Below the pieces are notes generated by a model. That model was not told where the DNA came from, made no database searches, and saw only the letters and a program-made list of their open reading frames with translations. Below, piece after piece: positions 1 to 64,000 of a stretch of DNA of 64,000 bases. The stretch spans positions 1,426,001 through 1,490,000 of the forward strand of contig CP051152.1 in the NCBI GenBank assembly GCA_003970805.2, written 5' to 3'. The position numbers were made by a program, and so were the translations under genes. Source of the DNA: Undibacterium piscinae (GTDB lineage Bacteria > Pseudomonadota > Gammaproteobacteria > Burkholderiales > Burkholderiaceae_D). Each line of letters starts with the position of its first letter. Within the stretch, counting starts at the first letter, position 1.

Positions 1-950
1 ACCAGGAAATTCCGCGCATTATCTTTACCTTGACCTATGCGTTCACCGTTATAGCTATACCAGGAACCAGCTTTCTCAATAATTTTGGCATCAGCGCCAA
101 GATCAAGAATCTCACCTTCGCGTGAGGTACCTGCACCGTAAAGAATATCAAAATGCGCTTCTTTAAAAGGAGGAGCAACTTTATTCTTAACGACTTTAAC
201 CTTGGTTTCGTTACCGATAACCTCATCACCCGCTTTAATCGAACCGGTACGACGGATATCGAGTCGCACAGAAGCGTAAAATTTCAAGGCATTACCACCG
301 GTAGTGGTTTCCGGACTACCAAACATGACACCGATTTTCATGCGTATCTGGTTAATGAAAATCACCAGAGTATTGGTACGATTAATACTACCAGTCAGCT
401 TACGCAACGCCTGTGACATCAGACGCGCTTGCAAACCAGGCAATGAATCACCCATATCGCCTTCGATCTCTGCGCGAGGAGTCAAGGCTGCGACCGAATC
501 AATAACCACCAGATCAACACTACCCGAACGTACTAGAGCATCAGTAATCTCCAGCGCCTGCTCACCCGTATCCGGCTGGGAAATCAACAGATCAGGAAGA
601 TTAACACCGAGTTTCTGCGCATAGCCGACATCCAGAGCATGTTCGGCATCAATAAATGCGCAAGTGCCGCCTAATTTTTGCATTTCTGCAATAACTTGCA
701 AAGTCAGCGTAGTCTTACCGGACGATTCTGGCCCGTAAATTTCAACCACGCGACCACGAGGCAAACCACCCACACCCAGAGCTATATCCAAACCCAATGA
801 GCCAGTGGAAACGACTTGAATTTCTTCGATAACAGCACCGTCAGCCAAACGCATGACCGAGCCTTTACCAAATTGTTTTTCAATTTGCGCCAGAGCGGCA
901 GCTAATGCCTTACTCTTTTCAGAGCTGTTGTCAGATTTTTTATCGTCCAT
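1..950 (-). CDS. recA: RecA recombinase (3' end outside window)
   Basis: RecA forms ATP-dependent filaments on single-stranded DNA for homologous recombination and stimulates LexA self-cleavage in the SOS response. The reading frame starts [20 protein letters not shown] and runs without a stop off the left edge, giving about 316 of the usual 350 or so residues. The Walker A motif GPESSGKT is at residues 73-80. Further recognisable blocks are the [10 protein letters not shown] region, the [18 protein letters not shown] segment with Walker B, and the [13 protein letters not shown]2 loop. The C-terminal acidic tail lies outside the window. A LexA-type operator lies 61-80 bases upstream of the start. 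Nothing is unusual in the visible part. Confidence 0.97.
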
Positions 951-1010
951 AAATTCTTTCAGGTAAGAGCAAGCAATCAGCTTAGTCATTAAAAATGCAA
1001 TCCATAGCGA

Positions 1011-1030
1011 CACTGTATAAAAAATCAGTG
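1011..1030 (-). promoter_or_regulatory. LexA (SOS) box and promoter of recA
   Basis: The 20-base sequence CACTGTATAAAAAATCAGTG contains CTG-N10-CAG with palindromic ends, matching the LexA box known from gamma- and betaproteobacteria. A possible -35 (TTGCAT on the minus strand, 1035-1040) and -10 (TATACA, 1014-1019) bracket and overlap it with a 15-base spacer, so bound LexA would cover the promoter. The match is seen directly; the promoter hexamers are inference. Confidence 0.8.
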
Positions 1031-1159
1031 GTTTATGCAAGCATCATTTTTATATTTTTTTGGCCTGAGGCTTAGTCATTAAGCGCCAGGCTTATAGCCA
1101 ACCGGAAAACCACACGATCTTCCGGTCGTTATAGGATGAAGGGAGAATGCCGCCAAATC

Positions 1160-2098
1160 TCAGCGCATGGCCGCTATCATTTGCTCAAGCTTAATGGTGT
1201 CTATGCAAAACAGGCGTATTCCCTCAGCCAGTTTTTCCGTTGCCATCGCGTCTTCATTGAGCTGAAAACGGAAAGCCTTTTCATCCATAGAAATCTTTTG
1301 CAAATCAGATGCCAGAGCAAGCTCTTTACTCAATTTCGGTGCGACGGCGGCATTGGTATCACTCAATTTCTGCAATAGATCAGGGCTAATCGTCAGTAAA
1401 TCGCAACCGGCCAATTCCAGTATCTGCGAAGTATTGCGGAAACTGGCTCCCATAATTTCCGTAGCGTAGCCAAATTTGCGGTAGTAGGTATAGATTTTCT
1501 TCACAGATAACACGCCCGGATCATCAGCGCCAAAAATTTCCTGGCCAGTCTGCTTTTTATACCAGTCGTAAATTCTACCGACAAACGGGGAGATCAATTG
1601 CGCACCGGCTTCGGCACAAGCGATTGCCTGCGGCAGACAAAACAGCAAGGTCATATTGCAACGGATGCCTTCTTGCTCCAGTATCCTGGCGGCTTGTATC
1701 CCCTCCCAGGTCGAGGCGATCTTAATCAGCACTCTTTCCTTAGGTATGCCTGCCGCCTGATACAAGGCGATTAACTGGCGGCCTTTGGCGACGGTTTTCT
1801 CGGTATCAAAGGACAAGCGCGCATCGGTTTCAGTGGAAACCCGGCCCGGGACAATTTCCAGAATTTTCAAACCAAAGGCGATCAATAAATGATCGATAAT
1901 TTCATCGCTGGATTTACCGGCGTGTTGCTGCAGCACTTGTTCCAGCAAAGGCAGATATTCCGGCTTTTGTACCGCTTTGAGTATCAGCGAAGGATTGGTG
2001 GTGGCATCGCGCGGTGTGTAGGCCTGCATCGATTGGAAATCACCCGTGTCGGCCACAACCGTCGTGTATTGTTTGAGTTGATCTAATTGGTTCATCAT
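1160..2098 (-). CDS. tal: Transaldolase
   Basis: Transaldolase (class I, Schiff-base) moves a dihydroxyacetone unit between sugar phosphates in the non-oxidative pentose phosphate pathway. The 312-residue length fits the bacterial TalB family. The Schiff-base lysine is in [11 protein letters not shown] (K126), and DATTNPSL (residues 31-38) carries the conserved Asp and Asn of the barrel active site. It begins [10 protein letters not shown], so either methionine could be the start. It lies 19 bases downstream of selD on the same strand and may be cotranscribed with it. It complements the zwf-pgl-edd-eda block around 41-46 kb. Confidence 0.95.
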
Positions 2099-2117
2099 AA
2101 ATTTTCGCGTAAAAAAA

Positions 2118-3170
2118 TCAAAGGTTCACTTCTACTTTACTTGTTCCCGTAACAATATCACCAATTACGGCGGCATCCAAAAAATCACCCTTTCTAAATA
2201 TCTCCAGCACCTGCTCGACCGATCCGGCGTCACAGCAAACCAATAGACCACCCGAGGTCTGCGGATCACTCAATAAAGCCTGCTGTACCGCACTGATGCC
2301 ATTGAGTTTTACGTCGTGACCATAGGCGGCCCAGTTACGGGCTGATGCACCAGTGATGTAACCTGCTTCGGCAAGCTGCTGCACTTGGGGTAGCAAAGGG
2401 ATTTTTGACATATTGAGTTGCGCGCCGACTTTGGCGCCACGGCACACTTCCAGCAAATGTCCTAGCAAGCCAAAACCGGTGACATCGGTCATCGCACTCA
2501 CGCCATCCAGGCTAGACAATGCCTGCCCGGGCTTATTGAGCTTGGTCGTATTCATGATCATGCTGGCATAACCGGCCTCATCCAAGGCCTGCTTCTTGAG
2601 CGCGGCAGATAAAATGCCGACGCCTATCGGCTTACCAAGAACCAGTTTATCACCCACCTTGGCATCAGAATTGCGCTTGAGCTTGGACGGATGGATAAGA
2701 CCGAGTACCACCAGACCATAAATCGGCTCAACCGAATCTATCGTATGTCCGCCGGCAATCGGAATCCCGGCTTCGGCGCAGATGCTCTCGCCTCCCTGGA
2801 TAATCTGCCCTATGACTTCCAGCGGTAATTGATTGACCGGCATACCGACCAGCGCCAGCGCCATGATAGGAGTACCGCCCATCGCATACACATCGGAAAT
2901 CGCGTTAGTGGCGGCGATACGGCCGAAGTCATAAGGGTCATCGACGATAGGCATAAAAAAATCCGTGGTGGCAATCAGTGCCTGCTCGTCATTCAGCTTA
3001 TAGACCGCCGCATCATCGGAGGTCTCTATGCCTACCATTAAGGCTGATGGCACCGGAAAACCTGTCGATTTTTTAAGTATTTCGGCCAATACACCGGGTG
3101 CGATTTTGCAACCGCAACCGCCGCCATGCGAGAAAGAAGTCAATCTTACCGGAGTCGTGCTTGTATTCAT
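2118..3170 (-). CDS. selD: Selenide, water dikinase (selenophosphate synthetase)
   Basis: SelD makes selenophosphate from selenide and ATP, the selenium donor for selenocysteine, selenouridine and, in some bacteria, selenoneine. The 350-residue protein carries the glycine-rich N-terminal motif GGGCGCK at residues 16-22; C19 and K22 correspond to the catalytic Cys17 and Lys20 of the E. coli enzyme. The aspartates of TSDDAAV and ISDVYAMGG fit the ATP/Mg2+ site, and the C-terminal [10 protein letters not shown] motif is typical. It is divergently arranged, 92 bases away, from an EgtB/SenA-type gene. That context makes a role as the selenophosphate source for selenoneine (the SenC role) plausible. 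No selA, selB or selU is seen in this window. Confidence 0.93.
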
Positions 3171-3262
3171 CTTGTTAGGCTTTTATTGTGCGTTTGTAGG
3201 TCAAAGGGCAGGTTCGTGCTAATGTATTTACTCTTGCAGTCTGGTGTTCAAGGAATCATCTT

Positions 3263-4458
3263 ATGTCACTGACAAAAAAATCATTTCGATACGCCACGGC
3301 AAATGAACTGGCACTGATGCTGTCGGAAGCCCACGATTATACGCTGAGCTTGTTCAAATGCTTCGCCAGCGAGATCGACAATCCTGATAATCAGGCACAC
3401 AACCAGCACATGAACTCTCCGCATTGGGACCTCGGTCATCTTGGCTGGTTTGCGGAGTGGTTAATTTTACGCGAAGCATCTCTCCACGCACCTCACCTTG
3501 CTGCGCGACCATCGATGCTAAGCAAAGGCGACGCCTGGTTCGACCCGCACCAGGCGCAACGCGATCAGGATCAACTGACGCTCCCCAAAGCAGCTCAGCT
3601 CATTACGTATAAAAACGAGGTGCTAGACAGGGTGCTAAACAAACTTCAGACAGCCCCCGGCAATGATGCTGCGTTGTATCCCTACCGCATGGCACTTGCC
3701 CATGAAGACTGGCATGCGGAATACTGGATTGCCAAACTACAGGAACTAGGACTGCACGCCCCGTTAAGCATAAATCGGCATACAAGTCCGCCGTGGGCTC
3801 AAGGCGAAATTCGCTATCCGGGTGGAAACCTTTTAATGGGCAGCGAATATGGAAACGGTTTTCTATTCGATACCGAAGCATCGGCCCATACGATCTATGT
3901 GCCAAGCTTCAGCATGGATACCACGCTCGTCAGCAATGCCCAATTTGCCGAGTTTATCGAAGACAATGGCTACCAAAGAGCGCAATATTGGTCGCAAGCG
4001 GGGATACGCTGGCTGATGCAACAAGAACGCTCTGCGCCTTTACACTGGTCACGTGAGGGAAACTGGTGGAGAAGCAGTCGTTTTGGACGGGAGATCAGCT
4101 TAAGCCCAAGCGAGGCCGTGCGTCATGTCAGCCTATACGAAGCGCAAGCCTATTGCGTATGGGCGGAACGCCGCCTTCCCAGCGAAGCCGAGTGGGAATT
4201 TGCCGCTAATTACGCGCACGCATCGTTTCACTGGGGGCATTATGGGAATGGACTTGCTCACCATTTGAAGCATATCCGGGATTCAGACCTGACAGCATAG
4301 GCTATGGTGCCGCCCCAGATGCGGCGTTTGGCAGCCATCAAAGCTTACGCGGAGCCTCGTTCGCCACCCCACCCCGCATGCGTTCTATACGCTACCGCAA
4401 TTTTCTATTGCCCGGACACTGCGAAAACTTCAGCGGCTTCAGAACCTGTCAGCTTTAA
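3263..4458 (+). CDS. senA: EgtB/SenA-type nonheme iron sulfoxide or selenoxide synthase, frameshifted
   Basis: Members of this family use a mononuclear iron to join a sulfur or selenium donor to hercynine. The N-terminal DinB-like domain has H54 in HWDLGH and the iron triad HEDWHAE (HxxxHxE, residues 147-153). From about residue 185 comes a formylglycine-generating-enzyme-like domain (YPGGNLLMGSEYGNG, then RRLPSEAEWEFAA). The frame breaks at the G5 run 4233-4237: with one more G it continues ALWEWTCSPFEAYPGFRPDS and ends FSGFRTCQL at 4458, the expected family C-terminus. As sequenced, translation stops after 345 residues. The neighbour selD favours SenA (selenoneine) over EgtB (ergothioneine), but no senB-like glycosyltransferase or egtD is visible here, so the substrate is inference. 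The deletion is probably a sequencing error. Confidence 0.75.
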
Positions 4459-4535
4459 TCCGGTGATCACCGCAAGCCCATCATACTCACTTCAGGGCCA
4501 GGAAGACGGCATGCTTACGATAATTGATCATCCAT

Positions 4536-4567
4536 AAAAAAAACGGACACAAAAGTGTCCGTTTTTT
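4536..4567. terminator. Bidirectional Rho-independent terminator
   Basis: An 8-bp stem CGGACAC/GTGTCCG with an AAAA loop is flanked by A-rich sequence on the left and a T6 run on the right. It lies between the convergent synthase and rhlE genes and can serve both strands. Confidence 0.85.
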
Positions 4568-4598
4568 AATTTACTACCGTAACGCAATCTCTTGCAGA

Positions 4599-6071
4599 TT
4601 ACCGGTCGCCGAACGAACGACGATTGCCGTTGGCATCACCAAAGCGTGGGTTGCTGCCTTTGTAACCGCCGCCGCTACCTTCGCTGCGTGGACCATTGCT
4701 GGACGGGCTATTTGGCTTACTGAAAGTACGCTGGCCTGGCTTGCTGTTACTATTGGAATTGCTATTACCACCGTAGCCACCGCCGCTAGAACGTGTATCG
4801 CCCGGCTTCCAACCACCTGGTTTACGCGCTGTAGAGCGTGAAGCGACTGCGCTTTTCTTAGGCTCAAAACCTTCGATAACATCGACAGGGATCAATTGCT
4901 TAGTGAAGCGCTCGATACGCTTAACGTTGATGCCTTCAGCATGATTCACCAGAGAAATCGCCACACCGTTACGGCCGGCACGACCGGTACGACCGATACG
5001 GTGCACGTAATCTTCCGGGAATTTAGGCAAGTCGTAGTTAAATACGTGAGTAATCGCTGGTACGTCGATACCACGGGCGGCAACGTCAGTCGCCACCAAA
5101 ACACGAACTTGTCCACGACGCAATGCATCGAGAGTACGGTTACGTGCACCTTGATGCATATCGCCATGCAGAGCTGCTGCGGCGAAACCGGCGATATTCA
5201 GACGGTCAGCGATAGTATCGGCATCACGCTTAGTCGCGGTAAACACCACGGCTTGATCAACTGACTCGTCACGCAGCAAATGATCGAGCATACGGTTTTT
5301 GTGTGACAGATCGTCAACAAAGTGAACTTTTTGCGTAATGTTTTCGTGCTTAGTCGCAGAACCGGCGATCTGGATGATCATAGGATCTTTAGTGATGCGG
5401 CGCGCCATATTACCGACTACGCCATCAAGCGTAGCGGAGAACAACATGGTTTGACGAGTCTCAGGAGTTGCGGCAACGATTTTTTCGATATCATCGATAA
5501 AACCCATGTCCAGCATACGATCGGCTTCATCAAGAACCAAAATCTGCAATTCGGAAAAATCGATTTTGCCCGATTCCATATGATCGATCAAACGACCTGG
5601 AGTAGCGACCAGAATTTCCGGATTGCGTGACAACAATTGCATTTGTTTTGGGTAAGGCATACCACCGAGGATAGACACAGCCTTGATCTTACGTGAGTAA
5701 GCGCTGTATTTATCTGTTGCTGTTGTCACTTGCAATGCAAGTTCGCGAGTTGGCGTCAACACCAGCATTTTTGGTTTTGCAGCCTGGAAACGCGGACGCT
5801 CGCCACGTGAACGGGCGGATTGACGCTCCTGATTCGGAGTCTTGTCTGCAGCGGTAACTTCCAGGCTATCAGCGGCAGTTGCAAATTTATGCAAGGCTGG
5901 CAGCATGAACGCGGCAGTTTTGCCGGAGCCAGTCTGGGAAGAAACCAGCAAGTCACGTCCTGCGATCGCGGCAGGTACCGCCTGGATCTGTACCGCTGTA
6001 GGGTCGGTATAGCCACTATCAGTAATAGCGCGGAGTATGGACGTGTGCAGGCCTAGTGTTTCAAAAGTCAT
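4599..6071 (-). CDS. rhlE: DEAD-box ATP-dependent RNA helicase, RhlE-like
   Basis: A 490-residue RNA helicase that would unwind structured RNA in ribosome assembly or mRNA decay. All core motifs are present in order: Q motif region TDPTAVQIQAVPA, Walker A SQTGSGKT (about 45-52), PTRELALQV, TPGRL, the DEAD box (VLDEADRML), SAT, and HRIGRTGRAG near the end of the second RecA domain. About 30 residues rich in charge (DKTPNQERQSARSRGERPRF) are inserted between motifs I and Ia, as in many betaproteobacterial RhlE proteins. The tail of about 100 residues is Gly/Ser/Asn/Arg-rich and probably binds RNA. The subfamily name is inferred from this architecture. Confidence 0.9.
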   Translation of the reverse strand: MTFETLGLHTSILRAITDSGYTDPTAVQIQAVPAAIAGRDLLVSSQTGSGKTAAFMLPALHKFATAADSLEVTAADKTPNQERQSARSRGERPRFQAAKPKMLVLTPTRELALQVTTATDKYSAYSRKIKAVSILGGMPYPKQMQLLSRNPEILVATPGRLIDHMESGKIDFSELQILVLDEADRMLDMGFIDDIEKIVAATPETRQTMLFSATLDGVVGNMARRITKDPMIIQIAGSATKHENITQKVHFVDDLSHKNRMLDHLLRDESVDQAVVFTATKRDADTIADRLNIAGFAAAALHGDMHQGARNRTLDALRRGQVRVLVATDVAARGIDVPAITHVFNYDLPKFPEDYVHRIGRTGRAGRNGVAISLVNHAEGINVKRIERFTKQLIPVDVIEGFEPKKSAVASRSTARKPGGWKPGDTRSSGGGYGGNSNSNSNSKPGQRTFSKPNSPSSNGPRSEGSGGGYKGSNPRFGDANGNRRSFGDR

Positions 6072-6515
6072 TTAATTTATCTTTCGTTATATATATCTGC
6101 GCCATACAAAAGCAAGGCGCGCAAAAAAGCAGCGTCAACCAAACGAAATGAACAAAGAAAACCAGTTTCAAAATGGAACGAGAACGGTATACGATGAAAT
6201 TTCGGCACAAAAGCTTTGCGCCGGGATGATGTCTTTTAAGGATCAAGACATGCTGGGCGGGAGGGCTTTTACATTGCTGCATCTATTACTACCAGATGCG
6301 CACAGGCTACGGTGCTGCAGTAACACCACAATCAATATATTGCAGTGCAAAAAAGCGACTATACAGGATATTCTTAGGAAATGCACTTATTTATTGACTT
6401 ACCGCAGGCTTTAACCGGAAAATTATGCCGTAATTTATTTAATGCTATCTAATTACGGGTTTTATTGCATGCCAAACGGCATAATGGTGAACCTACTTCA
6501 CTCAGAAAAATCCCC
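6072..6515. other. Long intergenic region between rhlE and modA
   Basis: About 440 bases hold the divergent promoters of rhlE and modA. I see no supported gene. The modA side has an 8-bp inverted repeat, CCGTAATT at 6428-6435 and AATTACGG at 6451-6458, separated by 15 bases. It could be an operator, but it does not look like the known ModE site. Confidence 0.4.
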
Positions 6516-7304
6516 GTGACACTCAAGACATCAAAGGCGCTCCTAGTCCGGTTAATTTTGCCGCTACATTTACTGCTACCTGCATTGCTATGCGCTGACA
6601 ATGCCATGGCTGACACCTTGTCGGTGGCGGTGGCGGCAAACGTCCAATACGTCTTTGATGAGATCAGGCTTGAATTCAAGAAGGAAACCGGGCATGAGAT
6701 CCGTGCCACCTATAACTCATCAGGTAAATTCGTCACCCAAATCATCAATGGTGCGCCATTTGACGTGTTTCTTTCAGCGGATATGGAGTACCCGGAATAC
6801 TTAAGCAAACAGGCTTACACCACGGCTGCACCGAAAATATACGCGTATGGCACCCTGGTGTTATGGACGATGAAAAAACGGGATTTGAGTCAATGGCAAA
6901 GCCTGCTCAGTGGCGACTCCATCACCAAAATTGCGCTGGCAAATCCTAAGACCGCTCCGTATGGCCGCGAAGCCCTGAAAGCGTTGGCATATTACAAACT
7001 TGACGCCAGTCTAAAGCCGCGCCTGGTGTTTGGCGACAGCATTTCACAAACCAATCAATACATCCACTCCGGAGTCGCCGATATTGGCTTTACCGCAAAA
7101 TCGGTAGTGCTCGCTAAAGAGATGAAGGATCAGGGTAGCTGGATAGAAATTCCGCAACAATCGTATCAGGCCATTGCGCAAGGCGCAGTGATACTCAAGC
7201 ACGGCAAAGAACACCATCCCGTGCTGGCACAGCAATTTTATGATTTTTTATACTCTGCCAAAGCACGCACTATCCTACTGAACAATGGATATCGCCTGCC
7301 ATGA
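6516..7304 (+). CDS. modA: Molybdate ABC transporter substrate-binding protein
   Basis: Periplasmic receptor that delivers molybdate (or tungstate) to the ModBC importer. The mature part starts near ADTLSVAVAANVQ and contains the family features TYNSSGKFVTQIINGAPFDVFLSAD and the late segment GVADIGFTAKSVV. I prefer the GTG at 6516, which gives a compact signal peptide (TLKTSKALLVRLILPLHLLLPALLCADNAMA reads as basic region, hydrophobic core, AMA cleavage site). An in-frame ATG at 6465 would add 17 residues; neither has a strong ribosome binding site. It overlaps the next gene by ATGA, so the four genes form one operon. Confidence 0.92.
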   Translation: MTLKTSKALLVRLILPLHLLLPALLCADNAMADTLSVAVAANVQYVFDEIRLEFKKETGHEIRATYNSSGKFVTQIINGAPFDVFLSADMEYPEYLSKQAYTTAAPKIYAYGTLVLWTMKKRDLSQWQSLLSGDSITKIALANPKTAPYGREALKALAYYKLDASLKPRLVFGDSISQTNQYIHSGVADIGFTAKSVVLAKEMKDQGSWIEIPQQSYQAIAQGAVILKHGKEHHPVLAQQFYDFLYSAKARTILLNNGYRLP

Positions 7305-7711
7305 ATATCCTCTCTGGTCATATCGCTGCAATCGAAGCACACGGTAGCGTAGCGATAGTCGACGTCACGGTTGCCGCGCGCCTATTTACCGCCACCTTAC
7401 TGGGCAGCCCCGAACATCTGGCGAGCTGGAAAATCGGGCAATCGGTACAACTGTTATTTAAGGAAAGCGAAGTGGCGCTGGCAAAAAATCTATCGGGGCA
7501 AATCAGTCTCAGGAATCGCCTGCCGGGCACTATCGTCGCCATCGAAGTCGGGCAGGTGCTGACCCGCGCCATCATAGACATGAATGGATTGATGATCAGC
7601 TCGGTGATTACCTCACGCTCGGCGCGTGGCTTACAACTGGCGATAGGGGATCAGGTCGAGGGTCTGGTGAAATCGAACGAAATGAGTTTACTGCTGGCAG
7701 AGAGTATATGA
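7301..7711 (+). CDS. Molybdate-binding di-Mop (TOBE) protein
   Basis: A 136-residue protein made of two tandem Mop/TOBE modules, roughly residues 1-68 and 69-136. Each has the ISxRNxxxGxI-like core (QISLRNRLPGTIVAIE) and the second repeats the pattern up to VEGLVKSNEMSLLL. Stand-alone Mop proteins bind molybdate as oligomers and act as storage or buffering proteins in the cytoplasm. It sits between modA and modB with 4-base ATGA overlaps on both sides, so translation is probably coupled. The normal place for such a domain is the C-terminus of ModC or ModE; here it is an independent gene. Confidence 0.85.
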   Translation: MNILSGHIAAIEAHGSVAIVDVTVAARLFTATLLGSPEHLASWKIGQSVQLLFKESEVALAKNLSGQISLRNRLPGTIVAIEVGQVLTRAIIDMNGLMISSVITSRSARGLQLAIGDQVEGLVKSNEMSLLLAESI

Positions 7712-8397
7712 GCATGTTTAGCTATGACTGGGCACCATTACTACTGACCTTTGAACTGGCGGCAATCACCACGTTCATCCTGTTGTTGCTGGGCATACCG
7801 CTGGCGTATTGGCTGGCGTTTTCCGGCAACCGCTTTAAACCCGTATTTGAGACGGCCGTCAGCATGCCTCTGGTATTGCCGCCTTCGGTGCTGGGATTCT
7901 ATCTGCTGCTGGCATTTAGCCCGCAGCAGGCATTCGGTCTTTGGCTGGCGCAAAGCTTCGATATCCGGCTGGTGTTCAGCTTTGCCGGACTGGTAATAGG
8001 TTCGGTGATTTTCAGCCTGCCGTTTATGGTTCACCCGATACAGTCCGGTTTACAGAACATTCCGCTTTCCTTGATTGAGGCCTCCCGCACTTTAGGTAAG
8101 TCTGACCTCCACACCCTGTTTCGCGTACTGCTACCGAATATCAAATCCTCACTGCTGGCGGGTATCGTACTCAGCTTCGCCCACACCATAGGTGAATTCG
8201 GGGTGGTGCTGATGATAGGCGGGAATATTCCAGGCGTCACTAAAGTTGCGTCTATCGCCATTTATGATGAGGTCGAGAGTCTCAATTATGCCGCCGCGCA
8301 TTTTTACGCGATGGTCTTATTCATCGTCAGTTTTGCAGTGTTATTGCTGGTGTATACCAATAATCGGCGCGCCCTGCTCCCCTTTACGCGCCACTGA
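7708..8397 (+). CDS. modB: Molybdate ABC transporter permease
   Basis: Inner-membrane channel subunit of the ModABC importer. The 229-residue protein has about five hydrophobic segments and the cytoplasmic EAA loop EASRTLGKSDLHTLFRVLLP that docks on the ATPase, followed by SFAHTIGEFGVVLMIGGNIPG, typical of ModB. It overlaps the di-Mop gene by 4 bases and is 13 bases upstream of modC. Confidence 0.95.
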   Translation: MSMFSYDWAPLLLTFELAAITTFILLLLGIPLAYWLAFSGNRFKPVFETAVSMPLVLPPSVLGFYLLLAFSPQQAFGLWLAQSFDIRLVFSFAGLVIGSVIFSLPFMVHPIQSGLQNIPLSLIEASRTLGKSDLHTLFRVLLPNIKSSLLAGIVLSFAHTIGEFGVVLMIGGNIPGVTKVASIAIYDEVESLNYAAAHFYAMVLFIVSFAVLLLVYTNNRRALLPFTRH

Positions 8398-8410
8398 TTG
8401 ATCCACCGAC

Positions 8411-9280
8411 ATGCTAGAACTAGACCTGCAAAAAAACCTGCGCAGCAGCTCTGCCTCACTTGATATAGATATTCATTTCAAGGCACAAGCGCATGACTTT
8501 ATCTCGCTGTTCGGTCCCTCCGGCGTTGGCAAAACCACCTTGCTACGCATGCTGGCCGGTCTGACTAAGCCGGATCAAGGCCGTCTCGTAGTCGATGGCG
8601 TGACATGGTTCGATGCGGCAAAAAAAATCAATCTCTCGCCACAACAACGCTCTATCGGCTTCGTTTTTCAGGATTACGCACTGTTTCCCAACATGAGCGT
8701 CAGGGACAATGTCGCCTATGGCGCAGCAAAAAATCAGGCTGCCTGGATACAGCGTTTATTGCAACTGACTGGCTTAACCACCTTCCAGAACAGCCTGCCA
8801 GCCACACTCTCGGGCGGTCAAAAGCAAAGGGTGGCGCTGGCGCGCGCCTTGGCGCGCAAGCCAAAACTGCTGCTACTGGATGAACCATTGTCTGCGCTTG
8901 ATGGCGTATTGCGTTCGCAATTACAGGATAAATTACTGCAACTGCATCATGAGTGCGGTCTCACCAGTATCCTGGTCAGCCACGATATAGGTGAAGTATT
9001 TAAGCTGTCGCAACAAGTGCATCAACTGGAGCAAGGAAAAATAATCAAGTCGGGCACACCGGCCGAAGTATTTTTACAGCAGCGCCTGTCAGGCAAACTG
9101 AATCTACGCGCACAGGTTCTGGCAATACGCAAGGAAGAGGTAATTTACGTGCTATCGCTGTTAATCGCTCAGGATATCGTGGAGATTATTGCGGGAGAAG
9201 ATGAGATACAGGGGCTGAAAGTGGGCGACCAAATTGCGATATCGAGCAAGGCTTTCAGCCCTTTGATTTTTAGACTATAA
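8411..9280 (+). CDS. modC: Molybdate ABC transporter ATP-binding protein
   Basis: ATPase subunit that powers molybdate import. Walker A is GPSGVGKT (residues 35-42). The Q loop is in GFVFQDYALFPNMSV, the signature is LSGGQKQRVALARAL, and Walker B is LLLLDEPLSALDG followed by the switch histidine SHDIGEVF. At 289 residues it is shorter than many ModC proteins (about 350), because the C-terminal part holds only a single TOBE-like region (LRAQVLAIRKEEVIY onward). The missing capacity may be supplied by the separate di-Mop protein two genes upstream. Confidence 0.93.
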   Translation: MLELDLQKNLRSSSASLDIDIHFKAQAHDFISLFGPSGVGKTTLLRMLAGLTKPDQGRLVVDGVTWFDAAKKINLSPQQRSIGFVFQDYALFPNMSVRDNVAYGAAKNQAAWIQRLLQLTGLTTFQNSLPATLSGGQKQRVALARALARKPKLLLLDEPLSALDGVLRSQLQDKLLQLHHECGLTSILVSHDIGEVFKLSQQVHQLEQGKIIKSGTPAEVFLQQRLSGKLNLRAQVLAIRKEEVIYVLSLLIAQDIVEIIAGEDEIQGLKVGDQIAISSKAFSPLIFRL

Positions 9281-9303
9281 ATTCAGACGAAAAATTCAAG
9301 CGA

Positions 9304-9368
9304 CACATTCAAACCTGATTTAAACCTGATTTAAACCTGATTTAAACCTATAGGTCAGTTTGAATGTG
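9304..9368. repeat. 11-bp tandem repeat inside an inverted repeat (possible terminator)
   Basis: AAACCTGATTT occurs three times in a row at 9311-9343, followed by a partial fourth copy. The array is bracketed by an 11-bp perfect inverted repeat, CACATTCAAAC (9304-9314) and GTTTGAATGTG (9358-9368). It lies between the convergent modC and fabI ends, where a bidirectional terminator would be expected, although no T-run follows the stem. Confidence 0.7.
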
Positions 9369-9387
9369 CAACGTATTAAACCGCAGC

Positions 9388-10170
9388 CTATTCCGGTGTC
9401 AGGCCCATTACGTGAGAGAAGCCACCATCAACGTAGGTGATTTCACCGGTGATGCCGCTGGCCAATGGTGACAGCAAGAAAGCAGCGGTATTACCCACTT
9501 CTTCAATCGTCACGTTGCGGCGCAATGGCGCGTGCTCGGCCACAAAGCCCAGCAATTTACTGAAATCCTTGATGCCACTCGCTGCCAGCGTCTTGATAGG
9601 ACCAGCTGAAACACCATTGACGCGTATACCTTTTTTACCCAGGTTTTCCGCCAGGTAACGTACCGAAGCTTCCAGCGACGCCTTGGCCAGGCCCATGGTG
9701 TTGTAATACGGAATGGCGCGAATCGCACCAAGGTAAGACAAGGTCAGCAACGAGGAGTCCGGACGCAACATAGGTAAAGCCGCTTTCGCCATCGCAGGGA
9801 AACTGTAGGCCGAAATATCGTGGGCGATTTTAAACGCTTCGCGTGAAAAGCCATCGAGGAAATCACCGGCAATCGCTTCGCGTGGTGCGAAACCAATCGC
9901 GTGAACCAGACCGTCGAGGTGATCCCAGGATTTAGCCAGATCAACAAACACCGCATTGATTTGTTCATCGCTGCTGACATCGCAGTCAAAAATCAAATCA
10001 CTGCCAAATTCTTTGGCAAATTCACTAATTCTGTCTTTAAAACGTTCGCCTACATAAGTGAACGCCAGCTCAGCGCCTTCGCGCTTACAAGCCTGTGCAA
10101 TGCCATAGGCGATAGAACGGTTGGATAACAAACCGGTGATCAGAATTTTTTTGCCTTGCAGAAATGCCAT
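9388..10170 (-). CDS. fabI: Enoyl-[acyl-carrier-protein] reductase (NADH)
   Basis: FabI carries out the last step of each fatty acid elongation cycle and is the triclosan target. The 260-residue SDR-fold protein has the cofactor segment [15 protein letters not shown] and the FabI active site Tyr-x6-Tyr-x-Lys pattern in [26 protein letters not shown] (given here in two parts: the tyrosines in AIPYYNTMG and the lysine in LAKASLE). It ends [12 protein letters not shown]. The start at 10170 ([13 protein letters not shown]) has a good ribosome binding site GGAGT. An upstream in-frame ATG at 10236 would add 22 unlikely residues. It appears monocistronic. Confidence 0.95.
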
Positions 10171-10276
10171 GATAACTCCAGGTATTAACGCAATACCGAT
10201 GCGGCCTACAGGCCAAAAAGCCTTGAAGAACCGCATTAATACTAGGTTAAGGGTTTTATACTTATTTTGTACTAAG

Positions 10277-10304
10277 GTTTTACGGACTGCGTTTTACGGA
10301 CTGC
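10277..10304. repeat. 14-bp tandem duplication upstream of fabI
   Basis: GTTTTACGGACTGC is present twice head to tail at 10277-10290 and 10291-10304, about 110 bases upstream of the fabI start. Its role, if any, is unknown; it may move or alter the fabI promoter. Confidence 0.8.
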
Positions 10305-10459
10305 GACTACACTTCAGTACCGTCTGTTTAGTGAGTGTTCAGAATTTAGAACGTTTCCTCAGCAGGTCGGAATTGTAGTTGTTCACGCGCAAACGGGCAA
10401 ATATTAAATTGACACAATCAATTCTCAGATTTTTCCCGCATGGCGCATTATCCGCTAAA

Positions 10460-11065
10460 CTATTTTTTCTTGCTGCCTAAACGGCTTTCCTTACCTTGCA
10501 TCAGATTGCCGATATTGCTGCCATGACGATAAATCAGCAGGCCGCTCATGACAAAAATTGCCAGCAATTTTGGATCAGGGCCAAACAATAAACCATAATA
10601 AAACGGCGCGAAAATAGCAGCGATCAATGCGCCTAAAGACGAATAGCGGAAAGCATAGACCACCACTAGCCAGGTCACCAGAGTCGCCAGGCCCAGCCAT
10701 GGATTAATGCCCAGCAAGACTCCCAGTGCAGTGGCCACGCCCTTACCGCCGACGAACTTAAAAAAAACTGGCCATAAATGCCCGAGAAAGACCGCCAAGG
10801 TCACCAAGGCGACGGCGGTATCGCCCAAGCCAAACTGATCGCCGAATTTAACGGCCAGCCAGACTGCCAGCCAGCCCTTGGCGCCATCACCGATTAAAGT
10901 CAGCACGGCGGCAGCCTTATTGCCGCTACGCAAGACGTTGGTAGCGCCAGGGTTTTTTGACCCGTAAGTGCGCGGATCCGACAAGCGAAACATCTTGCTG
11001 ACCACTACCGCAAATGAAATCGATCCCAATAAATAAGCGGCAAGCATTGCCAGTAAAGTATTCAT
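10460..11065 (-). CDS. plsY: Glycerol-3-phosphate acyltransferase PlsY
   Basis: Membrane enzyme that transfers the acyl group of acyl-phosphate to glycerol-3-phosphate, the first step of phospholipid synthesis. The 201-residue protein has about five membrane segments and the three conserved PlsY loops: [32 protein letters not shown], and [21 protein letters not shown]. It ends with a basic cytoplasmic tail (ESRLGSKKK). The start at 11065 ([15 protein letters not shown]) is the usual family N-terminus. Confidence 0.95.
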
Positions 11066-11161
11066 CTTTATTTCCCTTGTTACTTAATGTGTTATTTAAT
11101 AATTTTTATGATGTGAATCACTGCCCGGACGCTGATATTTATCATGCACCGGTAGCGTCGG

Positions 11162-11654
11162 TTAGTCGTCCAAAGCGCACTCAACCGCACGCGCCTTCAA
11201 CAACGATTCCAGCAGTGCCGGATCGATTCCTATCAGATAGCCGCGCTTGCCGCCATTGATATAAATTTTATCCAGCAGAAGAATACCCTGTTCGACATAC
11301 ACAGGCATGGCTTTTTTTTGTACCAAACGGCGAAGTTCCGCCTACCATATAGCCGGAATGGCGTTGCGCCACTTCAGGTTTGCATGGCTCCACCGATTTG
11401 CAGCCGATCTGGCGCGCCAGATTTTTAGTCGAGACCTTGCAGTCTCCGTGCATCAGAACGATCAGTGGCTTGGCCTGTTCATCCTGCATTACCAGCGTCT
11501 TGACAACGCTATGTTCATCGACACCCAGCTCACGGGCTGAGACTGCGGTACCGCCATGTTCTTCATAACTATACGGGTGCTCACTAAATAGCGCCGCCTG
11601 TTTGCGCAAAAACTGGGTTGCCGGCGTTTCTGATACGTGCTCTTTTTTAGCCAA
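11162..11654 (-). CDS. ybaK: Cys-tRNA(Pro) deacylase YbaK/EbsC, frameshifted
   Basis: YbaK-family proteins hydrolyse Cys-tRNA(Pro) formed by misacylation. The N-terminal part is normal (TPATQFLRKQAALFSEHPYSY, then HGDCKVSTKNLARQIGCKSV and GYMVGGTSPFGTKK). After the A8 tract at 11322-11329 (T8 on the plus strand) the frame is lost. Removing one A restores AMPVYVEQGILLLDKIYINGG and the end ALDD at 11162, giving a full protein of about 163 residues. As sequenced the frame stops at 11268. This is the only break here that looks like an added rather than a missing base. A sequencing error is likely; slippage in the A8 tract is the alternative. Confidence 0.85.
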
Positions 11655-11728
11655 AACGATTCCTTCATGTCATAAGCAGGTCATATCCGAATTATATCGT
11701 TGCGCTTTTATCCTCAACGAGAAATTTC

Positions 11729-12928
11729 ATGCAAATTCCACGTCATGCAGCCCTACTCCTGGCTTGTTCCGCAACTGTGTTGATCAGCGCCTGCGGTGGC
11801 ACTGACTCTCCAGCCGCATTACCAACGCTTAACGGAGATAAACCCATCGTCGTCGCGCATCGCGGCGCCTCTGGTTATATTCCGGAAGAAACCTATGAAG
11901 CTTACGTTAAGGCGATAGAGCTCGGTGCTGACGCGATTGAGCCAGATCTGGTGTCCACCAAAGACGGCGTACTCATCGCCAGACACGATCCTAATCTTGC
12001 CTTGAGCACCGATGTTGCCAGCCATCCGGAATTTGCCTCACGCAAAAAAACCATGAACGTCGACGGCGAGATACAAACCAATGCATGGGCAGTCAGCGAC
12101 TTCACTTTTGCCGAGATTAAAACCTTAGGCGGCATTTCTACCGATGCCGAACGTCCGCAGCAATTTAACGGTCGCTACAAACTAGTAAGCTTCCAGGAGA
12201 TTATTGATCTGGTCAAAGCCAAGGCTAAGGAAACCGGCCGCGTGATCTCGGTTTACCCGGAAACCAAAAACCCCAGCTACCATCGCGCCCTGGGTTTGCC
12301 ATTGGAAGACAAACTGATCGCCATCATTAATCAAGCGGGCTGGAACGACAAGACAGCTCCGATTTACGTACAGTCGTTTGAGCCGGGCAGCCTGAAAGAA
12401 TTGCGCGCCAAAGGCTTGAAAACAAAATTAATCCAACTGATCGATGCCGATGATGTTGACCTGAAAACCGGCAAACTGACCTACGCAGCGCCGTACGACA
12501 AGCCGGTGGACTGGGCACTAGCAGGAGACAAACGCATGTTCTCGGACATGGTGACTCCGGCCGGCTTGGCTGAGATCAAGACCTATGCTGACGGTATCGG
12601 TCCGTGGAAACGCTACATCGTCAGCGTCAAGGGAACGGTAGGCGCCGATGGCAAAATAGTCGACATCAACGCCGACGGCAAGATCAACGATGCCGACACC
12701 ACTACCATGGAGCCGACTAGCCTGGTTGCCGATGCCCACAAAGCGGGCCTGATGCTGCCCCCCTATACCTTCCGCAATGAAAAACGTCGTCTCGCCAGCA
12801 ATTACAAGGGCGACCCTAAGGAAGAATACAAACAGTTCTTCCGTCTCGGCGTAGACGGTGTCTTCTCAGATTTCACCGATACGGCACTGACGGCACGCGC
12901 CGAGTACCTGAAAGAAACCGGACGTTGA
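11729..12928 (+). CDS. glpQ: Glycerophosphodiester phosphodiesterase lipoprotein
   Basis: Hydrolyses glycerophosphodiesters to glycerol-3-phosphate and an alcohol, in the periplasm. The 399-residue protein has a lipoprotein signal with lipobox ISAC (cysteine 22) and then the GDPD TIM barrel: VVAHRGASGYIPEETYEAY with the catalytic His/Arg and metal-binding Glu, and GADAIEPDLVSTKDGVLIARHDP with the metal-binding Glu/Asp and second catalytic His. It continues to GVDGVFSDFTDTA at the C-terminus. An acidic insertion near residue 310 (VDINADGKINDADTTTME) resembles a calcium-binding DxDxD loop, as in periplasmic GlpQ proteins. Confidence 0.93.
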   Translation: MQIPRHAALLLACSATVLISACGGTDSPAALPTLNGDKPIVVAHRGASGYIPEETYEAYVKAIELGADAIEPDLVSTKDGVLIARHDPNLALSTDVASHPEFASRKKTMNVDGEIQTNAWAVSDFTFAEIKTLGGISTDAERPQQFNGRYKLVSFQEIIDLVKAKAKETGRVISVYPETKNPSYHRALGLPLEDKLIAIINQAGWNDKTAPIYVQSFEPGSLKELRAKGLKTKLIQLIDADDVDLKTGKLTYAAPYDKPVDWALAGDKRMFSDMVTPAGLAEIKTYADGIGPWKRYIVSVKGTVGADGKIVDINADGKINDADTTTMEPTSLVADAHKAGLMLPPYTFRNEKRRLASNYKGDPKEEYKQFFRLGVDGVFSDFTDTALTARAEYLKETGR

Positions 12929-12975
12929 TCAGCAAAGCGGACGGGACAAAAATATCAGTCTCGTCTGCTATGCCA

Positions 12976-13914
12976 TCAACTTCCTCTGGGGTGATGCAAT
13001 GCGTGCAGCTGTTTGAGGCGTTCGCGGGCGACGTGGGTGTAAATTTGCGTCGTCGAAATATCGGCGTGACCGAGCAGCAATTGCACTACACGCAGATCAG
13101 CGCCATGGTTCAGCAGATGAGTGGCGAACGCATGTCTTAAGGTATGCGGTGACAAGGGCGCGACTATGCCGGCCTGACTGGCGTATTTCTTGATGAGCAC
13201 CCAAAACATCTGCCTGGTCATGGCACCGCCTCTGGCCGTCACAAATAAAGCGTCATCAATCTGCCCTGCCAGAATTGCCGGCCTACCCTCGCGCAAATAA
13301 CGTTCCAGCCAGGTTCTGGCAACTTCGCCGAATGGCACCAGGCGGGTCTTATTGCCTTTGCCACTGATGCGCAAGACGCCGTCATTGAGGCTCATATCCA
13401 GCGCTCCCACCGACACCAACTCCGTTACGCGCAAACCGCAGGCATACAGCAATTCGAGCATAGTGCGGTCGCGCAAACCTAGCGCCGTGCTATCGTCGGG
13501 CGCCAGCAGTAATAAATCGACCTGCTTTTCGCTGAGGGTTTTGGGCAAGCGATTGGCCTGCTTTGCCGACTTGAGCTTGGTGCAGGGATTGGCGCTGATC
13601 AGATTCTGGCGAAATGCCATTTGATAGAATCGTTTCAAAACGCTCATGCTACGGTTACTGGAAGTCGCCTTTGACTCGCTTTTCTTATACGCGACATAGC
13701 CATAGACATCGCTTTCGGCCGCCTCGTACAAATGCTTCTGATACGAGCCATGTAGCCACTCGGCAAACAAACGCATGTCACGTCTATATGCTTCCAGTGA
13801 ATTTTTCGCCAGGCCATCTTCCAGCCAGAGATTGTCACAAAACACATCAATCTGGGCCAACACCGCGGCCGGTAACTCTATTGCAGGAAGCTCCGGCTTC
13901 ACTTTGGCGACCAC
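12976..13914 (-). CDS. xerD: Site-specific tyrosine recombinase XerD
   Basis: With XerC, XerD resolves chromosome dimers at dif. The 312-residue protein has an N-terminal SAM-like core-binding domain (LWLEDGLAKNSLEAYRRDM) and a catalytic domain with the Arg-Lys-His-Arg-His-Tyr set: LLYACGLRVTELVSV, SGKGNKTRLVPFG, SPHTLRHAFATHLLNHGADL, LGHADISTTQIYTHV. The start overlaps the end of ogt by 16 bases, suggesting translational coupling. The length and the chromosomal housekeeping context argue against a phage integrase. Confidence 0.93.
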   Translation of the reverse strand: MVAKVKPELPAIELPAAVLAQIDVFCDNLWLEDGLAKNSLEAYRRDMRLFAEWLHGSYQKHLYEAAESDVYGYVAYKKSESKATSSNRSMSVLKRFYQMAFRQNLISANPCTKLKSAKQANRLPKTLSEKQVDLLLLAPDDSTALGLRDRTMLELLYACGLRVTELVSVGALDMSLNDGVLRISGKGNKTRLVPFGEVARTWLERYLREGRPAILAGQIDDALFVTARGGAMTRQMFWVLIKKYASQAGIVAPLSPHTLRHAFATHLLNHGADLRVVQLLLGHADISTTQIYTHVARERLKQLHALHHPRGS

Positions 13915-14420
13915 AGGGACTCCCGGGTATAGCCGGCAACTTGCTCATGCGCAAGTAACCAGCGCTTGACGCCGAGATGGAAGCCAGTCTCATCATCATG
14001 ATGCGCAAAACCACCGAGGCCACCGGCGGCGGTGACTCTATGGCAGGGGATGACTAAGGGATACCAGTTGGCACCGCAGGCCTGGCCAACCGCGCGCGGC
14101 GCTGACTGTATATGTTTGGCGATCTGGCCGTAAGTACGCACCTCGCCGCGCGGAATGGAGGAAATGGCACTCCATACCTTATGCTGAAATGCCGTACCGG
14201 CAGGTTTTAGCGGCAGCGTAAAGCAAAAATCCGGCTGGGCTATGTAAGACTCAATTTGGTTTGCCGCTTGTTCCGCGACATTATCGACAGGCGCTTTTTC
14301 GCGAAATCTTTCGGGAAGATAGACCAATTCGCTGATCATTCCATGCTCAGTCCGCACTCCGATAAAACCGAATGGAACACTGACGATGGCCGAAAAAATA
14401 GCGCTTTCATTTTCCAACAT
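13899..14420 (-). CDS. ogt: Methylated-DNA--protein-cysteine methyltransferase
   Basis: Repairs O6-alkylguanine by transferring the alkyl group irreversibly to its own cysteine. The 173-residue protein has the active-site motif PCHRV (in LVIPCHRVTAAGG), the recognition helix RAVGQACGANWYP, and the HKVWSAISSIPRGEVRTYG segment. The ATG at 14420 (MLENESAIFSA) is preceded by AGGAGAT. A longer frame exists to 14585, but its extra residues run through a terminator and a putative small RNA and are not family-like. It leads the ogt-xerD pair. Confidence 0.93.
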   Translation of the reverse strand: MLENESAIFSAIVSVPFGFIGVRTEHGMISELVYLPERFREKAPVDNVAEQAANQIESYIAQPDFCFTLPLKPAGTAFQHKVWSAISSIPRGEVRTYGQIAKHIQSAPRAVGQACGANWYPLVIPCHRVTAAGGLGGFAHHDDETGFHLGVKRWLLAHEQVAGYTRESLWSPK

Positions 14421-14460
14421 ACTATCTCCTGCGATGAAATATAAGACTAGTGCACACCAA

Positions 14461-14490
14461 AAGAAAAAAGGCGCATCCAAGGATGCGCCC
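14461..14490 (-). terminator. Rho-independent terminator
   Basis: GGGCGCATCC and GGATGCGCC form a strong stem, followed on the minus strand by TTTTTTCTTTT. It stands upstream of ogt and some 400 bases downstream of dctM, so it more probably ends the putative small RNA than the dct operon. Confidence 0.85.
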
Positions 14491-14587
14491 TTAAAACATC
14501 TTTCGCGTTTTGGCTGTTTAGACTGACATAAAGCAAGTCTCAGCTTGTAATAAAACGCGCGTCTCCCCAGTGTGTTCGGTATCAATA
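14463..14587 (-). ncRNA. Candidate small RNA with its own promoter and terminator
   Basis: On the minus strand an extended -10 element TGCGATAAT (14594-14602) is followed about 7 bases later by a region of roughly 125 bases that ends in a strong terminator. The body contains a long-range stem CGCGTTTT/AAAACGCG (14514-14521 region paired with 14553-14559 region) enclosing AGACT/AGTCT. No sensible reading frame is present. It lies upstream of ogt. I do not recognise the family; 6S RNA was considered but the length and fold do not match clearly. Confidence 0.35.
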
Positions 14588-14799
14588 CCGCTTATTATCG
14601 CACTACCGCCTTCAAACTCTTATTGCCAACTAACGTGCTGCAAATTTCGATCTGGCGAGAATATAGCATGCAAATTAGCGGCATTCAAAAGCAAAATGAG
14701 GGAAACCAAGGAATTGTTGTGAATATGTAAAAAACAGTGTTATTAAAAAAATAGTCTGGACAATTTTCTTTTTTTGACAAATTTTTACAATGCGGGAGA

Positions 14800-14840
14800 G
14801 GAAATCACCCTAATTCACTATCATGAATAGAGTGATTTCC
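14800..14840. other. Inverted repeat downstream of dctM
   Basis: GGAAATCAC (14800-14808) and GTGATTTCC (14832-14840) form a perfect 9-bp stem with a 23-base loop that can itself pair (TCACTAT and ATAGAGTGA). It starts 48 bases after the dctM stop. It could end the dctPQM transcript or protect its 3' end, but only short T-runs follow on the minus strand. Confidence 0.5.
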
Positions 14841-14887
14841 TTACTAGTTTCTCATTCGACAATCTAGTTGGCCCGCTACTTCAGTCG

Positions 14888-16168
14888 CTACTTATAAATT
14901 AGCTGCGGCAACCAGGTCGAGATGATAGGCACATACGTAATCAGGAACAGGAAACCCAGCATCGTCATCAGCCAAGGCATGACCGCAATCGTCAACTCGG
15001 TAATCCCCATCTTGGTAATTCCTGAAGCTACGTACAGATTTAACCCAACCGGCGGATGGCACATACCCACTTCCATATTCACCACCATGATGATACCGAA
15101 ATGCACCGGATCAATACCCAGCTTCATCGCCACCGGAAACAAAATCGGTGCCATGATCAGGACGATGGAAGATGGTTCCATCACGTTACCGGCTAACAGT
15201 AGCAAGACATTACAGACCAGCAGGAAACTAATCACGCCGAAACCTTTGTCCAGTATCCAGCCTGCCATCGCCTGCGGTATGTTTTCACTAGTCATCAGGA
15301 ATGAGAATAGCATCGCGTTGGTAATGATGTACAACAGCATCGCTGACATCGCGGCCGAGTCGAGCAAGACCTTAGGCACCTTTTTCAGTCCCATATCCTT
15401 GTAGACAAACACGGCAACCACGAACGCATATACGGCTGCCACCGCTGCCGCTTCGGTAGGGGTAAACATCCCGGAATAAATCCCGCCCATCACAATCACT
15501 ATCAGCAGCAAACCCCAGGCGCTCTTGCGGAATGCCATCCAACGCTCACCCCAGCTAGACTTAGGCATACGCGGATAGTTATGTTTGCGCGCCAGGAACC
15601 AGGTCGTCAGACCAAGTAAAAACGCCAGCAGCAAACCGGGAATCACACCGGCCATGAACAACTGACCAACCGAAGTATTGGTCGAGACAGAATACATCAC
15701 CATCACGATGGAAGGCGGAATCAATATTCCCAACGCACCGGAGGTAGTAACGACACCGGCCCCAAACCCCTTGGGATAACCTTGCTTGACCATCGCTGGC
15801 ATGATGATGGAACCGATCGCCACCACAGTTGCGGGGGAAGAACCGGACACCGCAGCGAACAGCGCACAAGCCATCACACCGGCTAATGCCAGGCCACCGT
15901 GCCAGTGCCCGACCATTGAGGTGGCGAAATTAATCATCCGTCTGGCCACTCCGCCATGCGTCAGAAAATTACCTGCCAGAATAAAGAAAGGGATCGCCAT
16001 GATCTCGAATTTCTCGATACCGGTAAATAGTTTCAAGGCGACCGACTCGATAGGAACCGTCGTCATGGTGAATAAAAATCCCAAGACCGTTAAACCGAGC
16101 GAAATTGAAATCGGCATACCGGTCAGCATCAGCGCCAGCAGCAAGACGAAAATAATGGTGGCGTTCAT
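14888..16168 (-). CDS. dctM: TRAP C4-dicarboxylate transporter, large permease
   Basis: The large membrane subunit of a tripartite ATP-independent periplasmic transporter, which uses an ion gradient. It has 426 residues and about 12 hydrophobic segments. The typical DctM features include FFILAGNFLTHGGVARRM, SSPATVVAIGSIIMPAM and VNMEVGMCHPPVGLNLYVASG. Its start overlaps the end of dctQ by ATGA. C4-dicarboxylates (succinate, fumarate, malate) are the inferred substrates from the nearby dctS/dctR-like regulators. Confidence 0.95.
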   Translation of the reverse strand: MNATIIFVLLLALMLTGMPISISLGLTVLGFLFTMTTVPIESVALKLFTGIEKFEIMAIPFFILAGNFLTHGGVARRMINFATSMVGHWHGGLALAGVMACALFAAVSGSSPATVVAIGSIIMPAMVKQGYPKGFGAGVVTTSGALGILIPPSIVMVMYSVSTNTSVGQLFMAGVIPGLLLAFLLGLTTWFLARKHNYPRMPKSSWGERWMAFRKSAWGLLLIVIVMGGIYSGMFTPTEAAAVAAVYAFVVAVFVYKDMGLKKVPKVLLDSAAMSAMLLYIITNAMLFSFLMTSENIPQAMAGWILDKGFGVISFLLVCNVLLLLAGNVMEPSSIVLIMAPILFPVAMKLGIDPVHFGIIMVVNMEVGMCHPPVGLNLYVASGITKMGITELTIAVMPWLMTMLGFLFLITYVPIISTWLPQLIYK

Positions 16169-16716
16169 GCTTTCACCTCATCTTCCAGTCCCTCTACATG
16201 CGAGTGATCATGCTTGGGCAATTCACCGGTTTTAATGAAGGCCCAGGTGACCTGCAAGAAACGGAAGCACATCAGATAAGAGCCCAAGGGTATTGCCAGA
16301 TACACCCACCACATCGGTATTTCCAGATCGGCGGAAGTCTGCTCGGTATGCGCGATATCCCAGACAAAGCTCGCGCCTAAACTACCTACGATACCGGTGA
16401 ACAAGGCACCGGCAAGCAAGCCAAAAATCACAAACTGATTGCGGCGTGCCGGTTTCATTTTATTGATCAGCACGTCGACGCCGACATGAATGCCGGTACG
16501 CACGCCATAGGCAGCACCAAACTTTGCCATCCAGACGAACATATAAATAGTCAGTTCCTGCGCCCAACTGGTGTTGATTTGTATCAGTGCATCTTGCACA
16601 TAAGGAATCGGGAAGCCAGACAGATAGCGATGCAACACAGCAATAAAAATCACTATGGTCGCCGCCCCCATCAGGGTGGCAATCAGCCACTCTTCCAGAT
16701 GATCTAGAAATTTCAT
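16165..16716 (-). CDS. dctQ: TRAP transporter small permease
   Basis: The small membrane subunit that joins the receptor DctP to DctM. It has 183 residues and four hydrophobic segments (LIATLMGAATIVIFIAVLHRY first). The conserved WAQELTIYMFVWMAKFGAAYG and HVGVDVLI stretches are typical of DctQ. It lies between dctP (86 bases upstream) and dctM (4-base overlap). Confidence 0.93.
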   Translation of the reverse strand: MKFLDHLEEWLIATLMGAATIVIFIAVLHRYLSGFPIPYVQDALIQINTSWAQELTIYMFVWMAKFGAAYGVRTGIHVGVDVLINKMKPARRNQFVIFGLLAGALFTGIVGSLGASFVWDIAHTEQTSADLEIPMWWVYLAIPLGSYLMCFRFLQVTWAFIKTGELPKHDHSHVEGLEDEVKA

Positions 16717-16802
16717 GTTATCTCCTGATTTCTATTTTTATGACAGCGCCCGTGTACGCCAAAGGCGTTACGGACGCTGTATTAAGGCGGAAAGCTAAGC
16801 GC

Positions 16803-17807
16803 TTATTTGTAGCCGAGTGCTGCGGCCTCTTTATTCACATTGGCGACGAGATCCTTGCCGATCCGGCTTTCCATGGTCTTTTGTACAGGCAGCAAGGCCT
16901 TCAACCACTCAGCACGCTCTTTTTCAGTCGGCTGATACAGTGTCGTCTTACCGGATTTCTTGACCGCTTCCAGTGCATTATCATTCTCTTGCTGAGCAAT
17001 CGCATTGGCGTATTTGGTAGATGCTTTCATGGCCGCGTCGAGCTCACCGCGGATATCGGCGGGCAAGCCATCCCAGAACTTCTTATTCACGATTACCGCA
17101 TAGCCTAGGTAGCCATGATTCGTCAGGGTGACGTGCTTTTGCACCTCATGCATTTTCTGGGTATACAAGTTGGATGGCGGATTCTCGGTGCCATCAACCA
17201 CTCCGGTCTGCAGCGCCTGATAGACTTCAGAAAAGGCCAGCACTTGCGGATTAGCACCAAGCGCACGCATCTGCGCATCGAGTACCTTGGACGATTGTAT
17301 GCGCAGTTTCTGTCCCTTCAGATCGGCCGGCAGGTGGATAGGCTTATTCGCGGACATCACCTTAAAACCGTTATCCCAGAAGCCCAATCCGACGATACCC
17401 TTAGGTTCCAGCTTTTTCATCAGGTCTTTACCGATCGGGCCTTCGGTAACGCGATACAGCACATCCTTAGTCGGGAAAATATACGGCAGATCGAACACTT
17501 CAAATTCTTTAACCCCCAAAGGGCCGAATTTCGCCAATGAAGGCGCCAGCATCTGTACCGCGCCAAGTTGCAAGGCTTCCAGTTCTTCTTTATCTTTATA
17601 CAGCGTACTATTGGGATAGAGTTCTATCTTGACGCGGCCTTTAGTGGCTTTCTCAGCCAATTCCTTGAAACGCTCGGCGGCCTTGCCTTTTGGCGTATCG
17701 ACCGACACCACATGACTGAATTTAATCACGATAGGCGCCTGGGCAAATGCGGCACCGCTGACCACGGTGGCTGTCAGCATAGAAAACAATAAGGCTTTAA
17801 GTTTCAT
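16803..17807 (-). CDS. dctP: TRAP transporter C4-dicarboxylate-binding protein
   Basis: Periplasmic receptor of the TRAP system. The 334-residue protein has a signal peptide ending AFA-QAPIVIKFSHVVS, then the DctP fold with GKAAERFKELAEKATKGRVKIELYPNS, the ligand-arginine region GQKLRIQSSKVLDAQMRALGA, and SEVYQALQTGVVDGTENPPSN. The ribosome binding site GGAGA precedes the start. Its upstream region is shared with divergent dctS and carries a heptamer repeat. Confidence 0.95.
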   Translation of the reverse strand: MKLKALLFSMLTATVVSGAAFAQAPIVIKFSHVVSVDTPKGKAAERFKELAEKATKGRVKIELYPNSTLYKDKEELEALQLGAVQMLAPSLAKFGPLGVKEFEVFDLPYIFPTKDVLYRVTEGPIGKDLMKKLEPKGIVGLGFWDNGFKVMSANKPIHLPADLKGQKLRIQSSKVLDAQMRALGANPQVLAFSEVYQALQTGVVDGTENPPSNLYTQKMHEVQKHVTLTNHGYLGYAVIVNKKFWDGLPADIRGELDAAMKASTKYANAIAQQENDNALEAVKKSGKTTLYQPTEKERAEWLKALLPVQKTMESRIGKDLVANVNKEAAALGYK

Positions 17808-17822
17808 GTTTGTCTCCGTTCA

Positions 17823-17857
17823 TAGAATTTAGAATTTAGAATTTAGAATTTAGAATT
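17823..17857. repeat. Heptamer TAGAATT x5 upstream of dctP
   Basis: Five perfect head-to-tail copies of TAGAATT, followed by a T-rich stretch, start only 16 bases upstream of the dctP start codon. They are in the 5' leader or promoter. Copy number could change by replication slippage. Confidence 0.9.
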
Positions 17858-17980
17858 TTTTTCATTTATATCTGAATCAATAATGAGTATTCAGAGTAAT
17901 GCTCACACAAACAACTGTGGATAACCACAATCAAGAATAGATACCGGCCGCTCCGGCCGCTACAGTAAACTAAGAAGATC

Positions 17981-19969
17981 ATGTCTAGCCCCCCTCTTAC
18001 ACAGCGTTGGTCAAATCAAAAATGGCGATGGCTGCTCCCCATACTACTGGTGCTGCTGTTTCTGACGACCCTGATCTGGCTGCCCTGGCAAGCCCAGCGC
18101 ATGGAGGCTAACGAGCGCCAGGAGCAACTGATCGCTGACACACTATGGGTAGAGCAAACCATACAGTTCCAGCTTGACCGCAACGAAGAAATCCTGCGCC
18201 AACTTGGTAAAGATATCGTCCAGGAAAAACTTAAGCCGGCCACCGCCGGCGACCGGTTTCGCCAGCTACTCAAGAGCAACTATGAGATTCATCGCATAGA
18301 CTGGTTCGATGAAGAAGATACGCTAATGAGCTCAACTTCAGAATCACCGTTGTTTGCTAACGACAAAACACATCCGCTACGACCACCTATCCCGGGCCTC
18401 GACAACCAAACCAAAACCCGCTGTCTGGAACCATCGATAGAACCGAATACCAAAAACACTTATTTACTGAGCTGCCAGATTCCCCTGATCAAAGGAAATA
18501 AACGTAACGGTAGTATCATCGTCAGCTATCGCCTGCAAGGAATACTGGAAGAAATGGCACCGTGGTGGTTTGCCCAGGACAATCAGATCTCTATCCTAAA
18601 TAGCGATGAAAAAGTGCTGGCAGACCGTTCCGCCGGCGGCATGGGAAAAAACATCTACACCCACGTCAGGCAACTGGAATTTTCCGGGCTAAGCCTGATT
18701 CTTCGTACCAATAGCAACAAGACCGAACCAAAACTACTGTCCAATCTGCTGGTGCTATCGGTAGTCCTGCTATCGCTGGGATTAATCTGGAGCCTGATCG
18801 CGCTGTGGCGCGACATCAACCGCCGTCTGGCTGCCGAAGGCGCATTACGCCAGCAGGTAGCGTTCCGCACCGCGATGGAAAACTCGCTGATTACGGGATT
18901 GCGTGCGCGCGACATGGAAGGGCGCCTGACCTACGTCAATCCGGCCTTCTGCAAAATGATAGGTCATCCGGCCGAGCAGGTCATCGGTCACGTGCCTCCC
19001 ATGCCATATTGGGCACCGGAAGCCTTTGAAGAATATCAGGAACGGTTCAGCCTGATGCTGTCCGGCTCGGTACCTGCCAAGGGATTTGAAACCATCTATC
19101 AGCGCGCCAATGGCGAACGTTTTCCCGTGCTGATCTATGAATCGGCACTGGTCAACGAACATGGCAAGCAAACCGGTTGGATGAGTTCTATCCTCGATAT
19201 CTCTGAACTGAAAAGTGCCCAGGATCTGGCGCGCCAGCAGCAGGAAAAATTGCATGCCAGTGCCCGCCTGGCCACCATGGGAGAAATCGCCTCTATGCTG
19301 GCACATGAACTCAATCAGCCGCTGGCGGCGATCTCCAGCTACACCACGGGTGCGATTAATTTGATTAAAGCCGGCAGCTGTGACCATGAATTACTGCAAA
19401 GCGCACTGGAAAAAGCCAATGCCCAGACGCTCAGGGCTGGCCATATCATCCGTAGCGTGCATGAATTCGTCAAAAAAACCGAGACCAGCCGCGAACCGGT
19501 CAGTATCGCCAATCTGATACGCAGCGTGTTGCCGCTGGTAGAGCTGCAGGCACAAGGTTCGCACGTCAATGTGACGTATCAGCTCGAATCCCATCTGCCC
19601 GAGGTACTAGCTGACAAGGTATTGCTGGAACAAGTGCTGCTGAACCTGACCCGCAATGCGATAGAGGCGATGGTGCAATCGCCGCCGGAGCAACGCCTGT
19701 TACGCATCGTCGCCAGCCGCGAGGCGTATGGTGTCGCTGCCGGGGGCGCGGTCGATAACGTACTCATAGAGGTGATAGACAGTGGTCACGGCATCACCGA
19801 AGAAATTGCCAAGCAACTATTTTCGCCATTTTTCTCCACTAAATCGAGTGGCATGGGTATGGGATTAAATATTTGCCGTACCGCCATCGAATTTCATGGC
19901 GGTACGCTAGACCACAAGAACAATCCCGGAGGCGGGACCATCTTCAGATTTTCACTACCCGTAAAATAG
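17981..19969 (+). CDS. dctS: C4-dicarboxylate sensor histidine kinase
   Basis: Membrane kinase that probably senses C4-dicarboxylates and phosphorylates the response regulator downstream. The 662-residue protein has a first membrane segment at about 19-36 (LLPILLVLLFLTTLIWLPW), a periplasmic sensor domain, and a second membrane segment near 255-275. A PAS domain follows at about 290-410. The HisKA domain has the phosphoacceptor H442 in SMLAHELNQPLAA, and the ATPase domain has NLTRNAIEAM, DSGHGI and SSGMGMGLNICR. It is divergent from dctP, the arrangement of dctSR-dctPQM in Rhodobacter and Burkholderiales. Confidence 0.92.
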   Translation: MSSPPLTQRWSNQKWRWLLPILLVLLFLTTLIWLPWQAQRMEANERQEQLIADTLWVEQTIQFQLDRNEEILRQLGKDIVQEKLKPATAGDRFRQLLKSNYEIHRIDWFDEEDTLMSSTSESPLFANDKTHPLRPPIPGLDNQTKTRCLEPSIEPNTKNTYLLSCQIPLIKGNKRNGSIIVSYRLQGILEEMAPWWFAQDNQISILNSDEKVLADRSAGGMGKNIYTHVRQLEFSGLSLILRTNSNKTEPKLLSNLLVLSVVLLSLGLIWSLIALWRDINRRLAAEGALRQQVAFRTAMENSLITGLRARDMEGRLTYVNPAFCKMIGHPAEQVIGHVPPMPYWAPEAFEEYQERFSLMLSGSVPAKGFETIYQRANGERFPVLIYESALVNEHGKQTGWMSSILDISELKSAQDLARQQQEKLHASARLATMGEIASMLAHELNQPLAAISSYTTGAINLIKAGSCDHELLQSALEKANAQTLRAGHIIRSVHEFVKKTETSREPVSIANLIRSVLPLVELQAQGSHVNVTYQLESHLPEVLADKVLLEQVLLNLTRNAIEAMVQSPPEQRLLRIVASREAYGVAAGGAVDNVLIEVIDSGHGITEEIAKQLFSPFFSTKSSGMGMGLNICRTAIEFHGGTLDHKNNPGGGTIFRFSLPVK

Positions 19970-20187
19970 AAGCCGGCAAACAAAAAAACAGGTGCGCCCA
20001 TCCATCAAGACTGGCACAACATACGACTAAGTATTAAGCAGGGAAATCGGGCAACTACTTCGGCCGGACACAGTACCGTAGATGCAGCTTATTAGCCGCT
20101 TATTACCTATTACCTTATACTGCCGGACGAAGGCTAAAATGAAGTCGATGATTTTGCGTAAGCCCAAAAAAATACAAGGAGACAGCA

Positions 20188-20847
20188 ATGCTACACATAG
20201 TCGATGATGAAGACGTCATCAGGGATGCCCTGGCCTGGCTCGCACGTTCGCGCAATATCGCCAGTGCCAGCTATGACAGCGGCGAGAAATTCCTTAGCTA
20301 TCTGAACAAAGGCTTCAAATATGATACGGAGGGCGATTGCCTGCTACTCGACGTGCGCATGCCAGGTCTGTCCGGCACCACCCTGTTTGACACGCTTACC
20401 GCAAAACATCTGACCAAACGTCTTCCCGTCATTTTCCTCACCGGCCACGGTGATGTGCCGATGGCAGTTGACACACTGAAACGCGGCGCTTTCGATTTTT
20501 TTGAAAAGCCGTTTAACGACAACAAGCTGATGGACCGGGTGCAGGAAGCGTTAGCGCAGTCGCGCGAAGCGGGCACTCTGGCGGCCGTGCATGAAAGACT
20601 GGCCAGCCTGTCGGCACGTGAACGCGAAGTGCTAGACCTGATATTGCTGGGAAAAATGAACAAGGTGATCGCCGACAAATTAGGTATCAGCATGCGTACG
20701 GTAGAAGTGCACAGGGCGCATATCTTTGACAAAATGAAGGTCAAGACCGCGGTAGACCGCCAATTATCTGAACACCACCGAGTCCGGCTCGACCGCGCAC
20801 GCGATGGCCATTTGACCATGCGTGATTTATCAGCATGGCAAAAGTAA
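20188..20847 (+). CDS. dctR: FixJ/NarL-type response regulator, altered C-terminus
   Basis: Partner of the kinase upstream. The receiver domain carries the phosphoacceptor D55 (LLLDVRMPG), VIFLTGHGDVPMAV and the lysine of FFEKPF. The LuxR-type helix-turn-helix is LSAREREVLDLILLG through MRTVEVHRAHIFDKMK. After KVKTAV the frame reads DRQLSEHHRV and stops at 20847. The other frame reads ANYLNTTESGSTAHAMAI and stops at 20815, which matches the usual ending (VELANYL), so about 2 bases seem to be missing near 20754. DNA binding may survive because the recognition helix is intact. The ribosome binding site AAGGAG precedes the start. Confidence 0.85.
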   Translation: MLHIVDDEDVIRDALAWLARSRNIASASYDSGEKFLSYLNKGFKYDTEGDCLLLDVRMPGLSGTTLFDTLTAKHLTKRLPVIFLTGHGDVPMAVDTLKRGAFDFFEKPFNDNKLMDRVQEALAQSREAGTLAAVHERLASLSAREREVLDLILLGKMNKVIADKLGISMRTVEVHRAHIFDKMKVKTAVDRQLSEHHRVRLDRARDGHLTMRDLSAWQK

Positions 20848-22228
20848 GCAGCGCAGCCGATGCCGAAACAACGGCCGCTGCCATCATGGCGCTGGAAACG
20901 GCGATCGCAAAAATCCAGCAAGGTAGAAAACCGCAATCCGGTCAACACCTATAACAAGACCGAAACAAACTGGCCGAATTACTGCCTGATTTTGACTGGA
21001 GCGCGTATTTCGCCAGCGCCGGCAGCAAAGACAAAATGGACGTGATCGTACGCCAGCCCGGCTATGAAGGGTTTATCAAAAGTGATGGAAGAGACCCCGC
21101 TGGCGCTGGGCATATTTTAAATGGCAGACCCTGAACGCCTATGCGCCTTTCCTGAGCAAGCGTTTTGTCGATCAGGACTTTGCGTTTTCCAGCGTGACGC
21201 TGCGCGGCATTCCTAGCAATCAGGCGCGCTGGAAACGTGGCGTGGCGCGTATCGAAGAAGGCATGTCGGAAGCGCTCGGTCAGTTGTATGTGGAAAAACA
21301 CTTCCCGCCAGAATACAAGGCCAGGATGCAAACCCTGGTGAGCAACCTGATGCTGGCTTACCAGCAAAGCATACAGACCTTAAGCTGGATGGGCGACGAC
21401 ACCAAGAAAGAAGCGCTGGCCAAGCTGGCTAAATTCACCCCGAAAATCGGCTACCCCGATCAATGGCGCGACTACAGCAAACTGGAGATCGCCAAAAACG
21501 ACCTGGTCGGCAATATCATGCGCGGCCGCGAACTCGAATACCAGCGCCAGCTAGCTAAACTGGGTAAGCCGGTCAGCCGCCACGAATGGGGCATGAGCCC
21601 GCAAACCGTGAATGCCTATTACAACTCGCGCCAGAATGAAATCGTGTTTCCGGCCGCGATCCTGCAGCCACCATTCTTTAACGCCAAGGCCGATGATGCG
21701 GTCAATTACGGTGGCATAGGTGCGGTGATAGGCCATGAAATCAGTCATGGTTTTGATGACTCCGGCAGCCAATCTGACGGCGACGGCAATCTGCGCGACT
21801 GGTGGAGCAAGGAAGACAAGGCCAATTTCGGCAAGCTGACCTCGGCGCTGGTGGCGCAATACAGTGCCTATAGTCCGCTGCCAGGCTACCAACTCAATGG
21901 TGCGCTGACTCTGGGTGAAAACATTGCGGATAACTCCGGCCTGGCAATTGCCTACAAGGCTTACCAGATTTCCCTGGGCGGCAAAGCGGCACCCGTGATT
22001 GATGGCTACACCGGCAATCAGCGCCTGTTCATGGGCTGGGCCCAGGTCTGGCGCGGCAAGGCACGCGATGCAGAAGCGATACGCCTGATCGCCACCGATC
22101 CGCATTCACCGTCTATGTTCCGCGGTAACGGCCCGCTGACCAATCTGCCGGAGTTCTACTCGGCCTTTGGCGTCAAGCCAGGCGACAAGATGTACGTGGC
22201 ACCAGAGCAAAGAACCACGATCTGGTAA
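20837..22228 (+). pseudogene. M13-family (neprilysin/PepO) metallopeptidase remnant
   Basis: Only the later two thirds of an M13 zinc peptidase remain. Homology begins immediately at the dctR stop (ADAETTAAAIMALETAIAKIQ), so roughly 230 N-terminal residues including the signal peptide are missing. Between 20917 and 21125 at least three frameshifts and one stop break pieces such as VENRNPVNTYNK, KLAELLPDFDWSAYFASAG and GLSKVMEETPLALG. From 21122 to 22228 the frame is intact and carries the zinc motif HEISH and the GENIAD motif, ending TTIW. An active enzyme is not expected, although the intact part could be translated from a start at 21194. Confidence 0.85.
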
Positions 22229-22260
22229 ATCACTAAATAGACACATTAAGCCATGCGCCA

Positions 22261-23054
22261 ATTCCACGAACTCACGCTCTTCGACCATCGTTTGGCGCAG
22301 CAGACTATAACTAGCGCTAGTACCCGGCAATAGCGCGTGAGCCTTAATTGGATTGAGAATGCCAGACTGTGCAAGAACCGGGTCTAGCACATACACCAAA
22401 ATGCTGGCGGTACCGGCCACGCTAGTCCAACTCAGCGTATTGGCGTTGACACTCAGCGTGAATGCGGGCAGAACTACTATTACTCTGCTGACTCACTGCA
22501 ATATATTCCTTGCCGCTGCTTAAGCGGCCAGACTATAACTAGCGCAGATTTTTTTCTATAGGAAAAACTTCAAATTTACCCAAGGCTGCCATGTAATATT
22601 GGGTGCAGTTAGGCAGATTCAGTAATTGCTTGCCTTTGGCATTCGAGTACACCCCGCTGTAATAGCCGGTGGCAGGATCATAGGTCGCAAATATCGATCC
22701 TGACTGTGATGTCGCATCAAGCAAACCAGACCAGCTAGCACCATAGGCGTTGCCATTCTTGATGCCATTGTCATTGCCGAAATTACTGGTTTGACAGCCA
22801 GCGTAAGTCATCGTGAGCTTGGTGCCACTGTTGGCATCAGTACCTGGCACACTGAGTACGAAAGCGCCAGCGATAGCATCTTCCGGATTATTCGTCACGT
22901 CTTCCTGAAAATAGCCTACGTAGACGCCACCGGGTGCCGGAATGATAGGTGCTGCATCTGGTACCGAAGGCTTGTCGTCACTATTCCCGCCACAAGCAGT
23001 CAGCGCAGCAAAAGCGAGGGCAATCAGACTTAATTTCAAGCTAGGCAAAGACAT
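22261..23054 (-). pseudogene. Lipoprotein gene, frameshifted with decayed 3' part
   Basis: The intact 5' part (22539-23054) encodes 171 residues with a lipoprotein signal (lipobox LTAC, then GGNSDDKPS) and a domain rich in Gly, Asn, Tyr and Thr (GGVYVGYFQEDVTNN, GSIFATYDPATGYYSGVYSN). It stops at KNLR. Immediately after, other frames continue a related protein: ASYSLAA, SSGKEYIAVSQQSNSSSARI, NTLSWTSVAGTASILVYVLD and LLPGTSASYSL. The strings ASYSL and ASYSL are encoded by the same 16 bases at both ends of this piece. I infer that the gene once continued into a beta-sandwich-like domain and now carries several frameshifts. I do not recognise the function. Confidence 0.55.
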
Positions 23055-23503
23055 GTGGTTTCCATTCGTAAGGGCAAGACAGAAAATACGGGCTTTACTT
23101 TAACATGCGGCGTGCGCGCAAAAAACCGAGCAAAAAGTCTAATCTCGGCCTAGCCCTGACACAGTTCGCTATCCAGATTCGCCAATCGCACCGGGCAAAC
23201 GCAAAAAACGATGGATTAGTGTTCGCATTAACGCATTCGGTCGTAACAGCCTTAGACCAACATCAATGACTAGATTGTTTATTTCAGCCCGTTTGGCAGC
23301 ATAAGCAAGCATAGCTTGAGTGCAACAAATTTTACGGAATGGCTACTACGCTACAATGAGTTTCGGGATTTATTCTATACGCTGAGGAAGACGGCAGTTT
23401 GCCCCAAAAACGGCATATGCAGGCGCCTACCGCAATTTTTATAGAAGAAATTCCTCAAAATACGCTCACTTAACACTGTACCGACTTCGATTGCAGGCTC
23501 ACT
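23055..23503. other. Intergenic region without recognised gene
   Basis: About 450 bases upstream of the lipoprotein gene. I see no supported coding frame, RNA or repeat here. Together with the flanking broken genes it looks like decayed sequence. Confidence 0.4.
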
Positions 23504-23599
23504 ATGTTTGAAATGATCATTAGCTTTTTTTTGGGTTTATCGATAGGCGCACTTTCGGCCTGGCTACTCCTAAAGAATAAATCCAAAATGAAAAAATAA
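23504..23599 (+). CDS. Small single-span membrane protein, or truncated RmuC N-terminus
   Basis: A 31-residue frame MFEMIISFFLGLSIGALSAW then LLLKNKSKMKK encodes one membrane helix followed by a basic tail. The pattern strongly resembles the N-terminal anchor of the DNA recombination protein RmuC (hydrophobic helix with GALxAWLLL), but the remaining 400 or so residues are absent. The frame runs 30 bases into the end of the convergent SpmAB gene. It may be a leftover of a deletion or a small protein in its own right. No clear ribosome binding site is present. Confidence 0.3.
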   Translation: MFEMIISFFLGLSIGALSAWLLLKNKSKMKK

Positions 23600-24823
23600 A
23601 TAAGCGACAAAAATGGCGGCGACCACACCGGCAAAATCGGCCAGCAAACCCATGGAAATCGCGTAACGTGTCTTGCGTATCCCTACCGAACCAAAATACA
23701 GCGCGACGATATACAAGGTGGTATCAGCGGAGCCCTGAAAAATGCAAGCCAGTCGCCCGACAAACGAATCCACGCCATAGGCCTGCATGGCATCGACCAT
23801 CATCGCTTTGGAACCGCTACCGCTCAAGGGTTTCATCAAGGCGGTAGGTAAGGCCGGTGTGAAATCGGTATTCATACCTAGTTGCACGAATACCCAGTTA
23901 AAGCCCGAAACGACCAGATCAAGCACGCCAGAATTACGCAACACACCGATCGCCACCAGCATCCCGACCAGATAGGGAATGATGGTCAGCGAAGTCTGCA
24001 TACCGCCTTTAGCGCCTTCGATGAACGCCTCGTAGACATTGACGCGCTTACGCAAAGCGCCGAGCATAAAAACGACGATAATACCGAACAGCAAGAGATT
24101 ACTGCTGAGCTTGGAAAACACCTCGATCTCGGCACGACTCATGTAATTACTCAGGTACCAGACCAGCCCTACGATGAAGCTGCTGATGCCACCTAGCCAG
24201 CCCAGCACCACCCGATTGAGTAGATTGATACGCTGGCGTAGCGCCACTGCGATCAGGCCGACCACGGTAGCGACATAGGTGGCGATCATGCAGGGAATGA
24301 AAATATCGGAAGGGTCTTTCGCTCCCAGCACCGCACGCTGCGCCATGATCGCCAGCGGGATCAGCGTCAAGCCTGAGGTGTGCAACACCAAAAACATGAT
24401 TTGCGCATCGGTGGCTTCTTCTTTATCCGGATTTAAGCTTTGCAGGCTCTCCATCGCCTTCAGACCAAACGGCGTGGCGGCATTATCGAGGCCAAGTAAA
24501 TTTGCCGAAAAATTCATCACCATGTGACCGTTGGCCGGATGATGGGCCGGCACGCCGGGAAAAATCCGCGCAAAAAAAGGCGCAATGATTTTGGCGATGA
24601 AATTGATGGCGCCGGCCTTCTCGCCTATGTTCATGATACCCAGCCATAAAGTCATCACACCGGCCAGCGGCAAGGCGATATCCATTACGCCCGTCTTGGC
24701 GGATGCAAACGTACCGTCAATGATCCGCTTGAACACCTCAACATCGCCCAAAAACAGCCATTGCGCCAACGCCGCGATAAAGCCGACCAAAAAGAAACCC
24801 GTCCACAGATAGTTAAGTGCCAT
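23570..24823 (-). CDS. Fused SpmA-SpmB nucleoside-recognition (Gate) membrane protein
   Basis: A 417-residue integral membrane protein with two Gate domains. The first half matches SpmA (MALNYLWTGFFLVGF, MDIALPLAGVMTLWLGIMNIGE, MVMNFSANLLGLDNAATPFGLKAM given in parts: FSANLLGLDNAATPFG). The second half matches SpmB (GAKGGMQTSLTIIPYLVGML, PTALMKPLSGSGSKAM, FQGSADTTLYIVALYFGSVG). In Bacillus the two are separate spore-maturation proteins; the fused form is found in many non-sporulating Gram-negatives, where its substrate is not established. It is probably a small-solute transporter. Confidence 0.88.
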   Translation of the reverse strand: MALNYLWTGFFLVGFIAALAQWLFLGDVEVFKRIIDGTFASAKTGVMDIALPLAGVMTLWLGIMNIGEKAGAINFIAKIIAPFFARIFPGVPAHHPANGHMVMNFSANLLGLDNAATPFGLKAMESLQSLNPDKEEATDAQIMFLVLHTSGLTLIPLAIMAQRAVLGAKDPSDIFIPCMIATYVATVVGLIAVALRQRINLLNRVVLGWLGGISSFIVGLVWYLSNYMSRAEIEVFSKLSSNLLLFGIIVVFMLGALRKRVNVYEAFIEGAKGGMQTSLTIIPYLVGMLVAIGVLRNSGVLDLVVSGFNWVFVQLGMNTDFTPALPTALMKPLSGSGSKAMMVDAMQAYGVDSFVGRLACIFQGSADTTLYIVALYFGSVGIRKTRYAISMGLLADFAGVVAAIFVAYLFFHFGFIL

Positions 24824-25071
24824 ATTTAATCAGAAAACAACGCAATGAGATGCTGGCGTTGTAACATAAATCCCCCGCATCCTTGCAAGAATTTTCATGC
24901 GGCCGCGCATTTAAACCCAGCCAGCAAGCACTTTTGGCCACAGGATGATCAACTACAGCAATAGCCACAACAAAAGCCACAGCAATATCTTGTTGCAATT
25001 TATATGAGATTTTTCAATGTTACAGTCCTCCGTATTGCGGTCTCAGGCGTTATTCGATTAAGCGTAGGCAA

Positions 25072-25101
25072 GCGCACTAACGGAGCGCGCACTAACGGAG
25101 C
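25072..25101 (+). repeat. 15-bp tandem duplication carrying the ribosome binding site
   Basis: GCGCACTAACGGAGC occurs twice in direct succession at 25072-25086 and 25087-25101. The second copy provides GGAG 6-7 bases before the ATG at 25107, so the duplication created a second, upstream ribosome binding sequence. Confidence 0.85.
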
Positions 25102-25106
25102 GATAT

Positions 25107-25691
25107 ATGAAACCGCTGAGACACTTATTAACGATGTATCTGAGTATCAAAACATTCCTGCAGGCTGGCCTGCTGATTTCTGCCGCCTGTGGCTCGCTCG
25201 CCTCTGCCCACGACCACGGTCGCAACTGGGATCGCAACTGGACGCCACAGCCATATCAACGAGAATATCAACGCGAATATCAGCGTGAAGTGGTGCGCAG
25301 TCACAATTACACCTACTATCCGGCCCAGCAAGTCTATTACTCGCCGTCAAATAACAACTGGTTCTGGGCCAGTGGCGGTGGCTGGGCTATGGGCTCGCGC
25401 CTGCCAGCCTATCTCAATGTCGATCTGCGTTTTGGCGGCGTGCCGGTGACCTTACGCTCCGACCGTCCTTACGTGCAACATGTCTACGTCGAAAGTAGTT
25501 ACGGACGCCCGTGGCGCGAGTCACATGCGCACCATCGCTATGCGGAGGGCCGGCGCGATTATGACAAACAATATGACAAACATTATGAGAAACACCATGA
25601 CAGACACTATGGCAGACATCATGAACGGCACTACGGCTATGCGGACAGCCATGGCTATGGGCGCGAATACCGCAAATATGATGAACGCTGA
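25107..25691 (+). CDS. Secreted His/Tyr/Arg-rich protein of unknown function
   Basis: I do not recognise this 194-residue protein. It has a signal peptide (AGLLISAACGSLASA, cleavage before HDHG). The next section has the repeat PYQREYQREYQREVV. A middle globular part (NNNWFWASGGGWAMGSRLPA then LNVDLRFGGVPVTLRSD) resembles the anti-sigma regulator RcnB-like proteins found near metal genes. The last 60 residues are low-complexity, with DKQYDKHYEKHHDRHYGRHH-like repeats of about four residues built from His, Tyr, Asp, Glu, Lys and Arg. Such a tail could bind divalent metal. The start is supported by the GGAG in the duplicated leader. No operon partner is evident. Confidence 0.7.
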   Translation: MKPLRHLLTMYLSIKTFLQAGLLISAACGSLASAHDHGRNWDRNWTPQPYQREYQREYQREVVRSHNYTYYPAQQVYYSPSNNNWFWASGGGWAMGSRLPAYLNVDLRFGGVPVTLRSDRPYVQHVYVESSYGRPWRESHAHHRYAEGRRDYDKQYDKHYEKHHDRHYGRHHERHYGYADSHGYGREYRKYDER

Positions 25692-25950
25692 TCCGTATGA
25701 CTTGAAATATCCGCATTTGTGGAGTTTTTGCTGATTTTTTACGGAAATGCAGAGTCTGACGCTCGTCCGCAACATCAGCAGCCCGCTTATTCAATCAGGT
25801 AGTCACAGTATAAATAACCTCAGTTGCCATCAAACAAGCTGCGCTTGATATATAGTCACCAATAGTCACTAAATTGTTATTCATTAACAACAAATACTAT
25901 GGCAATCTGACGAAAGTTTATTACACTGTAAATAGGATAAGATTACCGAT

Positions 25951-26277
25951 ATGAATAATCAGCATCAATATCTACCGTTAGAAAAAATTAGCCCGGGTAT
26001 GGTGTTGGCCGATAACCTGTTGGATAAACTTGGCCATGTGTTACTTCCAGCCGGTACGTCCCTGACAGAGTCCATGCTCTCATTCATGCCGCATCACGGC
26101 ATCCATCAACTTTCCATCCTGATCACCGAGACTGCAGAGTCAGCGCAGGAAATGTCGGATGCCCGGCAAAAGAAATTAGATAGGCTGAAAACGCTATTCA
26201 GGCAAGAACCCTACGATCAGCCGACCAGCACCTTAATGGCTTACCTGCAAAAATACCGCTCGGATGATGCGCTATGA
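25951..26277 (+). CDS. Hypothetical protein coupled to an HDOD protein
   Basis: A 108-residue soluble protein with ISPGMVLADNLLDKLGHVLL followed by PAGTSLTESMLSFMPHHGI. This is the same pattern as the small beta module that precedes HD-GYP domains in many bacterial signalling proteins, but here it stands alone. The C-terminal half is charged and helical. Its stop overlaps the start of the HDOD gene by ATGA, so the two are translated together and probably act together. I know no specific function. Confidence 0.7.
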   Translation: MNNQHQYLPLEKISPGMVLADNLLDKLGHVLLPAGTSLTESMLSFMPHHGIHQLSILITETAESAQEMSDARQKKLDRLKTLFRQEPYDQPTSTLMAYLQKYRSDDAL

Positions 26278-27140
26278 ACCTTTCCTCATCCAGCCACATA
26301 GACAAACATATCTTGCTTGATGATGTCATCAAGCAAATCAGGGATTTACCGACCTTACCGGCCGTTGCTCAGGAATTGCTCAGGGATCTGAATAATGAAG
26401 ATACCAGTCTTGACGCTATCTGCGAAAAAATCGCGTTAGATCAATCTCTTGCGGCGAAAACCTTAAAGCTTGCCAATTCATCCGTGTATGGCGCTAACTC
26501 CAAAGTCGTCACCTTGCAACAAGCCGTTGCCATGCTGGGCGTCAAGAATGTCAAAAACTTGATACGCATGACGATACTGAGCAATAGCTTTCCGGCCTCA
26601 CGTTGTCGCGGTTTTGATTTCAAGGCGTTTTGGCGACACAGCGTTGCTACCGCAATCTGCTCGGAATTAATTTCCCGAACCCTGCACATGAAACACGATT
26701 TCGCTTTCACGGCTGGTTTATTGCACGATATCGGCAGACTGGTATTAGTGACACGCTTCCCCGATGAGTACGAACGAGTCATCGCTTATCAATTGCAAAA
26801 CAATTGCCATATGATACAAGCGGAGCAGGAAGTACTTGGGATAGACCACGTCGCGGCCGGCCTGATCCTGGCGATACACTGGCATTTTTCCGATGCGATC
26901 CAGGATGCGATACGCGGCCATCATAAACCGGAGATCAAGGATCTCAATTCTGTCGCCGGTATCGTTCACGTCGCCAATTCTATCGCCCATGCGCTTGATC
27001 TAAGTCAGACAGAAAATGATTTAGTCCCCTTGCTGTCAAAAGCGACCTGGGATACCCTAGCGCTTACGGAAGCTGACTATTTATCAATTTTTCGCGAAAC
27101 CGAATTACGCTTTGAAGCGATGAACCAGGTTTTACTATAA
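26274..27140 (+). CDS. HDOD-domain signalling protein
   Basis: A 288-residue protein that is almost entirely an HDOD domain: ITLPTLPAVAQELLRDLNNED-like start (LPTLPAVAQELL), LDQSLAAKTLKLANSSVYG, LGVKNVKNLIRMTIL, the retained histidines of FWRHSVATAICSELI and GLLHDIGRLVLVTRFP, and the late GHHKPEIKDL. HDOD domains are related to HD phosphohydrolases but usually lack catalysis and act as output or scaffold domains in c-di-GMP and chemotaxis-type signalling. It is a close paralogue of the gene at 47222 and is followed, 110 bases later, by a diguanylate cyclase. Confidence 0.88.
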   Translation: MNLSSSSHIDKHILLDDVIKQIRDLPTLPAVAQELLRDLNNEDTSLDAICEKIALDQSLAAKTLKLANSSVYGANSKVVTLQQAVAMLGVKNVKNLIRMTILSNSFPASRCRGFDFKAFWRHSVATAICSELISRTLHMKHDFAFTAGLLHDIGRLVLVTRFPDEYERVIAYQLQNNCHMIQAEQEVLGIDHVAAGLILAIHWHFSDAIQDAIRGHHKPEIKDLNSVAGIVHVANSIAHALDLSQTENDLVPLLSKATWDTLALTEADYLSIFRETELRFEAMNQVLL

Positions 27141-27250
27141 GCTTAAGTTTGTCCTGATATGCCCTTCAGTCAAGGTAATCGACTGCTCAGGCCCTCTATT
27201 TAAAGTGCATTTTTTACTCACCGCGATTCAAGTATCTGGAAAACACTATT

Positions 27251-28234
27251 TTGGAACACCTGAAGTATTTTAAAGATGCCGATTACTCGATTAACAGCAT
27301 CCAATTATTTCGTGAGATTTCCCCCGAAAATCGCCAGCAAATCGCCAACGTCATCCAGAATTGCTCGGTAGTTAAGGCTAAGGCCGGGCAGATGGTATTA
27401 GACGCCCACAGTTTTGGCACGCGCGTATTCATCGTCCTCAAAGGCATACTTGGCAACAGCATCAATGACCAAGATCCCAGTCAACTGGAAAACTCCAAGA
27501 CGCAATACCTAGCCGGTGAATGCGTAGGCGAAATTTCGGTACTCGATGAGGAAATTTACTCAAGTAATATTGCGGCTATATGCGACAGCGAACTGCTGCT
27601 GATAGACGCGGAAACCATGTGGAAGCTAATCAATGAGTCCAATGGCGTCGCCAGAAATTTGCTGCAATTACTGTCATTTCGGATTCGTGCCGCGAATGCC
27701 CAGATCCGCAACCGTCAAAAGGTCGGTGAATTCTATCGTCAACTATCTATGGTGGACGGACTGACCGGCCTGCATAATCGCGCCTGGCTCAATAGCCAGT
27801 TACCAAACATGATAGAAACCTCTCAGGCGAACGGAAATCCGCTCAGCATTATTATGGTCGACCTTGATCATTTCAAGCGTTTCAATGATGAGTACGGTCA
27901 CGTAGTCGGCGACGACGCCTTGCAAACGGCAGCCAAGGTGCTCAGTGCAGGATTACGGCCGACCGACTTTGCGGCCCGTTACGGCGGCGAAGAAATGATC
28001 GTGATTTTACCCAACACCAACGAACAATCGGGCTTAATTGTCGCCAACCGGCTCTGCCATCGATTACAAAAAACCCCGGTATTTGCCGATACACAAATCG
28101 CCCTGCCTCATGTAACGGCGTCCTTTGGATTGTCTACCCTGAGAGAGGGGCAGGATGGCACAGTCCTGATCGCCGCCGCCGATGCCGCACTGTATAGGGC
28201 CAAGGAAGCCGGGCGTAATCAGGTTTCACTTTAG
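27251..28234 (+). CDS. Diguanylate cyclase with N-terminal cyclic-nucleotide-binding domain
   Basis: Residues about 20-145 form a cNMP-binding-type beta barrel (VVKAKAGQMVLDAHSFGTRVF, LAGECVGEISVLDEEIYSS). Residues about 165-327 form a GGDEF domain with the I-site neighbourhood, LTGLHNRAWLN, IIMVDLDHFKRFNDEYGHVVGD and the signature GGEEM (RYGGEEMIVIL). GGEEM is an accepted active variant of GGDEF. The protein would make c-di-GMP from GTP. The start codon is TTG at 27251, because no ATG or GTG fits. A terminator follows the stop. Confidence 0.9.
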   Translation: MEHLKYFKDADYSINSIQLFREISPENRQQIANVIQNCSVVKAKAGQMVLDAHSFGTRVFIVLKGILGNSINDQDPSQLENSKTQYLAGECVGEISVLDEEIYSSNIAAICDSELLLIDAETMWKLINESNGVARNLLQLLSFRIRAANAQIRNRQKVGEFYRQLSMVDGLTGLHNRAWLNSQLPNMIETSQANGNPLSIIMVDLDHFKRFNDEYGHVVGDDALQTAAKVLSAGLRPTDFAARYGGEEMIVILPNTNEQSGLIVANRLCHRLQKTPVFADTQIALPHVTASFGLSTLREGQDGTVLIAAADAALYRAKEAGRNQVSL

Positions 28235-28261
28235 TCTTTACCGCTCGTCACGTTAGCTCCA

Positions 28262-28301
28262 TAAAAAAACCCTCGCTTGCTAACGCAAGCGAGGGTTTTT
28301 A
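28262..28301. terminator. Bidirectional Rho-independent terminator
   Basis: ACCCTCGCTTG and CAAGCGAGGGT form an 11-bp stem with a short CTAA-type loop, with an A7 run on the left and a T5 run on the right. It sits between the convergent diguanylate cyclase and OmpW genes. Confidence 0.92.
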
Positions 28302-28333
28302 GCTATGCCAAATACGCTCTGGAATTGAACTAA

Positions 28334-29014
28334 TCAGAACTTATAACCAACCCCAAAACTAATCCCCAATGGATCAAATTTCAAATCCTGGGTTTGTCCG
28401 GTCGAAAAAGTCGCCTTAGTTTTCAGATAAGTTTTTGTCACGCTCAAATCCATAAACCACTTTTCACTAAGGGCAACAGCTACACCTGCCTGCATAGTCA
28501 GACCAAGCTTATTATCAAGCTTGTACGTTGCCGGAGGACCGCCAATATCAATCAAGGCGGTCAACTGGCCGGAGCCGGTTGTCTTGGTAAAAATAGCATA
28601 AGTAGCCCCCACTCCGACATAAGGGCGTAGCGTGGATTTTGGACTCAGGAAGCGATATTGGATCAAACCCGTGGCAGGTAATACTTCTGAGCTCCCCAAC
28701 AAGCCAGTGCCTTCGATCGCGCCTGCGCCATACAGATTGTGCTTATATGGCAAGCCCAGTGGCAATTCCAGTGAAATATTATCGGTGACGCTGTAAGTAA
28801 TGATCAGTACAGGCTCGGTATCGGTACCCACCGCCGCTTTGGTATGCGGCAATGCCGGCGCAGACAGATCTCCGCTTTCAACCTTAGGCGTAATCACGTT
28901 CAAACCAGCCTTAACCGTCCATTGCCCGGCGCTCTGCGCCGATGCGCTTGATGCCACCGTCATGGCCGCGGCCAATGCCAGCATTTTTATCGCACTATTT
29001 ACATGTAGTTTCAT
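28334..29014 (-). CDS. OmpW-family outer membrane protein
   Basis: A small eight-stranded outer-membrane barrel. The 226-residue precursor has a signal peptide ending ASSASA-QSAG. The mature part has VKAGLNVITPKVESGDL, SLELPLGLPYKHNLYGAG, QYRFLSPKSTLRPYVGVGATY and the aromatic C-terminal end GISFGVGYKF, required for barrel assembly. The start at 29014 (MKLHVNSAIKMLALA) is preceded by GGAGACA; a longer frame to 29050 lacks a proper signal. The ligand is unknown. Confidence 0.9.
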   Translation of the reverse strand: MKLHVNSAIKMLALAAAMTVASSASAQSAGQWTVKAGLNVITPKVESGDLSAPALPHTKAAVGTDTEPVLIITYSVTDNISLELPLGLPYKHNLYGAGAIEGTGLLGSSEVLPATGLIQYRFLSPKSTLRPYVGVGATYAIFTKTTGSGQLTALIDIGGPPATYKLDNKLGLTMQAGVAVALSEKWFMDLSVTKTYLKTKATFSTGQTQDLKFDPLGISFGVGYKF

Positions 29015-29102
29015 TGTGTCTCCAGATTCATTTGTTGTGGCTGTCGCCATTTCGCATATACCGTGAGCCTGGCGGTTCCTGAACCGCCAGGCATATCATG
29101 TA

Positions 29103-30515
29103 TTACATCCAACCTTTGACAACCATGCGCTCAGACACATAACGTGCCATCAACCAATAGCCATATGGTGTCGGATGAACGGAGTCAGCAAACTGATAAC
29201 GGCTCACGTCACCAGCCGCCAGATTTTTGGCATTGCACACCAATGAACTTTCAAGCGGATTTTTCGCCGGCGTCAGATCACAAGCTCTATCTTTTACATT
29301 AGTCAGGCCATATGGTGCAGGGTTTGTTGCCTGGTCATGACTAATCGTGAAAACATCGACCAACACCACTTTAGCTTCGGTGGCAAGTCCGGTATTCAAC
29401 TGATCATTGAAGGTTTTTACCATCAGATTAATCAGGCCCTGCGTTTCAGGAGTTTGGCTAAGACCATTTGGAGTGGTACCCAGGTCAGGCAGGTTATTGA
29501 CGACTACACGAGTGGCGCCATTAGCGATAATTTGTGTCTTCACTAAGGCTACCAATTCAGCGCCTGCCTGGCCCATTGCCATTACCGCTTTAGGGGCATT
29601 TGCCTTGACATAATCGGCACCGGCCGTGGCACCAGCTGCAGTACCCGCCGTAGTTGCCGCGGCCTGCGCTGTGACAACCATAGGCCCATAGACGGCTGGG
29701 TTTATTATTGTTGCATTACCCGCTGCATATGCGGCGCCAACCGCAGCGGCAACCACGCTGCTATCGGTATGCCCTGATCGAGCGCTCTCAGTAATCATTG
29801 CTTGCGCAATAGCTGGACCTGCAGTAGCTGGGTTGGTGGCACCCTGCGCAAATAATCCGGCCAGGGTCTGAACAAAAGTCTGGGCTCCTACAGTTGCGCC
29901 AGCAGTCTGTCCAGCCGCTGTCGCTCCACTTTTTAATTGGTCCAGTTGAATCAACGCATCATTCCCACCAGCCATCACGAAGACGATTTCATCGCCTTTG
30001 AATTTTCCGCCAACTGCCGCCAGGTGATTTTTGATTTGAGTAACGACTGGAACAGTTAAAGCACCCAAAGCGATCGCTTCAGGCGTCATAGTCGCCGGAT
30101 TACCCGGACCTGCAGGATTAGTAACGCGTGCGCCACCTTGAGCGTAGCCATAGCAACCGGAATGATTCACCACGGGAACAGAAAATCCTTTAGTTGGGTC
30201 GCCTGTCAAACCGGTTTGTGCCGCACACGGTGCCGGTAAGCCCAATTGCGCTGCCATCAACTCTGTCCAGTTTTTACCGGTCAAAGCAGAATTCACCGCG
30301 ACATTATTACCATTAATCGTGAATTTACCGCCACCCAGCGCCGCTACAGAACCGACAGCGTAACTGCCTACGTCAGAGAGGCTATCGCCAAATGAAACTT
30401 GTGAGCTGTATTTGGCTTTGAGCGTTTGATCGCCACCGGAACTAGTACCACCACCGCAGCCCGCTAAAACAGCGACCGCAGTCAATATAGCCAGCGTAAA
30501 TTTGGTTTGACGCAT
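29103..30515 (-). CDS. SGNH/GDSL-family esterase lipoprotein
   Basis: A 470-residue hydrolase anchored by a lipoprotein signal (lipobox LAGC, cysteine 20, then GGGTSSGGD). The GDSL block is VSFGDSLSDVGSYAVGS, with GGNDALIQLDQL as the later Gly/Asn block, and the catalytic Asp/His in FADSVHPTPYGYWLMARYV. The centre (about 220-330) is very rich in Ala, Gly and Thr. It resembles the passenger part of esterase autotransporters (EstA, EstP) but lacks the beta barrel, so it probably stays lipid-anchored. A lipase or esterase role on short acyl chains is inferred. Confidence 0.88.
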   Translation of the reverse strand: MRQTKFTLAILTAVAVLAGCGGGTSSGGDQTLKAKYSSQVSFGDSLSDVGSYAVGSVAALGGGKFTINGNNVAVNSALTGKNWTELMAAQLGLPAPCAAQTGLTGDPTKGFSVPVVNHSGCYGYAQGGARVTNPAGPGNPATMTPEAIALGALTVPVVTQIKNHLAAVGGKFKGDEIVFVMAGGNDALIQLDQLKSGATAAGQTAGATVGAQTFVQTLAGLFAQGATNPATAGPAIAQAMITESARSGHTDSSVVAAAVGAAYAAGNATIINPAVYGPMVVTAQAAATTAGTAAGATAGADYVKANAPKAVMAMGQAGAELVALVKTQIIANGATRVVVNNLPDLGTTPNGLSQTPETQGLINLMVKTFNDQLNTGLATEAKVVLVDVFTISHDQATNPAPYGLTNVKDRACDLTPAKNPLESSLVCNAKNLAAGDVSRYQFADSVHPTPYGYWLMARYVSERMVVKGWM

Positions 30516-30974
30516 TTTGTCTCCTATGAATTAATTTTTTTATGTAAATTTTAAATTTACTCATGGCCATATCAAAAATGGAACGAGTGTTCTAAAACTT
30601 CCCGCAAAGTATCGCATCAGGGCAATATCCTGAATATAGAAAATTACGATTTAGACTATTTATTCTAATAAAAAGCCACGCGGCGGAATTCTATTTAATC
30701 GTATTTATTTAATCAAGGAAATAATGCGTGAGCAGTTATCGCTAGCCGGAAAATAAGATTCAAAAATTCCCTGAAAAGGAAATTTTCTGCATCATTCCGG
30801 TAGCCTAAGTCCTGTCACCGGGCAGCCCTGGCCGGTAACTAGAGGCCAGACCAGTGCACCAACTAGATTTGCATGCATACCGAGAACGAAGTTACGGAAA
30901 GAACTGCAAGCGCAGGCAGAGCACCCTGCTCTGCCTGCGTAATTTAGCTATTTAGGTCGGTGTGGAAGCGCCAC
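30516..30974. other. Intergenic region with hairpins, no gene recognised
   Basis: About 460 bases between the GDSL lipoprotein and the bufferin cluster. The only structures are the stem CTGGCC/GGCCAG near 30825-30850 and the strong hairpin listed at 30911-30939. Confidence 0.4.
30911..30939. terminator. Strong 13-bp hairpin downstream of doxX
   Basis: CGCAGGCAGAGCA, a CCC loop and TGCTCTGCCTGCG form a perfect stem 36 bases after the doxX stop. On the minus strand no T-run follows; on the plus strand TAATTT does. It may stop transcription or protect the 3' end of the buf transcript. Confidence 0.55.
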
Positions 30975-31435
30975 TCACGCTGATTTTTTTACCCATTGAT
31001 CAATGGATACTTTTCCCGGACCCATGACGAAAAGCACTGTCAACAAGATGCCCCAGTACAGATGGTCATTAATGGCCGCCGGGCACTCAAAAGTCCATAG
31101 TTGAGGATAGGAAATCACCGCCATGACATTGACCGCAAATAAGCCCAGAGCCGCCGGACGCGAAAAAATACCTAGAATGAGCAAAGCTGGAAACAACAAC
31201 TCGCCGCCGGCCCCCCCAACACCGCAGCGACCTGCGGTGACAGCAGAGGAACCGTATATTCATCCTGAAACAGCGAAAGCGTACTGTCCCAATCCGCCAC
31301 CTTGAGCATGCCAGCCTTGAGAAACTGCCAAGCGACAAACACCCGCAAGCCCAAGCCTAATAGGGTACTACCCCAAGCCTGTATGACATGATCAAAACGA
31401 AAACTTAAACGATACAGCGGTAAAAAATAGTTCAT
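30975..31435 (-). CDS. DoxX-family membrane protein of the bufferin cluster, frameshifted
   Basis: DoxX proteins are four-helix membrane proteins related to the DsbB/quinone-linked group. The first part reads MNYFLPLYRLSFRFDHVIQA, then VAWQFLKAGMLKVADWDSTL and LSPQVAAVLGG; the second reads LLFPALLILGIFSRPAALGLF and ends VSIDQWVKKSA. The frames join if one G is added to the G7 run (C7 on the plus strand at 31211-31217), restoring AVLGGAGGELLFPALL. As sequenced the first frame ends at 31172. A DoxX gene regularly closes bufferin-type operons (BufD/HvfD), and its order here fits. The break is probably a sequencing error. Confidence 0.8.
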
Positions 31436-31529
31436 GGTAGTTCCCAAAAATAGAGGTGCGCCTATCTGCACTCATGCGCATTATTAAGTAGTCGAAACCA
31501 TGCTGCCATTCTTACAGTGCACGCAAAAT

Positions 31530-32336
31530 TTATAGCGAATAAGCGGAAAACGCCCCGGCAGAAAACCAAAGCGTGAGTTGAGCGGCGATATCAAACTGCG
31601 GGTCTTGTTGCATCGCCAGTTCGAGCGCCGCTTCTAGCCTGCAGCCTTCGGCTAATGCGCGCAAGGCGAGGAAGCCAGCCTGATCCAGCGCGGTGACGGT
31701 GACCTGCCATTCCCTTCTGCTGATGAGTCCGAAATTAGCCACACCGAGATCGGCTGGCAACGCCTCGAATTGAGGCTCAGCCTGATTGCTCTGATGAGCC
31801 TGCCAGATCGCCACGCTGGCATAGCCGGATTGATGTAACTGGCTGGCGCTATGCATTTGCAGGCGTACGCTCTGGACATCGTGCCCGCTCTGCGCCACTT
31901 GCGCCAGCAGTTCTGCCAATGTCAGGATAGTGGCGTCAGCCGCATAATACGCGCTATGCACTTGCCACTCCAATGCGGCGACGTCAGCAAAATACGGATA
32001 GGCCGGGCTCATGCCTGAACCTGCCAGAAAACTTGGCAAATCACGGCCGAAGTCATTTAAATCGCCGGATTGCGAAGGATGCTCCTGCCCGTAAGCGCGC
32101 GCCATCTGTGCAAAAAATTCAGCGCCTACCAACTGCTGCAAGACAGGATAGGCATTCGCCAGACTCTGGCTCCAGATCGCGCTGAGATTGCCACGATACA
32201 AGCCTATGCCGCTTTCGCGCCGCTCTTTCTCCGCAGAAAACAAAGGCAGACTGGCGGCAACGCTGCCGACATTCAGCATGGCTGCGGCAAACAAGGCTTG
32301 CGCTTGCGGCAGATCGGGCGCGCTAGCCTTGCTCAT
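31530..32336 (-). CDS. bufC: DUF2063 partner protein of MNIO (BufC/HvfC-like)
   Basis: A 268-residue protein with the family N-terminus ([16 protein letters not shown], then [20 protein letters not shown] and [20 protein letters not shown]). It continues [21 protein letters not shown] and [14 protein letters not shown]. This N-terminal domain was first annotated as putative DNA-binding, but in MNIO systems the protein binds the precursor peptide and presents it to the DUF692 enzyme. It overlaps the end of bufB by 14 bases, as expected for an operon encoding an obligate complex. Family assignment is from the sequence and the context of three other buf-type genes. Confidence 0.85.
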
Positions 32337-33228
32337 GATGACTCCTCACTGCATTGCGACATTGCTCGGCTTTGTCAGCTTCGCCCAACAACACCTGCAA
32401 GGCCGGAATATCGGTATCCCACTCTATCAGGGTCGGCACTTCCGGTCCGAACAAGCGGCAAGCCTCGTGATACAGCGCCCATACCGGTGCCGCAATCTGG
32501 CTACCATGATTGTCGATCACAAATTCCGACATCAATTCCGACATCAGTAAGTGTCCGGCCAGATGGATTTCAGCAACGCTGTCAGGCGGCAGTTGGCTGA
32601 AACAGCGCAATGCCTGCAGCGCGTCTTCGCCATGATTGCACTGATTAACGTAGAGATTATTCACGTCCAGCAAGATACCGCAACCGGTCTGCCTGGATAA
32701 TTGCACCAGGAACTCAGATTCAGATAATTGATCGTCAGCGAAGCGCAAATAGGTAGAAACGTTTTCTATCAGTACGCGACGCTCAAGCATATCTTGCAAC
32801 TGAGAGACGCGACTGGCGACCAGTTCGAATGCCTGCGGCGTTAACGGCATCGGCAACAAATCATTCATCTGGCGGCCGGCAATACTGCCCCAGCACAAAT
32901 GTTCGGAAACCAGCGCCGGCTCTATGCGCTGCACCAGCCGCTGCAACTTTTTTATATGTTGTAAAGAGTAACCCTGGCTAGAACCAAGACCGAGACCTAC
33001 CCCGTGTAAACTTATTGGGTAATCACGACGCAGTTGCTGCAAGACGTGCAGGTCATAACCGCCATCGCCAAAATAATTTTCCGAATGCACCTCTAGCCAG
33101 TCTATCGCTACCGGTGCCGCCAGAAAATCGCGGTAATGCTGGCTACGCAAACCTATTCCGTTGCCATGCAGGCCACTAACGGAAGTCACAGGTGTGCGTA
33201 GCGCGGGCGCAGAAATAGTGGTTTCCAC
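32323..33228 (-). CDS. bufB: DUF692 multinuclear nonheme iron-dependent oxidase (BufB/HvfB-like)
   Basis: MNIOs use two or three iron ions to oxidise peptide side chains, commonly cysteine, to heterocycles. The 301-residue TIM-barrel protein shows the family motifs: [92 protein letters not shown] and [11 protein letters not shown]. His, Glu and Asp residues in these motifs are the iron ligands in characterised members such as MbnB. A 12-bp in-frame duplication (32522-32545) gives LMSELMSEF between the AGH and VIDNHG motifs. It is 17 bases downstream of the precursor gene. Confidence 0.93.
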
Positions 33229-33245
33229 GACTTCAATACCAGGTA

Positions 33246-33500
33246 CTAAGCCTTAGGCGCTTCGAGCTTGCCGCCCATTTTTTCGCAAGTACCGGCAGGT
33301 ACCTTTTTCCACTCGTTGCTATCCATATCTTTTTTGCTTTGACCGGCACAAGAATGGGTCCCGTTTTTGGTCGCGCAATCATTTTGACCTGCCTTGGCTA
33401 CGCCAAAACATTTCTCGGTTTTAGCCGGCTCAGCGGCAAGCGCTACCGAAGATCCCAACAAACCAGCCAATGCAACCGCGATCAATGATTTATTACTCAT
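33246..33500 (-). CDS. bufA: DUF2282 bufferin-type precursor peptide (BufA1-like)
   Basis: An 84-residue secreted peptide. The signal peptide is [20 protein letters not shown] followed by LAAEPAK. The mature part has exactly four cysteines: C31 (EKCFG), C42 (NDCATKNG), C51 (HSCAGQS) and C72 (GTCEKMGG), the DUF2282 pattern. In bufferins of this class cysteines are converted by the DUF692 enzyme to sulfur-containing heterocycles, and the product binds copper in the periplasm. I infer the same here from the adjacent bufB, bufC and doxX. The ribosome binding site AGGAG is well placed. It is first in the operon, fitting a highly made structural peptide. Confidence 0.9.
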
Positions 33501-33556
33501 GCTTATCTCCTGATAAATTTAAAAATGTTCACAGTGAACGGATTATACAAACTGCT

Positions 33557-33826
33557 CTAGGGCGTGTTGACATATGATTTGTGAGTGCGAATGAGTCAAA
33601 ACGGGTGCAGGGCTAGGCGCGACACGCGCGGTAGTGCGAGCACTATAAGCGTGTTGCAACAACGCCATGCACCCGTTTAGGCCATTCCCTCTGGGTTCAA
33701 AGCAAAACGCACGATGGACTGCGTTGCACCTCTTGCTGAGGCCTCGGCCTCAGCGGCGATGCGCGCCTTGCCATCCTGTGTTTTGCTTTGAACGCATCTC
33801 ACAAATCATATGTCAACACGCCCTAG
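33557..33826. mobile_element. MITE-like element with 29-bp perfect terminal inverted repeats
   Basis: A 270-base segment is bounded by CTAGGGCGTGTTGACATATG with ATTTGTGAG (33557-33585) and its exact reverse complement (33798-33826). It encodes no transposase. Each end begins with CTAG, which could be a 4-bp target duplication of the YTAR type known for IS5-group elements. Inside are further stems: CGGGTGCAGGGC/GCCATGCACCCG, and TTCAAAGCAAAAC with GTTTTGCTTTGAA. It lies just upstream of the bufA promoter region. Confidence 0.8.
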
Positions 33827-34004
33827 GTAGTCGCGCCTATCGTAAATACCTTACACTTATTTTGAAATATTTTTTATTTTACAAAGATATTTTTCTTGCA
33901 TGGGGTATTAGCTGCAATTACGTATTGAAAGCGATGTGACCTAAGCGCCCGCGAATAGTGTATGCTCTTCGCCCCAAGCACTTCACCAACAAAACGGAAA
34001 TCCT

Positions 34005-34223
34005 ATGCAACAAGTCTCTTTTACCCTCGACGGCGAATACGTAGAACTAAACCAACTTTTGAAACTGGCTGGTTTGTGCGATAGCGGCGGTGCCGGCAAA
34101 ATGATCGTGGCCAAGGGCAGCGTAAAGGTAGATGGCAAGCAAGAGCTGCGCAAGACTGCCAAGATTCGCGAAGGTCAGGTCGTGACTTTAGGCGATGTCG
34201 CTATCAAGGTTTACGCAGCCTGA
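34005..34223 (+). CDS. S4-domain RNA-binding protein, YbcJ-like
   Basis: A 72-residue protein that is almost only an S4 domain: VELNQLLKLAGLCDSGGAGK then IVAKGSVKVDGKQELRKTAK and GQVVTLGDVAIKV. The pattern matches E. coli YbcJ and binds RNA, perhaps rRNA. No enzyme domain is attached. It appears to be a single gene. Confidence 0.88.
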   Translation: MQQVSFTLDGEYVELNQLLKLAGLCDSGGAGKMIVAKGSVKVDGKQELRKTAKIREGQVVTLGDVAIKVYAA

Positions 34224-34304
34224 GTTTGCAACTTAGTAGGCAACTTAGAGGCAACATTAGTAAGCAAATTAGCAGACCACTTCGTCGGCTATCTAAGTAC
34301 TCAA

Positions 34305-34748
34305 TTAAACTGACTGGGCTGTTGTTTGCGGCTCTGCATCAGTCAAGGATACGGCTGGCGTTACGCTCATCATGAAGCGCGCCAGCATATTGTCCATGGT
34401 ATCGACATGATGCTCAAACCAATGCGGCAATTCTTCCGCCAGGCGCGGTCCCAGTTCGGTATCACCGGCGGCGATGGTACGGCGCACTTCCTGCATCAAC
34501 TCCAGCACGGCATCATGCTCTTTCTGATGACAGCCGATAGGCGGAAAACTATGCTCACGCATCCACTGGTTTTCCTGCTCAAAATGCACCAGCGTATGAG
34601 CGATCAAGGCATCTAGGCTCTCCAGAAAATTCTCCGGTTTCGCCTCAGACAGCGCGGCGCAGAGGCTGACGAATTCCTGGTGCGTTTCATCCATAGGCTC
34701 ATACTTTGAAACCAGACGGTCTGACCATCCCCACACTGCTGTTGTCAT
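34305..34748 (-). CDS. Bacteriohemerythrin
   Basis: An oxygen-binding diiron four-helix bundle. The 147-residue protein has the ligand set in order: H23 (DETHQEF), HTLVHFEQEN with His and Glu, CHQKEHDAV with two His, and HWFEHHVDTMD with the last His and Asp. A role in oxygen storage or delivery to oxygenases is inferred for the family. The start at 34748 (MTTAVWGWSDRLV) follows GGAAAG. Two longer starts exist but add residues unlike the family. The upstream region is full of interspersed repeats. Confidence 0.92.
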   Translation of the reverse strand: MTTAVWGWSDRLVSKYEPMDETHQEFVSLCAALSEAKPENFLESLDALIAHTLVHFEQENQWMREHSFPPIGCHQKEHDAVLELMQEVRRTIAAGDTELGPRLAEELPHWFEHHVDTMDNMLARFMMSVTPAVSLTDAEPQTTAQSV

Positions 34749-34865
34749 AGCTTTCCTTTTTTGCATAATTAATCCAGAGGCGCAATTATCCTCTATTGTC
34801 CGCAATTCGGTTTGCGTCCACGCAGATTTTTCAAGCGGAATGCCAGGGCAAGCGAGGTAACGCAT

Positions 34866-34892
34866 CCGGCAAGGCGAATGCAACAACGCTGG
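34866..34892 (+). repeat. Partial copy of the interspersed repeat family
   Basis: CCGGCAAGGCGAATGCAACA followed by ACGCTGG matches the right-hand core of the elements at 34930-35029 and 43678-43775 with few differences. Only this half is recognisable, 38 bases before the full copy. Confidence 0.6.
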
Positions 34893-34929
34893 GGTGGTTT
34901 GAAGTTGATGTTTGTGAGCTAAATAAGAG

Positions 34930-35029
34930 GGGCTTACGAAAAATCGTTCCGGCTAGGCACACCGCCGAAGACAGTACGTGAGTACGGCAAGGCGAGTACA
35001 ACAACGCTGGAACGGATTTTCGTAAGCCC
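34930..35029. repeat. 100-bp interspersed repeat with terminal inverted repeats, copy 1
   Basis: The ends GGGCTTACGAAAAATCGTTCC (21 bases, 34930-34950) and 35009-35029 are inverted repeats with two mismatches. The centre has CTAGGCACACCGCCGAAGAC, then AGTACGTGAGTACGGCAAGG, then CGAGTACAACAACGCTGG. The same centre occurs at 43678-43775 with different ends. No protein is encoded. It is probably a nonautonomous mobile or REP-like element. Confidence 0.8.
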
Positions 35030-35101
35030 AGATATAAGCAAAACAGCGCTACCTGAGCAGCGCTGTCTTTATTGAACTTAGGAATTAAGTTTGCGACTCA
35101 A

Positions 35102-35302
35102 TCAGGCTGTGGTATTGATATTTCTACCAAGATGCGCCGGCAGGTTCTGCGCGGTAGGCGCTGGCGGGATCGCTTCTATCAAAGCGGTAGCGCTCTCGGC
35201 GCTCACATCCATGGCCTTTTTGAGAACCGCGATACTCACGGCTTGACTGGTGCCGACATTTGCCAATGTTGATGCTGCATTTGCAATACCTGTGACGTCC
35301 AT
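35102..35302 (-). CDS. YjfB-family putative motility protein
   Basis: A 66-residue protein starting MDVTGIANAASTLANVGTSQ and then AVSIAVLKKAMDVSAESATA with LIEAIP. The core QAVSIAVLKKAMD is the hallmark of the YjfB family, small proteins often found near flagellar genes in Gram-positives and proteobacteria, without a proven biochemical role. No motility genes are adjacent. It is preceded by a GGGGAA ribosome binding site. Confidence 0.8.
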   Translation of the reverse strand: MDVTGIANAASTLANVGTSQAVSIAVLKKAMDVSAESATALIEAIPPAPTAQNLPAHLGRNINTTA

Positions 35303-35356
35303 GACAATTCCCCTTATCTTCTATATTAAGGGTAACGGCAGAACGACCAGCAATCT

Positions 35357-35896
35357 TTAGCTGTTTTTTGCTTGCATCGCAAATAAATCCTTTTGCATCG
35401 CACTTAACAGCCATTCCAGCACCATCGCAGGTTGATTCAAATCCAGCCAAGTGACCGTCGGCGGCAAGTCATCCGGCGCCGCTTCATCCGAAGCGACCGC
35501 CACGATATGGCTGTCTTCACGGAAAATGGCAGGTTTGCCGATGGAGGGCCTATGCACTTCCAGCTTGGCAATGGCTTCCCATTTATATCCTTCGACCAGG
35601 ATCAGATCGGCCGGCGCCAGGCGCAGTAATAAGTCGGATAAGGAAGGTTCAGGGGCATCGCGCAACTCATGCACCAAGGCATAGCGGTAAGGGGATGCGA
35701 GCAGGATTTCCGCGGCACCGGCACGACGTAAGCGCGCACTATCCTTGTGGGCGGGTTCGAGAATAATGTCGTGATGGCTGTGCTTGACCACATTCACGAT
35801 TTTCCCCTGCGCGGCCAGTTGCGCGACCAGATATTCCAGCAAAGTCGTTTTACCGCTGCCGGACCAGCCGACCACACCCAGCAATTGAGTTGCCAT
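35357..35896 (-). CDS. mobB: Molybdopterin-guanine dinucleotide biosynthesis protein MobB
   Basis: A P-loop GTPase-like adaptor that helps MobA attach GMP to molybdopterin. The 179-residue protein has Walker [10 protein letters not shown] (residues 9-17), [35 protein letters not shown] and [19 protein letters not shown], all typical. Bis-MGD cofactor production would depend on molybdate imported by the mod operon near 7 kb. No other mob or moe gene adjoins. Confidence 0.93.
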
Positions 35897-36044
35897 AGTT
35901 CACTATCCCAAACACATAATCAGGGGAGTATAACTAAAATCGCCCTGATTGCGCAGATACTGATTACGGCTGACATCAATACCCCATGGAGTATTGATGT
36001 CTCATCGGCCAAGCTGGCCAAATTGATCGCTGCTTAATCGCCAT

Positions 36045-36080
36045 TTAGCCACTTTTTTAGCCACTTTTTTAGCCGCTTTT
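36045..36080. repeat. 12-bp tandem repeat at the 3' end of ppc
   Basis: TTAGCCACTTTT occurs at 36045-36056 and 36057-36068, then TTAGCCGCTTTT at 36069-36080. A fourth degenerate unit overlaps the ppc stop codon at 36081. The repeat therefore seems to have grown from the end of the coding sequence. Confidence 0.85.
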
Positions 36081-38861
36081 TTAACCACTGTTGCGTAAGC
36101 CAGCAGCAATACCGTTGATGGACAAATGAATACCACGGCGCACGCGCTCGTCGGGATCACCCTGACGATAGCGTTGCAGCAATTCCACCTGCACGTGATT
36201 CAAGGGTGACAGATAAGGGAAACGGTTGCTGATAGAACGCTTGAGCAAAGGATTGGCGGCCAGCAATTCGTCCTGTCCGGAAATCGTCTTGAGTACCGCT
36301 ATGGTCAAAGCGTGTTCAGCCTGGAGCCTAGGGAAAATACTGTCACGCAAGGCATCATCCTTGACCAGTTGCGCATAGCGACTGGCGATCCCGATATCGC
36401 TCTTGGCCAGCACCATCTCCATATTCGACAGCACTGTCGAGAAGAACGACCATTCCTTAAACATGGACTGCAAAATTTGCAAACCATTATCCGGATGCGC
36501 TTTCAGGTAGCTTTGCACGGCGGCGCCGAAACCAAACCAGCCCGGCAACATCAGACGACACTGCGACCAGCTAAAGACCCAGGGTATTGCCCGCAAATCT
36601 TCAATCGCGGTGGACTTCTTGCGCGATGCCGGACGGCTACCGATGTTCAAGCCGGCGATTTCGGAAATTACGGTAGATTCCCAGAAATACTGCTCGAAAC
36701 CTTCGGTCTCGTACACCAGATGGCGATAGGCGCGGAATGCGTGATCAGAAAGCTCTTCCATCGCAGACAAAAATTCCGGGCGCGGTGGCGCTTCGGTATG
36801 CGCCAGCAAGCTCGCTTCCATGGTCGCTGCCGCCAGCACTTCCAGATTGCGCCGGCCGACTTCCGGATTACCGTATTTGGCGGTAATCACTTCGCCCTGC
36901 TCTGTCAGACGGATCTGGCCTTGCACCGCACCAGCGGGCTGCGCCAATATCGCCTGAAAACTAGGTCCGCCGCCACGGCCGACCGAACCGCCACGGCCGT
37001 GAAACAGGCGCAAACGCACTTGATGCGTCTCAAATACTTTCACCAGATCGAGCTCAGCCTTGAACAATTCCCAGCCCGAAGTGAGGAAACCGCCGTCTTT
37101 ATTACTGTCTGAATAGCCCAGCATGACTTCTTGCGCATTGCCGCGACTGGCCAGCAAGCGCGCATACGCCGGGATCGCGAACAAACGGTCCATAGACGGT
37201 GCGCTATTTTGTAAATCGCCGATAGTCTCAAACAAGGGGATGATGTTGACATCGAGGCGCGCTTCGGCCGGATGCAACAGACCAGACTCTTTCAGCAGCA
37301 AGGCCAGTTCCAGCATGTCCGAAACGCCATCGGTTTTGGAAATGATGCAGTTAGGCACCGCACCATTGCCGTAGCGCTGTTTCGCGGTGCAGGCGGCGCG
37401 GTAAATCGCCAGCTCAGACTGGGTTTCTTCGGAATACGTCAGATACGGCGAAGCAAGCGGACGCGATGAGCTGATTTCATTGACCAGCACCGCGATACGC
37501 CCTTCTTCATCGAGTTCCAGATAACGCATTTCAGGATTGGCGGCCTGCAACAATTCCGCCACCACACGCTCATGCACATCGGAGTTCTGACGCAGATCCA
37601 GCGGTGCCAGATAAAAGCCGAACACCTTCACGGCACGACGCAAATGGCGCAAGCGTCCGCGTGCCAGGGCGGCAGAACCGTTGGCGAGCAACGAGGCGTG
37701 CACGATATCAAGATCGGCCGAAAGCTCTTCCGCACTGGCGTAAGCCTGCGCTTCACCACTGGCTGGAATCGCCGGAGTGAGCCCTAACAACTGCGTGTAA
37801 GTGCTAGCGAGACGTGCATACATGCCGCTGACCGCCAGACGATATGGCTCATCGGAGCGATGCGGCGAATGATCCGGCGAGCGCTCGGCGAGCGACTTCA
37901 ACTCAGCCGAAACATGCACCAGCAAGGTCGCCATCGACAATTGCGAACCCAAGGTGTGCAACTCATCGAGATAAAATTTCAGGGCGCGGGTAGCTTGCAT
38001 CGCCAGGGTCTTTTCCAGCACCTCGGCGGTAACGAAAGGATTGCCGTCACGGTCGCCGCCTATCCAGCTTCCCATCTTCATGAAACTAGGCAATTCCACC
38101 GGCTGATGTCCGGCATCTTTGCTGGCCAGCAAATCTTCCAGACCGGCATACAATTGCGGCAATTCGCGCAAGAACGTGTAATCGTAAAAACTCAGGCCGT
38201 TCTCGACTTCATCGAGTACCGACAATTTAGACGTGCGCAGCATGCGGGTCTGCCACAAGGTCAGTACGGCGCGACCGACCGCCTCTTCATTGGCGGCTGA
38301 TTCTTCCGGCGTCAGTTGCATACGATCGCGCTCGTCGAGCAGACGGGTAATCGCCATCTGGCAATTGAGTATGCTCTTGCGCTGCACTTCGGTAGGATGG
38401 GCGGTCAATACCGGGCTCACCTCGGCGGTCTGGAAAAATTCCAGTAGTTGCGCAGTGCTGTGACCATTCTCGTACAGCGCCTCTATGGTGTGCGCCAGGC
38501 TACCGCGGCGTGCCGCCGATCCGGCGATCAAATGGGCCCGGGTACGGCGCACGTGGTGCTGATCTTCGGCCAGATTGACCAGATGCGAAAAATAACTAAA
38601 GGCGCGAATGACCTGAGTGGTCTGGTCATTGGTCAGGCTGTCTAGCGTTGACTCGAGCTCGCTACGCGCGGCCGGATCGGCGTCACGGCGAAAGCGTATC
38701 GAATTCTGACGTACGGTTTCAATCAGATCAAAAATTTCGTCACCATGCTGATTCCGCACGGTGTCGCCAAGTATGCGGCCGAGACGGCGGATATCTTCGC
38801 GCAGGCTGTGGTCTTTGTCGTCTTCAGAGAGATCAACTTTGCTATAGAGATGAGTATTCAT
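36081..38861 (-). CDS. ppc: Phosphoenolpyruvate carboxylase
   Basis: Makes oxaloacetate from PEP and bicarbonate to refill the TCA cycle. The 926-residue length is normal. Catalytic motifs are the first His in [13 protein letters not shown], the Lys/Asp-rich [19 protein letters not shown], and the arginine/glycine loop [18 protein letters not shown] with [18 protein letters not shown]. It ends with the conserved [16 protein letters not shown]. It follows pgi on the same strand after about 140 bases. Likely regulation by acetyl-CoA and aspartate is from family knowledge. Confidence 0.97.
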
Positions 38862-39002
38862 ACTTGAGGAGTTTACGGTACTGAAAAAAACATGGGATGA
38901 AAAATTTTATCCGGGAGATGAATGCTATTGCATCGCAACATTGCAACATTCCAATAATAGTCACCTCCCAGACTAAGCGATAAGCTTGACGGCTTGCTTA
39001 CA

Positions 39003-40655
39003 TCAGACGCTTGACTCTGATTGTTTGGCTTGCGTTGTTTTATCGCGACGACGTATCGCCTGCAGCAAACCACGGGTAGAACTATCGTAGTCTTCCTTGA
39101 CGGCAGCCGGATCAAGGCTGATCAGTTGTTGCGCCAGCGATTTACCCAGCTCTACGCCCCACTGGTCAAAAGCATTGATATCCCAGATCACCGATTGCAC
39201 AAACACCTTATGCTCATAAAGCGCGATCATGGCGCCGAGCGAGCGTGGCGTCAGTGAATCAAGCAGCAGCGTCGAGGTCGGGCGATTGCCCTCAAACACG
39301 CGTGGCGCCAGCATTTTTTCCGGCAGGTCGCCCAGTTCCGCCCTGACCTCTTCCATCGTCTTGCCCAATGCCATCGCTTTTGACTGTGCAAAGCAATTGG
39401 CCAGCAAGGCCTTATTGTGACCCGGCAAACCGGCATCATCTTCGGCGACCACGATAAAGTCCGTAGGGATAATCGTCGCACCCTGATGCAGTAACTGGAA
39501 ATAGGCATGCTGGCCATTGGTGCCGGCCTCGCCAAACAAGATAGGAGAAGTGGTGTAATCAACCCGCTGCCCCTCACGCGTGACCGACTTGCCGTTGCTT
39601 TCCATCTCCAGTTGCTGCAAATACGCAGGTACGCGCGTCATGCGCTGGTGGTAAGGCGCAATCGACAAAGCTTGCAAGCCGAGGAAATTGATATTCCAGA
39701 CCCCGATCAAGGCCATCAGTACCGGCAGATTTTGTTCCAGCGGCGCTTGCGCGAAATGCAGATCCATCTCGTGCGCTCCGGCCAGCATTTCCTCGAATCG
39801 GTCCATGCCTACGTACAAGGCAATCGACAGGCCGATCGCGCTCCACATCGAATAACGCCCACCGGCCCAGTTCCAGAACGGGAACACGTTTTCCGGCGCG
39901 ATACCAAATTCGGCAGCCGCTTCGACATTCGTGCTCAGCGCCACGAAATGCTGGCGTATCTGGTCTGCCGGGCAACCATGATTCAGCATCCACTCACGGG
40001 CAGTCCTGGCATTGGTCAGGGTTTCCATGGTGACGAAAGTTTTCGATGCCACCACAAACAAGGTAGTCTCAGGATCGGCATTAGCCAGGGCGTCTGCCAC
40101 GTGGCGGCCATCGACGTTAGAGACAAAATGCAGGGACAGGTTTTTCTGTGACCACGGCGCCAATGCGATGCAGGCCATCTGCGGACCCAGATCAGAACCG
40201 CCGATACCGATATTGACAATGGTACGGATCGCCTTGCCGGTATAACCGAGCCAGCGCCCTTCGCGCACCGCATCGCTAAAGCCACGCATTTGTGCCAGTA
40301 CCTTATGCACATCGGCAGCGATGTTTTCGCCCTTCAAGTCAAAGGACTCACCTTTAGGCAAGCGCAATACCGTATGCAGCACGGCACGATTTTCGGTGTG
40401 ATTGATCGCTTCGCCGCGTAACATGGCGTCGCGGCGCGACTCTACGTCTTGCTGCCTGGCCAGCGCCAGCAAATTGAGCTTGGCCGTAGTGTCGATTCTT
40501 TGTTTGGAATAATCCAGTAACATCCCGCAAGCGGATGCCGAGAAGTGCGTAAACCTTTGCGGATCAGCGCGAAACAAGTCTTTCAGACTCGGCATGTTGT
40601 TGGCGCGCTGCTGCAACAGGCACCATAAAGGAGTACGGGAAACAGAAATTGCCAT
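39003..40655 (-). CDS. pgi: Glucose-6-phosphate isomerase
   Basis: Interconverts glucose-6-phosphate and fructose-6-phosphate. The 550-residue protein has the conserved VNIGIGGSDLGPQMACIALA, FVVASKTFVTMETLTNARTA, FWNWAGGRYSMWSAIGLSIA and late GVELGKSLAQQLI segments, including the active-site Glu/His/Lys region. In a strain with an Entner-Doudoroff route it may mainly work in the gluconeogenic direction. It is upstream of ppc on the same strand; short tandem repeats precede it. Confidence 0.96.
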   Translation of the reverse strand: MAISVSRTPLWCLLQQRANNMPSLKDLFRADPQRFTHFSASACGMLLDYSKQRIDTTAKLNLLALARQQDVESRRDAMLRGEAINHTENRAVLHTVLRLPKGESFDLKGENIAADVHKVLAQMRGFSDAVREGRWLGYTGKAIRTIVNIGIGGSDLGPQMACIALAPWSQKNLSLHFVSNVDGRHVADALANADPETTLFVVASKTFVTMETLTNARTAREWMLNHGCPADQIRQHFVALSTNVEAAAEFGIAPENVFPFWNWAGGRYSMWSAIGLSIALYVGMDRFEEMLAGAHEMDLHFAQAPLEQNLPVLMALIGVWNINFLGLQALSIAPYHQRMTRVPAYLQQLEMESNGKSVTREGQRVDYTTSPILFGEAGTNGQHAYFQLLHQGATIIPTDFIVVAEDDAGLPGHNKALLANCFAQSKAMALGKTMEEVRAELGDLPEKMLAPRVFEGNRPTSTLLLDSLTPRSLGAMIALYEHKVFVQSVIWDINAFDQWGVELGKSLAQQLISLDPAAVKEDYDSSTRGLLQAIRRRDKTTQAKQSESSV

Positions 40656-40706
40656 GATCGTCTTATGCTCAAATAAATTAACTGAAATATCGCTACCTAG
40701 TGCTAG

Positions 40707-40736
40707 CTATCGTTACCTATCGCTACCTATCGCTAC
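40707..40736. repeat. 10-bp tandem repeat upstream of pgi
   Basis: CTATCGTTAC is followed by two copies of CTATCGCTAC, 52-81 bases upstream of the pgi start. A second small duplication, GCAGGTAATC twice, is at 40821-40840. Both lie in the leader between eda and pgi. Confidence 0.85.
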
Positions 40737-40926
40737 CTGCGCCTGCCATCCGTGTCGCCTTGATTCACGCCTGCTGCCCAATGCCTATATGGGGAGTATG
40801 GAGAATCAAGCCCCGATGGCGCAGGTAATCGCAGGTAATCATTACGCAAACCAGGCTTGAACGGGCATACCTACCCCCAGTATTTAGGGCCATTCGGTAC
40901 AATGCAGGTCAGCGGCGGCGGCACAA

Positions 40927-41574
40927 TTACTTCGCGGCTGCGGCCGCCTGTGCCGCCAGAGCGCCGATGGCCGCCCAGTCATTGGCCGCTATCAGACCCG
41001 CCGGGCACATCCAGGAACCGCCCACGCACAGCACGTTCGATTGCTGCAGCAATTGCGGCATGGATTCCACCGTGACGCCACCAGTGAGGCAAAAACGTAC
41101 GTCAGGGAAAGGGCCGCCCAGGGCCTTTGCCATCTTGATGCCACCGACGATATCGGAAGGAAACAGCTTGACCACATCAAAACCATGCTCCAGCGCCAGC
41201 ATCAGATCGCTGGCACCGCCAACGCCGGGGAAGTACGGCAAACCAGACTCTGCCGCAGCCTTTGCCAGTACCGGCGTAATGCCAGGACTGATACCGAAGG
41301 CGGCGCCGGTTTCCTTAACGGCATCGAGCTGAGCCGGCGTCAAAATAGTACCGGCCCCTACCGTCACTGTCGGACATGCTTTCACCACTTCGCGCAAGAC
41401 GTTCATGGCGTTAGGCGTGCGCAAGGTAATCTCTACCGCCGGCAAGCCATGCTCCGCCAGCGTCGTCACGCAACGTATCGCCTGCCCGACATCGTCAGTC
41501 ACCAAGATCGGTAACACGCGCAGTTGGGCCAGTTGGGAAATGATGCTTTGCTTAGTGTGGCTAGTGAATGTCAT
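40927..41574 (-). CDS. eda: 2-dehydro-3-deoxyphosphogluconate (KDPG) aldolase
   Basis: Cleaves KDPG to pyruvate and glyceraldehyde-3-phosphate, the last step of the Entner-Doudoroff pathway. The 215-residue TIM-barrel protein contains LPAVEITLRTPNAMNVLREV with the active-site Glu, TVGAGTILTPAQLDAVKETG, and the Schiff-base lysine in DVVKLFPSDIVGG. It ends after PQLLQQSNVLCVGGSWMCPA. I chose the start at 41574 (MTFTSHTKQSIISQL); 26 extra residues from 41652 look unlike the family. It is downstream of edd in the same direction. Confidence 0.95.
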   Translation of the reverse strand: MTFTSHTKQSIISQLAQLRVLPILVTDDVGQAIRCVTTLAEHGLPAVEITLRTPNAMNVLREVVKACPTVTVGAGTILTPAQLDAVKETGAAFGISPGITPVLAKAAAESGLPYFPGVGGASDLMLALEHGFDVVKLFPSDIVGGIKMAKALGGPFPDVRFCLTGGVTVESMPQLLQQSNVLCVGGSWMCPAGLIAANDWAAIGALAAQAAAAAK

Positions 41575-41652
41575 CTTGGTCTCAATTTTTTTAGCTAAAA
41601 TTATTTGAATAATCGTTGGTAATCTTCGTTGGAAAATACGTCTGGACAGCAC

Positions 41653-43502
41653 TTAATCAATAAATAGGGTGGAAGCTCCCCGCTCCGGCGCAGTGACGAC
41701 ACGGCGTTGCGCCACAAACAGATCGCGGCCATAAGCAAAAGTCGTATCGGCAGCCAGCGTGCGCACCGCACGACTCGCCCAGACATCCTCTGCCACCAGG
41801 GCGCGCAACTCGCCGGTATGGACATTAAGTTCTATCATGTCGCCTTCCTGCACCTTACCCAAAGGCCCGCCCTGCGCCACTTCCGGGCTGACATGCAAGG
41901 CTGCCGGGATCTTGCCGGAAGCACCCGACATGCGGCCGTCCGTTACCAGCGCCACTTTATAGCCAGCCGACATCAGGCTACCGAGTACCGGCGTAAAGTG
42001 ATGCAGTTCGGGCATGCCATTGGCTTGCGGTCCCTGGAAAATCACCACGGCGACAAAATCCATATTCAGCTGGCCGGCCTGATAGGCATGCACCAAAGCT
42101 TCTTGCGAATCGAAAATTTTAGCCGGAGCGCGTACTATCCAGGCCTCTTCCGGTACTGCGGAAGCCTTGACGATGGCACGCCCCAGATTACCTTGCAGCA
42201 GACGCAAACCGCCGGTGGCGGCAAACGGCTCGCTGACATTGCGCACTACGCTGGTATCGGTCGATGCGGCCGGCATTGCCTGCCATCTGACTTTGCCGTC
42301 GTCCAACACCGGCTTGGTGGTATGTGAGTTCAAGCCCTGCTCGCCAAACACCGTCATCACATCAGCGTGCATCAAGCCAGCCGAGAGTAATTCGCGGATC
42401 ACGAACGTCGGGCCACCGGCGTCTTCGAAAGCGTTCACGTCGGCAGTGCCATTTGGATAAACGCGGGTCAACAGCGGGATGATTGAGGACAATTCATCAA
42501 AATCCTGCCAGTCGATCAAAATACCGGCAGCGCGGGCTACCGCGATCCAATGGATGGTGTGATTGGTAGAACCACCGGTCGCCAATAAGGCGATGACGGC
42601 ATTGACTATGCATTTCTCATCGACCACATGGCCAATCGGACGGTAGTTGCCACTCTGTTCGGTCAGTTGCAACAGACGCTCAACGGCAGCATCGGTCAAT
42701 GCTGCACGCAAAGGATCGGATGGATGGACAAACGCCGCACCCGGCAAATGCAGCCCCATCGCTTCGAGCAACATCTGGTTACTATTGGCGGTACCGTAAA
42801 AGGTGCAGGTACCGGCACTGTGGTAGGCGGCACTTTCAGCGGCCAGCAATTCTTCCTTAGTCGCCTTGCCTTGCGCATAGCGTTCGCGCACCGCAGCTTT
42901 TTCTTTATTCGACAAGCCCGAACCCATAGGCCGGCCGGTACGAAAATGGTAGGCAGATGGCCAAATGCCAAAGCGCCGATCAACAAGCCAGGTACGATCT
43001 TGTCGCAAATCCCTAAGCACAAGGTAGCGTCGAAGGCATCGTGCGACAATGAGATCGCGGTTGCCTGAGCGATCACATCGCGTGAAAACAGCGACAATTC
43101 CATACCCGGACGGCCTTGCGTAACGCCGTCACACATGGCAGGAACGCCACCGGCCACTTGCGCCGTCGCATTGAAACGCAAAGCCGCTTGCTTGATCTGA
43201 TCCGGATAACTGGCGTAAGGCTGATGCGCCGACAACATATCGTTGTAGGAGGTGACGATACCGATGTTCGATTTTTGCGCCTGATTGAGCCAGATCTTAG
43301 TCTTGCTATCGGCTGCCGCATTGGCATGCGCCTGGTTGGCACAGGACAGACTGGCGCGACGCGGGCCACGCCCACGCATTTGCTCCAGACGCGCCAGATA
43401 CTCGCTGCGCAAAGACTTGCTACGTTCAATGATACGTTGCGTCACTCGCGCCAGCACAGGATGGAGTGCGGGATTTACGGTGGGCTGCTTGGATGTCGTC
43501 AT
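41653..43502 (-). CDS. edd: 6-phosphogluconate dehydratase, frameshifted
   Basis: Converts 6-phosphogluconate to KDPG and carries an oxygen-sensitive [4Fe-4S] cluster. The first part ([20 protein letters not shown], with [34 protein letters not shown] and [11 protein letters not shown]) runs into a wrong frame after FVPAG. The second part continues [59 protein letters not shown] and [17 protein letters not shown]. Adding one C/G near 42930 joins them as VPAGPMGSG, giving about 616 residues. The cluster cysteines in CDG, CLGICDK and GTCTFYG are all present. The break is probably a sequencing error, since eda, pgl and hexR are intact. Confidence 0.9.
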
Positions 43503-43677
43503 GGGGACTCGCTTTAAGCTTTATTCAGATGAGAGAAAGATAGCATAAATTCGAATTTTCTGTAACAAACTTTCAGAAATAAGCTTAATCACGACTATTC
43601 AATCAAAAAGATACAAATAACTCGTAACGAAACTACATTTCTGTTTGAAATATGCCATAATTCAGACACATATTTAG

Positions 43678-43775
43678 TACTTGCGCAAAATTGTTCCAGC
43701 TAGGCGTACCGTCGAAGACAGTACTTTAGTACGGCAAGGCGGATACAACGACGCTGGGGCGATTTTGCGCAAGTA
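43678..43775. repeat. 98-bp interspersed repeat, copy 2, in the edd-zwf promoter region
   Basis: TACTTGCGCAAAAT (43678-43691) and ATTTTGCGCAAGTA (43762-43775) are perfect inverted ends. The centre CTAGGCGTACCGTCGAAGAC, then AGTACTTTAGTACGGCAAGG, then CGGATACAACGACGCTGG is closely related to the element at 34930-35029. It ends 36 bases before the zwf start, so it must lie in the zwf leader or promoter. Confidence 0.8.
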
Positions 43776-43811
43776 ATAACATTTTCAGAACCAGAATAAA
43801 CCGGAGTCAGC

Positions 43812-45274
43812 ATGACCACATTTGTATTGTTTGGCGGCACTGGCGATCTTGCCAAACGTAAGATCATCCCTGCGTTGTATAGCGCGTATGTCAATGGTCG
43901 GCTAGACGCCAGTTTCACTTTCATCGGTGCGGCGCGCGAAGCCTTGAGCGATGAAGAGTTCCGCGCCCGCGTGGCAAGCAGCATAGAGGCCTACGCCAGC
44001 AAAGATGCCGATCACAGCGCCGAAAAAATGGCGGCCTTCCTGGCCCTGACGACCTATTCCAAAATCAATGCGCATGAAGCCAGTGATTTTGAAGACCTCA
44101 AGCAACGCATCCACACTTCCGACGCGAATGCCACGCTGTTTTATCTGGCCACCGGCCCGGATATCTTCATTCCTGTGGTCGAGCAACTTTCCAAGCATGG
44201 TCTGGTTGAAGGCAATGCCCGCGTCGTGGTGGAAAAACCTCTGGGACGCGATGCCCACTCCGCCAAGGAAATAAATCAATCGCTGCGCACCTATCTCGAT
44301 GAGCATCAGATCTATCGTATCGACCATTATCTCGGTAAAGAGATGGTGCAAAATCTGCTGGCGCTACGCTTTGCCAATTCTTTCCTCGAGCCTTTGTGGA
44401 ATCGCAAGTGGATACAGGACGTACAGATTTCGATCTCCGAACAAGTCGGCGTCGAATCACGCGGTGATTTTTATGACCGCACCGGCGCCTTACGCGACAT
44501 GGTACAAAACCATCTGCTGCAACTGGTCTCTATCGTCGCCATGGAACCACCTGTGAATGCCAACCCGGATGCGATCCGCGATGAAAAAGTCAAAGTACTG
44601 CGCGCCTTGCACAAATTTACGCCGGAAGAAGTCAGCAAAAAAAAACCGTGCGTGGTCAATATCGCGCCGGTGCCGTCGATGGCAAACCGGTCATAGGCTA
44701 CCAATCTGAACCGGGCGTACCGACCGCCTCGCGCAACGAAACCTTTGTCGCGATCCGCGCCGAGATCGACAACTGGCGCTGGGCCGGCGTACCGTTTTAT
44801 CTGCGTACCGGCAAGCGCATGGCTAGCCGTTCGGCTGAGATCACCATCAACTTCAAGCCGATTCCGTATTCGATTTTTGGTAAATCACAAGGGCCGTTGC
44901 GCTCCAACCGTCTGGTGATTTCACTGCAACCGGAAGAAAGCGTACAACTGTTCATGAAGGCCAAGGAACCCGGCGAAGGCATACGCCTGTCGGACGTGGC
45001 GCTCAATCTCGATTTTGCCGAAGCCTCCAATTTGCGCCGGGTTGAATCGTATGAACGCTTGTTACTCGATGCCATGCATGGCGACCTGACCTTATTTGTC
45101 CGCGACGACGAACTCAGTGCCGCATGGGCCTGGATAGATCCCATCATGAGCGCCTGGCAAAACGACAGCGAGGGACTCAAATCCTACATCGCCGGTAGCT
45201 GGGGTCCGGCCGCGGCCAGCTATTTGCTGGCGCAACATGGCGCCGCCTGGGGCGAAGAATACGTGGACGCTTGA
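43812..45274 (+). CDS. zwf: Glucose-6-phosphate 1-dehydrogenase, frameshifted
   Basis: Oxidises glucose-6-phosphate with NADP+ and feeds the Entner-Doudoroff and pentose phosphate routes. The coenzyme motif is LFGGTGDLAKRKIIPALYSA near the N-terminus, and the substrate site is RIDHYLGKEMVQNLLALRFA. The frame breaks in an A9 run (44637-44645): the normal continuation needs one more A, giving EEVSKKKTVRGQYRAGAVDG. The second piece goes on with PTASRNETFVAIRAEIDNWR and FYLRTGKRMASRSAEITINF to the end at 45274. The joined protein is about 487 residues, the normal length. It overlaps pgl by 4 bases. A sequencing error is likely. Confidence 0.9.
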
Positions 45275-45960
45275 ACAAAATGACCATCATGAAATTTAAC
45301 AGTTACCCCAATTTTTCCGAACTAAGCAGCGCACTGCTGACCGAGTGGATTTCCGACATCGATCAGGCAGCACTGGCGCGGCGTCCAGCCTATTTTGCCC
45401 TTGCAGGTGGCTCCACGCCTGCGCCTTTGTATCGCAGCCTTGATACCATGTTAGCCAGACGCGACATCTGCAATCTGCACCTGGTGGCCACTGACGAGCG
45501 TTGGGTGGCAGATAGCGATGCGCAAAGCAATGAGGGTTTATTTAAGCAATGCATGCCTTTGTCATACGGCAAGCAATGGCAACTATTGTCACTGAAAAAT
45601 GCGGCCAGCACGCCGGAAGTGGCAACAGAAGCGATCAGCGAACGCTTGTCTCAGCAGATTCCGCAAAGCTTCAACGCCGTGCTGCTGGGCATGGGCACCG
45701 ACGGTCATGTAGCCTCGCTGTTTCCGGGCGCACCGACTCAGCATGATGACTTGAGCTGTCTGGCGGCCTTACATCCGCAGACCCGTCAAAGCCGCATGTC
45801 GCTGTCCTTGCCGCGCCTGCTAGACAGTAAAAAAATCTGGTTAGTCATCACCGGCGCAGAAAAGCGGCAGATACTGGAAAGCGCAGCGCAAACTGATTTA
45901 CCGATTTCTCGCTTACTGCGCGAAGCACGCTGTAACATAGAGGTCTTTTGGTGTCCCTGA
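45271..45960 (+). CDS. pgl: 6-phosphogluconolactonase
   Basis: Hydrolyses 6-phosphogluconolactone, the product of Zwf. The 229-residue protein is of the NagB-like type, with FALAGGSTPAPLYRSLDTML, LHLVATDERWVADSDAQSNE and LLGMGTDGHVASLFPGAPTQ, which includes the catalytic His. It overlaps zwf by 4 bases; an alternative start is the ATG at 45280 (MTIMKFN). The pair is clearly cotranscribed. Confidence 0.93.
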   Translation: MNKMTIMKFNSYPNFSELSSALLTEWISDIDQAALARRPAYFALAGGSTPAPLYRSLDTMLARRDICNLHLVATDERWVADSDAQSNEGLFKQCMPLSYGKQWQLLSLKNAASTPEVATEAISERLSQQIPQSFNAVLLGMGTDGHVASLFPGAPTQHDDLSCLAALHPQTRQSRMSLSLPRLLDSKKIWLVITGAEKRQILESAAQTDLPISRLLREARCNIEVFWCP

Positions 45961-46083
45961 ATTTTTGTACACTACGATTTAGGCTTAAGATTGACGAGCA
46001 CTTCTTTCAAAACAATTTTCAGTTAGCGATCTGAAACAGTTTTTTTGGAAGTGTTCTTTTACAGGTTAAATGCAAACTGAAAC

Positions 46084-46983
46084 ATGGTTAACGCTCTTCC
46101 CGCAAACAACCCGTCCAAAGCAAGCCCGTCCGAAAAGGGTTTGCTGGCAAGGATACGCACGGCCAGTACCGCCCTAAGCCGGGCAGAACGTCAGGTTGCC
46201 GAATTCCTGCTGCAAAAACCGCATAACGCGCTGGAAATGTCGATACGCGTATTGGCGCAAGCCTGCGATGTCAGCGAACCTACGGTAGCGCGCTTTTCGC
46301 AATCGATGGGATTTGACGGTTTCAAGACCTTCAAGATGGCTTTTGCCAAGAGCCTCGCTACCGGCATCCCCTACCTGCATCTGGACGTCAACCAGGCCGA
46401 CCACGTACGCGACGTACTACCCAAGGTATTTGACCGCACGATCGCGGCACTGATGGAAGCGCGCAATTCCGCCAACCCTAGCAGCTTTGAAGCGGCGGTC
46501 AATTTGCTGGCGCGTGCCAGACGCATAGAATGCTACGGCCTTGGCTATTCAGGCGCTTTAGCGATTGATGCACAATTAAAATTTTTCCGCTTCGGCATTC
46601 CCACTACCGTATTCTGCGATGGTCACTTGCAGGCACAATCAGCGTCGCTGCTCAACAGCGATTGCCTGGTGGTAGCCTTCTCGCGTACCGGTCGTACCCG
46701 TGACCTGATACGCAGCGTACAACTGGCGAAAAATGCCGGTGCAAAAATTTTGGTATTGTGCGCCAGCGGCGGACCGCTGGCCGACTTGGCCGACGTCCAC
46801 TTAAGCGTAGACGTAGAGGAAGATCCGGATATTTACACACCGATGACATCAAGGCTGGCGCATCTGACCTACATCGATGCACTGGCGGTAGCTGTCACCC
46901 TATTACGTGGCCCGGCAGCCATCGATATGCTGGAACGCGCTAAAAACAGCATCAGTGAAAAGAAGCTGGACTCCAAATTCTAG
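46084..46983 (+). CDS. hexR: HexR, RpiR-family regulator of central carbon genes
   Basis: A 299-residue regulator with an N-terminal RpiR helix-turn-helix (LSRAERQVAEFLLQKPHNAL, CDVSEPTVARFSQSMGFDGF) and a C-terminal SIS sugar-phosphate-binding domain (about 130-270; RIECYGLGYSGALAIDAQLK, LLNSDCLVVAFSRTGRTRDL). HexR in proteobacteria represses zwf, edd, eda and related genes and is released by KDPG. Its position right after zwf-pgl supports that role here. It has its own leader of 123 bases. Confidence 0.92.
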   Translation: MVNALPANNPSKASPSEKGLLARIRTASTALSRAERQVAEFLLQKPHNALEMSIRVLAQACDVSEPTVARFSQSMGFDGFKTFKMAFAKSLATGIPYLHLDVNQADHVRDVLPKVFDRTIAALMEARNSANPSSFEAAVNLLARARRIECYGLGYSGALAIDAQLKFFRFGIPTTVFCDGHLQAQSASLLNSDCLVVAFSRTGRTRDLIRSVQLAKNAGAKILVLCASGGPLADLADVHLSVDVEEDPDIYTPMTSRLAHLTYIDALAVAVTLLRGPAAIDMLERAKNSISEKKLDSKF

Positions 46984-47221
46984 GGCTAGCGCCTTCCCTC
47001 CACTTCCGAGTCAGCGTTTTTTAGTTCGCGATACCTAGCACGACGCAAGCTAAGACAAATGTCGCGCAAATATTTTAGCAACAACTAAAATTTTGCCGAC
47101 AATGGCTGGTTTTGCATTAAAAATCACAACATTCTATAAATTCTACGCAATTTCAACTCGTTTTCTGTCAAGCTATTCGCTCAGCATCCCTTACACCGCA
47201 TTAAGTACAGGAGCATCACGG

Positions 47222-48061
47222 ATGAGTGCCATCAGCCTTCAGCAAGTAAGCGAAAACGTCAAAGACCTACCTAGCCTGCCGGCGATCGTCATGGAACTAC
47301 TCAATGACATCGATAACGAAGAAATAGATATTCATCTGCTGGCCCAGAAAGTGACCAACGACCTGGCGCTGACCGCGACCACTTTGCGCTATGCCAATTC
47401 GGCGTATTACTCGACCATGATCAAGGTCACCACTATCCAGCAGGCGATCTCGCTGATGGGCCTGTCCAACGTCAAAAAAATTATCATGATGGCGGCCTTA
47501 AGCGGCTGCTTCCCCGAAAACAATTGCAAGGGCTTTGACCACAAGGCATTCTGGCGGCACTCTATCGCCGTCGCAATTGCCGCCAAATTATTGGCCAAAC
47601 GTCTCAAGCTCAATGGCGACACCGCCTACACCGCTGGCCTATTGCATGATTTAGGCGCCTTGGTGCTAGTGACCCAATATCCGCTTCAGTACGAAGCTGC
47701 CATTGCTTACCGGCATGAACATCAACTCAGCCAGTTTGAGGCCGAACGAAAAGTACTGGGAATTGATCACGCTGCGGTAGGGCTCGCACTGGCGACGCTC
47801 TGGAATTTTTCCGACATCATGAAAAATGCGATTGCCGGTCATCACCAGCCAGAAACCCCTGGCCTGGGCTTTCTGGCTACCGTCATTCACGTTGCCGACG
47901 GGATTGCGCACGCGCTGGGAGCGAGCAGCACTCCCGACAGCCAGGCAATAGAGGTATCGGGACAATCCTGGGAAAGCCTGAATCTTGATCCGGCTGCGTT
48001 ACAGGAATTAATCAGCGAAACGCAGGCGGAATTGGCGCAAATGAGCCGGGAAGACTTGTAA
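47222..48061 (+). CDS. HDOD-domain signalling protein (second paralogue)
   Basis: A 279-residue protein very like the one at 26274. It has LPSLPAIVMELLNDIDNEEI, LTATTLRYANSAYYSTMIKV, LMGLSNVKKIIMMAALSGCF, FWRHSIAVAIAAKLLAKRLK and GLLHDLGALVLVTQYPLQYE. The start ATG at 47222 has AGGAG eight bases upstream; an in-frame ATG at 47093 would add 43 unlike residues. It probably relays a regulatory signal, but no partner adjoins it. Confidence 0.88.
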   Translation: MSAISLQQVSENVKDLPSLPAIVMELLNDIDNEEIDIHLLAQKVTNDLALTATTLRYANSAYYSTMIKVTTIQQAISLMGLSNVKKIIMMAALSGCFPENNCKGFDHKAFWRHSIAVAIAAKLLAKRLKLNGDTAYTAGLLHDLGALVLVTQYPLQYEAAIAYRHEHQLSQFEAERKVLGIDHAAVGLALATLWNFSDIMKNAIAGHHQPETPGLGFLATVIHVADGIAHALGASSTPDSQAIEVSGQSWESLNLDPAALQELISETQAELAQMSREDL

Positions 48062-48135
48062 GCTGAGTTTTTAAGCCAAGGTGCTCTTGCTGCGCTTATG
48101 CACCTGGCTAGCGCAAAAGTTTTTACACCGTCAAC

Positions 48136-48288
48136 TTAGCGGGAGCGCCATTGCCTTTGCGCTTCCATCAAATCCCAGCCAAGCTGACGCCGGATTTCCT
48201 TGATATCGGTAGCTGCCGGTTGGCTATCCTGAGGGCTAATCCGCTGCTCTTGCTCTGGCTCTTTGTGAAGTTGAGAATATTGTTCCAT
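48136..48288 (-). CDS. Small conserved-looking protein, 50 residues
   Basis: The frame reads MEQYSQLHKEPEQEQRISPQ, then DSQPAATDIKEIRRQLGWDL and MEAQRQWRSR. The charged, Gln-rich N-terminal half is followed by a basic amphipathic end. A GGGAG ribosome binding site sits 8 bases before the ATG, which supports real translation. I do not recognise the family. It lies alone between the HDOD gene and the FliL-like gene; there is nothing else in this stretch. Confidence 0.5.
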   Translation of the reverse strand: MEQYSQLHKEPEQEQRISPQDSQPAATDIKEIRRQLGWDLMEAQRQWRSR

Positions 48289-48404
48289 GATGAGCGCTCC
48301 CGCCTGTAGTTCATGAAAACTTAACGGCTACTTTTCATTTTTGTTGACGGTAAAATCAACCAAACAGGTATTTATTCCAAAATTCAAGCCGGGCAAGCAA
48401 ACAC

Positions 48405-49019
48405 TTATTCGTCTTTGCCCTGAATCAGTAATTCCGTCAACAACACTGCCTGAATTTTCTCTGACGCCATCGCCTCATTCAGCTCCTCCTTCAGTGCTTG
48501 CTGAGCCTCGGCAAACCCCTCCTGAGTACGTAATTGATCCGGATCCCTGGCGGCTATCGTCCTGCGAAAAATATCATCGACTTCATTTTTATGCTGTTTC
48601 AACCAGTCGGCATCTGCCATGTCTATTTGCACCGAGACCTGCAGTCTGGCGACGTTACCATCCATATTGATGATCATTTGCGGCAAGGCGACATAACTGA
48701 GGCCACTGGGGTTATACGGCTCTTTCGTGTACAGGTAAATGGCGTATGACATCACGATCATTCCAGCCATGACGAAACCAGCGATATACAGCGTCAGCCT
48801 ATCTTTTTTTGCAGTCAATACCGCTTGGCGACTTCTTAATGGGACTTCCATTTTTTTAGGCGGAGACAAATTCACTTTAGGTTTGGCAGCTTGTTCTACG
48901 GGTTTGGCACTTTCAGGCGCAACGACTGCCCCCTGCTGCCCTGTCGCAGGTAACACATCTATACGCTCAAAATCGAGCGTGGATGTAAGCAATTCCCCTT
49001 TAGATTTAGCGTTTGACAT
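48405..49019 (-). CDS. FliL-like membrane protein
   Basis: A 204-residue protein with a cytoplasmic N-terminal part of about 75 residues rich in Lys, Pro and Ala, one membrane helix (LYIAGFVMAGMIVMSYAIYL), and a periplasmic FliL-like domain (VALPQMIINMDGNVARLQVS through RTIAARDPDQLRTQEG). FliL proteins associate with the stator of the flagellar motor. No other flagellar gene is in the window, so the assignment rests on the domain pattern. It may instead serve another envelope complex. Confidence 0.75.
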   Translation of the reverse strand: MSNAKSKGELLTSTLDFERIDVLPATGQQGAVVAPESAKPVEQAAKPKVNLSPPKKMEVPLRSRQAVLTAKKDRLTLYIAGFVMAGMIVMSYAIYLYTKEPYNPSGLSYVALPQMIINMDGNVARLQVSVQIDMADADWLKQHKNEVDDIFRRTIAARDPDQLRTQEGFAEAQQALKEELNEAMASEKIQAVLLTELLIQGKDE

Positions 49020-49443
49020 GCTTTAGCCTGGCGAAAAATGACGAGCGGAAATACTAACACAGCATAAATTTCCACATGGAAATATTTAACTACCGATAAC
49101 TTATAGTTCATTGTATGACACGCGATCTTAAATATCAGGAAATTCTCTTGTTTTTAACATTTTGAGCTCACATTGCCGCATCACATCCGGCAACGAAAAA
49201 AATGCTGAAGCTAGCGAAGGCTCAGGTTACGGGGCGCAATTCCTCTGTTACCTCTGACGAAGCTGATGAATCTAATGAGCAAAGCGTAGGCAATAAAAAA
49301 GCCGCTTTCGCGGCTTTTTTTTACTGCAGTACTTCTCCGAAACCAAGATGTTTTCTGGAATACAAAGAAACTCCAGTTCATGCGCGACATAACATCTTAT
49401 TACCAGAATGAACTCGCTATCGTGATTAGTGCGATAAAACGAT
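49020..49443. other. Intergenic region with terminator
   Basis: About 420 bases. Apart from the terminator at 49294-49323 I see no supported gene. A 69-residue frame at 49202-49411 reads straight through that terminator and is not credible as a protein. Confidence 0.4.
49294..49323. terminator. Bidirectional Rho-independent terminator
   Basis: AAAAAAGCCGC, a TTTC loop and GCGGCTTTTTTTT form the classic GC stem with A-run and T-run on either side. It lies downstream of the acyltransferase gene on the minus strand and could also end an unseen transcript on the plus strand. Confidence 0.9.
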
Positions 49444-50040
49444 CTATATCTGAATATTCTCAGGATCGAACTGCTTAGGATTTTTTCCGGAAATGCCGGC
49501 ATAAAATTCCTGTATGACTTTCATATCTTTTTCGATATCACCGGTAGGGTAAAACAATTTCCCTATGCCGCCTGCCTTGCGCTTGAAATCGAGATAGCCA
49601 AGTGCGATAGGTACGCCGGCACCATGGGCTATATAATAAAACCCGGTTTTCCAGTGCGTCACCTTATTGCGCGTGCCTTCAGGCGGAACGATAACCGTCA
49701 ATTTTTGATTATCGTTAAACGCGTTAACGGTACCTTGAACCAAATTTCCGGCGCGTGCGCGATCAACAGCGATACCACCCATCCAGCGCGATACCGCGCC
49801 AAAAAATGGCGGAAACAAACTTGCCTTCCCCATCCAGTACACGTCCAGACGCATGGCAAAACAAATCATCAGGGTGTACGGGAAATCCCAGTTACTGGTA
49901 TGCGGGGCGGCAATCAGCACATACTTGGGTTCCGAGGGCTTTTGCCCTTCCACCTTCCATCCGCATAGCCGTAATACGGCCAGGGAAAACCAGCGCATGA
50001 GAGTGTTAATAACAGGGGTGTCGAAGATCGTATAGTGCAT
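49444..50040 (-). CDS. 1-acylglycerol-3-phosphate acyltransferase-like protein
   Basis: A 198-residue PlsC-type acyltransferase. The catalytic HX4D motif is HTSNWD (in LIAAPHTSNWDFPYTLMICF) and the substrate motif is VPPEGTRNK. The sequence YWMGKASLFPPFFGAVSRWM with GGIAVDRA matches the short PlsC-like subgroup that acylates lysophospholipids or related lipids. The exact acceptor is unknown. It appears monocistronic. Confidence 0.85.
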   Translation of the reverse strand: MHYTIFDTPVINTLMRWFSLAVLRLCGWKVEGQKPSEPKYVLIAAPHTSNWDFPYTLMICFAMRLDVYWMGKASLFPPFFGAVSRWMGGIAVDRARAGNLVQGTVNAFNDNQKLTVIVPPEGTRNKVTHWKTGFYYIAHGAGVPIALGYLDFKRKAGGIGKLFYPTGDIEKDMKVIQEFYAGISGKNPKQFDPENIQI

Positions 50041-50230
50041 ACCGTAAGCGTTTGATAATTAAAGAAAAAAGTCGAATGTGAAATCTCACGGCATTATAGA
50101 GATGTGGCACCGCAAAGAGGAAAAAATCTCCGTTTCTGTGCGCACAAATTTGCTGCATGCCGATTTAGCTTGATTTACATAATCAAATCACTATCGTTTT
50201 CATGCCATGCGCTCTACTATCTTCACTATA

Positions 50231-50845
50231 TTACTTTTCTATCCACTTTAAGATCGGCTCCCATTGTGCTAGGTCTTTCTCGACCTTAGACTCTGCCACA
50301 TCCCATAGAGTGGCGCCGTGGGCGGCAAACTGTATATAGTTTTGCGTATCGCGCAGATACCCCAAGACGGGTAAACCTAGCTGCTTCACATACAACTCTA
50401 GTTGTTCGGAAGCGCAGCTACGGGCATTGACCCGCATTCCCAAAATGCCGACATCGAACTTGCCTTCGCGCTTGGCCAGTTTCCTGAGAAATTCGTCAGT
50501 TGCCAGTATGTCAAAAATCGAAGGCTGCAAGGGCACGATCACCTTATCGGCCAGTTTGAGCACCGCATCAAGCTTGGCGCCGCTTAACCCTGCCGGAGTA
50601 TCAATCACGATATGGCTATTCGTACCTTTGGGGAGCTTGGCGATATGCCCCTGTTTCATGTCCCAGGCATGGATCACCGGCAAATTCGCCGGGCGCAAGG
50701 ATAACCAGGTATGCGAGGATTGCTGGACATCCGCGTCACCGAGCATGACATGATGACCTTGTGCGGCAAAATATCCGGCCAGGTTGGTAGAAAAAGTGCT
50801 CTTACCGACTCCGCCTTTTGGGTTAGCGACCACGATCACTGGCAT
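50231..50845 (-). CDS. Orphan ParA/MinD-type ATPase
   Basis: A 204-residue P-loop ATPase with a deviant Walker A PKGGVGKST (residues 9-17), DADVQQSSHTWL as the A' motif, and VIDTPAGLSG as Walker B. The short length and lack of a ParB gene or N-terminal HTH place it with small ParA-like proteins that position chromosomes, chemoreceptors or other cargo. The sequence DTQNYIQFAAHGATLWDV is typical of this group in Burkholderiales. It is not linked to a plasmid or partition locus here. Confidence 0.88.
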   Translation of the reverse strand: MPVIVVANPKGGVGKSTFSTNLAGYFAAQGHHVMLGDADVQQSSHTWLSLRPANLPVIHAWDMKQGHIAKLPKGTNSHIVIDTPAGLSGAKLDAVLKLADKVIVPLQPSIFDILATDEFLRKLAKREGKFDVGILGMRVNARSCASEQLELYVKQLGLPVLGYLRDTQNYIQFAAHGATLWDVAESKVEKDLAQWEPILKWIEK

Positions 50846-50972
50846 ATCTGCTCCTTTGAATATACGGGAAAAGCGCTAAAAATGTTTTAGACCTTATTTT
50901 AGGCCTGATTTAGGTCTTATTCAGAACCACCCTGGCAAGACAGTGCCTGCCTGAGACTGTTTTGCATAGCAA

Positions 50973-51695
50973 CTATTGGCTGTCAGGCACCAGCAAGGCC
51001 ATTTGCTCTGACGTCAGATAACACCATTCGCCCTCCTCCAAGCCGAGCGACTCCAGTCGCAACTGACCTATCGCGGTCCTGCTCAGTGCTGCGCAGTGAT
51101 TACCTGCGGCGGCCAGCATGCGCTTGACCTGGTGATATTTACCTTGTTCCAAAATGATTTCCAATTGGTTCTCACCAAGGCGACGGCAAATTTTAGCGGC
51201 AAGCGGCTCAGGTTCGTCGTGTAATTTTACGCCTGACAGCAAAGTTTGCACCAATTCGTCCGTAACCGGTTCGGCCGTGGTGGCGACATACACTTTCGGG
51301 ATGTGGCGTTTAGGAGAAGACTGCGCATGAATAAAGGGGCCGTCATCGGACATCAGCAACATGCCGGTAGTATCGTGATCCAGGCGGCCTACCGGCTGCA
51401 CGTCACGCCAGCTAAATTGTTCCGGCAGCAGAGTCAGGACGCCGGGGTGATGACTCGGTTTGCGCGAGCATTCGAAATTGGCAGGCTTATTCAAAACGAT
51501 GTAAAGATGCTCGTGATAATCCCATTCTTCATCGAAAATGGAAAATTTCAGTCCTTCGGTCTCTATCGTCGTCTTGTAGCTCTTGATAACTTCGCCATTG
51601 ACGCTCACTTCCCCATCGTCGATCAGCTCGCGGCAATATTTGCGGGTACCAAAGCCCTGCGACTGGAGGATACGGTCAAAAGATAATTTACTCAT
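50973..51695 (-). CDS. rsuA: 16S rRNA pseudouridine(516) synthase
   Basis: Isomerises U516 of 16S rRNA. The 240-residue protein has an N-terminal S4 domain (LSFDRILQSQGFGTRKYCRE, DDGEVSVNGEVI) and a RsuA/RluB-type catalytic domain with the Asp in PVGRLDHDTTGMLLMS. Other marks are VLNKPANFECSR, HIPKVYVATTA, and EGKYHQVKRMLAAAGN-like EQGKYHQVKRMLAAAG. RsuA is preferred over RluB/E from the length; the exact uridine is inference. Confidence 0.88.
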   Translation of the reverse strand: MSKLSFDRILQSQGFGTRKYCRELIDDGEVSVNGEVIKSYKTTIETEGLKFSIFDEEWDYHEHLYIVLNKPANFECSRKPSHHPGVLTLLPEQFSWRDVQPVGRLDHDTTGMLLMSDDGPFIHAQSSPKRHIPKVYVATTAEPVTDELVQTLLSGVKLHDEPEPLAAKICRRLGENQLEIILEQGKYHQVKRMLAAAGNHCAALSRTAIGQLRLESLGLEEGEWCYLTSEQMALLVPDSQ

Positions 51696-51877
51696 GGCGG
51701 GAATGTTGCAGAAGCTAAAGGGAGTATTTTACATTTTTTTTAGCTTATTCCGGTGTGCTTTCAATGTGCGTTCATTGCGTTTTAAGATACGGGCGTATCA
51801 AAACCATCGCAAAACAGTTTTGATCGCCCTATCGGCAACACACCATCCCACCTGCAACTAACGAATATAAGGCTGCT

Positions 51878-53086
51878 TTAATCGCCAAATGGCGCATCTA
51901 CCGCATGGCTTTGTCCGGTAAACCATTTCGGACCTTGCTCTGTCATATAGAAATGGTCTTCCAGCCTGACGCCGAACTCGCCCTCTATACAAATCATCGG
52001 TTCATTGCTGAAACACATGCCTGGCGCCAATGGCCGGGTATTGCCCTTGACCAGATAAGTCCACTCATGAATATCGAGGCCGATACCGTGGCCGGTACGG
52101 TGCGGTAAACCCGGGGTCTTGTAACCCGGCCCCATGCCAGCCGCTTCCAGTACCTTTCTTGCTGCCGCATCGACTTGCTCACAGGCTACGCCGACCTGAG
52201 CGGCATGGAAAGCCGCCGCTTGTGCGCTCTTCTCCAACTCCCAGATAGTGCGCTGACGCTCTGTCGGCTGGCCAAACACGTAACTACGGGTAATGTCCGA
52301 ATGATAGTTTTGTATCTTGCAGCCGGTATCTATCAATACCATATCGCCTTCACGCAGATACTGAGCGCCATCCGGGCCATGTGGCATGGCAGTCGGAGCA
52401 CCGAAACTGACGATGCAAAAAGTAGAGCTACTACCACCGAAGGCGCGATGGGCCTGATCAATGAAAGCAGCGACTTCTACCGAAGAAATACCTTCACGCA
52501 AAATTTTAGCGGTACGACGCTGCACTTCCAGCGTGATGTTCTTTGCCTTTTGCATCAATGCCAGTTCCGCATTGGATTTATGCATGCGGCATTCGGCGGT
52601 CACCACCATAGCGTTGATGATGCGGCTCAATGGCATGGCCTGACGTAAGCCATCAAAAACAAAAAATGGCGCGGCTTCATCAAGCGCAATGCAGCTAGCC
52701 GAAGCGCGCAAATCAGCAAGTAACTGGCTGACCAGTTGATACGGGCTTTCATCCTCTTCCCATAAGCGCAACTGAGCGCTATCACCCACGGTCTCGCGTA
52801 CTTTGGACTCTTCAAACGCCGGACAGACGTAGACGATCTGGCCTTCGGGCGTCAGCACCGCTCCGATCAGACGCTCACTTTGATACCATTGCAGGCCGGT
52901 AAAGTAATACAGGCTGGTGCTGGCAGTGAGCACCAATGCGCCTATGCCCTGCTCACGCATCAGGCGAGCCGCCTTATTCACCCGTTCGCACCGCTCGGCC
53001 GCCGTAATTGGCCGTACATCAGTCAAATCGGCCTTAATGTCAGCCAATTGAATCGCTGCGCTGGAACCGCCTATGCTATTTGCCAT
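51878..53086 (-). CDS. M24-family metallopeptidase (Xaa-Pro peptidase-like)
   Basis: A 402-residue two-domain pita-bread protein. The N-terminal creatinase-like domain ends near residue 165 (GALVLTASTSLYYFTGLQWY). The catalytic domain has the dinuclear metal ligands: Asp in LIDTGCKIQNYHSDITRSYV, His in LPHRTGHGIGLDIHE, and Glu in CFSNEPMICIEGEFGVRLED. It probably removes an N-terminal residue before proline or hydrolyses a related amide. It starts 154 bases after the terminator at 53236, so it is transcribed separately from the aminotransferase group. Confidence 0.88.
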   Translation of the reverse strand: MANSIGGSSAAIQLADIKADLTDVRPITAAERCERVNKAARLMREQGIGALVLTASTSLYYFTGLQWYQSERLIGAVLTPEGQIVYVCPAFEESKVRETVGDSAQLRLWEEDESPYQLVSQLLADLRASASCIALDEAAPFFVFDGLRQAMPLSRIINAMVVTAECRMHKSNAELALMQKAKNITLEVQRRTAKILREGISSVEVAAFIDQAHRAFGGSSSTFCIVSFGAPTAMPHGPDGAQYLREGDMVLIDTGCKIQNYHSDITRSYVFGQPTERQRTIWELEKSAQAAAFHAAQVGVACEQVDAAARKVLEAAGMGPGYKTPGLPHRTGHGIGLDIHEWTYLVKGNTRPLAPGMCFSNEPMICIEGEFGVRLEDHFYMTEQGPKWFTGQSHAVDAPFGD

Positions 53087-53235
53087 CTTACCCTCTTATC
53101 TGTTGATTGATCGCCAGTTGCATCGTGCAACCTCACTCCGGCAATGTACCTAAGCCAGTTTGAAAAGTCTTGATGCCAAGGGGCGATAGCATGACGAATT
53201 CTGCACAAGCGCCCCCCATGATGAACATGATGATC

Positions 53236-53272
53236 AAAAAAAACGGGCTTACCGTCGCCGGCAAGCCCGTTT
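53236..53272 (-). terminator. Rho-independent terminator after the aminotransferase gene
   Basis: AAACGGGCTTGCCG and CGGTAAGCCCGTTT (minus strand) form a stem with a short loop and a T8 run. It starts 38 bases after the aminotransferase stop and closes that transcript. Confidence 0.88.
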
Positions 53273-53309
53273 CATACCAAAAAATCAAGCAAAATCAAGT
53301 GTCTATTTT

Positions 53310-54503
53310 TTACAGCCTGGCGCTGATCAGGCGACCGAGTTTTTGTATACCTTCATTGATACGCTCCGGCGATACCGTCACAAAACTCAGGCGCAAGGTA
53401 TTGGTCTCAGGATTATTCGCGTAGAAAGGCGCACCTGGTACAAAAGCGACATTCTCTGCCAGCGCAGCATCTAGCAACTCTTTGCTATCGATATTTTTTG
53501 GCAAAGTCACCCAGATGAACATACCGCCTTCAGGGCGGGTCCACGTAACTGAGGCCGGGAAATATTTACTCATGGCAGCGAGCATGACATCACATTGGCC
53601 AGAGTAAAAACTACGTATGGTCGGAATATGCTCACTGAGGAAGCCATCCTTGACCACTTCGTACACCGCCATTTGCGTCAGTGTAGAGGTATGCAAATCG
53701 GCCGCCTGCTTGGCTTGCTCCAGTTTGCGGATCAAAGGAACAGGCGCAACGATATAGCCAAGACGGATACCAGGCGTCAGAACCTTGGAGAACGACCCCA
53801 TGTAAATCACACCGCCCGGATTCATATTGAGCAACTTAGGCAAAGGCTCACCGTGGTAGCACAAATCGCCATAAGGGTTGTCTTCGACCAGCGGTACGCC
53901 GAGACGTGCGCAAGTTTCCACCAATTCCAGGCGACGCTCTACCGACAGGGTACGACCGGTAGGATTCTGGAAATTCGGTAAGGCATACAACAAACGTGCG
54001 CCCTGACCTTTGGCCGCGACCGAAGCCGGAACCAGTCCATGCTCATCCATGTCTACCGAGACGAACTCTGGCTGATATACGGAAAATGCCTGCAGCGCGC
54101 CCAAATAGCTTGGTGTTTCCACCATCACTTTACTACCTTCGTCTATCAATACCTTACCGAGCAAATCAAGCGCTTGCTGCGAGCCCGATACCATCATGAT
54201 CTGCTCAGGAAATATCTTGCTGTCTGCGGTCGATAAAGAGTCGGCGATGAAAGCGCGCAGCGGGCCGTAACCGTCGGTAGGACCATATTGCAATGCGGTC
54301 TTGCCATTTTCCGCCAAAACTTTATCGAAAGCGGCGCGCATGCGTTCCACCGGAAAAGTTTCGGGAGAAGGTAGGCCACCGGCAAAAGAAATCACTTCAG
54401 GACGCTGGGTAACTTTAAGAATTTCGCGGATCACCGAGCTTTGCAACTGCTCGGCGCGTACAGAAAATTTCCAATCTATGGTGCTAGGGTTTTCAAGTTT
54501 CAT
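53310..54503 (-). CDS. PLP-dependent aminotransferase, class I/II (MocR/LysN-like group)
   Basis: A 397-residue fold-type I aminotransferase. The PLP lysine is in YMGSFSKVLTPGIRLGYIVA; other marks are ISFAGGLPSPETFPVERMRA, SGSQQALDLLGKVLIDEGSK, YALPNFQNPTGRTLSVERRL and LRLSFVTVSPERI. The N-terminal pattern is that of 2-aminoadipate or aromatic/branched-chain aminotransferases; the amino acid is not predictable from this alone. It is the fourth gene of a minus-strand group with a dehydratase, an exporter and RidA. Confidence 0.9.
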   Translation of the reverse strand: MKLENPSTIDWKFSVRAEQLQSSVIREILKVTQRPEVISFAGGLPSPETFPVERMRAAFDKVLAENGKTALQYGPTDGYGPLRAFIADSLSTADSKIFPEQIMMVSGSQQALDLLGKVLIDEGSKVMVETPSYLGALQAFSVYQPEFVSVDMDEHGLVPASVAAKGQGARLLYALPNFQNPTGRTLSVERRLELVETCARLGVPLVEDNPYGDLCYHGEPLPKLLNMNPGGVIYMGSFSKVLTPGIRLGYIVAPVPLIRKLEQAKQAADLHTSTLTQMAVYEVVKDGFLSEHIPTIRSFYSGQCDVMLAAMSKYFPASVTWTRPEGGMFIWVTLPKNIDSKELLDAALAENVAFVPGAPFYANNPETNTLRLSFVTVSPERINEGIQKLGRLISARL

Positions 54504-54622
54504 GCTGGTCTCAATAGAAGTATTCTAATTTTCAATCACAATTTACATTGCAAATTTTGCCGGTATTTGCCGGTATGCCAGGTCTCGGGGTGAAAACATC
54601 TGCACTCCCGAAAAATTCCTGC

Positions 54623-55081
54623 TTACTCGATTTCAACGATCATTTCGATTTCCACGCAAGCACCCATAGGGATTTGCGCCACGCCAAAGGCTGAACGCGC
54701 ATGCTTGCCTTGCTCACCGAAAATCTCGCCTATCAGTTCGGAAGCACCATTCGTCACCAAATGCTGCTCGGTAAAATCACCGGTGGAATTGACCAGGCTC
54801 ATCAATTTAACGATACGCTTAACCCGGTTCAAATCACCGCCGCAAGCTGCCTGCAGAGTCGCGATCAAATCTATCGCTACTGCACGTGCGGCCAGCTTAC
54901 CTTCTTCGGTCGAGATATTTTTTCCCAGTTGCCCAACCCAGACCTTACCGTCTTTTTTCGCGATATGGCCAGATAAAAATACGGTATTGCCGGTCTGGGC
55001 ATACATCACATAAGCGGCAGCCGGTACGGCAACGACAGGCAATTGAATATTCAGTGCAGTAAGTTTTTCGTAAAAAGACAT
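54623..55081 (-). CDS. ridA: RidA-family enamine/imine deaminase
   Basis: RidA proteins destroy reactive enamine and imine intermediates released by PLP enzymes such as threonine dehydratase. The 152-residue protein has VFLSGHIAKKDGKVWVGQLG, LAARAVAIDLIATLQAACGG and IPMGACVEIEMIVEIE; the latter contains a Glu of the active site. The catalytic arginine region corresponds to LNRVKRIVKLMSLV. The start at 55081 (MSFYEKLTALNI) is better than the ATG at 55093. Lying between the aminotransferase and the dehydratase, it fits a detoxifying role in this group. Confidence 0.88.
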   Translation of the reverse strand: MSFYEKLTALNIQLPVVAVPAAAYVMYAQTGNTVFLSGHIAKKDGKVWVGQLGKNISTEEGKLAARAVAIDLIATLQAACGGDLNRVKRIVKLMSLVNSTGDFTEQHLVTNGASELIGEIFGEQGKHARSAFGVAQIPMGACVEIEMIVEIE

Positions 55082-55302
55082 GATGGATTCCAAAAAATGT
55101 GCCGCAAGCTATTGCCGCGAGCGAGATGTTAATCGAATAGCCTGAGAGAGTAGCGCTAGATGAATCGAGTATTCGTGTTGCCGATTATTAATTTTTTAAT
55201 TCGAGCAATCCTCTATTGTACGACCCTGATGACGCGATTAATACCCCCAATTCGCGACCATCATCATGATTTAATTTGGTGTTTGTGGCTTTTATTGCAA
55301 AT

Positions 55303-56238
55303 TTACCGTCGAATATTCATGCGCCGCCCGAGTCCCACCACGACAATCACCGCCACGGCAAAGAGCAGATTCGTCAAGGTCAGCGCCTCACCTAAAATAC
55401 AGGCAGCGCCCAACAAGCTCAGAAACGGTTGCAGCAATTGCACCTGTCCGACTCTGGCAATACCACCGATCGCCAAACCCTTGTACCAAAAAAAGAAACC
55501 TATGAACATGGAAAACACCGAAACATAGGAAAAACTCAGCCAGGCCTTGGGCGATGCGTTAAGGCCATAATTCCAGGCCAGCCAGACCGTGACCGGCAAC
55601 AACAAGGGCATAGACAATACCAGCGACCAGGAAATCACCTGCTGTCCGCCCATGCTTTGCGATAAACGCCCGCCTTCCGCATACCCCATCGCCGCCAAAA
55701 CAACCGCCGCAAACAAGGCCAGATCCGCTAACTGGAAAGCCCCACCGCCCTGCTGCAATGCAAAGCCCACCACCAAACCGCTGCCTATCAGTGCCATGAT
55801 CCAAAAGCCCGCCGATGGCCGCTCTTTAAAACGCAATGCTGCAAAAATGGCGGTCGCCAGAGGCAAGATCCCCAGCACCACGGCACCATGCGCGGCCGGT
55901 ACGTAACGCATTGCAATCGACGAAAATAGAGGGAAGCCGATCACGCAGCCCAAAGCGCTGACCAGCAAAGGCTTGATCTGCGCCTTGGTCGGCCAGCTAG
56001 CCCGCATGCGCCATAGCAGCAGCGCCGCCAGAAAAGCAGCCACCACGGCGCGCCCCAACGCCACGAAAACAGGATTGAGTTCAGCTACCGCCATGCGCGT
56101 AAAGGGTAAAGTCAGGCTGAAAATAGCCACGCCAACCGCCCCGAACAGCATCCCCTTGGTGTCATCGCTCATGCCATGTTTGATCGCGAGACCCGGATTG
56201 GTTTCTATCCTTACGGCAGTATTTAGTTTAATTGTCAT
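55303..56238 (-). CDS. EamA-family (DMT superfamily) transporter
   Basis: An inner-membrane exporter with about ten helices formed by two EamA repeats (GMLFGAVGVAIFSLTLPFTR first; LADLALFAAVVLAAMGYAEG in the second). It ends LLFAVAVIVVVGLGRRMNIR. DMT members often export amino acids or related metabolites. The start at 56238 (MTIKLNTAVRIETN) is chosen because the earlier frame to 56304 overlaps the dehydratase gene. It lies 38 bases after that gene in the same direction. Confidence 0.88.
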   Translation of the reverse strand: MTIKLNTAVRIETNPGLAIKHGMSDDTKGMLFGAVGVAIFSLTLPFTRMAVAELNPVFVALGRAVVAAFLAALLLWRMRASWPTKAQIKPLLVSALGCVIGFPLFSSIAMRYVPAAHGAVVLGILPLATAIFAALRFKERPSAGFWIMALIGSGLVVGFALQQGGGAFQLADLALFAAVVLAAMGYAEGGRLSQSMGGQQVISWSLVLSMPLLLPVTVWLAWNYGLNASPKAWLSFSYVSVFSMFIGFFFWYKGLAIGGIARVGQVQLLQPFLSLLGAACILGEALTLTNLLFAVAVIVVVGLGRRMNIRR

Positions 56239-56275
56239 TATGTCGCCATAAGTTGAGAGGGTTTTTATAGAGTCT

Positions 56276-57268
56276 CTATTGTTGAAATTTTTTTGTTGCC
56301 ACATTTCCGCTTAACACCTGCGCATAGCTGTCGTGATCCACATTGCCGCCACTGAGCGCCAGTCCTACTTTTAAACCGGCCAATGCTGCCTTGTTTTGCA
56401 GCGCCGCCGCCAATGCGGCAGCACCGGCACCTTCGGCCACATTGTGCGTCGCCAAAAACAGCAATTTCATTGCCGCAGCGATTTCCTCATCGCTGACCGC
56501 CACAATCCCGGATACATGCTCAAAGATCACCGCTAACGAAGCATCGTCCGGCACCCGGCACGCCATGCCGTCGGCCAACACAGTCGTCACGGGCGAGGCA
56601 ATATTGCGGCCCTGCTCAAACGACAGTTTGTAAGCCAGTGCATGACTGGACACCACGCCGATAATTTTGGTAGTCAAGCCCAAAGCATTGCGCGCCGCCA
56701 CTGCACCGCAGATGCCTGAGCCCTGGCCTATCGGTACATACACGACATCCAACTGTGGCTGCGCGGTAAAAAATTCCATCCAATAGGTGGCGACACCGCG
56801 CACCAGATCCGTATGCAGCGACGGCACCATATGCCAGCCCTGTTGCTGCGCCAGCGCAATCGCATGTTCACGGCTTTCCTGAAAATCATTACCGTACTCA
56901 ATCAAGTCGGCACCGAGAGCGCGCATCGCGGCGTTTTTTTCCAGGCTATTTCCGACTGGCACCACGATCGTCACCTTCAGGCCATGCGGACGGGCGGCGA
57001 AAGCAATCGACTGCCCATGGTTACCGCGTGTCGCGGAAATCACGCCGGAGATGCAAGGCTCACGCTGTAGCAGTTCATGAATATAGACCAGACCACCACG
57101 CACTTTAAAAGCACCGGTAGGCGTATGGTTTTCATGCTTGAGCCACACTTCCGTCCCCAAGGCGTCACATAGCAATGGCCAGGCGTATTGGGGCGTTGCA
57201 GGCAAGCTGGCATACACGATACCCGCGGCAGATTCTAGCGTTGCTAACTTAGGCAAAGAAAAATTCAT
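56276..57268 (-). CDS. PLP-dependent threonine/serine dehydratase-like enzyme
   Basis: A 330-residue fold-type II PLP enzyme. The cofactor lysine is K55 in TPTGAFKVRGGL, and the asparagine loop SATRGNHGQSIAFAA and glycine loop PIGQGSGICGAVAARN are typical of threonine dehydratase, serine dehydratase and serine racemase. It lacks the C-terminal regulatory domain of biosynthetic IlvA, so it is a catabolic type. It probably makes an oxo acid through an enamine that RidA would hydrolyse. It is the first gene of the group and is divergent from mocR. Confidence 0.88.
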   Translation of the reverse strand: MNFSLPKLATLESAAGIVYASLPATPQYAWPLLCDALGTEVWLKHENHTPTGAFKVRGGLVYIHELLQREPCISGVISATRGNHGQSIAFAARPHGLKVTIVVPVGNSLEKNAAMRALGADLIEYGNDFQESREHAIALAQQQGWHMVPSLHTDLVRGVATYWMEFFTAQPQLDVVYVPIGQGSGICGAVAARNALGLTTKIIGVVSSHALAYKLSFEQGRNIASPVTTVLADGMACRVPDDASLAVIFEHVSGIVAVSDEEIAAAMKLLFLATHNVAEGAGAAALAAALQNKAALAGLKVGLALSGGNVDHDSYAQVLSGNVATKKFQQ

Positions 57269-57321
57269 GCGGACCTCAGGAAAGATAGATTATGCTATCC
57301 TAGCCGAAAAAACCAATACAG

Positions 57322-57378
57322 TACCAGTACAATAAAACAGATAGATAGCACACTGTAATGCTGATTTTACCAGTACAA
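57322..57378. promoter_or_regulatory. Direct repeats TACCAGTACAA, probable MocR operator
   Basis: TACCAGTACAA occurs at 57322-57332 and again at 57368-57378, 46 bases apart, in the 145-base region between the divergent dehydratase and MocR genes. Spaced direct repeats in exactly this place are the usual binding sites of MocR/GabR-type regulators. The binding itself is inference. Confidence 0.6.
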
Positions 57379-57413
57379 ATATTCCCGATTCCCTCAATTC
57401 CATTCCGGAGCTA

Positions 57414-58850
57414 GTGATGCGCCCCTCCCCCCCTCTTAGCAAATCTATCATCTCGCGCGACTCGGGTGGTTCGCTAGTCGAGCAAATCGTACGTTCGGTG
57501 GCTAGCCGTATTGACGACAAACTCTTGCGTACTGGTGCCCGTATGCCCTCGATACGCCAGTTCGCCGACGAGCAGCAAGTCTCGCGCTTCACCGTGGTCG
57601 AGGCTTACGACAGACTAGTGGCCAATGGTTATCTGGAATCGCGCCGCGGTTCGGGGTTTTTCGTGCGCGAACGCGCCTCTATGCTGGCCAATAATCATGC
57701 GGTAGCATTGGCTAATCCGGTCGCGCAACAGTTCGACGTGGTGTGGTTGGTGCGCAATATGTTCCGCCAGTTGCCGCCACAAAAAATGCCGGGCTCCGGC
57801 GTCTTACCGCACGATTGGCTAGACGGCGAATTAGTCGCCAATGGCTTGCGCGCGATCAGCCGTGTCAATTCCAGCCAACTGCTGCACTACGGCACACCGC
57901 AAGGCTTTATGCCGCTACGCCAGCAACTGCAACTCAAACTGGCCGAGCTAGAGATCGCTGCCGCGCCCGAGCAAATCGTCACCACCAGCGGTGTCACCCA
58001 GGCGCTCGATTTGGTCGCGCGCGAGTTCACCCAACCCGGTGACACCATCTTTGTCGATGACCCGGCCTGGTTTTTAATGTTCGGCTCTTTCTCCATACTC
58101 GGTGCCAAGGTAATCGGCATCCCGCGCCTGCACGATGGCCCGGATGTCGCCAAGTTAGCCGAACTAGCGGCCCTGCACAAACCCAAGCTCTACATCATCA
58201 ACTCGGTGATGCATAACCCAACTTCGACCTCACTGTCGGCGGCCAAGGCATTTCAGGTTTTAAAAACCGCCGAACAGCATGATTTTATGATCGTCGAAGA
58301 CGACATCTATTGCGATATGCACCCCGGCACCGCAGTGCAACCAGCCACTCGCTTGGCGGCACTCGATCAACTCAATCGTGTCATCTATCTGGGCGGATTT
58401 TCCAAAACCCTGGCGGCCAACTTGCGGGTAGGCTTCATCGCCACCTCGCCGCAACTGGCGATCAGGCTATCAGACCGCAAGATGCTCTCGACCCTAACCA
58501 CCACCGAGATCGGCGAACGCGTGGTGTACAAAATCCTCTCGGAAGGCCATTACCGCAAACATGTAGACCGTATCCGCGTCAAGCTCGACAGCGTGCGCGA
58601 CGATATCACCAAGCGGGTAGAAAACCTGGGCATGAAAGTCGAATACCGCACCCCGGCCGGGATGTTTTTGTGGGTAGAAACCGGCTGCGACAGCATCACC
58701 CTGGCCGAAAAAGCGCTGGAACAAGGCATACTGCTAGCCCCCGGCAGCCTGTTTTCACCGAATCAATTGCCGTCCAGCCGCATGCGTATCAACATCGCCG
58801 CCATGTCCGACCCCGGCGTCTGGGATTTTTTGGAAAAAGAGATCCGCTAA
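57414..58850 (+). CDS. MocR-family regulator (GntR helix-turn-helix plus aminotransferase domain)
   Basis: A 478-residue transcription factor. Residues about 10-85 form a GntR winged helix (LVEQIVRSVASRIDDKLLRT, MPSIRQFADEQQVSRFTVVE). The remainder is a fold-type I aminotransferase-like domain that binds PLP (LYIINSVMHNPTSTSLSAAK; PLP lysine in VIYLGGFSKTLAANLRVGFI). Such regulators sense PLP and an amino acid and usually control the divergent neighbour, here the dehydratase-EamA-RidA-aminotransferase group. The start at 57414 reads MRPSPPLSKSIISRD. Confidence 0.92.
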   Translation: MMRPSPPLSKSIISRDSGGSLVEQIVRSVASRIDDKLLRTGARMPSIRQFADEQQVSRFTVVEAYDRLVANGYLESRRGSGFFVRERASMLANNHAVALANPVAQQFDVVWLVRNMFRQLPPQKMPGSGVLPHDWLDGELVANGLRAISRVNSSQLLHYGTPQGFMPLRQQLQLKLAELEIAAAPEQIVTTSGVTQALDLVAREFTQPGDTIFVDDPAWFLMFGSFSILGAKVIGIPRLHDGPDVAKLAELAALHKPKLYIINSVMHNPTSTSLSAAKAFQVLKTAEQHDFMIVEDDIYCDMHPGTAVQPATRLAALDQLNRVIYLGGFSKTLAANLRVGFIATSPQLAIRLSDRKMLSTLTTTEIGERVVYKILSEGHYRKHVDRIRVKLDSVRDDITKRVENLGMKVEYRTPAGMFLWVETGCDSITLAEKALEQGILLAPGSLFSPNQLPSSRMRINIAAMSDPGVWDFLEKEIR

Positions 58851-59802
58851 TCGACCGCCCGGTTTAAAGCCGACTCTAAATCAGGATAAGCGAAGCGAAA
58901 TCCTTGCGCTTGCAAACGGCTTGCTATCACACGCTGGCCTTCCAGCAACAGATCAGCTTGTTCGCCCAGTGCCAGACGCATAGGCCATGCAGGCGTGGGC
59001 ATGAAGCAAGGCCGGCCCAGAATGCGGGCAGCGGTCTGGCTAAATTGCTTCTGTGTGACGCACTCTGGCGCGCAAAAGTTATATGCGCCATCATCCATGC
59101 TAGCTGCATCGGCCTGCTGATCACGCATGCAAAGATGGGCGATCCCCTGAGCACATCATCCACGTGTATCCATGATTGCCATTGCGTACCACGACCGAGC
59201 GCGCCACCCAGCCCCAACTTAACCGGCAGCAGCATCATAGGCAAAGCACCCTGTTGCCCCAGCACGACGCCAAAGCGCATGCACTTCACGTGTACCCCAT
59301 ATTGGCTGGCAGTCTGTGCTGCGGCCTCCCACTCCTGACACAGCTGCGACATAAAAATCGCCTGCGGTGGGCTTTCTTCGGTCAGTTCGCGCTGATCGCC
59401 TGGCTCTTGGATGCCGTAGTAGCCGATTGCCGAGGCCGACAACAGCAGCCTTGGCTTTTGTTTGGCACGGGCTATCCAAGCGACAATGCTGTCGGTAAGT
59501 GCAACACGGCTGCGGCGCAATTCTGCCTTGCGCTTTTCGGTCCAACGCCAGCCCAGAATACGCGCACCAGCCAGATTGATGATGACATCAAGCGGATAAC
59601 TGTCAGGCAGCTCACTCATGGCGTTGATACAGTTCACTTTGGCATCAAAGGTACGTGCCGCTTGCCTGGGATTGCGGGTAAGGACAGTGACACGCTGTCC
59701 GTCTGCCAATAAGGCCTGCACCAGTTGCCGACCGATGAAGCCAGTTGCACCGGTAACGAGTACGTTTCCTGGCTGCTGGTTAAAATGAAGAGCGCTCTGC
59801 AT
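58847..59802 (-). CDS. TIGR01777-family NAD-dependent epimerase-like protein, frameshifted
   Basis: An SDR protein of the YfcH/SDR39U1 group. The N-terminal part has VLVTGATGFIGRQLVQALLA, VIINLAGARILGWRWTEKRK, LLSASAIGYYG and SWIHVDDVLRG. Then the frame is lost: with one more G in the G4 run (C4 at 59144-59147) it continues IAHLCMRDQQADAASMDDGA, YNFCAPECVTQKQFSQTAAR and PDLESALNRAVD, giving about 318 residues. Members are linked in eukaryotes and bacteria to cell division or unknown metabolism; the substrate is not known. The break is probably a sequencing error. Confidence 0.85.
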
Positions 59803-60522
59803 CTATGTTGCCTCGTTTTGTTGATGTGTTTTTGGATATGTTTTTTTGACGATTTTGTTGATGTTTTTGTTGATAATGGTGTCGAGCAAAATGCAGATAT
59901 AGGTGGTGCGCGGCCAGGCCATCGCAGACACCGGAGAGGTATTCTCCGCACCGTCACAGCGCCAGAAATATAGTTAAACTCAGTCTCCAACTTACGGCGT
60001 CGTTAGCGCTGCCATCCATTCCGGCGCATTCAGTAACAATAGCATGATGAACGAGTCACCGTTGATCATCAGTACGGTATTTGCCGCAAAATCCAGACTA
60101 GCGATTACACGCAAATTGCGATACAGGCCGTCAGGCCGGGGTGTAAAACATGTATGCGCAACATCAGCGCAGATCAGCAAAGTTAAGCGGCCTAGTCCGG
60201 TTCCAGCCACGTAAACGGTGTATCTCTGCATCACGGAAGGCGCAGTTATCGCTATAAAAAAGATCCGCTACGGCTTTGATTGCGACTTAATTGCGACTTC
60301 AGCGCACAGCCATGTCCGCGGCTTGCGGAATTTTTTGGAGAAAATCAAATAGCAAACCACTTACCGGGCAAATAGAAACTTGGCGACCTACGACGTTAAA
60401 CACAGGAACTGGCTCCCCCAACGAATTGCATGGACATGCAAATATATTGACACACAGACAAATATAAAGGTTAATGCTGCTGTGACCCAAACACTGTAGC
60501 TTGTGATTTTTTAGGAGTGCGC
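59803..60522. other. Long intergenic region, no gene firmly recognised
   Basis: About 720 bases. Near 59815-59880 the plus strand is T/G-rich with repeated TTGTTGATGTTT-like words, in the leader of the epimerase-like gene. An 80-residue minus-strand frame at 59992-60234 (MMQRYTVYVAGTGLGRLTLL onward, ending in a hydrophobic LLLLNAPEW stretch) matches nothing I know; it could be a small protein or chance. I see nothing else. Confidence 0.35.
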
Positions 60523-61290
60523 ATGCTTAGACCCGTTTTCCGCAAAAGTTTTTTTGCCGTCCTCTACGGGATATTTATATCCAATAGCTGGGCAATAGAA
60601 TTACGTACGGTAGCTCAAAGTAGCACTGAGCCTAAATTTATTGAAGTGCAAGGCAAGATTACGGGTTTGTGTATCGATCTGCATCGCGCCATAGAAAAAG
60701 CCGACAGTACGCTGAAGATCGTGGGAGATCAAGTAATGATGCCACTCAAACGTGCGGAAAAAATGTTGGAGATGGCGGAATCGGACATTGCTTGCGGCCT
60801 GCTTCATCATACGACGCGCGATGAAAAATTTTACTTCTCTGAGGTGGTGGTACTGAGCATTGCCGACATACTGGTGGTACGCCAGGACGACCCGGTGCAA
60901 ATCAAGACTTGGGATGATGTGGCCAAACTCGGAGGCGACGGAATAGTATTGGGCAACGCCGGACGAGGTCCAGTGGAAGTATTGAAAAAAAATAAGCAAC
61001 TTATGATAGACGACGGCGCTGTTACTACAGAACAGAATCTAAACAAGTTGACAATGAAACGGGCGCGCTTCTTCTTTCATCGCAGTCCCGGCATTAGCAC
61101 TGAAATAAAAAATGCCAAGATGCAAGATAAGGTCAGAGTGTTACCAAATGCTATGGCTATCCATCGCACTTATATGGTCATAGGAAAACACCTGCCGAAA
61201 GAGGCGGTCACTCGCATCCAGAACGCGTTAAAAAAAATACATGCCAGCGGTGAACTAGATGCGATTAACGATCGCTGGAAAGACTATTAA
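60523..61290 (+). CDS. Periplasmic solute-binding protein, family 3-like
   Basis: A 255-residue secreted protein with a signal peptide (FFAVLYGIFISNSWA, cleavage before IELRTVAQ). The fold of extracellular solute-binding family 3 is shown by ITGLCIDLHRAIEKADSTLK, PLKRAEKMLEMAESDIACGL, EKFYFSEVVVLSIADILVVR and the late ALKKIHASGELDAINDRWKD. No ABC permease or ATPase adjoins, so it may belong to a distant transporter or act as a sensor. The ATG at 60523 has AGGAG 5 bases upstream; a GTG at 60517 is less likely. Confidence 0.82.
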   Translation: MLRPVFRKSFFAVLYGIFISNSWAIELRTVAQSSTEPKFIEVQGKITGLCIDLHRAIEKADSTLKIVGDQVMMPLKRAEKMLEMAESDIACGLLHHTTRDEKFYFSEVVVLSIADILVVRQDDPVQIKTWDDVAKLGGDGIVLGNAGRGPVEVLKKNKQLMIDDGAVTTEQNLNKLTMKRARFFFHRSPGISTEIKNAKMQDKVRVLPNAMAIHRTYMVIGKHLPKEAVTRIQNALKKIHASGELDAINDRWKDY

Positions 61291-61501
61291 TTCCTTATCA
61301 ATAAAGTCGGATGCCGCTTGCGGGGTCAAATATAGGCTACGAACAATATTCTGGAGAGTGGCTATCATTAACAATCAGAGCGGCTAATAGCTCATACCTA
61401 GGGACTAAGCGAATTGAGAAATATAGCAAGGTATAGCTATACCACTACTTTCCAATATAAATTCCTGATAGAGATGAAAAGTAAAAACCATCCCGCCAAA
61501 T

Positions 61502-61546
61502 AAAAAACTGCCTGTAAGACCCACCATAACGGTGCCTTACAGGCAG
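61502..61546 (-). terminator. Rho-independent terminator of the metzincin gene
   Basis: CTGCCTGTAAG and CTTACAGGCAG (61508-61518 and 61536-61546) form an 11-bp stem followed on the minus strand by TTTTTTATTT. It begins 31 bases after the stop of the protease gene. A separate 14-bp palindrome, GGTATAGCTATACC, lies at 61430-61443. Confidence 0.92.
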
Positions 61547-61577
61547 AAAATAAAACCAACTGGAGGTAGAAAAATAC

Positions 61578-63590
61578 TTACTTAATGACTACTTGCATAC
61601 TGGTACCAAATTTGCGTCCAAGAGAATCTACAACCGAGAGTGATACAGTATAAGTACCGGCTTTGGTGTAGGTATGGACAACTAAAGCGGTAGTCGCTGC
61701 CGCCGTTCCATCACCAAAATTCCACGAATACGATTTGATCGTCGCACCTGGCACTGTAGCGCCTCTGGCATCAAACGTCACGGCAACCGATCTGGCATTT
61801 GCAACTGGTGGAGGCGTAACTGGTTTTGGTGGCGTAACGGTAGCTGGCGGAGGAGTTACGGTTGAAGGCGGAGGCGTTACCGGTGTAGGGGTAGTAGTGC
61901 CATTTGGAAGTGCCGTTGTGCCACTGATACTGTATTGACCAAGGCTACCATAATTAGTGTAACCAGTTGTCAATGCGCTACCTTTACCTGCGCCCGTTAC
62001 GCTAAGGAAGTAAGTACCTTGCGCTGGTATTGCAAAACTAATTGTGCTACCCAATGTCGCATCAGTGTTCGCCGATGCCAGTACCTTACCCTTACTGTCT
62101 ATCAATTGCAATGCCACGTCCAGATTGCCACCCAAGGCAGCACCTTTGACAGTAAAACTGGCATTACCGGCACCCGCAACAAAACTAAACATGTCGATAT
62201 CGCCAGGTATTCCGATCACACCGTTAGCGCTGAGGTTATTGTAACCATTAGCCGATTTGCTAAGCATGGCATCAGCAGTGGCAATCGTATTACCATGATC
62301 ATCGGCAAATGGTTTCAAGCCTTGCTTGAGCATCACTGCGTAAGCATCTTCCTTGTTATTCGCGTTGGCGTATTCGCCTTTTGACCACTGGGTCAGATTC
62401 TTGTAATAGCCAACACCCATGATAGGTGCCCAGCCAGTTTCGCCGTCACCCTGCCCCTGGTAGTAGGCGACAGATGTAGTGCCCTGATGCGACAGACCCA
62501 AGGTATGGCCCAGCTCATGCGAAACGCACTCTGCGATAGGCTTCTCGCTATTGGCGAGGTTATTTGGGAAGCAGAAAGTACTTGCAGTGCCGGTAGAGAA
62601 AGCACCGAAGGAATTTAAATAAGCATAACCACCGGCAGTATGTGTTCTTGGAGTAATCAGGACAGTCATCCCAACTTTACCGGCCGGAGCGACTGGCTTC
62701 TCAGTAGTGACGTCAACATCAAAAGCAGCATAATCCTCAACCACGCGCTGCCATACTTTTTGGATCAAAATGCGTTCAGCATCACTAAAAGTTGATGGTG
62801 TAGCATCCAGGCTAAACGCCGGATTGGCAGAATCGCCGGTGAAATTGAGGTAAAGAATTCGGGTTGAACTTGGTTTGGTGTGCAGTTTAAAGGTCTGATC
62901 TAAAGGGAAAGGGCTAGTTGCCGCTGTAGTTGCCGCTGTAGTGCTTGTGGTAGCCTGTTGCATAGTGCCGCCTGCCGCTGCGCCTACTGGCAGGTTGGCA
63001 TCAAGACCATCGTCGATGTGCAGCATGCGCCCCTTGCGGTCAAGGTGCACGGTGCTATCGGTAACCAGTAAATTACGGAAACCATCACTACTCATGCCAT
63101 ACCACTTGGCAACGGCATCAAGATTATCACCCAATAAGGCGATTGCTTTTTCTCCGGAAGAGAATTCCTTCAAATTGATGCGTGAAAATGGTGAGCCTTC
63201 AGTCGATCCTTCCGCATTATTCGGGACAAAATCAGCTGGCAATTCCATCTTTGCCATCATTTCCTGACTCATTGCCGCAGGCTTAGACACTGCGTTTGCC
63301 GGATTTTCAGGTAAAAGCTGGGTATTTATTTTAGCGGCATTAAAACTAGTCACACCTTGAGGTATAACTTGTACAGACGATGGCGTTTGTGTCAATGCCA
63401 AGGGACTCGCAATCGCAGACTCAACTATCGGTGAGGACTGTTTCGCCGTACCCGCTACATTGTTACTTGCCTGCGAATCGACTTGCTCAGTTAACGCAAT
63501 GCCAGCGTACACACTAAAGCCGCCAACTAGCATCACTGCTATAGCAATGGCAGACTTAGCGACCGGTTTTTTTGAAGTTTGCTTATTCAT
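61578..63590 (-). CDS. Secreted metzincin metalloprotease with PPC and PKD domains
   Basis: A 670-residue extracellular protease. Order: signal or anchor helix (AIAIAVMLVGGFSVYAGIAL), propeptide of about 200 residues, catalytic domain with the extended zinc motif HELGHTLGLSH, a bacterial pre-peptidase C-terminal (PPC) domain (DIDMFSFVAGAGNASFTVKG through YFLSVTGAG), a Thr/Pro linker (TPVTPPPSTVTPPPATVTPP), and a C-terminal PKD domain (YSWNFGDGTAAATT). PPC and PKD domains usually aid export, maturation or binding to insoluble polymers. The ATG at 63590 (MNKQTSKKPVAKS) has AGGAAA upstream. A c-di-GMP riboswitch precedes it. Confidence 0.9.
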   Translation of the reverse strand: MNKQTSKKPVAKSAIAIAVMLVGGFSVYAGIALTEQVDSQASNNVAGTAKQSSPIVESAIASPLALTQTPSSVQVIPQGVTSFNAAKINTQLLPENPANAVSKPAAMSQEMMAKMELPADFVPNNAEGSTEGSPFSRINLKEFSSGEKAIALLGDNLDAVAKWYGMSSDGFRNLLVTDSTVHLDRKGRMLHIDDGLDANLPVGAAAGGTMQQATTSTTAATTAATSPFPLDQTFKLHTKPSSTRILYLNFTGDSANPAFSLDATPSTFSDAERILIQKVWQRVVEDYAAFDVDVTTEKPVAPAGKVGMTVLITPRTHTAGGYAYLNSFGAFSTGTASTFCFPNNLANSEKPIAECVSHELGHTLGLSHQGTTSVAYYQGQGDGETGWAPIMGVGYYKNLTQWSKGEYANANNKEDAYAVMLKQGLKPFADDHGNTIATADAMLSKSANGYNNLSANGVIGIPGDIDMFSFVAGAGNASFTVKGAALGGNLDVALQLIDSKGKVLASANTDATLGSTISFAIPAQGTYFLSVTGAGKGSALTTGYTNYGSLGQYSISGTTALPNGTTTPTPVTPPPSTVTPPPATVTPPKPVTPPPVANARSVAVTFDARGATVPGATIKSYSWNFGDGTAAATTALVVHTYTKAGTYTVSLSVVDSLGRKFGTSMQVVIK

Positions 63591-63596
63591 TTGATT

Positions 63597-63627
63597 TCCT
63601 TTGTTATGGTGGTGTTGCAACAAAGGA
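63597..63627 (-). promoter_or_regulatory. Hairpin that can hide the protease ribosome binding site
   Basis: On the minus-strand RNA, UCCUUUGUU (63627 to 63619) is exactly complementary to AACAAAGGA (63605 to 63597), with a 13-base loop. The right arm overlaps the AGGAAA ribosome binding site of the start at 63590. This looks like the expression platform of the riboswitch upstream. Whether it closes with or without ligand cannot be told by eye. Confidence 0.7.
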
Positions 63628-63693
63628 CATACGCGGTCGGTAAAACGTTGTAGTAAGATCTGATTACTGGATGCAGTAAGGAAATCGAGTCAC

Positions 63694-63784
63694 GTCTAAC
63701 CGGTAACCCCGCTACCATTATCTTTTCAGACATTAGGCCGGAGGCTTTGCGTCCCTGCTTTTCAGCAAGTTTGCCCTGAACACA
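63694..63784 (-). promoter_or_regulatory. Cyclic di-GMP-I (GEMM) riboswitch
   Basis: The minus-strand sequence reads CAGGGCAAAC, a GAAA-type capped stem, GGGACGCAAAGCCUCCGGCC with UAA, then GGUAGCGGGGUUACCG. These blocks match the GEMM-I aptamer of the Vc2 type almost word for word, including the tetraloop and the tetraloop-receptor-like segment. The aptamer lies about 105 bases upstream of the protease start. It indicates that intracellular c-di-GMP controls this secreted protease. Several diguanylate-type signalling genes are elsewhere in the window. Confidence 0.93.
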
Positions 63785-64000
63785 GTATTGGTCGGGAAAT
63801 ACCTAAAGTCAAGCGAAGAAATCGCTTATTCGCAAAAAATATTCACCATAAGTGCCTGATAAATAAGGGAAAATGCTTTTCAAACATGGAAGTTTTCAAT
63901 TAAACATATATAAGCCATAACAATTTAAAAATGACTGAGATAAAGCGACAGGTATTTTTTAATACACAGTCATACAGTTCTGAATTTTTTTATCGTTTTT

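Follow-up and report, generated by a model that had tools for sequence, protein, structure and literature searches.

A c-di-GMP-I aptamer and a Shine-Dalgarno hairpin before a metzincin protease gene of Undibacterium piscinae: a proposed translational OFF switch

The closest described counterpart of the leader considered here is Cdi-1-12 of Clostridioides difficile, likened by arrangement rather than by sequence comparison: a class I c-di-GMP riboswitch that also lies before the gene of a secreted zinc metalloprotease, ZmpI (PPEP-1), which c-di-GMP represses. ZmpI cleaves surface proteins produced at high c-di-GMP, and the functional class I switches of that bacterium are nearly all OFF switches that act by transcription termination (PMC6366702 and PMC6200980, in their accessible text). 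The accessible text of PMC4744006 conflicts with those two papers, giving class II riboswitches for both ZmpI and its target. Within the part of the open-access literature that was available, ZmpI is the only protease found under a c-di-GMP riboswitch, and for C. difficile the case of ZmpI has already prompted the proposal that c-di-GMP targets extracellular proteolysis. Vibrio cholerae has two class I switches which, by the available accounts, work in opposite directions, so the direction of a further switch cannot be borrowed from the known ones.

The leader described here lies in a stretch of 64,000 nucleotides from Undibacterium piscinae (the window). The best named database hit comes from U. 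parvum, at 77% identity. A preliminary description had noticed its main parts and left its direction open; the comparative anatomy of related leaders favours OFF, a judgement made from sequence. I propose that a kinetic, translational c-di-GMP OFF switch controls the protease, which I consider the best reading and a fairly probable one.

Anatomy of the leader

On the minus strand the order is promoter, aptamer, 65-nt P4 hairpin, GCGTATGTCC, Shine-Dalgarno (SD) hairpin and protease gene. The leader belongs to a set of 18, called class A, made up of the 17 leaders of the metzincin cluster and one more of the same type (L012). Its features are:

63784..63812, minus strand: sigma-70-like promoter, TTGACT (63812-63807), 17 nt, AATACT (63789-63784)
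63699..63785, minus strand: c-di-GMP-I (GEMM-I) aptamer, RF01051, by covariance model (84.3 bits, E 3.7e-15)
63773..63776, minus strand: aptamer strand GGGC, which would pair with GTCC (RNAalifold consensus and enforced folds)
63749..63752, minus strand: aptamer strand ACGC, which would pair with GCGT (RNAalifold consensus and enforced folds)
63638..63702, minus strand: P4 hairpin, a name coined here (7.7 expected end pairs against 1.4 in shuffles)
63625..63634, minus strand: GCGTATGTCC, candidate anti-aptamer element that shares bases with the anti-SD arm; motif kept in 17/18 of class A
63618..63627, minus strand: TCCTTTGTTG, anti-SD arm of the SD hairpin (hairpin search and fold comparison)
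63597..63606, minus strand: TAACAAAGGA, SD arm; the SD, AAAGGA, ends 6 nt 5' of ATG
61578..63590, minus strand: 670-aa metzincin protease gene (HELGHTLGLSH 358-368, PPC 466-533, PKD 596-661)

The GEMM-I aptamer, first claimed from the letters alone, was found again at 63699-63785 by an Infernal-type search, full length and at 84.3 bits against a curated cut-off of 35; searched with RF01051, the genome gives no other match. GGGC, GACGCAAAG and GGTTACC of the aptamer fall at model positions that match the ligand-contact bases G20, A47 and C92. This numbering is that of Vc2, which I presume to carry over to the present aptamer, and the base at position 20 is G. The three contact bases are so named in the accessible text of PMC4744006. 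That the aptamer binds its ligand I infer.

The promoter-like match upstream of the aptamer fits at 9 of 12 positions. Such a match is no proof by itself, since shuffled versions of the region contain 4.0 promoter-like sites on average and the region itself 2; TTGAC stands at the same place in most class A leaders displayed in the alignment. The -10-like box, AATACT, ends 7 nt 5' of the aptamer's GGGC, so a long 5' strand of the closing stem P1 may go untranscribed.

At the other end of the leader, the 9-bp hairpin that had been claimed over the ribosome binding site is present and covers the SD of the metzincin gene. All 18 class A leaders have an SD hairpin, of 7-11 bp, whose outermost pair is T-A in 8, C-G in 8 and T-G in L029, and is unpaired in L158. 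The start codon under the hairpin opens a short ORF, not the protease directly, in L012 and L158. Between aptamer and SD hairpin stands P4, which in this leader starts directly after the aptamer core and stops 3 nt 5' of GCGT. The corresponding segment, from aptamer end to GCGY, folds end to end in 18/18 class A leaders, with a shuffle fraction of 0.05 or less in 17 and 0.06 in L029. Its length ranges from 22 to 81 nt and its sequences are mostly dissimilar. The distance from stem end to GCGY is three bases in 16 leaders and four in 2. The leaders share descent, and the shuffle expectations given here and below overstate significance to that extent. Farther from the SD, GATTTCCTT (63686-63678) is a possible anti-SD by its complementarity to AAGGAAATC, but it was rejected as the switch: it lies inside P4 and is absent from the nearest relative, L010.

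A scan for intrinsic terminators found no terminator-like site between aptamer and ATG. That, together with the length and structure of the leader, is what one would look for if the signal were read chiefly as mRNA level, a closed SD barring ribosomes and Rho or RNases attacking the untranslated leader. I think such control through transcript survival improbable, because nothing in the sequence singles out Rho or RNase control, and pairing at the SD suffices without it.

The gene itself answers to its first description as a HELGHTLGLSH protease with PPC and PKD domains: it encodes a metzincin of 670 aa, and H358, E359, H362, G365 and H368 of the signature and M391 of the Met-turn are invariant in 49 sequences. 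Of 392 family genomes, 22 hold the protease at E <= 1e-60, and in 16 of these the riboswitch lies directly upstream (the gene being broken in one, G031). Aptamer, SD-covering hairpin and protease are real and kept together. In three others (G347, G125, G039) the upstream DNA seems to be cut by the contig end, as judged from locus lengths. The remaining three show no riboswitch upstream: G242, whose gene has an inner stop, and G389 and G204, whose proteins are 42-47% identical. Metzincin homologues of two Paucibacter carry the aptamer; more distant homologues (L037-L039) have none, and L040 holds no upstream DNA.

Several observations may be set down beside these. In two relatives (L012/L189 and L013/L190) a well-kept leader remains where the metzincin is lost or broken, and in one of these the next long gene, about 500 nt on, is an S8 protease. 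Two genomes have protease genes in tandem with a GEMM-I leader before each of them, two metzincins at L112 (G007) and two subtilases at L144 (G327). Paired matches to RF02278 (Betaproteobacteria toxic small RNA) lie near the protease homologue at L033:2750-3125 (Janthinobacterium fluminis) and L232:449-1301. Within the window, at 58847-59802 on the minus strand, two ORFs in different frames (58927-59802 and 58847-59128) look, by eye, like one epimerase-like gene broken by an apparent frameshift.

Upstream of the riboswitch, on the same strand and just outside the window, is a GGDEF gene (L001:1923-3056, minus, about 64121-65254 in window numbering; Pfam E 1.7e-36) that ends 338 nt before the aptamer, beside a gene that I take to resemble cysS. 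Four close relatives, counting this genome, have the GGDEF gene at this place, all with the unusual signature GTEEF; two of them have another ORF between it and the riboswitch-protease unit. Its product, if active, may be a local source of c-di-GMP.

Competition for the anti-SD strand

Between aptamer and SD lies the motif GCGTnnGYCC, whose two halves are complementary to the ACGC and GGGC strands of the aptamer, strands that I take to be part of the ligand pocket. The GYCC half overlaps the anti-SD. In the form GCGTN1-4GYCC the motif occurs in 17/18 class A leaders (0.08 expected), L158 having GCGC instead, in 11/33 leaders of sedolisin genes (0.80 expected) and in 1/55 other leaders (1.24 expected). 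A looser form tells less, being found in 18/18 class A (1.33 expected), 14/33 sedolisin (6.12) and 22/55 other leaders (13.66). Both Paucibacter homologues, which stand outside the family, lack the motif (0/2) despite their aptamers. In the consensus that RNAalifold gives, unprompted, for the class A alignment, GCGT is joined to the aptamer's ACGC and GYCC to its GGGC. The motif's partners are invariant aptamer bases, so covariation cannot support this helix.

One might suppose that the aptamer is not wired to the SD hairpin, and that this hairpin serves as an RNA thermometer or damps expression constitutively; the hairpin is stable by itself and A-U rich. It would then be hard to see why P4 and the motif, both between aptamer and hairpin, are kept across genera of the family, and I give this idea very little credence.

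When the transcript is cut at the end of the anti-SD arm, enforcing the motif-aptamer pairing gives a fold no more than 0.7 kcal/mol away from the whole ensemble in 12/18 class A leaders and no more than 2.3 in 18/18; L158 lacks one of the eight motif-aptamer pairs. In full transcripts the SD hairpin beats the motif-aptamer fold in 17/18, the exception being L112a. By these predictions the motif would rather pair with the aptamer as long as the SD has yet to be transcribed, and the SD hairpin would prevail from then on.

A scan over growing transcripts of class A points the same way. Pairing of the eight pocket bases with the leader peaks on average at 0.79 against 0.48 in shuffles, and 11/18 leaders exceed all 5 of their shuffles where 3 are expected by chance; the other 7 fail to do so, and L114 and L158 stay under their own shuffle mean. 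In sedolisin leaders the excess is weaker (0.71 against 0.57, with 11/33 above all five shuffles), and at other loci it is small (0.57 against 0.52; 2/11, these 11 being the scorable ones among 30 submitted out of 44). A search for free duplexes between the aptamer and the anti-SD region gave a shuffle fraction of 0.05 or less in only 2/18 class A leaders.

The subtilase leaders show no excess at the pocket bases. What they show is some excess on the aptamer's 3' strand (0.66 against 0.51, 3/10 above all five shuffles, with 10 of 11 leaders scored), and 8/11 contain a stretch complementary to that strand with a score of at least 7.5; two of the 11, L156 and L157, are near-identical. Seven of the eight stretches lie at the SD hairpin, 34-47 nt 5' of the start codon, and are also complementary to the SD region. 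The motif of class A and the 3'-strand complement of the subtilase leaders would each set the anti-SD in competition with the aptamer, which makes for an OFF switch.

Equilibrium folding was uninformative as a test of direction: without ligand the SD hairpin dominates in 15/18 full class A leaders. Mutual exclusion of the SD helix and the alternative structure is suggested by the folds of cut transcripts and of the alignment and by the growing-transcript scan, not by the equilibrium folds, which by themselves do not demonstrate switching. With the SD closed at equilibrium without ligand, an OFF switch is workable only under a kinetic scheme, and the closed SD is just the resting state that an ON switch at translation needs. 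In such a switch the ligand would open the SD hairpin and the protease would be made at high c-di-GMP, for example for matrix remodelling or surface feeding; expression through V. cholerae Vc1 does fall when c-di-GMP is lowered (PMC4744006, accessible text). I nevertheless regard the ON direction as rather unlikely. No strand is seen that ligand binding would free for opening the SD hairpin; the strands able to pair with the aptamer are the motif and, for the majority of subtilase leaders, the anti-SD region, and ligand would release these towards closing the SD.

The steps of the kinetic OFF switch would then be as follows. Without ligand, once polymerase has passed the anti-SD arm, GCGTATGTCC would pair with the ACGC and GGGC strands of the aptamer, during which P2, P3 and P4 could remain folded. 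With the anti-SD so occupied, the SD would emerge free and protease would be made. When c-di-GMP is bound, ACGC and GGGC would be held in the ligand pocket, leaving the anti-SD free to close on the SD, and no protease would be made. I infer from the comparison of leaders that the motif pairs with the aptamer in the cell, that control is kinetic and that its direction is OFF; c-di-GMP would in this manner alter translation of the protease. Settled cells, with high c-di-GMP, would spare matrix and surface proteins, and cells with low c-di-GMP would make the protease for dispersal or feeding.

Other proteases behind the aptamer

At E <= 0.001, RF01051 is matched in 33/43 genomes of the genus and 153/392 sampled genomes of the family. 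The matches examined number 106. They comprise every one of the 44 listed for the genus and 62 among those listed for the rest of the family, the latter drawn from the high scorers, where one large genus, g6, was deliberately thinned. Targets were labelled from the longest early downstream ORF and BLAST clustering, ten proteins being scanned with Pfam and the rest assigned by clustering; at 3 of the 106 the contig ends before any downstream ORF. Proteases follow 63 of the 106, and 35 of the 44 in the genus. The largest cluster, of 33, is sedolisin (member L126 matches sedolisin in PDB, E 5.8e-10), followed by the metzincins with 17, one gene (L013) being broken, and the subtilases with 11, of which L160 and L113 are Peptidase_S8. 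There are two singletons, an S8 gene some 500 nt from its aptamer (L012) and a Peptidase_M11 gene, L124, whose aptamer has a low score of 45.2 bits.

The genus thus has four protease families behind GEMM-I, two metallo- and two serine (20 sedolisin, 12 metzincin, 2 S8 and 1 M11). Metzincin and M11 belong to one MEROPS clan, sedolisin (S53) and subtilase (S8) to another. Eight of the remaining nine genus targets form one cluster, whose one scanned member is a response regulator, and the ninth presumably resembles FliD. Among the non-protease targets are also a transglycosylase (SLT) cluster with 10 members and one of DUF4402 proteins with 4. Of 28 loci from other families of the order, taken as top scorers and with the aptamer possibly misplaced by the script in a few, 4 (L194, L211, L203, L213) match the S8 or sedolisin sets. 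Ten loci from those families (L195, L198, L200, L205-L207, L209, L210, L217, L218) precede what seems, from N-termini compared by eye, to be one recurrent family of large proteins.

The sedolisin, subtilase and M11 leaders have the same aptamer family as the metzincin leader. A local hairpin at the SD was found by script in 14/33 sedolisin leaders (5-7 bp, not counting hairpins placed inside genes) and not in the others, in the M11 leader L124 (7 bp) and in 8/11 subtilase leaders (5-12 bp), L166 and L179 being added by the complementarity search. The subtilase leaders differ from the metzincin class in having another aptamer strand as possible partner and, at position 20, A or C in 7/11. A replaces G as the first base of GGGC in 7/8 leaders of the response-regulator cluster (L116-L122) and in 5/11 subtilase leaders (L144 in its second aptamer, and L156, L157, L166 and L175). 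A G20A aptamer variant has been modelled with 3',3'-cGAMP (PMC6274999, accessible text), and aptamers with A at this apparent position are possible cGAMP or mixed-ligand switches.

More generally, and tentatively, the c-di-GMP-I aptamer may head a protease regulon in Burkholderiales: at least four exported protease families would stand behind a leader that joins aptamer, P4, anti-aptamer strand and SD hairpin and acts on translation as the RNA folds during its synthesis, so that one signal would silence extracellular proteolysis as a class.

Comparison with known c-di-GMP switches

Since the aptamer recurs ahead of several protease families, c-di-GMP would seem to act on extracellular proteolysis in general. 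The literature searched, so far as its text was accessible, yielded no description of Burkholderiales proteases preceded by a c-di-GMP switch that has an SD hairpin. How class I c-di-GMP riboswitches act in Gram-negative bacteria is poorly known, and 18 natural variants of one leader make a translational mechanism testable with few mutants.

The leader departs from the termination-type class to which ZmpI's switch belongs, by the accessible accounts, in showing an SD hairpin and, by the scan for such sites, no terminator. Vc1 and Vc2 of V. cholerae have in common with it a GEMM-I aptamer, a Gram-negative host and no control by transcription termination. For Vc1 the authors of PMC4744006 (2016, accessible text) see no anti-SD and call the mechanism unclear, and they give that of Vc2 as unknown, whereas the leader described here has both an SD hairpin and a candidate for the strand that switches it.
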